A stretch of 37,419 nt of DNA from an uncultured Methylotenera sp. (GTDB lineage: Bacteria > Pseudomonadota > Gammaproteobacteria > Burkholderiales > Methylophilaceae), in the NCBI GenBank assembly GCA_902168195.1, contig CABHOJ010000127.1:1-37419 (forward strand). The letters run 5' to 3'. The notes under the pieces were generated by a model. It was not told the DNA's origin. It worked only from the letters and a program-made list of their open reading frames with translations, and did no database searches. The position numbers and the translations under genes were made by a program. Within the stretch, counting starts at the first letter, position 1. Each line of letters opens with the position of its first letter. Positions 1-37,419 of the stretch are shown here, piece by piece.

Positions 1-27
1 GTCGTAAACCATCTATTCCTCTACAAC

Positions 28-36
28 TTATCCACC
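28..36 (+). promoter_or_regulatory. Candidate DnaA box downstream of dnaA
   Basis: The 9-mer TTATCCACC differs from the consensus box TTATCCACA at the last base only. It lies just past the dnaA stop codon, in the gap that in most bacteria separates dnaA from dnaN, which would lie left of this window. A single box is weak evidence for an origin. Confidence 0.4.
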
Positions 37-51
37 GATAGACCACAGGAT

Positions 52-1431
52 CTAATCGCGAATCACCTGGATCAATACCCCGATATCTCTAGCGACATTT
101 GGATCGTTTTGACGTAACTGCTCGATCTCGTCACAGGCATGCATCACCGTCGTGTGATGACGGCTACCAAAAGCCTCACCGATCTCCGGGAAGCTGTGGT
201 TCGTCAGTTCTCGAGCCAGGGCCATGGCGATCTGGCGGGGTCGGGCGAAATTCCGTGACCGCTTCTTGCTGTACATCTCCGCCACCTTGATCTTGTAGTA
301 GTCCGCGACCGTTTTCTGGATGTTCTCGATGGTCACCTGTCTCCCACGTACCGCGATGAGGTCACGCAAGGCGTCCTTGGCGAGGTTGACGTCGATGGCG
401 TGTCCCGTGAACTTGGCCATCGCCACGATACGGTTCAACGCCCCTTCCAGTTCCCGGACACTGGATCTCACCTGCTTCGCAATGAAGAAGGCGACATCCT
501 CGTGCAACACGAACTTCGCGGCTTCGGCCTTTTTCAACAGGATCGCCACGCGCATCTCCAGCTCGGGCGGTTCGACCGCGACCGTTAGTCCCCAACTGAA
601 TCGAGTACGCAGTCGCTCGTCGACATCGGCGATCTCCTTGGGATAGGTGTCGCAAGTGATGATGATCTGTTTCTTGGCTTCAATCAGGCTATTGAAGGCA
701 TAGAAGAACTCTTCCTGGGTCCGGCTCTTCTTGGCGAAGAACTGGATATCGTCGATCAGTAATAGATCCAGCGAGTGATACTGGCGCTTGAATTCATCGA
801 AGGCTTTATGCTCGTAGGCCTTTACGACATCCGATACATAGCGCTCCGCATGTAAGTAGCGGATCTTGGCTTCTGGACGCAAATACCGCAGATGATTGCC
901 GATGGCTTGTAACAAGTGGGTTTTACCTAGCCCAACCCCCCCATAGATGAACAGAGGGTTATAGGCCGTACCCGGATTCTCCGCCACCTGCAGGGCGGCA
1001 GCACGTGCAAGTTGATTGGCCCGGCCCGTGACGAAGTTATCGAAGTTAAAGGAAGGATTTAGGCCGCAACTCTCGGTCGCGCTCTTGGCTTTCTTGACCG
1101 TTGAAGTCTTCGGTTTGGCTGTGGAAATTAGCTCTACCGTACTGTCGGGCTGGATAGCTTCTTTTTGGTCGTGACCGTTATGGCGTTTTGCCGGCGCATC
1201 GAGCAATGCCAGCTCGATGACGATAGGCGTGTTCAGCAGTTCTTCGGCAAGCAATTCGATCCGATGCAGGAAACGGTCCTTGACCCACTGCTGCACGAAG
1301 CGGTTGGGCGCGAGCAGACGCAATACGCCGTCACGTGCTTCGAATTGCAATGGTTTGATCCAGGTGTTGAACTGTTGTGCGGAGAGCTCTTGCTTAAAGC
1401 GACCGAGACAAATAGACCAAAAGTTTTCCAT
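52..1431 (-). CDS. dnaA: Chromosomal replication initiator DnaA
   Basis: DnaA binds DnaA boxes at oriC as an ATP-bound oligomer, melts the origin and loads DnaB helicase. The 459-residue product shows the complete family layout: an N-terminal domain I (residues 1-80), a linker rich in Lys/Thr/Ser (about 81-125), an AAA+ domain with Walker A GGVGLGKT (164-171) and Walker B LLLIDDIQF with the Asp pair at 227-228, and the C-terminal domain IV carrying the DNA-binding signature around FGSRHHTTVMHA. Length is normal. It is transcribed leftwards, divergent from rpmH with about 300 bp between them, the classical rpmH-dnaA junction. No strong Shine-Dalgarno precedes the ATG at 1431. The start is chosen from the family N-terminus (short MxxFW opening). 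Confidence 0.98.
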   Translation of the reverse strand: MENFWSICLGRFKQELSAQQFNTWIKPLQFEARDGVLRLLAPNRFVQQWVKDRFLHRIELLAEELLNTPIVIELALLDAPAKRHNGHDQKEAIQPDSTVELISTAKPKTSTVKKAKSATESCGLNPSFNFDNFVTGRANQLARAAALQVAENPGTAYNPLFIYGGVGLGKTHLLQAIGNHLRYLRPEAKIRYLHAERYVSDVVKAYEHKAFDEFKRQYHSLDLLLIDDIQFFAKKSRTQEEFFYAFNSLIEAKKQIIITCDTYPKEIADVDERLRTRFSWGLTVAVEPPELEMRVAILLKKAEAAKFVLHEDVAFFIAKQVRSSVRELEGALNRIVAMAKFTGHAIDVNLAKDALRDLIAVRGRQVTIENIQKTVADYYKIKVAEMYSKKRSRNFARPRQIAMALARELTNHSFPEIGEAFGSRHHTTVMHACDEIEQLRQNDPNVARDIGVLIQVIRD

Positions 1432-1602
1432 CGGTTGCCCGATACCTCAACAGATAGTAAGTGATGGTATTTGCTCGAAGTGCAAGATGTTTGAATTTGA
1501 ATGTTCGAGCGCCGATACTGGTTTGCGAGGTCGTCGATCATTCAGGATCACCGCCTTGCCGCCCAGCATTTATCGGATTCATTCTAGCTTGTTTGACCGA
1601 AC

Positions 1603-1611
1603 TTATCCACA
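1603..1611 (+). promoter_or_regulatory. Perfect DnaA box TTATCCACA
   Basis: This is an exact match to the consensus R-type DnaA box, located between dnaA and rpmH about 50 bp upstream of the rpmH -35 element. Confidence 0.6.
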
Positions 1612-1656
1612 GGCAATTGGCCTATATTTGCAGCCAAAAGGCGGCACAAATAAACA

Positions 1657-1686
1657 TTGACAAAACATGGTCATATCGGGTTAAAT
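1657..1686 (+). promoter_or_regulatory. Sigma-70 promoter of rpmH
   Basis: A perfect -35 TTGACA (1657-1662) is followed after 18 bp by TTAAAT (1681-1686, 4 of 6 matches to TATAAT). It lies 45 bp upstream of the rpmH ATG and in the correct orientation for the rpmH-rnpA-yidD-yidC run. Confidence 0.6.
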
Positions 1687-1730
1687 TACGCCCTTTGTTT
1701 AGAAACGCATAGAAGTCACCGGAGATTCTT

Positions 1731-1865
1731 ATGAAACGTACTTACCAGCCTTCGAAAGTTCGTCGCGCCCGCACCCATGGCTTCCTGGTGCGCATGAAAA
1801 CCCGTGGTGGTCGCGCTGTCATCGCTGCGCGCCGTGCCAAGGGCCGTGCTCGCCTCGCTGTCTAG
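1731..1865 (+). CDS. rpmH: 50S ribosomal protein L34
   Basis: L34 is a small basic protein of the large ribosomal subunit. The 44-codon frame begins [18 protein letters not shown] and ends with the Arg/Lys/Ala-rich tail typical of the family (exact family length 44). A GGAG Shine-Dalgarno sits 6 bp before the ATG. It is the first gene of the run rpmH-rnpA-yidD-yidC. Only 22 bp separate its stop from the presumed rnpA start, so co-transcription is expected. Confidence 0.97.
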
Positions 1866-1878
1866 TCTATTCCTGTGA

Positions 1879-1897
1879 AATTCGGTTTTGCCGAATT
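1879..1897 (+). promoter_or_regulatory. Hairpin enclosing the rnpA TTG start
   Basis: A 7-bp perfect stem, AATTCGG (1879-1885) and CCGAATT (1891-1897), has the 5-nt loop TTTTG. The loop contains the TTG (1888-1890) that is the only plausible initiation codon in the rnpA frame after the in-frame TGA at 1876-1878. Confidence 0.45.
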
Positions 1898-2265
1898 CAG
1901 GATTTCCCAGAAGCGCTAGAATCGTTAAAACGGATGATTTTTCATCCGTTTTTAATTTCCGCAAGCGCATCTCAGGACAATTCATCACCCTGCACTACCA
2001 ATATAATCAGCTTGGCAGACCACGGCTTGGCCTGATTGTCGGGAAGCGCACGGCACGACTCTCGGTGCAGCGTAATTATATGAAGCGGATCTTGCGTGAG
2101 ATGTTCAGGCAGCATTGCTATCACTTGCAGAATCTGGATATCGTCATACGCGCGCAGAAGCTCTATGTCCCATCGCAGTTTCCCCTGGTCGAACACGAGT
2201 TCCGGGAATTGATGTTGAGATTGCATCGCCAGACGCAACCGCGCATCGTGTCCACGCCATCATGA
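1888..2265 (+). CDS. rnpA: Ribonuclease P protein component
   Basis: RnpA is the protein cofactor of RNase P, which matures tRNA 5' ends together with the RnpB RNA. The 125-residue product is basic. It carries the N-terminal segment PRSARIVKTDDFSSVF and the conserved RNA-binding RNR-like motif, here QRNYMKRILRE. The frame opens after a TGA at 1876-1878, so TTG at 1888 is the only sensible start, and no Shine-Dalgarno is visible. A GTG at 1875 in another frame opens a 14-codon overlapping ORF (start MKFGF) that ends at 1919. A translational-coupling role or a small indel near the start cannot be excluded. The stop overlaps the yidD start (ATGA), which implies coupled translation. Confidence 0.93.
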   Translation: MPNSGFPRSARIVKTDDFSSVFNFRKRISGQFITLHYQYNQLGRPRLGLIVGKRTARLSVQRNYMKRILREMFRQHCYHLQNLDIVIRAQKLYVPSQFPLVEHEFRELMLRLHRQTQPRIVSTPS

Positions 2266-2471
2266 AACAAGCCCTTCTCTGGCTGATCAAAGCATATCAA
2301 CTGACACTAAGTCCCTATTTTGGGCAACAATGTCGATTCTCGCCAACCTGCTCGCAATATACGGCAGAAGCGATCGCGAAGCACGGTGCATGGTTGGGTA
2401 GCTGGTACGGCCTGAAACGACTCTCACGCTGCCACCCGTGGCATGCGGGCGGTCATGACCCCATCCCTTGA
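2262..2471 (+). CDS. yidD: Membrane protein insertion efficiency factor YidD
   Basis: YidD is a small membrane-associated protein that assists YidC-dependent insertion of inner-membrane proteins. The 69-residue product has an N-terminal amphipathic helix (MKQALLWLIKAYQLTLSP), then the family hallmark of conserved Cys residues in CRFSPTCSQY, and a C-terminal RCHPWHAGGHDPIP segment. Family length is about 70-85. The start is set by the ATGA overlap with rnpA rather than by longer upstream options. It lies directly before yidC, as in most proteobacteria. Confidence 0.95.
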   Translation: MKQALLWLIKAYQLTLSPYFGQQCRFSPTCSQYTAEAIAKHGAWLGSWYGLKRLSRCHPWHAGGHDPIP

Positions 2472-2506
2472 TGAACCCTTGAATATTTAATTTAGATAAG
2501 AGATTT

Positions 2507-4150
2507 ATGGATACCAAGCGTCTGATTCTTTTCGTTATTTTTTCGTTCTCGATTCTGATGTTATGGGATGCCTGGCAGCGCCAAGATGCTCCTGCAGGCG
2601 CCATCCCTGCAGTGAGCCAGCAGGATGCGGATAGCAGCGTACCGCAAGCGGAGCGCACGACCACTCCCGCGACGGATTTGCCGAAAGAAACCGGATTCCG
2701 CCTGCAAACCGCCGGCAGGGTCCAGGTGGAGACCGATCTATTCAAGGCGGATATCGATACCCTGGGAGGCGATCTTCGCCGACTCGAATTGCTGCAACAT
2801 CGCTCCGTCGAATCCATGGAGAAGAATTTCGTCCTCATGGAGGATACAGCGGCACCGATGCTCTATGTCGCGCAATCTGGTCTGATCGGTAACGACCTCC
2901 CGACGCACAAGACCCAGTTCGCCAGTGCCGCGGATAGCTACAAGATGCAAGAAGGCAGTGACAGACTGGATGTCATCCTGACCTGGACCAATCCGCAAGG
3001 CGTCAAGGTCGAGAAGATTTACACCTTCCATCGCGGCAGTTACGCCATCGATGTGAGCTATGTCATCGATAACGGTAGCGCCAGTGCACTGGAACCCGCC
3101 GTCTATTACCAGATCGTCCACGACAGCGAATCCAATCAAGGCTCGGCGATGATGCCTACCTTCACCGGAGGCGCTTACTACACGGAAGCGGACAAGTTCA
3201 AGAAATTGGCATTCAAGGATATGGGCAAGAACGATCTGTCGCTGACGGCGAAGGACGGCTGGGTCGGCCTGGTCCAGCATTATTTCGTCGGTGCCTGGAT
3301 CCCAGCCGATAACCTCCAGCGCATCTTCTACACCAAACAACTGAGCGATAACATCTACTCCATCGGTAGCAAGAGCATGCTCGATAGCATCGCACCAGGC
3401 GCCACGGAAAAGGTCACCGCACGTCTCTATGCCGGCCCACAAACGCAGAGTCAGTTACAAAGCGTTGCACCCGGTCTGGAATATACCGTGGATTACGGCT
3501 GGCTCACCGTGATCGCTTCCCCACTGTTCTGGGTACTCTCGGCCATCGAGAAGCTGGTACATAACTGGGGTGTCGCCATCATCCTGCTCACCATCCTGAT
3601 CAAGATCGCGTTCTATCCATTGTCTGCTGCCAGCTATCGTTCCATGGCCCAGATGCGCGAATTGGCACCGCGCCTGCAACGCATGAAGGAACAATATGGC
3701 GATGATCGCCAGAAACTGCAGCAGGCCATGATGGAGCTCTACAAGACCGAGAAGATTAATCCCATGGGCGGCTGCCTGCCGATCCTGGTCCAGATCCCGG
3801 TGTTCATCGCGCTCTATTGGGTCCTCCTGGGCAGCGTCGAGATGCGACATGCCCCGTTCATGCTATGGATACAGGACTTGTCGGCCACCGACCCCTATTT
3901 CGTACTGCCTATCCTGATGGGCGCGACGATGATCATCCAGACCAGACTCAACCCGACGCCGCCGGATCCTGTGCAGGCGAAGATCATGATGATCATGCCG
4001 ATCGTGTTCAGCGTGTTCTTCTTCTTCTTCCCGGCAGGCCTGGTGCTGTATTGGCTGGTCAACAACATCCTGTCGATCGCGCAGCAATGGCACATCAATC
4101 GCCAGGCTGAGATCGATACCCTTAACAAGAAGAAAGCGACCAACCGCTAG
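2507..4150 (+). CDS. yidC: Membrane protein insertase YidC
   Basis: YidC (Oxa1/Alb3 family) inserts and folds inner-membrane proteins, alone or with SecYEG. Its substrates include the Fo subunits a and c encoded later in this window. The 547-residue product has the gram-negative layout: an N-terminal anchor (about residues 4-20), a long periplasmic beta-rich domain (about 25-330), and a C-terminal insertase core of five hydrophobic segments starting near the LFWVLSAIEKLVHNWG motif. The conserved core includes NPMGGCLPILVQ and PAGLVLYWLVNN. It ends with a basic cytoplasmic tail (NKKKATNR). Length is normal. It sits 35 bp downstream of yidD. Confidence 0.97.
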   Translation: MDTKRLILFVIFSFSILMLWDAWQRQDAPAGAIPAVSQQDADSSVPQAERTTTPATDLPKETGFRLQTAGRVQVETDLFKADIDTLGGDLRRLELLQHRSVESMEKNFVLMEDTAAPMLYVAQSGLIGNDLPTHKTQFASAADSYKMQEGSDRLDVILTWTNPQGVKVEKIYTFHRGSYAIDVSYVIDNGSASALEPAVYYQIVHDSESNQGSAMMPTFTGGAYYTEADKFKKLAFKDMGKNDLSLTAKDGWVGLVQHYFVGAWIPADNLQRIFYTKQLSDNIYSIGSKSMLDSIAPGATEKVTARLYAGPQTQSQLQSVAPGLEYTVDYGWLTVIASPLFWVLSAIEKLVHNWGVAIILLTILIKIAFYPLSAASYRSMAQMRELAPRLQRMKEQYGDDRQKLQQAMMELYKTEKINPMGGCLPILVQIPVFIALYWVLLGSVEMRHAPFMLWIQDLSATDPYFVLPILMGATMIIQTRLNPTPPDPVQAKIMMIMPIVFSVFFFFFPAGLVLYWLVNNILSIAQQWHINRQAEIDTLNKKKATNR

Positions 4151-4197
4151 CGGATAGTCCGCGCCCGACCGGCCGGACCTGAAAGGCTGCGTGTGAG

Positions 4198-5553
4198 ATG
4201 AAGCCAGGGCAGCAGACGAACATAGACACCATCGCCGCGATCGCTACTGCCCCAGGCTCGGGTGGCATCGGTATCGTGCGGGTGTCCGGTCCTGCTGCCA
4301 GCCAAGTCGCTGTTGGTGTTCTCGGTCACTGTCCTGCACCCCGTCATGCGGCTTATCTCGCATTCAAGGAAGCCGACGGCAACCTGATCGACCGCGGCAT
4401 TGCCATCTATTACCCCGGCCCTCATTCCTATACCGGTGAAGATGTACTCGAACTACAAGCGCATGGCGGCACAGCACTCATGCAGATCCTCCTCAAGCGC
4501 TGCCTGCAGCTTGGCGCGCGTCAGGCGGAGCCCGGCGAATTCACTCGCCGTGCTTATCTGAACGACAAGCTGGATCTGGCGCAGGCCGAGGCTGTCGCCG
4601 ATGTAATCAATGCCGCCACGGAAGAAGCGGCGCGCAGTGCGGTGCGTTCATTGTCCGGCGAGTTCTCTACCACCATCCATGCCCTGCTCGACCGTCTGGT
4701 CGATCTGCGCATGTATGTCGAAGCCTGTCTGGATTTTCCGGAAGAAGAGATCGACTTCATCACGCAAGGACGCGTTGCGGAAAAACTCGCAGCCATCCGC
4801 CAGCAACTGGATGAGGTCTTCGCTCAGGCGCGGCAGGGAAATCTATTGCGTGAAGGAATCCAGGTGGTGCTGGTCGGCCAACCTAATGTCGGCAAGTCCA
4901 GCCTGATGAACCAGCTCGCTGGTGAAGAGGTAGCCATCGTCACCCCGGTCGCCGGTACGACGCGCGATACCATCCGCAATGCGATCCAGATCCAGGGCAT
5001 CCCCTTGCATGTCACTGATACGGCAGGATTGCGTGAAACCAGCGATGAGATCGAAAAGGAAGGCATCGCCCGAACATGGCGAGCTCTAGAAAACGCGCAT
5101 ATCGCATTATTATTGGTGGACGCAGCCCATGATATCGGCGAGATGGAAAAATCGATCCTGGCGCGATTGCCGGCGTTTTTGCCGAAAATATGGCTACACA
5201 ACAAGATCGATCTGCATCAAGAAGCGCCTAGGATCGTAGTGCGCGAGCAGGAGTCCCATATTTACCTCTCAGCCAAGACCGGGTCGGGACTTGAGCTCTT
5301 GAAAGCGGAGTTGCTGAAACTGGCAGGCTGGCAACCCGCCGGTGAAGGGGTGTTCATGGCAAGGGCCAGACATCTATCAGCAATGGAAGACGTACGCACA
5401 CATTTGCTGAACGCCGAAGCCCACTTGAAGCAGTCGGAATTGCTGGCAGAAGAGTTGAGGCTGGCGCAAGAGGCCTTGAGCAGCATCACTGGTGAATTCA
5501 GTGCTGACGATTTGCTGGGCGAGATCTTCAGCCGATTCTGTATCGGCAAATAA
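4198..5553 (+). CDS. mnmE: tRNA modification GTPase MnmE
   Basis: MnmE works with MnmG (9520-11412 in this window) to place a carboxymethylaminomethyl group on the wobble uridine (U34) of certain tRNAs. The 451-residue product contains the folate-binding N-terminal domain, a helical domain, and an inserted G domain with G1 GQPNVGKSS (227-235), TTRDT switch I, DTAG (274-277) and NKID. It ends with the diagnostic C-terminal FCIGK, whose Cys is near residue 448. Length equals the usual ~450. It converges with the cytochrome b gene, with only 10 bp between stops. Unlike in many relatives, mnmE and mnmG are separated here by three minus-strand genes. Confidence 0.97.
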
Positions 5554-5563
5554 GCCGACTGCT

Positions 5564-6154
5564 TTAGTGTCGGTGTCTCATGCGATGTTTCACGTGAAAC
5601 ATATGATCCGGCAATTCACTTTTCTTTGAGCGACGTTTGAAACCAGTGATCATGGCGCCGATCAGGTTGTCGTGATGCAGGATACTTTCTATCAATACGC
5701 CAGCGACGTGCAATCCTACCAGTGCCAGCCAGGTCCAGGATGACCACGCATGCAGCGTTTGCAGAAGCTCGGATCGATCGATGAGCCATCCATCGTTATA
5801 GACCAGTATGCCTGTCAGTACCGTGAACAGGCCGTCTGCCAATAACGCGTAGATCATCAGAGAGCCGGCAGGATTATGGCCGATGAAGCGTTTGCTTTGG
5901 CCATGCAGGATCTGCCATATATAGCGTGCGGCCTCGATCGGATGAAGAGGAAAGGCATGGAAGTTAGCGTAGCCGGTGCGCATATTGCCCCAGCATATAC
6001 GTGCGAGGATCAGCAATCCGGCAGCATAGCCGGCATAGGCATGGAGAAGGCGATCCCATTCTGAGGCGTAGGTCACAAAGGCCACGGCGAATGCCGTGAC
6101 CAGTGACCAATGAAATAGTCTGACGAACCTGTCCCAGACGTATTTCGTACTCAT
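5564..6154 (-). CDS. Cytochrome b561-type membrane protein
   Basis: This is a 196-residue inner-membrane diheme cytochrome b of the bacterial b561 / Ni-Fe-hydrogenase b-subunit fold. It opens VWDRFVRLFHW, the family hallmark, and has about four transmembrane helices. Candidate heme-ligand His residues are H15, H38, H135 and H149. The GHNPAGSLM segment (92-100) is also typical. Such proteins move electrons between quinones and periplasmic cytochromes. Its start is 7 bp from the stop of the SHP-like cytochrome c, so the two form an operon and probably partner. The last ~12 codons (..MFHVKHRMRHRH) are unusual: they are encoded by a parS palindrome and look like a tail added by the site rather than a functional domain. 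The exact substrate is unknown. Confidence 0.88.
   Translation of the reverse strand: MSTKYVWDRFVRLFHWSLVTAFAVAFVTYASEWDRLLHAYAGYAAGLLILARICWGNMRTGYANFHAFPLHPIEAARYIWQILHGQSKRFIGHNPAGSLMIYALLADGLFTVLTGILVYNDGWLIDRSELLQTLHAWSSWTWLALVGLHVAGVLIESILHHDNLIGAMITGFKRRSKKSELPDHMFHVKHRMRHRH
5586..5601. promoter_or_regulatory. parS: parS centromere site 1
   Basis: The 16-mer TGTTTCACGTGAAACA is a perfect palindrome identical to the canonical chromosomal parS consensus. It extends by one base pair on each side to an 18-bp palindrome. It lies inside the 3' end of the cytochrome b gene, next to the mnmE stop. ParB encoded at 12811-13671 is the expected ligand. Confidence 0.93.
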
Positions 6155-6161
6155 GAGACGT

Positions 6162-6587
6162 TCATTTCCCCGTGGTCAGCAGATAGGCGATGAAATTGCC
6201 CTTCTCTTGCGCAGTGCAATCGCGCCCGATGATGTCGTTGCAGTGCTTGGTGAAATTCTTTTCCACTTTTTCCACTGAGCCGAATCGTTTGTCGTTGGTC
6301 ACAGGCGATAAAGGGCGAATGGGTTTGCCCGTAACGATATGCTTACCGCTATCCGCCGGGTTGCTCGTGTGGCAGGATGCGCAAGCGACCTGCTTGCCCT
6401 TGATGGTGAGCTCTCGCGTGAAAAAGGCTTGGCCTTCCTCAGCGGACAAGCCCGGCGATTGCGGATCGATATGTTGAGCGATGGCTGCGTACTTGTCGGC
6501 GAGCTTCTGTGCGGTTGCGACATCGGCTTGCGCTGATAGTGACAGGCTACTCAACAAGATGAGCAAGGTGGAAGAAAGTTTGCGCAT
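6162..6587 (-). CDS. SHP-like cytochrome c (DUF1924 family)
   Basis: This is a 141-residue periplasmic monoheme cytochrome. A Sec signal peptide occupies about residues 1-21 (SLSLSAQA cleavage), and the heme site CASCH is at 69-73. The C-terminal half (TGKPIRPLSP, DKRF, VEKNF, CNDIIGRDCT, EKGNFIAYL) closely resembles, from memory, Rhodobacter sphaeroides heme protein SHP. SHP is a high-spin cytochrome that binds O2 and whose sixth ligand is an Asn directly before a conserved Cys. Here that position is His115, before Cys116. Cys116 and Cys124 match the SHP disulfide pair. If aligned correctly, the heme could be bis-His. In other bacteria SHP genes often sit beside a cytochrome b561 and a diheme cytochrome c; the b561 is present here and the diheme protein is not. 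Shine-Dalgarno AGGAG lies 6 bp before the ATG. Confidence 0.9.
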   Translation of the reverse strand: MRKLSSTLLILLSSLSLSAQADVATAQKLADKYAAIAQHIDPQSPGLSAEEGQAFFTRELTIKGKQVACASCHTSNPADSGKHIVTGKPIRPLSPVTNDKRFGSVEKVEKNFTKHCNDIIGRDCTAQEKGNFIAYLLTTGK

Positions 6588-6624
6588 GACGGACTCCTAG
6601 GGTTGGCGATGAATCGATACGGTT

Positions 6625-6653
6625 TGCATAGTACTAAGCGAATTACGTGCCAA
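6625..6653 (-). promoter_or_regulatory. Possible promoter of the SHP-cytochrome b operon
   Basis: On the minus strand TTGGCA (6653-6648) is followed after 17 bp by TATGCA (6630-6625), about 38 bp upstream of the SHP-like start codon. The -35 is good and the -10 is poor (3 of 6), so this is tentative. Confidence 0.25.
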
Positions 6654-6757
6654 ATTCTAGGCAACCATGATGACAAGCCGATGAAATAAGGCATTGCGAG
6701 GAGTAAGCGCGTTAGCGAATGGAGGGATGTATGCAACGGCAGCCTTGCATCACACCT

Positions 6758-6793
6758 ACAGAAAATCTGTCCTTGCACTGCATGAGTGCAAGG
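6758..6793. terminator. Tandem inverted repeats after the AsmA-like gene
   Basis: Two adjacent hairpins are present. CCTTGCACT / AGTGCAAGG (6771-6779 with 6785-6793) form a perfect 9-bp stem with loop GCATG. ACAGA / TCTGT (6758-6762 with 6766-6770) form a small stem. They lie just past the stop of the minus-strand gene ending at 6812. Terminator function is plausible, but there is no long U tract. Confidence 0.4.
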
Positions 6794-6811
6794 ATATGAC
6801 AAAGATGCCGC

Positions 6812-9280
6812 TTATTTCAGGGAGACGCTGCCGGTTTTCCCGCTCAGGTGGTAATTGGCCTGCATCGGGCGGTTTTTGATGTTGAGTTGGGTGTGTACCC
6901 GACCCGTGAGGTTCTGGTCGGCAAAGATGTCGAACTCCCCGTCCGCCTTGAGTTGTCCGCCGTCCAGCAGCACTTGGCGATACTGGTAGTGGCCGTTCTG
7001 CAGCGTAAGGTTTCCGCTCAGGCTGTCGAATCGGGTGGTCCCGCCGATGGATTGTCCTGCGCCCGCATGCATGGCACGCACCAGGTCGATACCGCCCAGA
7101 TAACCCTGGCTGGCATCGAAACGTGTCGTGACCTGTGGCGTGTCGGCCAGGTGCGCGAATTCTTCGGCGGACATTGTGTAATTGCCCTTGGCATTGAGAT
7201 GCCCCTTCAAATGGACCACCGAACTGAACGCGGGGCTCACCTCCTGTAGCCGCACCTTCTCGAGTTCAAAATCGCCCGTCGCTTGCCAGAAGGCCGACCA
7301 ATCCAGAGACATCGACCCTGTGAGTTTTCCACCATGCAGCGCTGCATCGATATGTTCAAGGCGCAACGTATGGTCATGCGCAATACCTTCCGCTTTCAGC
7401 GAATCGAATACGAGGGGTGCGCCCAAGGGCGGGGTCCAGTCATTCGCTTCGATCTTGACTTGATAGCCATTGGCAGCGGGCTTGATGGTCGCCTGCAATC
7501 TGCGGCTCTCATCGCGTATGGCGATATGATCGACCTTGTTATCGGTCAGTGTGACCTGGCCATTGAAGGTCTTGAGATCCAGGTCGGGGATCTGTAGCTT
7601 GATCTTTGTAAATGCGATCTCTTTGAAGATCACTTGCTTCGAGGACTGCGCGCTATCCAACCATTCCGCAGTTTGAACCAAGGTCGCAGGTTCCAGTGTC
7701 GCGCTGTCGAATTCGAGTCGATCCAGTTCCTTGGTATCCTCGAAGATCGTCGCCAGTACCGGAGATATGTGTATCTTGGACACCTTGACCTCGGATGCCT
7801 TGCCTATGGTGACGGATTCAAGTACTAGATGAGGACTCGGCCAGAGGGAGGCATTGACGGCGGCGATCCTGACAGGCGATTTGATCGTGGAAGTTGCCAG
7901 CCGCTCGATGGGGGCGATCAGTACCGTGAGGTTAAGGAAATGGATGGCTACCAGCATGAGTAAGAAGAGCGCACCAAAACTGATAAACAGGGTTTTGGCC
8001 AATGCTCCGGAGCCCGCGACCCATCCAGTCAAATCGATCGGCGTGCGTTCTGCCCGCCTTCGTGCCTTTTCTTCCGCCTTGACGAGTGCACGGGCCTCCG
8101 CTTCCTCGCGTGCTTTAAGTTTAGCTTCAGCCTTGACGGCTTCTTCTGCCGCTTTACGCGCCTGCTTTTCCGCGGCGAGTCGTGCCTTCTCTTCCGCCAG
8201 CTGACGTGCGCGGGCCTCGGCTTCTTCACGCGCCTTTCGTTTGGCTTCTTCCCTGGCGCGGGCCTCTGCCTCGCGACGCGCCCGTTCCTCGGCTTCTCGT
8301 TTCGCTTTGGCTTCTGCTTCTTCTCTAGCGCGACGCTCTGCCTCGATACGGGCACGTTCTTCCGCCTCGCGCTTCAGTCGCGCTTCCTCTTCAAGTCGTG
8401 CCTTGCGCTCCGCCTCTATGCGCGCCTTTTCTTCGGCTTCCTGACGGGTACGCGCTTCCGCAAGGACTTTGGCGCGCATTGCCTCTTCTTCACGTGCCTT
8501 ACGCTCGGCCTCCCGACGTGCATGCTCCTCGGCATCTCGCTTGCTGCGCGTTTCCGCTTCGGCGCGGGTACGGGCCATGGCGGCTTCGATCTCGCGCTGC
8601 TCGGCTTCCAGCCGTTCCTTCTCTAGCGCGACCTTGGCTTTGGCCTCAGCCTGCTCCTTGGCCAGTCGCTTCTCTTCCTTGCGCTTGGCGATATGGGCTT
8701 CCTTGGCCGCGGCCTTTTCCGCTTCCTTCGCCTTGCGGGCCTCCACGCTACTCAACTGTTCGTTACGAGCCAGCTTCTCGATATCGATCTTTTCCGCGAG
8801 TTCGGAATTGGCCAGCATGTCGGTGACCATGAGCAACTGGCGTTCCGCTTCCTCTTGCTCCTTGGCCTTCTGTGCGAGCTGACGCTGTTCTTCCTCGAAC
8901 GCCTTGGCTCGGGCCTCTGCTTCCAGTTGCTGACGTTTTTTGTCTTCGGTATGGATCCCGTGCGCTTCGCTCTCGACCCGCATGAACTCTTCAGCGCTGA
9001 TCTCAGCTACTTCGATCACGGAACTGCCCTCGAATCCCGGACCGCTGTCCAGATCAGCATCGTCGCTGCTCACGGCGCGGATATACTCGTCCTGCTCCAG
9101 GCTGCTAAGGATCTTCTCCAGCGCCTCCTCGGAGAGCTTGCCGACCTCTTCCAGCAACTGCCCAGTACTCAACTTGCCATTGACCTTGGACAGTACTTTG
9201 GCCTGCTCGGAGGATAATGACTTGGATGCAAGCGCCCGTGCGCCTTTGGCGGTCTTGCTATACACCATGGACAAATTCAT
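6812..9280 (-). CDS. Coiled-coil membrane protein with AsmA-like C-terminal domain
   Basis: I do not recognise a named ortholog. The 822-residue product begins MNLSMVYSKTAKGARAL, preceded by AAGGA at 7 bp. This start is preferred over an upstream ATG at 9469, because that extension would be encoded by a parS site. Residues ~5-75 are helical and resemble the YSKTAKG... winged-helix-like N-terminus found in some betaproteobacterial signalling proteins. Residues ~110-415 are an uninterrupted Glu/Ala/Arg/Lys coiled coil, TolA-like, with many EEARAR/AEEKAR units. One membrane helix follows (about 427-455), then a ~370-residue domain with AsmA/YhdP-type character (LVLESVTIG, KLTGSMSLDW, GNLTLQNGHYQYR), predicted periplasmic. 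The topology suggests a cytoplasmic rod tied to an envelope domain. AsmA-like proteins are linked to lipid transport, but the combined role is unknown. Confidence 0.75.
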   Translation of the reverse strand: MNLSMVYSKTAKGARALASKSLSSEQAKVLSKVNGKLSTGQLLEEVGKLSEEALEKILSSLEQDEYIRAVSSDDADLDSGPGFEGSSVIEVAEISAEEFMRVESEAHGIHTEDKKRQQLEAEARAKAFEEEQRQLAQKAKEQEEAERQLLMVTDMLANSELAEKIDIEKLARNEQLSSVEARKAKEAEKAAAKEAHIAKRKEEKRLAKEQAEAKAKVALEKERLEAEQREIEAAMARTRAEAETRSKRDAEEHARREAERKAREEEAMRAKVLAEARTRQEAEEKARIEAERKARLEEEARLKREAEERARIEAERRAREEAEAKAKREAEERARREAEARAREEAKRKAREEAEARARQLAEEKARLAAEKQARKAAEEAVKAEAKLKAREEAEARALVKAEEKARRRAERTPIDLTGWVAGSGALAKTLFISFGALFLLMLVAIHFLNLTVLIAPIERLATSTIKSPVRIAAVNASLWPSPHLVLESVTIGKASEVKVSKIHISPVLATIFEDTKELDRLEFDSATLEPATLVQTAEWLDSAQSSKQVIFKEIAFTKIKLQIPDLDLKTFNGQVTLTDNKVDHIAIRDESRRLQATIKPAANGYQVKIEANDWTPPLGAPLVFDSLKAEGIAHDHTLRLEHIDAALHGGKLTGSMSLDWSAFWQATGDFELEKVRLQEVSPAFSSVVHLKGHLNAKGNYTMSAEEFAHLADTPQVTTRFDASQGYLGGIDLVRAMHAGAGQSIGGTTRFDSLSGNLTLQNGHYQYRQVLLDGGQLKADGEFDIFADQNLTGRVHTQLNIKNRPMQANYHLSGKTGSVSLK

Positions 9281-9431
9281 AGAAGCATCCTTGCCTGATT
9301 TATAGTTATATGGCGACGAGAAGTGAATCAACGCTGATTCTGATATTTTTCCCGTCATTAGTCCAGCCTTGCGCCAATCGAGCGCGTTTCCTAAAGGATT
9401 AGCCCTTCGGGCATGCAGGAACACAGGGTTT

Positions 9432-9447
9432 TGTTTCACGTGGAACA
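9432..9447. promoter_or_regulatory. parS: parS centromere site 2
   Basis: TGTTTCACGTGGAACA matches the parS consensus TGTTYCACGTGRAACA. It lies in the 239-bp divergent intergenic region between the AsmA-like gene and mnmG, 3.85 kb from site 1 and about 3.4 kb before parB. Confidence 0.92.
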
Positions 9448-9519
9448 TCATCATTCGACATGACGGCAACCCTGCTTTGCAGTAACATATGCAACCTTGA
9501 AACGACGATATCGAAACGC

Positions 9520-11412
9520 ATGCAATTCCCTGAAAAATTTGACGTTATTGTAGTTGGCGGAGGCCACGCAGGCACAGAAGCGGCCCTGGCTTCTGCACGC
9601 ATGGGTCGCAAGACGCTGCTGCTCACCCATAACATCGAAACCCTGGGGCAGATGTCATGTAATCCTTCCATCGGCGGCATCGGCAAGGGCCATCTGGTGA
9701 AAGAAGTCGATGCCCTGGGAGGCGCCATGGCGGCCGCGACTGACGAAGGCGGTATCCAGTTCCGTATCCTGAATTCAAGCAAAGGGCCGGCTGTGCGCGC
9801 CACACGTGCGCAAGCCGACCGCGTGTTGTATAAGGCGGCGATCAGACACCGGCTGGAGAACCAGCCTAATCTGTGGTTGTTCCAGCAGGCGGTCGACGAC
9901 ATCATGCTTGAGGGTGAACGTGCGACCGGCGTGATCACCCAGCTTGGCCTCAAGTTCGAGGCAAGAGCGGTGGTCTTGACCGCCGGTACCTTCCTTGGCG
10001 GGTTGGTGCATGTCGGGATGGCCAATTATCAGGCAGGGCGCGCAGGCGACCCGCCATCGATCTCCCTGGCGGCCAGGTTGCGCGAGATCGGATTGCCGGC
10101 TGGCCGGCTAAAAACGGGCACGCCGCCTCGTATCGACGGTCGCACCATCGACTACTCCGTGATGGAAGAGCAGCCCGGTGACGATCCGGTGCCGGTGTTC
10201 TCGTTTCTAGGCAAAGCGAGTCAACATCCCGCGCAGCGTCCCTGCTGGATCACGCATACCAACGCACGGACGCACGAGATCATCCGTAGCGGTCTCGACC
10301 GCTCGCCCATGTACACCGGAGTGATCGAAGGTGTTGGTCCGCGCTATTGCCCGTCGGTCGAGGACAAGATCCACCGTTTCGCGGACAAGGAATCGCACCA
10401 GATATTCCTGGAGCCGGAGGGATTGTCGACGCATGAGATCTACCCTAACGGCATCTCGACCAGCTTGCCCTTCGACATCCAGTATCAGTTGGTGCGCTCC
10501 ATTCGCGGGCTGGAGAACGCGCATATCCTGCGCCCGGGCTATGCCATTGAATACGATTACTACGATCCTCGCGGCTTGAAGAACTCCCTGGAAACCAAGG
10601 CCGTCAAGGGGCTGTTCTTCGCGGGCCAGATCAATGGGACCACGGGCTACGAAGAAGCCGCGGCCCAAGGCCTGCTGGCGGGCGCCAACGCTGCGCTCTA
10701 CGCTACCGAAGACGCGTCATGGTGTCCGGGGCGTGAGCAAGCTTACCTTGGCGTGCTGGTGGATGACCTTATCACGCGTGGCGTGAGTGAGCCCTATCGT
10801 ATGTTCACTAGCCGCGCGGAATATCGTTTGATGCTGCGCGAAGACAACGCCGATATGCGCTTGACCGAAGCTGGTCGCAAGATCGGCTTGGTCGACGATG
10901 CGCGCTGGGAGGTTTTCAGTCGCAAGCAGGAAGCCATCGCTCGCGAGCAAGAGCGTCTCAAGCGCAGTTTCGTGCGTCCAGGCATATTGCCCGAGGCGGA
11001 TGCCATGCGGGTGCTGGGTAAGGTCATCGATCACGAATATTCTTTGTTCGAATTACTGCGTCGCCCGGAAGTGAGTTACGAGGCCCTGCTCTCATTGACC
11101 GGTGCCGGCGAAGGCGAAGCCGATGAGCAGGTGCGTCAGCAGCTCGAGATCGCGGCCAAATACCAGGGCTATATCGACCGGCAGCAGGAAGAGATCGAAC
11201 GCCAGCGCGGTAACGAAGAGACTTTGTTGCCCGCCGATCTCGATTACAAGGATGTGCATGGCCTGTCGATCGAGGCACAGCAAAAGCTCAACGCGCACAA
11301 ACCGCAAACCATCGGGCAGGCCAGCCGTATCTCTGGCATCACCCCGGCAGCCATTTCGCTGTTGCTGGTCTACCTCAAGCGCAAAAGCCGTCAGAAGCAG
11401 CGTGCGGCATGA
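9520..11412 (+). CDS. mnmG: tRNA uridine-34 modification enzyme MnmG
   Basis: This FAD-dependent partner of MnmE catalyses formation of cmnm5U34 in tRNA. The ATG at 9520 ([18 protein letters not shown]) gives 630 residues, the normal family size. An upstream ATG at 9460 would add 20 non-conserved residues. The FAD dinucleotide-binding GGGHAGTEA is at 13-21, the family signature [17 protein letters not shown] is near 46-62, and the second signature [15 protein letters not shown] is also present. The C-terminal helical MnmE/tRNA-binding region ends in [19 protein letters not shown]. It overlaps rsmG by ATGA, the usual gidA-gidB arrangement. Confidence 0.97.
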
Positions 11413-12044
11413 GGTTGCGCGCGATCCTCGACGATGGCCTGGCGGAGCTGGGCCTGGCACTGGATGAGGCCAAGCTGCAGAAACTGATCGATTACATCCA
11501 CCTGCTCAATAAGTGGAACAAGGTGCACAACCTGACCGCGGTCCGTGATCCGGAAGAGATGGTCACGCTGCACTTGTTGGACAGTCTGGCGGTATTGCCG
11601 CATGTGCGGGCCAACCGGCTGTTGGATGTCGGCAGCGGTGCGGGCTTGCCCGGTATTCCCTTCGCCATCTGCCTACCGGAACTGCAGGTCACGGTGATGG
11701 ATTCCAGCCAGAAGAAAGCCAGTTTTATGCGGCAGGCAAAGGCGGAGCTTGCGTTGCCTAACCTTGAGGTCGAATGCGGTCGCGTCGAGGACTACCAGCC
11801 TGACGCGCCATTCGATGTCATCACGTCACGGGCCTTTTCCGAGCTGGCCTTGTTCGTGAAGCTGACGCGGCATCTGGGCGCCCCTGGCGGCCAATGGCTG
11901 GCGATGAAGGGCGTCTATCCGCAAGAAGAGCTCGATCGATTGCAGCTAGAACCTAGTCAAGTGTTGCCACTCAAGGTGCCCGGGCTAAAGGCGCAACGAC
12001 ATCTGGTATTTTTGCCGTTCAATCAAGACATGAAGGTGGCGTAG
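11409..12044 (+). CDS. rsmG: 16S rRNA (guanine-527-N7) methyltransferase RsmG
   Basis: RsmG uses S-adenosylmethionine to methylate G527 of 16S rRNA; loss gives low-level streptomycin resistance in other bacteria. The 211-residue product carries an N-terminal helix pair ending in [11 protein letters not shown], the SAM-binding motif [17 protein letters not shown] (71-87), and the conserved [10 protein letters not shown] segment. Length is typical (205-215). The start overlaps the mnmG stop (ATGA), and parA follows after 3 bp, so mnmG-rsmG-parA-parB looks like one transcription unit. Confidence 0.97.
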
Positions 12045-12047
12045 GAC

Positions 12048-12818
12048 ATGCGTATTCTGGCGATCACAAATCAAAAAGGCGGAGTCGGCAAGACTACCAC
12101 CTGCGTCAATCTGGCTGCGAGTCTGGCGGCGACCGGACGCAAGGTGCTGTTGGTCGACCTGGATCCGCAGGGTAACGCCACCACGGGCAGTGGCCTCGAT
12201 AAGGCCCACTTGAAACAGACCATCTACCATGTGCTGATCGGCGACAAGACCCTGAAACAAGTGATCCAGGCTTCGAGCAAGGGCAATTTCGATGTAGCGC
12301 CTGCCAATCGCGAGCTCGCGGGGGCGGAAGTCGAGCTGGTCAACGAGATGGCGCGCGAGACGCGTTTGAAAGGTGCGCTGGCGGAAGTGAAGGGGCAATA
12401 TGATTATGTCCTGCTCGATTGCCCCCCTGCCCTGAATCTGGTGACGGTGAATGCCCTGACCGCGGCCAATGCCGTGATGATCCCGATGCAGTGTGAATAC
12501 TATGCATTGGAGGGATTGTCAGACCTGGTCAACACCATCAAGAAAGTGCGTGCTCACTTGAACCCGACTCTGGAGATCGAGGGCTTGTTGCGCACGTTGT
12601 TCGATAACCGCAACATGCTGGCGCAGCAAGTGTCGGAGCAGCTGGCGCGGCATTTCGGCGACAAGGTCTACGAAACCGTCATCCCGCGCAACATCCGGCT
12701 GGCGGAAGCGCCGAGTTATGGAATGCCGGCGCTAATCTACGACCGTGCCTCCAAGGGTGCGCAAGCCTATCTGGCACTGGCAGACGAAATCATCAAACGT
12801 GGAGTGGTCAATGGTTAA
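12048..12818 (+). CDS. parA: Chromosome partitioning ATPase ParA (Soj)
   Basis: ParA is a dynamic ATPase that moves ParB-parS complexes so that sister origins segregate. The 256-residue product opens MRILAITNQKGGVGKTT with the deviant Walker A K10-GGVGKTT, and has the DLDPQGNATTG Walker A' segment and LLDCPP Walker B. There is no N-terminal HTH, so it is the short chromosomal type. It overlaps parB by 8 bp (ATGGTTAA), which implies coupled translation. Two parS sites lie 2.6 and 6.4 kb upstream. Confidence 0.97.
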   Translation: MRILAITNQKGGVGKTTTCVNLAASLAATGRKVLLVDLDPQGNATTGSGLDKAHLKQTIYHVLIGDKTLKQVIQASSKGNFDVAPANRELAGAEVELVNEMARETRLKGALAEVKGQYDYVLLDCPPALNLVTVNALTAANAVMIPMQCEYYALEGLSDLVNTIKKVRAHLNPTLEIEGLLRTLFDNRNMLAQQVSEQLARHFGDKVYETVIPRNIRLAEAPSYGMPALIYDRASKGAQAYLALADEIIKRGVVNG

Positions 12819-13671
12819 ATCCAAAGGTTTGGGGCGCGGTCTCGATGCCCTTCTGGCAGGTGACGTAGGTAGTGTCGGCGAGGCGGATTCCCTGCGTATG
12901 TTGAAGATCGGCCAGTTGCAACCGGGCAAGTACCAGCCACGTACACAGATGGATCAGGAATCGCTGGCGAGCCTGGCCGCCTCGATCAAGGCGCAGGGCA
13001 TCATGCAGCCTATTCTAGTGCGTGAGATCGCGGACGAGCGCTACGAGATCATCGCCGGTGAGCGCCGCTGGCGCGCCTCGCAATTGGCTGGTTTGCCTGA
13101 GGTGCCGGTGCTGGTGCGAGAGATCCCGGACGAATCCGCCCTTGCGATGGCGCTGATCGAGAATATCCAGCGCGAGAACCTCAATCCTCTGGAAGAGGCC
13201 AACGGTATCAAGCGTCTGATCGATGAATTCGATATGACCCATCAAACGGCTTCCGAAGCCGTCGGCCGTTCCCGCACCGCTGTGACCAACCTGCTGCGGC
13301 TGCTGAATCTCGCAGCACCGGTACAGGACATGCTGATGCATAACCAGATCGATATGGGGCACGCGCGCGCCCTGCTGGCGCTCGAACCTGCCAGGCAGGT
13401 GATGGCGGCGCAGCAGATCGTGCAAAAAGGCTTGTCTGTGCGTGAGGCGGAGCGCCTGGCCAATAGCGAGCAGAAACCAGTGAAACGCGTCGCCAAGGCC
13501 AGACCTAACCGGGACCTGCTGCGCCTCGAAGAGCTTGCCGCCGATCACATGGGCGCCAGAGTCAGCATCAAGCAGGGTGCGAAAGGATCCGGCAAACTGG
13601 TCATCGAGTACAAGGACCTGGACCAGCTCGACGGCATCTTGAGCAGGATGGGCGTGTCTTCCAGGGAATAG
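12811..13671 (+). CDS. parB: Chromosome partitioning protein ParB (Spo0J)
   Basis: ParB is a CTP-dependent clamp that loads at parS, spreads along DNA and stimulates ParA. The 286-residue product has the N-terminal ParA-interaction segment KSKGLGRGLDALL (3-15). It then has a ParB/Srx CTPase domain with GERRWR (83-88) and ENIQRENLNP (117-126), a HTH domain around 140-165 (QTASEAVGRSRTAVTNLLRL), and a C-terminal dimerisation domain. The start is the ATG at 12811 overlapping the parA stop. The alternative upstream start in this frame adds residues with no family similarity. Confidence 0.97.
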   Translation: MVKSKGLGRGLDALLAGDVGSVGEADSLRMLKIGQLQPGKYQPRTQMDQESLASLAASIKAQGIMQPILVREIADERYEIIAGERRWRASQLAGLPEVPVLVREIPDESALAMALIENIQRENLNPLEEANGIKRLIDEFDMTHQTASEAVGRSRTAVTNLLRLLNLAAPVQDMLMHNQIDMGHARALLALEPARQVMAAQQIVQKGLSVREAERLANSEQKPVKRVAKARPNRDLLRLEELAADHMGARVSIKQGAKGSGKLVIEYKDLDQLDGILSRMGVSSRE

Positions 13672-13700
13672 CCCGCTTCCCTATAAGACCTATCGCTTGT

Positions 13701-13729
13701 TTGACATCGTATACATTCATTGTTAGTAT
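13701..13729 (+). promoter_or_regulatory. Candidate promoter of the atp operon
   Basis: A perfect -35 TTGACA (13701-13706) is followed at exactly 17 bp by TAGTAT (13724-13729, 4 of 6). Transcription would start near 13736. That is downstream of the first possible atpI initiation codon (TTG 13720), so either atpI starts further in or this element is not the one used. Confidence 0.5.
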
Positions 13730-14154
13730 CCAAGTCCTTGTTGTCTGGCGCAAAAACAGAAATTGCGGCTAAGAATCACGGCTTGATCGTGGTCGGCCTG
13801 CAACTCCTTCTCATAATAATCAGCGCTGGTGTAACTTACCTCACCGATAATCCGCAGTCAGGAATATCCATCATCTGGGGCGAACTTTGCGCCTTGGTGA
13901 ATGCGTCGCTATTGAGCTGGCGCATGATGCAGCGTAAGCATCAGGACGCGACGGCGGGCAGGCAACTGGTGTGGATGTACCGTTCCGCTTTGGAACGGTT
14001 TTTTGTTGTAATCGGATTGCTGGCCTTCGGTATGTTGCGTTTGCATCTGCCAGCCGGACAAGTGATCCTGGGTTTTGTGATGGGTCAGGCGGCGCTGTTG
14101 CTTGTGCCTTTGGTGCGCGGAATATTGAATAGATCGCGTGTGGAAGTTAAATAG
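13720..14154 (+). CDS. atpI: ATP synthase subunit I
   Basis: AtpI is a small membrane protein thought to help c-ring assembly or Mg2+ supply for ATP synthase. The frame encodes up to 144 residues with hydrophobic helices (GLIVVGLQLLLIIISAGV, FFVVIGLLAFGML, VILGFVMGQAALLLVPLV), in the usual place before atpB. No ATG exists near the N-terminus. TTG 13720 is the most upstream option, and TTG 13738 or 13741 fits the promoter better. No Shine-Dalgarno helps to decide, so the N-terminus is uncertain. Confidence 0.8.
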   Translation: MLVSKSLLSGAKTEIAAKNHGLIVVGLQLLLIIISAGVTYLTDNPQSGISIIWGELCALVNASLLSWRMMQRKHQDATAGRQLVWMYRSALERFFVVIGLLAFGMLRLHLPAGQVILGFVMGQAALLLVPLVRGILNRSRVEVK

Positions 14155-14166
14155 ATTGTTAAGTAA

Positions 14167-15033
<867 letters not shown>

Positions 15034-15077
15034 AATTTTGATTCACTTTTAAGCAGTAGATTATTTACAGGAGATAG

Positions 15078-15317
<240 letters not shown>

Positions 15318-15362
15318 TCCGTCGGCAACCCTAGATAAAAGCAAACTAAGAGAGGTATTTGC

Positions 15363-15833
15363 ATGAACATCAATGCAACCCTTATTGCACAGGCGATCAT
15401 GTTTGCAGTGTTCGTGTGGTTCTGCATGAAGTTCGTGTGGCCACCGATCATGAACGCACTGGCAGTACGCCAGAAGCAGATCGCAGACGGCCTGGCCGCT
15501 GCGGATCGCGGCAAGCACGAACTGGAACTGGCAGCCAAGAAGGCCACCCAGGAACTGCATGCAGCTAAGGAAAAGGCTTCCGATATCATCGCCCAGGCTG
15601 AAAAGCGCGCGACCGAGATCGTCGAAGAGTCCAAGACCAACGCCAAAACCGAAGGTGATCGCATCATCGCCGGTGCCAAGGCTGAGATCGAGCAAGAGGT
15701 CAATCGCGCCAAGGAAGGCCTGCGTCAGCAAGTCTCCGAACTGGCGGTGGCTGGCGCAGAGAAGATCCTGCGCAAAGAGATCGATGCCAAGGCACATGCC
15801 GACATGCTGAAAACCATCGCTAACGAGCTATAG
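15363..15833 (+). CDS. atpF: ATP synthase Fo subunit b
   Basis: Subunit b is the peripheral stalk that joins Fo to F1 as a dimer. The 156-residue product has one N-terminal membrane helix (about 5-27, [21 protein letters not shown] region) followed by a long charged alpha-helical coiled coil to the C-terminus. Length matches E. coli b (156). GAGAGG lies 8 bp before the ATG. Only one b-type gene is present. Confidence 0.97.
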
Positions 15834-15846
15834 GAAGTAAGCGATC

Positions 15847-16383
15847 ATGGCTGAAGCGGTAACGATAGTAAGACCTTACGCAGTCGCGGCTTTCCGTCTT
15901 GCTAAAGAGAAGAAGGCGCTGGCAAAGTGGTCCGAGATGCTGAGCTTCGCGTCGGCGATCGCGGCCGATGCCCAGATGCAGGCTTTCATCGCTGACCCCA
16001 AGGTCTCGAGCGCCGACCAGGAGAAATTGTTCCTGGCGGTCGCTGGCGACAAGCTGGACGAAGCTGGCAAGAATCTGATCAAGCTGCTGGTCGAGTACGA
16101 CCGCCTGGCCTTGTTGCCTGAAGTCGTTGCGGCTTTCGAGGAACTTAAGGCACAAGACGAGGGCGTGCTGGAGGCTGAGATTACCGCAGCTGCCAAACCA
16201 AGCGATGCCGAAGTCAAGGCGTTGGTGAAACGCCTGGAAACCAAGTTTGGTAAAAAGATTGAAGCAAGCGTCAAAGTGGACCCCAACATCATCGGCGGGA
16301 TCAAAATTTTAGTCGGCGATACGGTCATTGACGCTTCCGTCCGTGGCCAATTGCAAGAATTGGCTTATACGCTTAAAGGTTAG
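15847..16383 (+). CDS. atpH: ATP synthase F1 subunit delta
   Basis: Delta attaches the b-subunit stalk to the top of the alpha-beta hexamer. The 178-residue product has the N-terminal helical bundle (opening [17 protein letters not shown]) and the C-terminal signature [26 protein letters not shown]-like region typical of OSCP/delta. It lies 13 bp after atpF and 23 bp before atpA. Confidence 0.96.
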
Positions 16384-16406
16384 GCCTTAAAGGTCAGGAG
16401 ACAGTA

Positions 16407-17948
16407 ATGCAGTTATCCACATCAGAAATCAGTGAACTGATTAAGAGCAGATTAGAGAATTTTTCCTCGAGCGCTGAGGCGCGTACCCAGGGTACCGTGA
16501 TCTCGGTGACCGACGGTATCGTTCGTATCCATGGCCTGTCGAACGTGATGGCCGGCGAAATGATCGAGTTCCCGGGCAACACCTACGGCCTGGCACTGAA
16601 CCTGGAGCGTGACTCCGTCGGTGCCGTGGTGCTGGGTGCCTACGAGCACATCACCGAAGGCGACGTCTGTAAATGTACCGGCCGCATCCTGGAAGTACCG
16701 GTCGGCCCCGAGCTGGTTGGCCGCGTGGTCAACGCACTGGGTCAGCCGATCGACGGCAAGGGTCCAGTCAATGCCAAGATGACCGACAAGATCGAAAAGG
16801 TCGCCCCGGGCGTCATCGCCCGTAAATCGGTGTCCCAGCCAGTGCAGACCGGCCTCAAGTCCATCGACTCCATGGTGCCGGTCGGTCGTGGCCAGCGCGA
16901 ACTGATCATCGGTGACCGTCAGACTGGTAAGACCGCTGTCGCCGTCGATGCCATCATCAATCAAAAGGGTCAGAACATGACCTGTATCTACGTTGCGATC
17001 GGCCAGAAGGCTTCGACCATCGCCAACGTGGTGCGCAAGCTGGAAGAGAACGGCGCGATGGCTTACACCATCGTCGTTGCTGCTTCCGCTTCCGATTCCG
17101 CCGCTCTGCAGTTCCTGGCACCGTACGCAGGTTGCACCATGGGCGAATACTTCCGTGATCGTGGCGAAGACGCACTGATCGTCTACGATGACTTGACCAA
17201 GCAAGCGATCGCTTACCGTCAGATCTCCCTGTTGCTGCGCCGCCCACCGGGCCGCGAAGCGTATCCAGGGGATGTGTTCTACATCCACTCCCGTCTGCTC
17301 GAGCGTGCCGCTCGCGTCAACGAAGAGTACGTCGAGAAGTTCACCAACGGTGCAGTCAAAGGCAAGACCGGTTCCCTGACCGCCCTGCCGGTGATCGAAA
17401 CCGCAGCCGGTGACGTTTCCGCCTTCGTTCCGACCAACGTGATCTCGATCACCGACGGTCAGATCTTCCTGGAAACCGACTTGTTCAACGCCGGTATCCG
17501 TCCTGCGATCAACGCCGGTATCTCGGTATCGCGTGTGGGTGGTGCAGCACAGACCAAGGTCATCAAGAAGCTGGGTGGCGGTGTCCGTCTGGCACTGGCG
17601 CAGTATCGTGAACTGGCTGCGTTCGCGCAGTTCGCTTCCGACCTCGACGAAGCGACTCGCAAACAGCTGGACCGTGGCCGCATGTTCACCGAGCTGATGA
17701 AGCAGGCTCAGTACGCGCCGTTGAGCGTCTCTGATATGGCCGTCACTTTGCTGGCAGCCAACAAGGGTTACATCGACGATGTGCCGGTCAATAAGGTACT
17801 GGCATTCGAATCCGCCCTACACTCCTTCATGAAGTCGAAGTACAAGGCCCTGCTGGACAAGATCGAGTCCACCAAGGATCTGGCAGGCGACGACGAGAAG
17901 GCCGTGGAAGCCGCTATCCAGGACTTCAAGGCAACCAACGCGTACTAA
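16407..17948 (+). CDS. atpA: ATP synthase F1 subunit alpha
   Basis: Alpha is the non-catalytic nucleotide-binding subunit of the F1 hexamer. Its 513 residues equal the E. coli length. Walker A GDRQTGKT is at 169-176. The Arg-finger region [11 protein letters not shown] and the segment [18 protein letters not shown] are intact. CAGGAG lies 7 bp before the ATG. A perfect DnaA-box 9-mer overlaps codons 3-5 (16413-16421), encoding part of QLSTS. Confidence 0.98.
16413..16421 (+). promoter_or_regulatory. DnaA-box 9-mer at the start of atpA
   Basis: TTATCCACA is a perfect consensus match inside the first codons of atpA. It is probably a coincidence of the codons for LSTS, though an isolated box could titrate DnaA near the origin. 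Confidence 0.2.
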
Positions 17949-17992
17949 GCGGCGTGCAAGACTGATTGCGAGAATAGACAGGCAACTGAACA

Positions 17993-18859
17993 ATGGCCAA
18001 TAGCAAAGAAATCCGTACCAAGATCAAGAGCGTTGAGAATACGCGCAAGATCACCAAGGCGATGGAGATGGTGGCTGCTTCCAAGATGCGGAAGGCGCAG
18101 GATCGTATGCGTCATGCCCGTCCGTACGCGGAGAAGATCCGTAACGTAGCAGCCCACATGTCCAAGGCAAACTCGGAGTACAAGCACCCGTTCCTCATCA
18201 AGCGTGACAAGATCGCCAATATCGGTCTCATCGTCGTCACTTCCGATAAGGGTCTGTGTGGCGGTCTGAACACCAACGTGTTGCGCCTCTCCTTGAACCA
18301 GATGAAAGCCTGGGAAAGTGAAGGCAAGGGTGTATCGGTGACTGCGATCGGTAACAAGGGTTTTGGCTTCATGGGCCGTGTCGGTGCCAAGGTCAAGTCT
18401 CACGTCACCGGTCTGGGCGACGCCCCGCATATGGACAAGCTGATCGGTCCGGTCAAGGTCATGCTGGATGCCTACATCGCGGGCGAAATCGATCAACTAT
18501 TCATCTGTTACACCAGCTTCATCAATACCATGAAGCAGGAGCCGACCATGCAGCAACTGCTGCCCTTGGCCGGCGAAGCGTTAGGCAGTGCAGAAGGCCA
18601 TTGGGATTACATCTACGAGCCGGATGCCAAGAGCGTGATCGACGAACTGATGATGCGTTATGTCGAATCCCTGATCTTCCATGCCGTCGCCGAGAACATG
18701 GCATCCGAGCAGAGTGCCCGTATGGTGGCCATGAAAGCCGCTTCGGACAATGCGAAGAACGTCATCGGCGAGCTCAAGCTGGTTTACAACAAGGCCCGTC
18801 AGGCTGCGATCACCAAGGAGATTTCCGAGATCGTTGGCGGCGCGGCGGCAGTGTCCTAA
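17993..18859 (+). CDS. atpG: ATP synthase F1 subunit gamma
   Basis: Gamma is the central rotor shaft. The 288-residue product begins [32 protein letters not shown], of which the N-terminal helix [15 protein letters not shown] is the family signature. It ends with the matching C-terminal helix ([20 protein letters not shown]). The middle Rossmann-like domain contains [10 protein letters not shown]. Length equals the E. coli protein. It lies 44 bp after atpA. Confidence 0.97.
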
Positions 18860-18885
18860 AGATAACGATTTACCCAAAGCAGTAG

Positions 18886-20346
<1,461 letters not shown>

Positions 20347-20352
20347 TTGCAG

Positions 20353-20401
20353 GCGGCCGCCGGCCGCTTGTAATAACGCTAAGGCCGGCCCTTGGGCTGG
20401 C
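20353..20401 (+). promoter_or_regulatory. Two tandem hairpins between atpD and atpC
   Basis: Stem 1 is GCGGCC (20353-20358) with GGCCGC (20362-20367). Stem 2 is GCCGGCCC (20384-20391) with GGGCTGGC (20394-20401), with one G-U pair. No U run follows either, so they are not classical terminators. They probably stabilise or process the mRNA between beta and epsilon. Confidence 0.55.
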
Positions 20402-20424
20402 TGATAGTAGAAGAGACTGAGAAT

Positions 20425-20847
20425 ATGGCAATGACAATACATCTGGATGTGGTGAGTGCTGAGGAATCCATTTTTTCCGGCCTGGTGGAATTCGTTTCCG
20501 CCCCGGCGAAAATGGGTGAAGTCGGTATCTACCCACGTCATGCGCCGATGATCACCAACATCAAGGCAGGCGCCTTGCGTGCCAAGTTGCCTGACCAGGC
20601 CGAAGAGACCCTGATCTTCGTCTCCGGCGGTATCCTGGAAGTGCAGCCCGGTGTGGTCACCGTCCTGGCCGATACCGCGATCCGCGGTGCCGATCTCGAC
20701 CAGGCCAAAGCCGAAGAAGCCAAGCGTGCAGCAGAAGAAGCCCTGAAGAACAACGCTTCGGAGATCGACTATGCCCGCGCCCAGGCCGAGCTGGCTGAAG
20801 CTGTTGCACAGCTGCAAGCGATCGAACGTCTGCGCAAAAAGCATTAG
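20425..20847 (+). CDS. atpC: ATP synthase F1 subunit epsilon
   Basis: Epsilon binds gamma and the c-ring and restrains ATP hydrolysis. The ATG at 20425 ([17 protein letters not shown]) gives 140 residues; a second ATG two codons later is equally possible. The N-terminal beta-sandwich contains [14 protein letters not shown], and the C-terminal helices contain the Ala/Glu-rich segment. It is the last gene of the operon, 78 bp after atpD, and is followed 23 bp later by a terminator. Confidence 0.96.
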
Positions 20848-20864
20848 GCAGTACGCTGACAATC

Positions 20865-20891
20865 AAAAAAGGCAGCCTCGGCTGCCTTTTT
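20865..20891. terminator. Rho-independent terminator of the atp operon
   Basis: A run of A (20865-20870), the stem GGCAGCC (20871-20877) with GGCTGCC (20880-20886), then TTTTT (20887-20891) form a textbook terminator. Because A and T runs flank both sides it can also work for the convergent SDR gene ending at 20937. Confidence 0.92.
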
Positions 20892-20936
20892 GTTGGGTGA
20901 CGTTCGCGTCAACTGAGCAACCTGGCGCCTTGCTTT

Positions 20937-21728
20937 CTAGAATGCACTTTTGATCGTACCGCCATCCACGCGTAGCGCTGCGCCAGTCGTGGCGGAAGCC
21001 AAAGGACTGGCGACATAGGCCACCATGCTAGCGACCTCTTCCGGTGTGGCGAAACGCTTGATCAAGGAACTAGGGCGCACGGTTTGGAAGAACTCGGTCT
21101 CGAAATCATTGAAGGATTTGTGTTCGGTGGAGCTGATCGCTTCGACGAAATCGATCACACCGCGGGATTTGGTGGGCCCGGGTAATATGCTGTTCACCGT
21201 GATGCCGGTCCCAGCCACCGATTCGGCCAAGCCCCGAGAGATCGCCAGTTGTGCAGTCTTGGTCATGCCGTAATGGATCATTTCGGCCGGGATCTGGACG
21301 GCACTTTCACTTGAGATGAAGATGATGCGGCCCCAATCAGCTGCCTTCATCGCAGGCAGGTACAAGCGCGAAAGGCGCACCCCGCTCAATACGTTGATCT
21401 CGAAGAAGCGTAACCAGTCGGTATCCGGGATGTCCTCGAACGCTACTGGTTCGAAGATCCCCAGGTTGTTGATCAGGATCTCGACCTTCGGGAATCGCTC
21501 GACCAAGGCTTCGGCGACTTCCGCCTTGCTCAAGTCACCAGCGAAGCCCAGCAACCTCCCTTTTGTCTCGGCTTGCAGTTTGGTAATGGCATCGTCAACT
21601 GCATTCTGTGAGCGGCCGTTGACGATGACGGTGGCCCCTTCGGCGGCCAGCGTGTGTGCGATGGCATAACCGATACCGGCCGTACTACCGGTGACCAGGG
21701 CGAGTTTATCCGTGAGCTGTAGATCCAT
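20937..21728 (-). CDS. SDR-family oxidoreductase
   Basis: This is a 263-residue short-chain dehydrogenase/reductase with an NAD(P)-binding TGSTAGIG (about 14-21), NNLG, and a catalytic triad with the Ser in FISSESA and Tyr/Lys in YGMTK. The C-terminal [12 protein letters not shown] ends the classical SDR fold. The N-terminus [14 protein letters not shown] is normal. Substrate cannot be read from sequence. It is convergent with atpC and divergent from glmU, and stands alone on its strand. Confidence 0.92.
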
Positions 21729-21835
21729 GCATGCTCCATAATAAAGTTGAAGGAAAGTTAAAGGCTTCGGTTCATGGTAAACCCGCCGCCCCTTGTAGGC
21801 AAAAAGCCGTTAAAATCTCATACGATCAGTCCACT

Positions 21836-23215
21836 ATGACGTCTATGTCCCCACTCAATATCGTGATCCTCGCTGCCGGCAAAGGCACCCGCATGCATTC
21901 CGACAAACCCAAGGTGTTGCATGCCGTCGCCGGCAAGCCACTGCTCGGGCATGTGATCGATTGTGCACAGCAGCTCTCACCGGAAAAGATCGTTGTCGTA
22001 TATGGTTTCGGTGGCGAGCAGGTGCCTCAAGCGTTCGAAGCCAAGCCCTTGTTATGGGCGGAACAAGCGCAACAACTGGGGACAGGTCACGCAGTACAGC
22101 AAGCCATGCCGCACCTGGATGAAGACGGGCTCAGTCTGATCCTGCTGGGCGATGTACCCTTGATCGAACCCGCTACCTGCCGCGCGCTGCTCGAGCGTGC
22201 CACGCAGGCTTTGGTCTTGCTGACTGTGAAGAAGGATGACCCGACGGGGTATGGCCGCATCGTGCGTACCGAGCACGGGGACGTGAGTGCTATCGTCGAG
22301 CACAAGGATGCGACCGAGATACTGCGGGCGATCAAGGAAGTGAACAGTGGCATCATGGCCATGCCGAATCGCCACCTCAAGCGTTGGCTTGAGGCCTTGC
22401 GCAACAATAACAGTCAGGGCGAGTACTACCTGACGGACATCGTCGCCATGGCCGTGGCGGATCAAGTTCCGGTAGAAGCGGTCATCACCGATGATGAATG
22501 GCAAGTGGCCGGCATCAATTCCAAGCAGGATCTCGCTGCCGTCGAACGGGTCTACCAGACCCGTCAGGCACAGGCTTTGTTAAAGGCTGGCGTGACGCTC
22601 GCCGATCCGGCGCGTATCGATATCCGCGGCGCGTTGACGGTCGGTCGGGATGTCGAGATCGATATCGGCTGTGTCTTCGAAGGTGCAGTAAGCTTGGGCG
22701 ACGGCGTGAGAGTGGGCGCTTACAGTATCCTGCGCGATGCCAGTATCGGTGCCGGGACGCAGATCGCTCCCTATACCCACATGGACCAGGTGACGGTCGC
22801 CGAGGATTGCCGCATCGGTCCCTATGCCAGACTGCGCCCTGGGACGGCATTGGCCAACGAGACGCATGTGGGGAATTTCGTCGAGCTCAAGAACGCGCAA
22901 GTGGACGTCGGCAGCAAGATCAACCATCTCAGCTATGTGGGCGACACTACCGTCGGTAAGCAGGTCAATATCGGGGCCGGTACCATCACCTGCAACTACG
23001 ATGGCGCGAACAAGTTCCGAACGGTGATCGAAGACCATGCGTTCATCGGCTCGGATTCGCAACTGGTCGCGCCCGTGACCATCGGTGCCGGTGCGACCAT
23101 CGGTGCCGGTTCGACCATTACCAAGGATGCGCCGGCTGGTGAATTGACCCTCTCGCGCGGCAGGCAGCTCACCATCAAGGGCTGGAAACGCCCGGTCAAA
23201 AAGTCGGGCAAGTGA
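21836..23215 (+). CDS. glmU: Bifunctional GlcNAc-1-P uridyltransferase / GlcN-1-P acetyltransferase GlmU
   Basis: GlmU makes UDP-GlcNAc for peptidoglycan and lipopolysaccharide: the C-terminal domain acetylates glucosamine-1-P, and the N-terminal domain then adds UMP. The ATG at 21836 gives 459 residues; ATG 21845 is an alternative, and longer upstream forms are outside family length. The pyrophosphorylase motif [18 protein letters not shown] is at about 13-30. The C-terminal left-handed beta-helix of hexapeptide repeats holds [12 protein letters not shown] and ends in the acetyltransferase tail. It is directly followed by glmS, giving a complete GlmS-GlmU pair; GlmM is not in the window. Confidence 0.97.
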
Positions 23216-23256
23216 TGGTAAGCGCAGAACATGAATATAGATAAGGCCAAAGCACA

Positions 23257-25089
23257 ATGTGTGGAATCGTAGGCGCAGTCTCTCCCAATAACGTCGTACC
23301 CGTGCTGATCGAAGGCCTGAGCCGGCTGGAGTATCGCGGCTATGATTCAGCCGGCGTGGCGGTACTGAATGGCGCTGACATCAAACGTGTGCGCGCGGTA
23401 GGCCGCGTCTCCGAGCTGCAGAACAAAGCCAGTGCCGAGCAACTCTCCGGGCATGTCGGTATCGGCCATACACGCTGGGCGACCCATGGCGGCGTCACTG
23501 AATCGAACGCGCACCCGCACATCTCCTGCGGCGAGATCGCGGTCGTGCACAACGGCATCATCGAGAACCACGACGAGCAACGCCATCGCCTCACGGGCCT
23601 GGGTTACCACTTCGAGTCGCAGACCGATACTGAAGTCATTGCCCATCTGATTCACTACCATCACAGTCAGGGTGAGTGCTTACTCGCCGCCACCAAAAAA
23701 GCCGTAGCCGAGCTGACTGGCGCGTTCGCCATCAGCGTGGTCTCGATCAAGGAACCCGAGACCATGATCTGCGCCCGCCTGGGTTGCCCCTTGTTGATCG
23801 GTCTCGGTGAGGGTGAGAACTTCATCGCTTCCGATGTCTCGGCAGTGTTGTCGGTGACCCGCAACGTCATCTATCTCGAAGACGGCGATGTCGCCGAGAT
23901 CCGTCGCGACGGCGTGACGATTTACGATGGCTCGGATACCGTGGTCGAACGCACCATCCATCGCAGCGACGTGTCGTTGGCGTCCATGGAGCTGGGCCCT
24001 TATGCCCACTTCATGCAGAAGGAGATCCACGAACAACCCAGCGCACTGACCGATACCATCGAGGCGCTGATCGATGACGGCGAATTCAGTAACGCGCTGT
24101 TCGGCAAGGACGCTGAAGAAGTGTTCGCGCAAGTCGACAGTGTCTTGATCCTTGCGGCCGGCACTAGCTACTACGCAGGTCTCACCGCCAAGTACTGGCT
24201 GGAGAGCATCGCCCAGCTGCCGACCAGCGTCGAGATCGCCAGTGAATACCGCTACCGTCAGTCGGTGCCCAATCCGAGGCAGCTCATCGTCACCATCTCC
24301 CAGTCCGGTGAGACGCTGGATACGATGGAAGCGCTCAAGCATGCCAAGAAACTTGGCCAGCAACTGACGCTGGCCATCTGCAACGTGCAGGAGAGTGCGA
24401 TCCCCCGAGCCTCTCGCCTCATCCTCTATACCCGTGCCGGCGCCGAGATCGGGGTGGCTTCAACCAAGGCCTTCACCACCCAACTGGTCGCCCTGTTCAC
24501 GCTGGCCGCGACCCTCGCCAAGCAGCGTGGCTTGCTCGACAAGGCACAGGAAGATGGCTATCTGGATGCCCTGCGCCATCTGCCGGGCAGCGTGCAATAT
24601 GCCCTGAACCTCGAGCCGCAGATCCGGGAATGGGCCAAGCTATTCGCCAACAAACAGCACGCGCTGTTCCTGGGGCGCGGCGTGCATTACCCGATCGCAC
24701 TGGAAGGCGCGCTCAAGCTCAAGGAGATCTCTTATATCCATGCCGAGGCCTACCCTGCGGGCGAGCTCAAGCATGGCCCCTTGGCGTTGGTGGACGGCGA
24801 TATGCCGGTGGTCGTGATCGCGCCCAACGATGCCTTGCTGGAAAAGGTGAAATCGAATATGCAGGAAGTGCGGGCACGTGGCGGCGTATTGTTCGTGTTC
24901 GCCGATGCCGATAGCCACTTCACCGAGAGCGAAGGCGTCCATGTGATCCGTACGCCGCGCCATGTCGGTATCCTGTCGCCGGTGCTGCATACGATCCCGG
25001 TGCAATTGCTGGCCTATCATGCCGCCTTGCTCAAAGGTACCGATGTCGACAAGCCACGTAATCTGGCCAAATCGGTGACTGTCGAATAA
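23257..25089 (+). CDS. glmS: Glutamine-fructose-6-phosphate aminotransferase GlmS
   Basis: GlmS converts fructose-6-P and glutamine to glucosamine-6-P, the first step toward UDP-GlcNAc. The 610-residue product starts MCGIVGAV, so Cys2 after Met removal is the glutaminase nucleophile. [11 protein letters not shown] and two SIS sugar-isomerase domains (about 290-430 and 460-600) follow, with [10 protein letters not shown], and it ends [13 protein letters not shown]. Length matches E. coli (609). No glmS ribozyme is seen in the 41-bp gap from glmU, as expected outside Firmicutes. Confidence 0.98.
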
Positions 25090-25115
25090 TTTTTTAAGAT
25101 CTGGATAAAGAGAAC

Positions 25116-25352
25116 ATGATGAAAAGACACCTCACCCTCATCGCCATGCTCGTGCTGGCGGGTTGCAACATGCCCAATACCAAGCCCGCGGACAATCGCG
25201 AATGGATCGAAGTCAGTTGTAGCGGATTCGCGGACTGGACCAAGTGCAACGAGAAGGCCGCACGTATGTGTCCCGAGGGCTACGAAGTCGCAGGCCGCGA
25301 AGAGAGCGTCATCGCCCAGCGACGCATCATGAAATTCGCGTGCACTAGATAA
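25116..25352 (+). CDS. Small Cys-rich lipoprotein
   Basis: This is a 78-residue protein with a lipoprotein signal: basic MMKRH, a hydrophobic core, and lipobox LAGC with the acylated Cys at 17. The mature part is about 60 residues, with four further Cys (in VSCSGF, TKCNE, RMCPEG, KFACTR) that could form two disulfides in the periplasm. The AxGYEVAGREES-like pattern recalls small lipoproteins of unknown function found in many betaproteobacteria. It sits 26 bp after glmS and 2 bp before ettA, so it is probably co-transcribed with them. An ATG one codon later is an alternative start. Function unknown. Confidence 0.82.
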   Translation: MMKRHLTLIAMLVLAGCNMPNTKPADNREWIEVSCSGFADWTKCNEKAARMCPEGYEVAGREESVIAQRRIMKFACTR

Positions 25353-25354
25353 TC

Positions 25355-27019
25355 ATGGCCCAGTACGTCATGTCCATGCTCCGTGTGAGCAAAGTCGTCC
25401 CGCCCAAGAAGCAGATCATCAAGGACATCTCGCTGTCCTTCTTCCCCGGCGCCAAGATCGGCCTGCTCGGCCTCAACGGTTCCGGCAAATCCACGGTGCT
25501 GCGCATCATGGCCGGTGCCGATAAGGAGTTCGAGGGCGAAGTGCAGTGGCAACCCAATATCTCCATCGGATACCTGCCGCAGGAGCCCGAGCTCGATCCG
25601 GACAAGACCGTGCGTGAGGAAGTGGAATCCGGCCTGGGTGAAGTCATGCAGGCCAAGCAGGAACTGGAACGTATCTATGCCGCCTACGCCGAGCCGGACG
25701 CGGAGTTCGACAAGCTGGCTGAAGAGCAGGCCAAGTACGAGAATATCCTGGCCGCTAGCGGCCAGGATGTCGAGACCCAGCTGGAAATCGCTGCGGACGC
25801 CTTGCGCTTGCCGCCATGGGACACCAAGATCGGCCCGCTTTCGGGTGGTGAGAAACGCCGTGTCGCGCTGTGCAAGTTGCTGCTGTCCAGGCCCGACATG
25901 CTGTTGCTCGACGAACCGACCAATCACCTGGATGCGGAATCGGTGGAATGGCTGGAACAATTCCTGGTGCGTTTCCCAGGCACTGTAGTCGCCGTCACCC
26001 ATGATCGCTACTTCCTGGACAATGCTGCCGAGTGGATCCTGGAACTGGACCGCGGCCACGGCATCCCTTGGAAGGGTAATTACTCGAGCTGGCTGGAGCA
26101 GAAGGAAGAGCGCCTGCAGCAGGAACAGAAACAGGCCGATGCCCACAGCAAAGCCATGAAGCAGGAACTGGAATGGGTGCGCCAGAATCCCAAGGCACGC
26201 CAGGCCAAATCCAAGGCCCGTCTCTCCCGCTACGAGGAGATGAGTTCGGTCGAATACCAGAAGCGTAACGAGACCCAGGAGATCTTCATTCCTCCCGGCG
26301 AACGTCTGGGCGACAAGGTCATCGAATTCAACGGCGTATCCAAGGGCTTTGGCGATCGCCTGCTGATCGACAACCTTTCCTTCAGCGTGCCGCCTGGTGC
26401 CATCGTCGGTGTCATCGGCCCCAACGGGGCCGGTAAATCCACCCTGTTCAGGATGCTGCAAGGACAAGAGCAACCGGACAGCGGCGAGATCGTCGTCGGG
26501 CCCACGGTCAAGATGGCCGCCGTCGACCAATCCCGAGCGGGTTTGCCTGACGACAAATCGGTGTTCGAGGCCATTTCCGGCGGTGCCGATGTGATCACCG
26601 TCGGCCGCTTCGAGATGCCGAGCCGGGCGTATATCGGCCGTTTCAACTTCAAGGGTGGCGACCAGCAGAAGATCGTCGGTCAGTTGTCCGGCGGTGAGCG
26701 CGGCCGCTTGCACCTGGCGAAGACCTTGATCGCCGGCGCCAATGTGCTGCTACTCGATGAGCCCTCCAACGACCTCGATGTGGAAACCCTGCGTGCATTG
26801 GAAGATGCCCTGCTCGAATTCCCCGGCTGTGTGCTGGTGACCTCGCACGACCGCTGGTTCCTCGACCGTATCGCGACCCATATCCTGGCCGCCGAAGGCG
26901 ATTCGCAATGGACCTTCTTCAACGGCAATTATCAGGAATACGAAGCCGACAAGAAGAAACGTCTGGGTGAGGAAGGTGCAAAGCCTAAGCGTATTCGTTA
27001 CAAGCCGATCACTCGTTAA
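25355..27019 (+). CDS. ettA: ABC-F protein EttA (energy-dependent translational throttle)
   Basis: EttA binds the ribosomal E site and gates entry into elongation according to the ATP/ADP ratio. The 554-residue soluble protein contains two ABC domains: Walker A GLNGSGKST (39-47) with LSGGEKRRV, and Walker A GPNGAGKST (about 354-362) with LSGGERGRLH. A charged linker lies between them, and there are no membrane segments. Length matches E. coli EttA (555), and the C-terminus KRIRYKPITR is the family tail. A diverged copy of the last codons reappears about 100 bp downstream. Confidence 0.95.
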   Translation: MAQYVMSMLRVSKVVPPKKQIIKDISLSFFPGAKIGLLGLNGSGKSTVLRIMAGADKEFEGEVQWQPNISIGYLPQEPELDPDKTVREEVESGLGEVMQAKQELERIYAAYAEPDAEFDKLAEEQAKYENILAASGQDVETQLEIAADALRLPPWDTKIGPLSGGEKRRVALCKLLLSRPDMLLLDEPTNHLDAESVEWLEQFLVRFPGTVVAVTHDRYFLDNAAEWILELDRGHGIPWKGNYSSWLEQKEERLQQEQKQADAHSKAMKQELEWVRQNPKARQAKSKARLSRYEEMSSVEYQKRNETQEIFIPPGERLGDKVIEFNGVSKGFGDRLLIDNLSFSVPPGAIVGVIGPNGAGKSTLFRMLQGQEQPDSGEIVVGPTVKMAAVDQSRAGLPDDKSVFEAISGGADVITVGRFEMPSRAYIGRFNFKGGDQQKIVGQLSGGERGRLHLAKTLIAGANVLLLDEPSNDLDVETLRALEDALLEFPGCVLVTSHDRWFLDRIATHILAAEGDSQWTFFNGNYQEYEADKKKRLGEEGAKPKRIRYKPITR

Positions 27020-27054
27020 ATAGTCGCTACACGTCCATTAGCAGAATTGCGCCT

Positions 27055-27109
27055 ATCCCCGTGCGGGGATGTCCACCGAACTAAGGCAGTGTAACTGCCG
27101 AGTTCGGTG
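27055..27109 (+). repeat. Two strong hairpins downstream of ettA
   Basis: Hairpin A pairs ATCCCC (27055-27060) with GGGGAT (27065-27070), with a 4-nt loop. Hairpin B (27074-27109) has a 9-bp outer stem CACCGAACT / AGTTCGGTG, a small AA/G internal bulge and a 6-bp inner stem GGCAGT / ACTGCC with loop GTA. No U tract follows, so these are structured RNA or a recombination relic rather than simple terminators. Confidence 0.5.
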
Positions 27110-27157
27110 CCAAGGCACAAGCCCAATCATATTCGCTATAAGCCGATCACCAGATAG
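27103..27157 (+). pseudogene. Remnant of a second ettA 3' end
   Basis: Codons 27116-27157 read HKPNHIRYKPITR-stop, almost the same as the ettA C-terminus (AKPKRIRYKPITR-stop). The DNA differs mostly at synonymous positions: CGT/CGC, TAC/TAT, ACT/ACC, CGT/AGA. Upstream similarity (GGTGCCAAG, coding GAK) continues for a few codons after what looks like a one-base deletion. It has no start and is not expressed as a protein by itself. The synonymous divergence points to a remnant of a foreign or older ettA allele, not a recent local duplication. Confidence 0.6.
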
Positions 27158-27178
27158 ATTCGCCGCGTTAGCAGGGCA

Positions 27179-27586
27179 TCAAGAGAACAGGTCTGACTGC
27201 CGGTCAGGCCTGTTTTCGTTTGTGCTCGTCGTTGAGCGCGCCTCCCCTACCAGCCATTGCTCCAGTACCCGCAGGATGTAGTCGCACTCCTGTTCGTTCA
27301 GCAGTTTACCGGCCGGGATGCGGTGCCATTTCTCAAGGCAGCCGCGACAGCAGGTGGCGGTGGCGTGTTGGGCAACGAAGACCGGGTGGCCGCGAAACGG
27401 CGTTTGCTTGCCGTCGTTGGGGATATGCGCAGGGGCCAGGCGCTTGGCGATCATATCCTGCGCATGTTGAAGGATGAGTGGCAAACCCTTATCAGCTAGA
27501 TAGGCTTTGTCGGCGCCGCGCAAATGGAAGCCGCGTCGGAAGTTCGATTTGACCAGCGCTGCGAAGAGTTCATCGAGGTTTCGCAT
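27179..27586 (-). CDS. DUF4186 family protein
   Basis: This 135-residue protein matches the DUF4186 family pattern: N-terminal MRNLDELFAALVKSNFR, central APAHIPNDGKQTPFRGHPVF, and the hallmark AQHATATCCRGCLEKWH with a Cys-Cys-x-x-Cys...His cluster that looks metal-binding. The function of the family is unknown. It lies 29 bp downstream of the MFS gene on the same strand and is probably in the same operon. The last ~20 residues (STNENRPDRQSDLFS region) are encoded across the ettA terminator and are probably not conserved. Confidence 0.85.
   Translation of the reverse strand: MRNLDELFAALVKSNFRRGFHLRGADKAYLADKGLPLILQHAQDMIAKRLAPAHIPNDGKQTPFRGHPVFVAQHATATCCRGCLEKWHRIPAGKLLNEQECDYILRVLEQWLVGEARSTTSTNENRPDRQSDLFS
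27187..27216 (+). terminator. Rho-independent terminator after ettA
   Basis: The 11-bp stem ACAGGTCTGAC (27187-27197) with GTCAGGCCTGT (27203-27213), containing one G-U pair and a 5-nt loop, is followed by TTT and a T-rich tail. It overlaps the last codons of the convergent DUF4186 gene. Confidence 0.85.
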
Positions 27587-27615
27587 GGTGTCAGTATGTA
27601 CGCCAAGCCTCTAGC

Positions 27616-28833
27616 TTAATGCAACTGATGCAATTCCAAGCGTCGCAGTTTGGGCGCTAGCTTTGCCGTGGCGCCAACCACGAGTAAGGTCATGGCCCCG
27701 CCGAAGATCACCGAGGGGATCAAGCCCATTAGCCTCGCGGTGACGCCCGATTCGAAGGCGCCCAGTTCATTGGAGGAGCCGATGAAGATACCGTTGATGG
27801 CGGAGACGCGACCGCGCATATGGTCCGGGGTGGCGAGTTGCATGATGGTGGTTCTTAGCACTACCGACACGCCGTCAAAGATCCCCGAGAGCAACAGCAG
27901 GAAACCCGCGATCCAGAAATCGACGCTCAAGGCGAAGCCGATGATGGAGAGCCCGAAGCCGGCGACGGCGAGCAACAGCCAGCGGCCTGCATGCAGGTTG
28001 ATCGGAAACCGCGCGAGGATCAGGCCGGTGACGACTGCGCCGACCGCGGGCGCTGCACGCAAGATGCCCAAGCCCTCGGGACCGTAGTGGAACACATCCT
28101 GCACGAAGGCGGGCAGCATGGCGACCGCCCCGCCGAACAGCACGGCGAACATGTCCAGGCATTGTGCGCCCAGCACGATCTGGTTGTTGTAGACGAAACG
28201 CAGACCCTCTCCGATGCTGGCGAACACCGGCGCACGTTGCGCCGGCGGTGGCTCGTTCACTTTGAGCAACAGCATGGCCACGCTCGCGCCCACACAGAGT
28301 GCCATGGCGACCGCGTACGCCGCAGTGGTGCTGGCGAAGCCGACCAGCAGGCCGCCCAAGGCCGGGCCGACGACAAGGCCGATCTGGAAGATGGAGCTGC
28401 CGAGACCGGCTGCGCGGGCATATTGCTTGCGCGGCAGAATCAACGCGAATAGCGCGTTATAACTCGGGCCGATGAAGGCGCGCGCGATGCCGGTGACGGC
28501 GATGGAGCCATAGATCCACCAGGTGGGATCGCCACCCAGCCAATGCAGCGAGACGGCGAACAGGATGAAGGCGTTGAGCAACAGCAGCAGCGCAGCGAAC
28601 ACGCCGAATAGCCGCCGCGAGTGGTGATCGACCGCATAACCCGCGAACAGGGCCGTACAGAAATAGGGGATGACTTCGGCCAGTCCGACCAGCCCGAGCG
28701 CCAAGGGGTCACGCGTGATCTCGTAGATGTGCCAGCCGACGACCACGGCCATGATCTGGTAAGCGAGAACGATCTGGACACGGAACGTCAGGAGCTGCAG
28801 GAAGGCGGCATTGAGGTAAGAAGGTAAACGCAT
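27616..28833 (-). CDS. MFS transporter (EntS-like exporter)
   Basis: This 405-residue inner-membrane protein has about 12 transmembrane helices and the loop-2/3 motif GYAVDHHSRR typical of MFS exporters. The N-terminus FRVQIVLAYQIMAVVVGWHIYE and the overall pattern match the MFS_3/EntS-type subfamily, which exports siderophores or drugs. The substrate is unknown: no siderophore genes are present. It is followed on the same strand by the DUF4186 gene. The segment upstream of its start holds the candidate structured RNA on the opposite strand. Confidence 0.9.
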   Translation of the reverse strand: MRLPSYLNAAFLQLLTFRVQIVLAYQIMAVVVGWHIYEITRDPLALGLVGLAEVIPYFCTALFAGYAVDHHSRRLFGVFAALLLLLNAFILFAVSLHWLGGDPTWWIYGSIAVTGIARAFIGPSYNALFALILPRKQYARAAGLGSSIFQIGLVVGPALGGLLVGFASTTAAYAVAMALCVGASVAMLLLKVNEPPPAQRAPVFASIGEGLRFVYNNQIVLGAQCLDMFAVLFGGAVAMLPAFVQDVFHYGPEGLGILRAAPAVGAVVTGLILARFPINLHAGRWLLLAVAGFGLSIIGFALSVDFWIAGFLLLLSGIFDGVSVVLRTTIMQLATPDHMRGRVSAINGIFIGSSNELGAFESGVTARLMGLIPSVIFGGAMTLLVVGATAKLAPKLRRLELHQLH

Positions 28834-28969
28834 GGCAATGGGGTGGCTGGACTTCTGTGGCTGGCCGTAATTGATGTTCGAGTCAGGCCAGTGGGCCCTA
28901 AAGGTGACGATAGACCACTAGGATAGCAGACGGGGCAATGCCGGTGCAGGTGCATCCCGCGGCGACAGG

Positions 28970-28975
28970 TATAAT
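28970..28975 (+). promoter_or_regulatory. Perfect -10 box in front of the structured RNA
   Basis: TATAAT occurs 4-7 bp before the base of a long hairpin-closed element. The predicted transcript start (28981-28983) would be at the first G of the closing stem. The -35 is poor (no TTGACA at 16-18 bp). Confidence 0.5.
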
Positions 28976-28977
28976 AC

Positions 28978-29085
28978 GGGGGTTAGTGCAGTGAATAAGG
29001 CAGTAAGCTCGGTATGACGAGCCGATGAGTCACCCTTGACCTAGTGGGGTTCTGCCGAGATGGATTAGGCGCACTAACCCCTCTT
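28978..29085 (+). ncRNA. Candidate structured small RNA, family unknown
   Basis: The ends pair perfectly over 11 bp: GGGGTTAGTGC (28979-28989) with GCACTAACCCC (29071-29081). Inside, GGCAG (28999-29003) pairs with CTGCC (29052-29056), enclosing two hairpins, GCTCG/CGAGC (29007-29011 with 29018-29022) and ACCC/GGGT (29032-29035 with 29047-29050). A pyrimidine tail TCTTTCTCC follows. With the TATAAT at 28970 this looks like a free-standing ~105-nt RNA. It lacks the SRP, tRNA, tmRNA, 6S and RNase P hallmarks. It lies between divergent MFS and a minus-strand 71-codon gene. The minus strand could fold the same way, but no promoter was seen there. Confidence 0.55.
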
Positions 29086-29111
29086 TCTCCTCCTGCACCA
29101 TAGGCTATCGG

Positions 29112-29327
29112 CTAATAGGCCATGTCCGGTAGCCGCATGATCTTGTCGATGGTCAACCGCGCCATCGCCCATGCTTTCTCGTGCCGCATGAATTGTTTTT
29201 CCTGCTTGCTGAACGGCAGGAACTGGCCGCCATGGGTCAGCGAATATCTGAGCGAAGCCTCTTCGTTCAGATACGCGATCACGACATCCTGCACCCGCTC
29301 TTCCCGGCACCGATATAACGACGGCAT
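29112..29327 (-). CDS. Hypothetical 71-residue protein
   Basis: I do not recognise this protein. It is a soluble, charged protein of 71 residues starting MPSLYRCREERVQDVVIAYL and ending KIMRLPDMAY, predicted mostly helical, with no signal or membrane segment. A good Shine-Dalgarno (GGGGAG, 5 bp before the ATG) supports expression. It is an isolated single gene between the structured RNA and the divergent GGDEF-EAL gene. The conserved-looking basic/aromatic content suggests a small regulator, but this is only a guess. Confidence 0.6.
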   Translation of the reverse strand: MPSLYRCREERVQDVVIAYLNEEASLRYSLTHGGQFLPFSKQEKQFMRHEKAWAMARLTIDKIMRLPDMAY

Positions 29328-29493
29328 TTCTGCTCCCCGATCAATGATTCAGAACCATGCTATCAAGCTTTGACGCTATATAACAACAAGTTTGATGGGT
29401 TGGCGCAACAGCGTCAGGTGACATAGTTGGTCGTTTCGTTATCGCTATGATTGAATACGACAAGGGGTCAGGCTACATTACGTATGTCGATGC

Positions 29494-31947
29494 ATGTGGG
29501 GAGCGTATCGGCCAGCGGTTAAAGTAAAAAATCCATGCGCAAACAACACAAAGGATTTCGCAATTTTTTACGTCGACAAACAGTTGCTGAAGATCACCTG
29601 GCCGTTTCTCGTGATCATCCCCCTCCTCCTGGTACTGACCATCGTCAGCGCCGAAGCCCTGTCCGCCGTGCGCGCCTTCGTCAATGGCGAGAGCCTGTGG
29701 TCGAAATCCCAGAAGCAAGCCATCAATGCGCTCAATCTGTATGCCATCTCGCATGATGAACGGGATTATCAGGCCTATCTCGATGCGATCTCGGTTCCCC
29801 TAGGCGACCACAAAGCGCGGCTGGCGCTGAACCAGCCCAAACCCGATCTGGATGCGGCTTATCAGGGATTCGATGCGGGCATGAACCACCCGGATGATAT
29901 TCCCGGCCTGATCTCCCTTTATCTGGTGTTCAAAGACACTGCGCTGATGGAGAAACCGATCGCGATGTGGGTGAAGGGTGATGCCTATATCGCTGAGCTC
30001 GATCACGCAGCGACGCAGTTGCACCAACACATCGCCAGCGGCGAGACGGATTACAGCCAGTTGAGGCCGGTGCTGGAGACTATCAACCGCATCAACAACG
30101 AACTGACCCCGATCGAGAACGCTTTCTCCTATACCCTGGGCGAAGCTTCGCGCGATGCCAAGTGGTTGGTCATTCTCCTGATGCTGACCGCCACCCTGTT
30201 CCTGCTCTCGCTCGGTCTCTATCTGTCATATCGCATGGTCCGGCAGAACGCGGCGGCGGGCCTGGCGTTGCGGGAGAGCGAGTTGCGATTGCGGGCCATC
30301 GTCGATACGGCGATGGACGCGCTGGTGGAGATCGATGTGAATGGAGTCATCACGCGTTGGAGCAACCAGGCGGAGAACATCTTTGCCTGGCCGAAGAGCG
30401 AGGCGGTGGGCAAACGGCTCTATGAGCTGATCCTGCCCCCCAATTCCAGCAAGGCGCAGATCGAAGAGATCAAGAATCTCCATGAATACATGCCGGATGC
30501 CCACAACAAGCGCCTGGAGATCACCGCCCTGCGCAAGGACGGTACCGAGTTTCCCGCAGAGCTCACGCTGTCCACTGTGAGCTGGGGCATGGACTCCGAA
30601 TCCTGCATTTTCATCCGCGATATCACCAAGCGCAAACAGGCGGCGGAGAAACTGGTCCAGCTCGCCCATTATGATAGCGTCACCGGCTTGCCCAATCGCG
30701 TCCTTTTCCAGGACCGGCTGGAGCAGCAGATCAAGAAAGCCAACCGCACCTACCTGCCGTTGGCGCTCATGTTCCTGGATGTCGACCGCTTCAAGGAGGT
30801 CAACGATACGCTAGGGCATTCCAAGGGGGATGCGCTGCTGCGAGAGACAGCCCGACGACTCCTGGCCTGCGTTCGCGAGACCGATACCGTGGCGCGCATG
30901 GGCGGCGACGAGTTCACCATCATCCTCGCTGACCTCGAAGACCTGAACAGCATCGAGCGTATATCCCAGAACATCCTGCGACAGATCGCCGAGCCCTACG
31001 ACTTGGGTGGCGAGCTTGCCTACGTTTCGGTCAGTATTGGCATCACCATGTATCCGGACGATGCGCAGGCGGCCGACGCCCTGCTGAAGAACGCCGATCA
31101 AGCGATGTACCTGGCCAAGAAGAACGGCCGCAACCGCGCCAGCTATTTCACGGCTGCCATGCAACTGGCGGCGCAACGGCGATTGATGCTGGCCAACGAC
31201 TTGCACGCTGCGATCACGCAGACCCAATTCAGGGTCTATTACCAGCCGATCGTGCAGTTGAGCGACGGCAAGATCACAAAGGCGGAAGCCCTGGTCCGAT
31301 GGGAGCATCCTATTCATGGCTTGATCAATCCGGCAGATTTCATCCCCATCGCCGAAGAGACCGGCATGATCGTCGATATCGGCAACTGGGTGTTCAGGAC
31401 CGCAGCAGCCCAGGCTATGGACTGGCGCGCAAGGTTCGATCAGGATTTCCAGGTCAGCATCAATAAATCCCCGATGCAGTTCCAGTACGCACGTGAGCAT
31501 GACACCTCGTGGTCGACCCAGATCAAGACGCTCAACGTCTCGGGCGCGAGCATCGTCGTCGAGATCACCGAAGGCATGATGATGGACCTCAACGACAACA
31601 CCAAGAGCAAGCTCATCGAGTTTCGCGATGCCGGTATCCAGGTGGCCCTGGACGATTTCGGTACCGGCTATTCTTCGCTCTCCTACCTCAGCGAATTCGA
31701 TATCGATTACATCAAGATCGACCGTTCCTTCGTCAACGATCTGCGCGCCGACTCCGACCGCATGATCCTGTGCGAAGCCATCATCGTCATGGCCCACAAG
31801 CTGGGCATCCAAGTGGTGGCAGAAGGCGTGGAGACCGCAGAACAGCGCGCGTTGCTGCAGCGCGCAGGCTGCGACTATGCCCAAGGCTACCTGTTCTCCC
31901 AGCCCCTCCCCACCGAAGCGTTCGAGGCGTTACTCGCTAACGTCTGA
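29494..31947 (+). CDS. PAS-GGDEF-EAL c-di-GMP membrane protein
   Basis: This 817-residue cyclic-di-GMP turnover protein has a first membrane helix at about 35-58 (ITWPFLVIIPLLLVLTIV), then a ~165-residue helical periplasmic sensor of no named family. The second membrane helix is at about 223-245 and a PAS domain at 262-375. The GGDEF domain has intact GGDEF near 470 and the inhibitory RxxD site (RETD) five residues before it. The EAL domain carries EALVRWEHP (~598), DDFGTGYSSL and IKIDRSFVND. Both halves look catalytically complete, so it may make or degrade c-di-GMP. The start is uncertain: ATG 29494 has no Shine-Dalgarno, and an ATG at 29535 (MRKQ...) lies in another frame. Confidence 0.93.
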   Translation: MWGAYRPAVKVKNPCANNTKDFAIFYVDKQLLKITWPFLVIIPLLLVLTIVSAEALSAVRAFVNGESLWSKSQKQAINALNLYAISHDERDYQAYLDAISVPLGDHKARLALNQPKPDLDAAYQGFDAGMNHPDDIPGLISLYLVFKDTALMEKPIAMWVKGDAYIAELDHAATQLHQHIASGETDYSQLRPVLETINRINNELTPIENAFSYTLGEASRDAKWLVILLMLTATLFLLSLGLYLSYRMVRQNAAAGLALRESELRLRAIVDTAMDALVEIDVNGVITRWSNQAENIFAWPKSEAVGKRLYELILPPNSSKAQIEEIKNLHEYMPDAHNKRLEITALRKDGTEFPAELTLSTVSWGMDSESCIFIRDITKRKQAAEKLVQLAHYDSVTGLPNRVLFQDRLEQQIKKANRTYLPLALMFLDVDRFKEVNDTLGHSKGDALLRETARRLLACVRETDTVARMGGDEFTIILADLEDLNSIERISQNILRQIAEPYDLGGELAYVSVSIGITMYPDDAQAADALLKNADQAMYLAKKNGRNRASYFTAAMQLAAQRRLMLANDLHAAITQTQFRVYYQPIVQLSDGKITKAEALVRWEHPIHGLINPADFIPIAEETGMIVDIGNWVFRTAAAQAMDWRARFDQDFQVSINKSPMQFQYAREHDTSWSTQIKTLNVSGASIVVEITEGMMMDLNDNTKSKLIEFRDAGIQVALDDFGTGYSSLSYLSEFDIDYIKIDRSFVNDLRADSDRMILCEAIIVMAHKLGIQVVAEGVETAEQRALLQRAGCDYAQGYLFSQPLPTEAFEALLANV

Positions 31948-31972
31948 CATGCCCTGAGCTAGGGCTCGGGAT

Positions 31973-33181
31973 TCATTGACTCGGGTAGATATACCGCCGC
32001 GACCATGGCAGGCTTTGCGCCTCCTTGCCTGCCCGCTGGCAAAGCACCTGGTAGATGGCAAGCTGGTCGTGCTGGAAGGAATAGGCGCATCCGGCCAGGT
32101 ACAAGCGCCATACGCGGTAACGCTCGGCGTCGATGAGTTGCTGGATCTCGGCCGCATGGTGTTCGAAATTGTCCGCCCACATCGACAAGGTCCGCGCGTA
32201 ATGGCGACGCAGGTTCTCGACATCGAACACTTCCAGGCCCCCTTCCTGCATCGCCGCGATGGCGTTGCTCACATGCGGCAGCTCGCCGTTGGGGAAGACG
32301 TACCTATCGATGAATTCGCTGGCACCGAAATTGGCGTCGGATTCGTCGACGCGGGTCGCCGTGATGCCATGGTTCATGGCCAGGCCACCCTCGTTCAGCA
32401 GGTCATGGATGCGGCGGAAATACGGCACAAGCTGCTTGCGGCCCACATGCTCGAACATGCCGACGCTGGCGATCTTGTCGAAGCGCCCGCTGACGTCGCG
32501 GTAATCCTGCAGGCGGATCTCCACCTGCCCGGAAAGCCCGGCCGTCTTGACGCGTTCGGTCGCAAGCTCGAACTGGTTCTGGGAGAGGGTGACGCCGACA
32601 CAGCGCGCGCCAAATTTCTCGGCTGCACGGATCACCAGCGCGCCCCAGCCGCAACCGATATCCAGCAAGGTCTCGCCGGGCTTGAGCTGTAGTTTGGTGA
32701 GGATGTGGTCGATCTTGTTCAGTTGGGCGGTTTCCAGGTCCTCGTCGCCCTGTGCGAAATAGGCGCAGGAATAGACCATGTTGCGGTCCAGCCACAGTTG
32801 GTAAAACGCGTTGGAGAGGTCGTAATGGAACTGGATGGCCTGCATGTCGGAGTGGCGCGTATGCGTGAAATAGCGGGCCAGACGCTGCAGCTTGTTAAAA
32901 TCGGAGGGGGTGTGCCGCACCAGCGTGAATCCCAGCTGGATGATGTCGCCTAGCTTGCCCTCGATATCGATCTTGCCCTTGACGTAGGCCTCGCCCAGCT
33001 TGCTCATGCTGGCGCCGAGCAGGTAAGGGATCGCGGCCATTTCCTTGATGTAGACGGTGACGCGAGGCGCACTGAAATTGCCGAGATCGAGTTGCTGGCC
33101 GTCCCAGAGCACGAAGCGCGCGTGCACATCGGCCTGCTGGCGGATATTCGAAGCCCACTGCATTAGTTTTTTCTTCAACAT
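31973..33181 (-). CDS. cfa: Cyclopropane-fatty-acyl-phospholipid synthase family protein
   Basis: The protein transfers a methylene group from S-adenosylmethionine to double bonds of membrane phospholipid acyl chains. It has 402 residues from the ATG at 33181 (MLKKKLMQWA), which has AGGAGTGG in front; an upstream start at 33235 adds 18 unconserved residues. The N-terminal lipid-binding region is followed by HYDLSNAFYQLWLD and MVYSCAYF, the SAM motif LLDIGCGWGALV (~172-183), LSQNQ and the FEHVG motif. C-terminal WxxNFEHH and RVWRLYLAG segments are typical of the family. It is convergent with the GGDEF-EAL gene (25 bp) and divergent from the SUV3-like helicase. Confidence 0.92.
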   Translation of the reverse strand: MLKKKLMQWASNIRQQADVHARFVLWDGQQLDLGNFSAPRVTVYIKEMAAIPYLLGASMSKLGEAYVKGKIDIEGKLGDIIQLGFTLVRHTPSDFNKLQRLARYFTHTRHSDMQAIQFHYDLSNAFYQLWLDRNMVYSCAYFAQGDEDLETAQLNKIDHILTKLQLKPGETLLDIGCGWGALVIRAAEKFGARCVGVTLSQNQFELATERVKTAGLSGQVEIRLQDYRDVSGRFDKIASVGMFEHVGRKQLVPYFRRIHDLLNEGGLAMNHGITATRVDESDANFGASEFIDRYVFPNGELPHVSNAIAAMQEGGLEVFDVENLRRHYARTLSMWADNFEHHAAEIQQLIDAERYRVWRLYLAGCAYSFQHDQLAIYQVLCQRAGKEAQSLPWSRRYIYPSQ

Positions 33182-33332
33182 GAATACCACTCCTGTGAGG
33201 TTGCACGGATGGTCACGCCGGGGGGAATAAAACATGCTCTGGAAACAGTATGAAAATCAAAGTGTTGCAAAGTTCCCCGCGTGCGCCCTCAGCCAGGCTG
33301 CACGCCGAGTTTAAAGTTTGGTAGGCTTAGCC

Positions 33333-34874
33333 ATGACCGCCGTCACGCCTCACGCTCTCGCCATCCAGCTCGATCTGCACGACTACCCGTCGACCTTTCC
33401 GCTCGCCCGTTCGCTGGATCGGCGTATCCATTTCCATCTGGGCCCCACCAATTCCGGCAAGACCTATGAGGCCTTGCAGGTGTTGCAGCGCGCCGAATCC
33501 GGTATCTACCTCGCCCCTTTGCGCCTGCTGGCGATGGAAATACGCGACCGCCTGACCGAAGCCGGAGTGCCCTGCAACCTCGTCACCGGCGAAGAGCGCG
33601 TGCTGGTGCCGGGGGCGAGGCACACCGCGAGTACGGTGGAGATGATGAACCCCGGCAAGGAAGTCGACGTCGCCATCATCGACGAGATCCAGATGCTGCA
33701 GGACGAATCGCGCGGTTACGCCTGGACGGCCGCGCTGATCGGTGCGCCGGCGAAGGATGTCTATGTCTGCGGCTCCGAAGCGGTGACCGCGCCCTGTGTG
33801 CGGGCTATCGAATCCATGGGCGAGACCTACGAGATCCAACGCCTGGAACGCAAGACGCCGCTGGTGCTGGAGACCGCATCACTGAGCGGGGCCCGCTACA
33901 ACCGCTGGCGCCTGAAGAAGCATCTGCAGAAGGGCGATGCCGTCATCGCCTTCACGCGCAAGGATGTACTCACCCTGAGCGCGCGCTTCCGGCAATGGGG
34001 CTTCGGCGTCGCCAGCATCTACGGCGCCTTGTCACCTGAAGTGCGCCGCACCGAAGCGCGTCGGTTCAGCAGCGGAGAAGCCGATATCCTGGTTGCCACC
34101 GACGCCATCGGCATGGGCCTCAACCTGCCGATCCGGCGCGTGGTGTTCTCCGCCACCCACAAGTTCGACGGCGTCGCGCCGCGCAACCTCGATGCCACCG
34201 AGGTGCGGCAGATCGCCGGGCGTGCAGGTCGCTACGGCATCTACCCGACTGGCTACGTCAGTGCTTTCGAGGACGAGGAACTGTTGCATATCGAGCACAT
34301 GCTGAGTACTTCCGACCTCTCGCCGCTGGAGAAGCTGCCCATCACCCCCAACTTCTCGCATATGCAGATCCTCTCAGAGACCCGGCATACGGGTCGGCTG
34401 GGAGAACTACTGGCTTATTTCTCTGAACGCGTGGGGATCGACAGCCCCATTTTCGAGACCTCTGCCTTGAACGTGCATGTCGAGCAAGGCCACCTGATCG
34501 ATCTGCATGCGCCGTCGATCTCCCTGCGCGACAAGTTCACCTTCTCCTGCGCACCCGTTTCGCTCGATAAAGCTCATGAGCGCGACTATTTCCTCATCTG
34601 CCTCAAACGCTTTGCCGCAGGCCAGACGACTGCGTTGCCGGCGGCGCCCGATTGGCTGACTTCCACCAGCCCCCGACATCTGGAAGAAGCCGAGAACCTC
34701 AGCAAAGACCTCAGCCTCTATGCCTGGCTATCGTTCAAGTACCCGAAGATCTTTTATCAGGGCGCAGACATGCCGGCCTTGCGTAGCCGCATCAGTCGCT
34801 ATATCGAGGCCGCCTTGCTGACCCAGGCCGGGTTCGGCGATACCTCCAAGGAGCTGATGTACGGCTACAAATGA
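33333..34874 (+). CDS. SUV3-like ATP-dependent RNA helicase
   Basis: This 513-residue superfamily-2 helicase resembles mitochondrial SUV3/SUPV3L1 and its bacterial relatives. Walker A GPTNSGKT is at 37-44. The DEIQ box (IIDEIQML), an unusual variant of DEAD/H shared with SUV3, is near 117. The C-terminal RecA domain has ATDAIGMGLNLPI, and motif VI is QIAGRAGRYG near 293. The C-terminal Suv3-type helical region follows. In mitochondria SUV3 works with PNPase in RNA decay; a similar role here is inference. The start is the ATG at 33333; TTG 33318 lacks support. A strong terminator overlaps its stop codon. Confidence 0.9.
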   Translation: MTAVTPHALAIQLDLHDYPSTFPLARSLDRRIHFHLGPTNSGKTYEALQVLQRAESGIYLAPLRLLAMEIRDRLTEAGVPCNLVTGEERVLVPGARHTASTVEMMNPGKEVDVAIIDEIQMLQDESRGYAWTAALIGAPAKDVYVCGSEAVTAPCVRAIESMGETYEIQRLERKTPLVLETASLSGARYNRWRLKKHLQKGDAVIAFTRKDVLTLSARFRQWGFGVASIYGALSPEVRRTEARRFSSGEADILVATDAIGMGLNLPIRRVVFSATHKFDGVAPRNLDATEVRQIAGRAGRYGIYPTGYVSAFEDEELLHIEHMLSTSDLSPLEKLPITPNFSHMQILSETRHTGRLGELLAYFSERVGIDSPIFETSALNVHVEQGHLIDLHAPSISLRDKFTFSCAPVSLDKAHERDYFLICLKRFAAGQTTALPAAPDWLTSTSPRHLEEAENLSKDLSLYAWLSFKYPKIFYQGADMPALRSRISRYIEAALLTQAGFGDTSKELMYGYK

Positions 34875-34899
34875 AAACGGCACCCGCAGGTGCCGTTTT
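34874..34899. terminator. Terminator of the SUV3-like gene
   Basis: The stem AAAACGGCACC (34874-34884) with GGTGCCGTTTT (34889-34899) is 11 bp perfect, has loop CGCA and ends in U residues. It starts at the last base of the helicase stop codon. The A/T flanks let it also act for transcripts coming from pqqA. Confidence 0.9.
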
Positions 34900-34907
34900 C
34901 AAATGCT

Positions 34908-34927
34908 GCGTGACCTATTCGTCACGC
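34908..34927. terminator. Second hairpin downstream of pqqA
   Basis: GCGTGAC (34908-34914) pairs with GTCACGC (34921-34927), with a 6-nt loop. It lies 17 bp beyond the pqqA stop codon on the minus strand. There is no clear U run, so it may be a stabilising 3' hairpin rather than a full terminator. Confidence 0.45.
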
Positions 34928-34943
34928 TGTCTGTTGCACAATC

Positions 34944-35015
34944 TTAGCGATTGCAGACGTACATCGTTACTTCAAAACCGAAACGCATTTCAGTAGCAGC
35001 TGGCTTGGTCCACAT
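34944..35015 (-). CDS. pqqA: PQQ precursor peptide PqqA
   Basis: A 23-codon frame on the minus strand starts MWTKPAATEMRFGFEVTMY and ends VCNR. It matches PqqA precursors in length (22-24), the opening MWxKP, and the core E15-V-T-M-Y19, the Glu and Tyr that PqqE/PqqD/PqqF/PqqB/PqqC crosslink and process into pyrroloquinoline quinone. A perfect AAAGGAG lies 7 bp before the ATG. No pqqB-E genes are next to it: the next minus-strand gene upstream is a cupin. It is therefore an orphan copy. Several methylotrophs have extra pqqA genes apart from the pqq operon. It is followed by a hairpin and the helicase terminator. Confidence 0.88.
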   Translation of the reverse strand: MWTKPAATEMRFGFEVTMYVCNR

Positions 35016-35195
35016 GATGTATCTCCTTTAAGTTGATTTTTGTTCTACGAACGGTGCGGCTTGTTCGTATGGGTCCACTATACCCATCCCCTCGGCATTC
35101 CCCTATGTGATGGTCATGAGTCGGGAGTCGTGATAATCATGAATGACGGCTGCATCAAACCCCTAGTCGTGGAGCATGAGAGGCGTTATTCAGGA

Positions 35196-35522
35196 CTAGA
35201 AACCGAGCTTGAGCTTGATGCGGCGGACGATCTGGCACAAGGCGTTGCCATCCAGCTTGTAGTGCTTGTGCAGCGGCTGCTTCACTTCCCAGCTGGCCTT
35301 CATGCCTGCGGGGAACGTCACCAGGTCACCCTTGCCGAAACTCACCGGCTGGCCGCCCTCCGGCGTGATCACGCACTCACCCTCGAGGATGTAGGCGATC
35401 TCCTGTTCCGGGAACACCCATGGAAAGACCGAGACTTCCTTGGACCAGGTGGGCCACTTGCTGACGCCCAGAGTATCGAGGCGGGCTTGATCGGGATTGT
35501 GTTCGACGACGATGTTGCTCAT
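35196..35522 (-). CDS. Cupin-domain protein (DUF861-like)
   Basis: This 108-residue single-cupin protein begins MSNIVVEHNPDQARLDTLGV and contains SKWPTWSKEVSVFPW, PEQEIAYILEGECVITPEGG, and FGKGDLVTFPAGM, the pattern of the cupin_3/DUF861 family. Possible metal-facing residues are E40/E41 and the terminal H85/H87 (PLHKHY), though the classical HxH is reduced. Similar small proteins occur widely and are mostly uncharacterised. It is upstream of pqqA on the same strand with a 180-bp gap, and divergent from the deacetylase gene. Confidence 0.85.
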   Translation of the reverse strand: MSNIVVEHNPDQARLDTLGVSKWPTWSKEVSVFPWVFPEQEIAYILEGECVITPEGGQPVSFGKGDLVTFPAGMKASWEVKQPLHKHYKLDGNALCQIVRRIKLKLGF

Positions 35523-35583
35523 GATGGCCTTTGCGTGGATGCGAGTAAAACCGCTATTTTATAAGACTCTGACACCGAGCCCC

Positions 35584-36558
35584 ATGATTGCGCTAAAAAA
35601 ACCTGTCTCCTGTCTCGCCTGGCTTTGCTTCACCTTGTGCTTTGCCCTGCCCTTACATGCCGAGCCCGATCCCGCACCGGCTGAGCGCCCCACCGTCACG
35701 CTCTACATGACCGTCGATTGGGAGGGGTGGTCGCTGGAGGAGGAGAACCTGCAGGCCATGCGGGATTTTCGTGTCCGGCATCCGCATATCCCCATGCTGC
35801 ATCTATTGAACCCGGTCTACGCGATGCGCCCGGGCGTGGACATGCCTGAGTTGACCCGACGAATCCGCTCGACCTTCCTGCCCGGTGATGGCGAGGGTCT
35901 GCATTTGCATGGCTGGCGCACCCTGGTGGAAGCCTGCGAGTTGGGCTATCGCAGTGAGCCGGCGTTCAGCGAAGCCGAAGGCGCCTGCTCGCAGGATGAT
36001 TGCGGGTATAACGTCAGCCTGGAATCGGCATATGGCGAGTCCGAATTACGAACGCTGGTGGCGTGCAGTAGCGAGCAACTGATGCAACAGGGTTTCAGGC
36101 GACCGACGCACTTTCGTGCAGGCGGTTGGCAACTGGGCCCTAAGCTGGCGAACGCCCTGCTAGCGAATGGGTTCCGCTGGGACAGCTCCCGTATCGAACC
36201 AGCCCTGCTGCTCGGTCGGTGGCATCCCGATAGCGCGCTGATCAAGTTACTTGAGACCTTGCATCCCGACGCGACCGCCCTGGAGCAACCACGCAAGATA
36301 CGTCCGGGCTTGATGCAATACCCGAACAACGCGGCGCTGGCGGATTACACCAGTGCGTCGGATCTACTGATGATATTCAAGGCATTGGCGGAGCGCGCGC
36401 AGAAGGAGCGCAAAGAGATGGTCATGGTGCTGGGGTTCCATCAGGAGACCGCCGACCATTACCTGCCGCGGCTGGACGAGGCGATCCGCTTGATGACTCA
36501 GGAAGCCGGGGTGCTGGATATCGACATCCGCTGGGCGGCTTACCCAGAACAAGAATGA
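35584..36558 (+). CDS. Exported NodB-like polysaccharide deacetylase family protein
   Basis: This 324-residue protein has a Sec signal peptide (about residues 1-26, cleavage after LHA). The start at ATG 35584 gives a proper signal; upstream starts do not. NodB/CE4-like elements are TVDWE with D45 and E47, HLHGW with H107 and H109 as metal ligands, RAGGW (178-182), D200, and GFHQETADHY near 298. The arrangement departs from the classical HxxxH motif and resembles other divergent family members that act on surface glycans. Substrate unknown, location periplasmic. It is divergent from the cupin by 61 bp and converges with the 85-residue protein. Confidence 0.75.
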   Translation: MIALKKPVSCLAWLCFTLCFALPLHAEPDPAPAERPTVTLYMTVDWEGWSLEEENLQAMRDFRVRHPHIPMLHLLNPVYAMRPGVDMPELTRRIRSTFLPGDGEGLHLHGWRTLVEACELGYRSEPAFSEAEGACSQDDCGYNVSLESAYGESELRTLVACSSEQLMQQGFRRPTHFRAGGWQLGPKLANALLANGFRWDSSRIEPALLLGRWHPDSALIKLLETLHPDATALEQPRKIRPGLMQYPNNAALADYTSASDLLMIFKALAERAQKERKEMVMVLGFHQETADHYLPRLDEAIRLMTQEAGVLDIDIRWAAYPEQE

Positions 36559-36573
36559 GGTGCGCGCTAACGC

Positions 36574-36831
36574 CTAGGTGACGAGTGCTTCGGCGATCGC
36601 CCGTAACTCGGCCTTTGGGTCGCTGAAATCCTCGTATTTCTTGCCGTCGGTACGGGCGTACCAGTAACGGCTGTTCCACGCATCGCCCTCGATCTTGTGC
36701 AGCACGGCATGGATCCAGTTGGCGTAGGGGTCGCCATAATCCTGCGCGATCTTGTGGGCGGTCTCCCAGTCGTCGGCCAGCGCCGCTTGGACGGCTTGCA
36801 GGAGATGGGGGCTATTGGTCGAAGAAGGCAA
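36574..36831 (-). CDS. Conserved hypothetical protein, 85 residues
   Basis: This small soluble protein begins [22 protein letters not shown] and has a conserved-looking core [27 protein letters not shown], then NSRYWYAR and [11 protein letters not shown]. Proteins of this pattern are common in betaproteobacteria and have no named function to my knowledge. It overlaps the 3' end of the GIY-YIG gene by 20 bp, so translation is coupled. Confidence 0.8.
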
Positions 36832-37054
36832 GTTTCTTGTCCCTCGGCAGACGTTTCAACATAGTCTCGGCACTGCTGGCGGTAGAACGGTCCGGGTAGG
36901 GCTTGCTTGCCAGCACGCGGACCGGCGGGTTGGCCCGCGTGTATTTGGCGCCGGTGCCCTGAAGATGCGCGCTGAACCGCGCTTCAAGGTCGTTGGTGAT
37001 GCCGGCGTAATAGGCACCGCTCTTGCACTCCAGCAGATAGAGAAACCAGCTCAT
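36812..37054 (-). CDS. GIY-YIG nuclease-domain protein (UPF0213/YhbQ type)
   Basis: This 80-residue protein consists of a single GIY-YIG fold: [35 protein letters not shown] contains the modified GIY and YIG strands, with Tyr and the conserved Arg. The [16 protein letters not shown] tail is typical of UPF0213 proteins. The role is presumably in DNA repair or small nuclease activity; the target is unknown. Its 3' end overlaps the 85-residue gene. Confidence 0.85.
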
Positions 37055-37131
37055 TCGCTATTCTTGCGCAATCGCCGGAGATGTTCCAGTCAGGCTGTTT
37101 GGTTCTTGGGCTATTTGCTTCGGCTATGCAG

Positions 37132-37419
37132 CTATTTGCCCTGGCTACGGACCCAGGCGATCAGCTTCAGCACCTCATCCGGCGACATCCCGTTCTTGGG
37201 GTCGGTCGGATCCATCACGCCTTTGCCCTTGCCGCTCATGCCACCGTTGGTGCCCGCCCAGATGATCTCGAACATGCCTTTGTCATTGGCGGCTTTGGCA
37301 TGGTTGAAGTTCGGGCCGGTGATACCCTTGGCAGTCTGGCCGCCGGCATTGGCGCCGTGGCATTGTCCGCAGGAATACGACTGATAGAGCTTCTTGCCGC
37401 TGGCGATCGCCTGCTGATC
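37132..37419 (-). CDS. c-type cytochrome, partial (5' end outside window)
   Basis: The frame runs from the window edge to TAG at 37132 and gives the last 95 residues. The heme site CGQCHG is followed by GPNFNHAKAANDKGMFEII, WAGTNGGMSGKGKG, and SPDEVLKLIAWVRSQGK. The Met in GGM or the later NGMSPDE segment is a candidate axial ligand. The terminal pattern resembles small periplasmic cytochromes c that accept electrons from PQQ-dependent alcohol dehydrogenases, but this is only a resemblance. A direct repeat of GCTATTTGC (37110-37118 and 37131-37139) surrounds the stop region. The start is outside the window. Confidence 0.85.
   Translation of the reverse strand, partial: DQQAIASGKKLYQSYSCGQCHGANAGGQTAKGITGPNFNHAKAANDKGMFEIIWAGTNGGMSGKGKGVMDPTDPKNGMSPDEVLKLIAWVRSQGK

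Follow-up and report, generated by a model that had tools for sequence, protein, structure and literature searches.

The closest described counterpart of the element studied here is the Methylophilales-1 RNA (Rfam RF03011), which Rfam types as an sRNA gene without giving a function. It reportedly originates from a 2017 survey by Weinberg and colleagues, and our limited literature search found no papers on it by name. Stable RNAs 1 and 2 of phage T4, encoded in its tRNA cluster, are small phage RNAs of unclear role that also lie beside tRNAs. ROOL RNAs, like GOLLD RNAs, are several hundred nucleotides long or more. The available part of a recent study describes ROOL and GOLLD as phage or prophage RNAs that often lie near tRNA islands and that form RNA cages, many GOLLD RNAs exceeding 800 nt (PMC12286853).

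The window, i.e., the whole 37,419-nucleotide stretch of DNA that was analyzed (contig CABHOJ010000127.1 of an uncultured Methylotenera sp.), contains a member of the RF03011 family. The earlier note had left the structured element at 28970-29085 unassigned and had proposed a search against Rfam covariance models. That search, when run, returned RF03011 on the + strand with 91.1 bits against a curated cut-off of 79.9 (E 3.8e-19), covering positions 1-103 of 103, the full length of the model, so the element has an assignment after all. This is the sole Rfam match above its cut-off within the window, and the likeness to RF03011 extends to the strand, the taxon, and the stand-alone position of the gene. 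A search of its own genome, a 1.68-Mb assembly that is 77% complete, found a single copy. The family and its occurrence in the same taxon were already known; the corrected P4 hairpin, the pseudoknot, and the relatives beyond the family are described below.

The strand and the reality of the RNA are settled by this homology on the + strand. Folding energy was rejected as proof of either, since both strands of the 116-nt stretch are about equally stable relative to shuffles: the + strand folds at -42.9 kcal/mol (z -2.5, with 3 of 200 dinucleotide shuffles as good), and the minus strand reaches z -2.6 and beats 198 of 200. The features are as follows.

27616..28833, - strand: divergent MFS transporter gene (PF07690, PF05977), context outside the element
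28970..28975, + strand: -10 promoter box TATAAT, read from the sequence; a TARAAT-like consensus recurs at this spacing in 84 loci with distinct upstream DNA
28980..29085, + strand: Methylophilales-1 RNA gene (RF03011 match at 28981-29079; our models R2 and R3 at 28980-29085)
28979..28989, + strand: P1 5' arm, 11 pairs with 29071-29081
28990..28998, + strand: 5' strand of internal loop J1/2, AGTGAATAA; GAAT is identical in 60/60 rows of family alignment A1, 58 of which were chosen by a pattern fixing GAAT
28999..29003, + strand: P2 5' arm GGCAG, pairs with 29052-29056
29007..29022, + strand: P3 hairpin, whose sequence and length vary; 29007-29011 pairs with 29018-29022
29032..29050, + strand: P4 hairpin in the corrected register, 29032-29036 with 29046-29050
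29040..29045, + strand: pseudoknot 5' strand CCTAGT, in the P4 loop, pairs with 29064-29069
29052..29056, + strand: P2 3' arm CTGCC, pairs with 28999-29003
29057..29063, + strand: internal loop 3' strand, mostly GANATRG in the family
29064..29069, + strand: pseudoknot 3' strand ATTAGG, pairs with 29040-29045
29071..29081, + strand: P1 3' arm, pairs with 28979-28989
29080..29090, + strand: pyrimidine-rich 3' tail, probable transcript 3' end judging from the 84-locus flank profile

The TATAAT, the 11-bp terminal stem, and the GGCAG/CTGCC stem named by the earlier note are read directly at 28970-29085 on the + strand, and the terminal stem (P1) consists of 11 uninterrupted Watson-Crick pairs (28979-28989 with 29071-29081). 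The two hairpins that it placed inside the inner stem also hold, the second one with pairing other than that of Rfam's model line. It had further proposed looking for covarying stem bases in homologs. Such homologs exist, and their stems covary in alignment A1, which comprises 60 family sequences thinned at 96.5% core identity and includes two added by hand (L102 and L133, missed by the pattern behind our earlier counts). Compensatory changes are found in 7 of the 9 modelled P1 pairs (88.9% of cells paired, the outermost modelled pair being unpaired in 39/60 relatives), in 5/5 pairs of P3, and in 3/5 pairs of the corrected P4 (100% of cells paired). The 6-bp pseudoknot between the P4 loop and the 3' side of the internal loop is likewise paired in 100% of cells, with both-side changes in 3/6 pairs. 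Taken as a whole, the corrected fold pairs 95.8% of cells, 20 of its 30 pairs are changed on both sides, and none of 500 shuffles was as good on any of five measures.

The register of hairpin 2 in the RF03011 model line differs from this fold. We rejected that hairpin, of whose 11 pairs none shows a compensatory change (91.1% paired in A1); the shifted P4 and the pseudoknot fit the alignment instead. This fault concerns the 60 aligned sequences rather than the window sequence specifically, and the Rfam structure was judged from the model line printed by cmscan, which cannot display pseudoknots. P1, P2, and P3 are common to both folds, and Rfam's whole structure likewise beats nearly all shuffles. 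Unprompted, RNAalifold draws the pseudoknot helix from A1, in place of P2 and P4. Moreover, among 76 distinct cores, the top two mutual information values belong to one P4 pair and one pseudoknot pair, the ranking being confined to column pairs with standard pairs in at least 90% of rows. The window P4 carries a C-G pair at a position where most relatives show A-U or G-C.

The earlier note's idea of a stand-alone RNA whose own -10 box would start transcription at the foot of the terminal stem is supported, on the + strand, by the conservation of this box over 84 loci with distinct upstream DNA (L102 and L133 were missed by the pattern that selected them). Counted from window position 28982, where P1 begins and which serves as the reference for the spacing, the profile at -12 to -7 reads T 73%, A 80%, A 51%, A 89%, A 73%, T 75%. 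No -35 consensus is visible in the 84-locus upstream profile, and the promoter may rely on an extended -10 box or on an activator. In the same loci, G is enriched just upstream of the -10 box (window 28920-28975). Past the conserved part of P1, the DNA is C-rich and then T-rich and G-poor over about 10 bases, with T at 37-64% at positions equivalent to 29081-29088 versus about 30% further on, and G depleted. This profile fits a transcript that would end just after P1. In one genus (g19), four loci (L128, L130, L131, and L132) carry a second copy of the P1 3' arm (GCACCCGCC) some 15-25 nt downstream, mostly including the bases that precede this arm, and this partial duplication could compete for P1.

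Within the Methylophilaceae, the RF03011 model matched 110 of 187 genomes, one copy each; 92 of these 110 exceed the cut-off, and 17/24 genera are represented. Among good-quality genomes, 82/119 match. Named Methylotenera, Methylobacillus, and Methylovorus contigs carry the RNA pattern. In a sample of 100 genomes that includes the element's own, all 38 matches fall among the 60 genomes of its own family, with none in the 40 that represent the rest of the order; the 14 named control genomes likewise gave no match. The RNA seems dispensable in the family, since 77/187 genomes, including 37/119 good ones, gave no match to the RF03011 model. To explain these absences as a filter artefact was rejected, as 28 of the 77 negative genomes, rescanned with our model R1 at E up to 1 in a run without a positive control, gave no match. 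Loss of the RNA may accompany genome reduction, since it is absent from all eight genomes sampled from two small-genome genera (g13 and g15, about 1.3-1.4 Mb), while other small genomes retain it. In one genome, R1 detected a second copy that the RF03011 counts do not include (L166:1254-1359, CAIYLB010000093.1), about 5.8 kb from the intact one, its 3' half intact and its 5' half degenerate.

The same core is present in 34 viral contigs with a model match, recovered by patterns and by new models. A pattern made from the 3' half of the RNA found 70 stretches in species genomes and four viral contigs, to which further patterns added 4, 4, and then 22. Several pairs are nearly identical in element or surroundings (L215/L216, L232/L234, L279/L285, and L283/L286), so the 34 loci are not all independent. 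With R1, three of the first four contigs scored 67-69 bits and one 22.7. The 22 last-found contigs, which played no part in building R3, scored 32-57 bits with it (E 4e-6 or better). Against RF03011 in Rfam release 15, three loci (L215, L216, and L217) reach 44-52 bits, under the cut-off, two others (L231 and L233) are likewise sub-cut-off, and the element goes unseen in eight further viral loci. Because the search patterns prescribe some positions in P2 and in the internal loop, invariance there is partly by construction; the last pattern leaves free the P4 loop and, except for its first base, the pseudoknot 3' strand. Proteins sampled at 11 viral loci belonged to phage families at nine and to none at two; these families include exonuclease, DNA polymerase, terminase, CI-like repressor, primase/helicase, RecT, and Cas4-type exonuclease. 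We retained L234, the weakest viral match (E 0.07 with R1), because its core nearly equals that of L232. L235 scores with R2 and R3, yet it was excluded from the viral pseudoknot and tRNA counts because its loop misfits the pseudoknot register.

Two further viral patterns found nothing, and contigs L219-L224 (six of ten) gave no model match. With one phage element as the blastn query, we obtained one match at E 5, plasmid matches at E 1-4, and no named phage record. Queried together with its tRNA, the plasmid copy hit 23 phage records; in the 20 listed, the matching part is the tRNA. The neighborhoods of four viral loci matched elsewhere or not at all, with no named phage carrying the element. 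R3 found no copy in the examined stretches of Stenotrophomonas phage Summit and Burkholderia phage Magia.

Relatives also occur in other bacteria. In a sample of 399 genomes of the order, R2 matched 11, seven of them from the element's own family, outside which the RNA is rare on chromosomes, with three further genomes in this sample besides a rejected match in G521. Matches outside the Methylophilaceae include G279 (E 2e-8) and G079 (7e-8), and G233 has two copies, one of which was included in the model. The G079 copy is carried by pSTJ2, a 102,623-bp plasmid of Sulfuricystis multivorans, a few kilobases from conjugation genes; the plasmid is typed as non-mobilizable. Since E-values are per genome, weak lone matches among hundreds of genomes are not significant. 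Four candidates were set aside: L143 and L144 (G521 and G310) and L249 (G677) were rejected by eye, one half of the core alone fitting in each, and a Bergeyella contig (L172) is a pattern match only. In a sample of 369 genomes of the class, R2 matched G696 and G906 besides the own genome and the rejected G677. R3, built with G696 and G906, gave an extra match there in G808 (L276), scored without inspection. G906 (E 0.02) is believed because of relatives in its own family, where R2, at E up to 0.05, matches 12/53 genomes (two of them twice) and 9/18 genera. By eye, the loci of that family mostly have no clear P1; in a 15-row alignment of them with G696 (A4), CUUAACAC is common to all rows, between P3 and P4. 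The 13 loci (L263-L275) form a separate branch of the RNA in another family of the class, with CUUAACAC as a conserved joining segment, and match no Rfam family at E up to 1.

Comparison across branches provides strong evidence, drawn from the alignments, that all of them would adopt one RNA fold with a common core. In a 35-member alignment built with a model containing no pseudoknot, the six pseudoknot pairs are formed in 33, 35, 35, 35, 35, and 33 of 35 members, one pair being G-C in 13/35 and G-U in the rest. Across the 27 viral pseudoknots that are distinct, 103 of the 108 cells in the outer 4 bp are paired, whereas 2000 rounds of partner swapping averaged 70.9 and never exceeded 83; mismatches within the six inner pairs occur at L232, L234, L277, L281, L291, and L294. 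Constancy is highest in the internal loop, P2, the P4 loop flanks, and the inner pseudoknot pairs, while P3, much of P1, and the outer pseudoknot vary with pairing kept. P1 and the segment between P3 and P4 are not common to all branches.

We put the probability at roughly 60% that the element is a stand-alone RNA, about 105 nt long, that acts in trans and uses its core to bind a conserved partner, perhaps one involved in tRNA or translation biology. Transcription would start at its own -10 box, at the foot of P1, and the position of this start suggests that the 5' end of the RNA is sealed in P1. The order of the predicted fold would be P1, the internal loop, P2, the P3 and P4 hairpins, and the 6-bp pseudoknot from the P4 loop to the 3' side of the internal loop. 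Trans action is suggested by the single copy, the own promoter box, and the free-standing position. The rigid core (internal loop, P2, P4, and pseudoknot) would offer conserved bases for recognition by a partner that is probably a protein or ribonucleoprotein common to hosts and phages. Indeed, because loop and core bases are constant while P3, P1, and the outer pseudoknot vary and yet pair, the conservation pattern suggests a shape presenting a few bases to a partner more than a seed that pairs with mRNA. Phages carry the core too, and the partner may therefore be a host component that phages need or must block.

This pattern also bears on the reading that survives best among the alternatives, a base-pairing regulatory sRNA with an exposed segment that pairs with mRNAs, perhaps via Hfq. 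The size, the own promoter box, the intergenic site, and the pyrimidine-rich 3' flank would all suit such an sRNA. However, the conserved positions are taken up by helices, the pseudoknot, and a closed internal loop instead of forming a free tail, and the length-variable part is the P3 hairpin, which makes a pairing sRNA unlikely.

The genes beside some mobile copies give a hint about the partner. Seven of the 33 viral loci counted (L216 having been dropped as a duplicate of L215) have a tRNA or tmRNA within 300 nt, whereas random placement in the same loci yields a mean of 1.27 and a maximum of 5 in 5000 trials. Nine of the 33 have any tRNA or tmRNA, and the nearest lies on the strand of the element in 9/9. 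At L261, a tRNA-Ile begins 6 nt past the six-pair pseudoknot; this locus is only 1.5 kb long, which inflates its own chance expectation. ARAGORN places tRNA-Ala genes a few nucleotides from the element at L283 and L286; these genes are short and may reflect one event or doubtful tRNAs. Directly after the element, an 86.5-kb viral contig carries a permuted tmRNA (L218:3598-3832; tag ANDDTYAPLKAAA; RF04321 124 bits, RF01850 119 bits), whose Rfam match the element overlaps by two bases; a second, overlapping tmRNA called there by ARAGORN was taken as spurious. In three copies from bacteria or a plasmid, the model match begins 22-28 nt after a tRNA-Asp, and a fourth copy has a decayed tRNA 29 nt ahead of it. 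About 1.5 kb from the tRNA-Asp and RNA unit of G233 is a HEARO RNA (L255:7631-7867). By contrast, a scan of 37 Methylophilaceae loci found no tRNA closer than 1 kb to the RNA, none turned up at the 13 loci of the second chromosomal branch, and the window itself has no tRNA or tmRNA. The translation link thus draws on a minority of mobile copies, since these chromosomal loci have no nearby tRNA and 26/33 viral loci have no tRNA or tmRNA within 300 nt; the adjoining, same-strand tRNA and tmRNA genes of the others favor a partner in tRNA maturation or translation.

In these respects the mobile copies resemble ROOL and GOLLD, which the available part of the source presents as structured phage or prophage RNAs of unexplained function, often near tRNA genes (PMC12286853). 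The window element differs from them in that its core spans about 80-105 nt and that it is also a chromosomal gene; no Rfam match to ROOL or GOLLD was found in the stretch 28970-29085 or in the scanned loci. Unlike the permuted tmRNA that it adjoins, the element lacks a tRNA-like domain and a tag frame, and no Rfam tmRNA family matches the window.

The same proximity would suit a self-cleaving ribozyme with which phages free a neighboring tRNA or tmRNA and which some hosts keep. Its compact pseudoknotted core, its many invariant bases, its presence in phages, and the few nucleotides that separate it from tRNA-Ile (L261), tRNA-Ala (L283 and L286), and the permuted tmRNA (L218) agree with such a role. 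However, an Rfam search of the element's stretch at E up to 10 returned no ribozyme family, the -10 box in Methylophilaceae would start the RNA at P1 and leave no 5' leader to cleave, and the tRNAs lie on either side of the element, with no constant cleavage site evident. We consider cleavage improbable.

The neighboring genes, sampled by a script making crude ORF picks at 37 family loci, show little constancy. The earlier note had suggested a connection with the divergent MFS gene; this gene is the divergent neighbor at just 20/37 loci, which indicates a shared neighborhood rather than an obligate partner. It had also pointed to the nearby c-di-GMP gene, a link not upheld by a first downstream ORF that varies and is antiparallel at 15/37 loci. 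Recurring neighbors in the sample include a 2OG-Fe(II) oxygenase, a Sua5 protein, an HhH-GPD DNA glycosylase, and a fasciclin-domain protein. Since the neighbors vary and some are antiparallel, the neighborhood appears partly inherited, with no constant cis-regulated gene. A cis-acting leader of a downstream gene, such as a riboswitch or antitermination element, would be in keeping with the loci that have a same-strand ORF starting within 50 nt and with the phage copies that sit between same-strand ORFs. However, the kind of downstream gene differs from locus to locus, whereas a leader would be expected to precede one constant kind on its own strand, and the 15 antiparallel ORFs among 37 make this reading improbable. 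Finally, conservation at the DNA level, as for the end of a mobile element or a palindrome that binds protein, is highly unlikely despite the relatives on phages and a plasmid, since the helices covary pair by pair, a covarying pseudoknot makes no sense for double-stranded DNA, and the promoter box lies at a fixed distance.

Returning to the trans-acting RNA, Methylophilales-1 would be one chromosomal branch of a wider RNA family found in phages, at least one plasmid, and other bacteria. A limited search that included the accessible part of PMC8632094 found no description of this wider family. More tentatively, and against the odds as we see them, Methylophilales-1 might be a branch of an unrecognized phage and plasmid RNA superfamily, defined by the GGCAR/YUGCC stem, a short hairpin, and a covarying loop-to-internal-loop pseudoknot, that phages and plasmids would carry, partly beside tRNA or tmRNA genes, to act on the host translation or tRNA machinery and of which at least two bacterial families would have adopted a chromosomal copy.

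The corrected fold and its pseudoknot supply mutations to test and a better model for finding members. An orphan RNA named for a single order shares its core with phage, plasmid, and other bacterial RNAs, which makes its function testable in phages and by partner pull-down.
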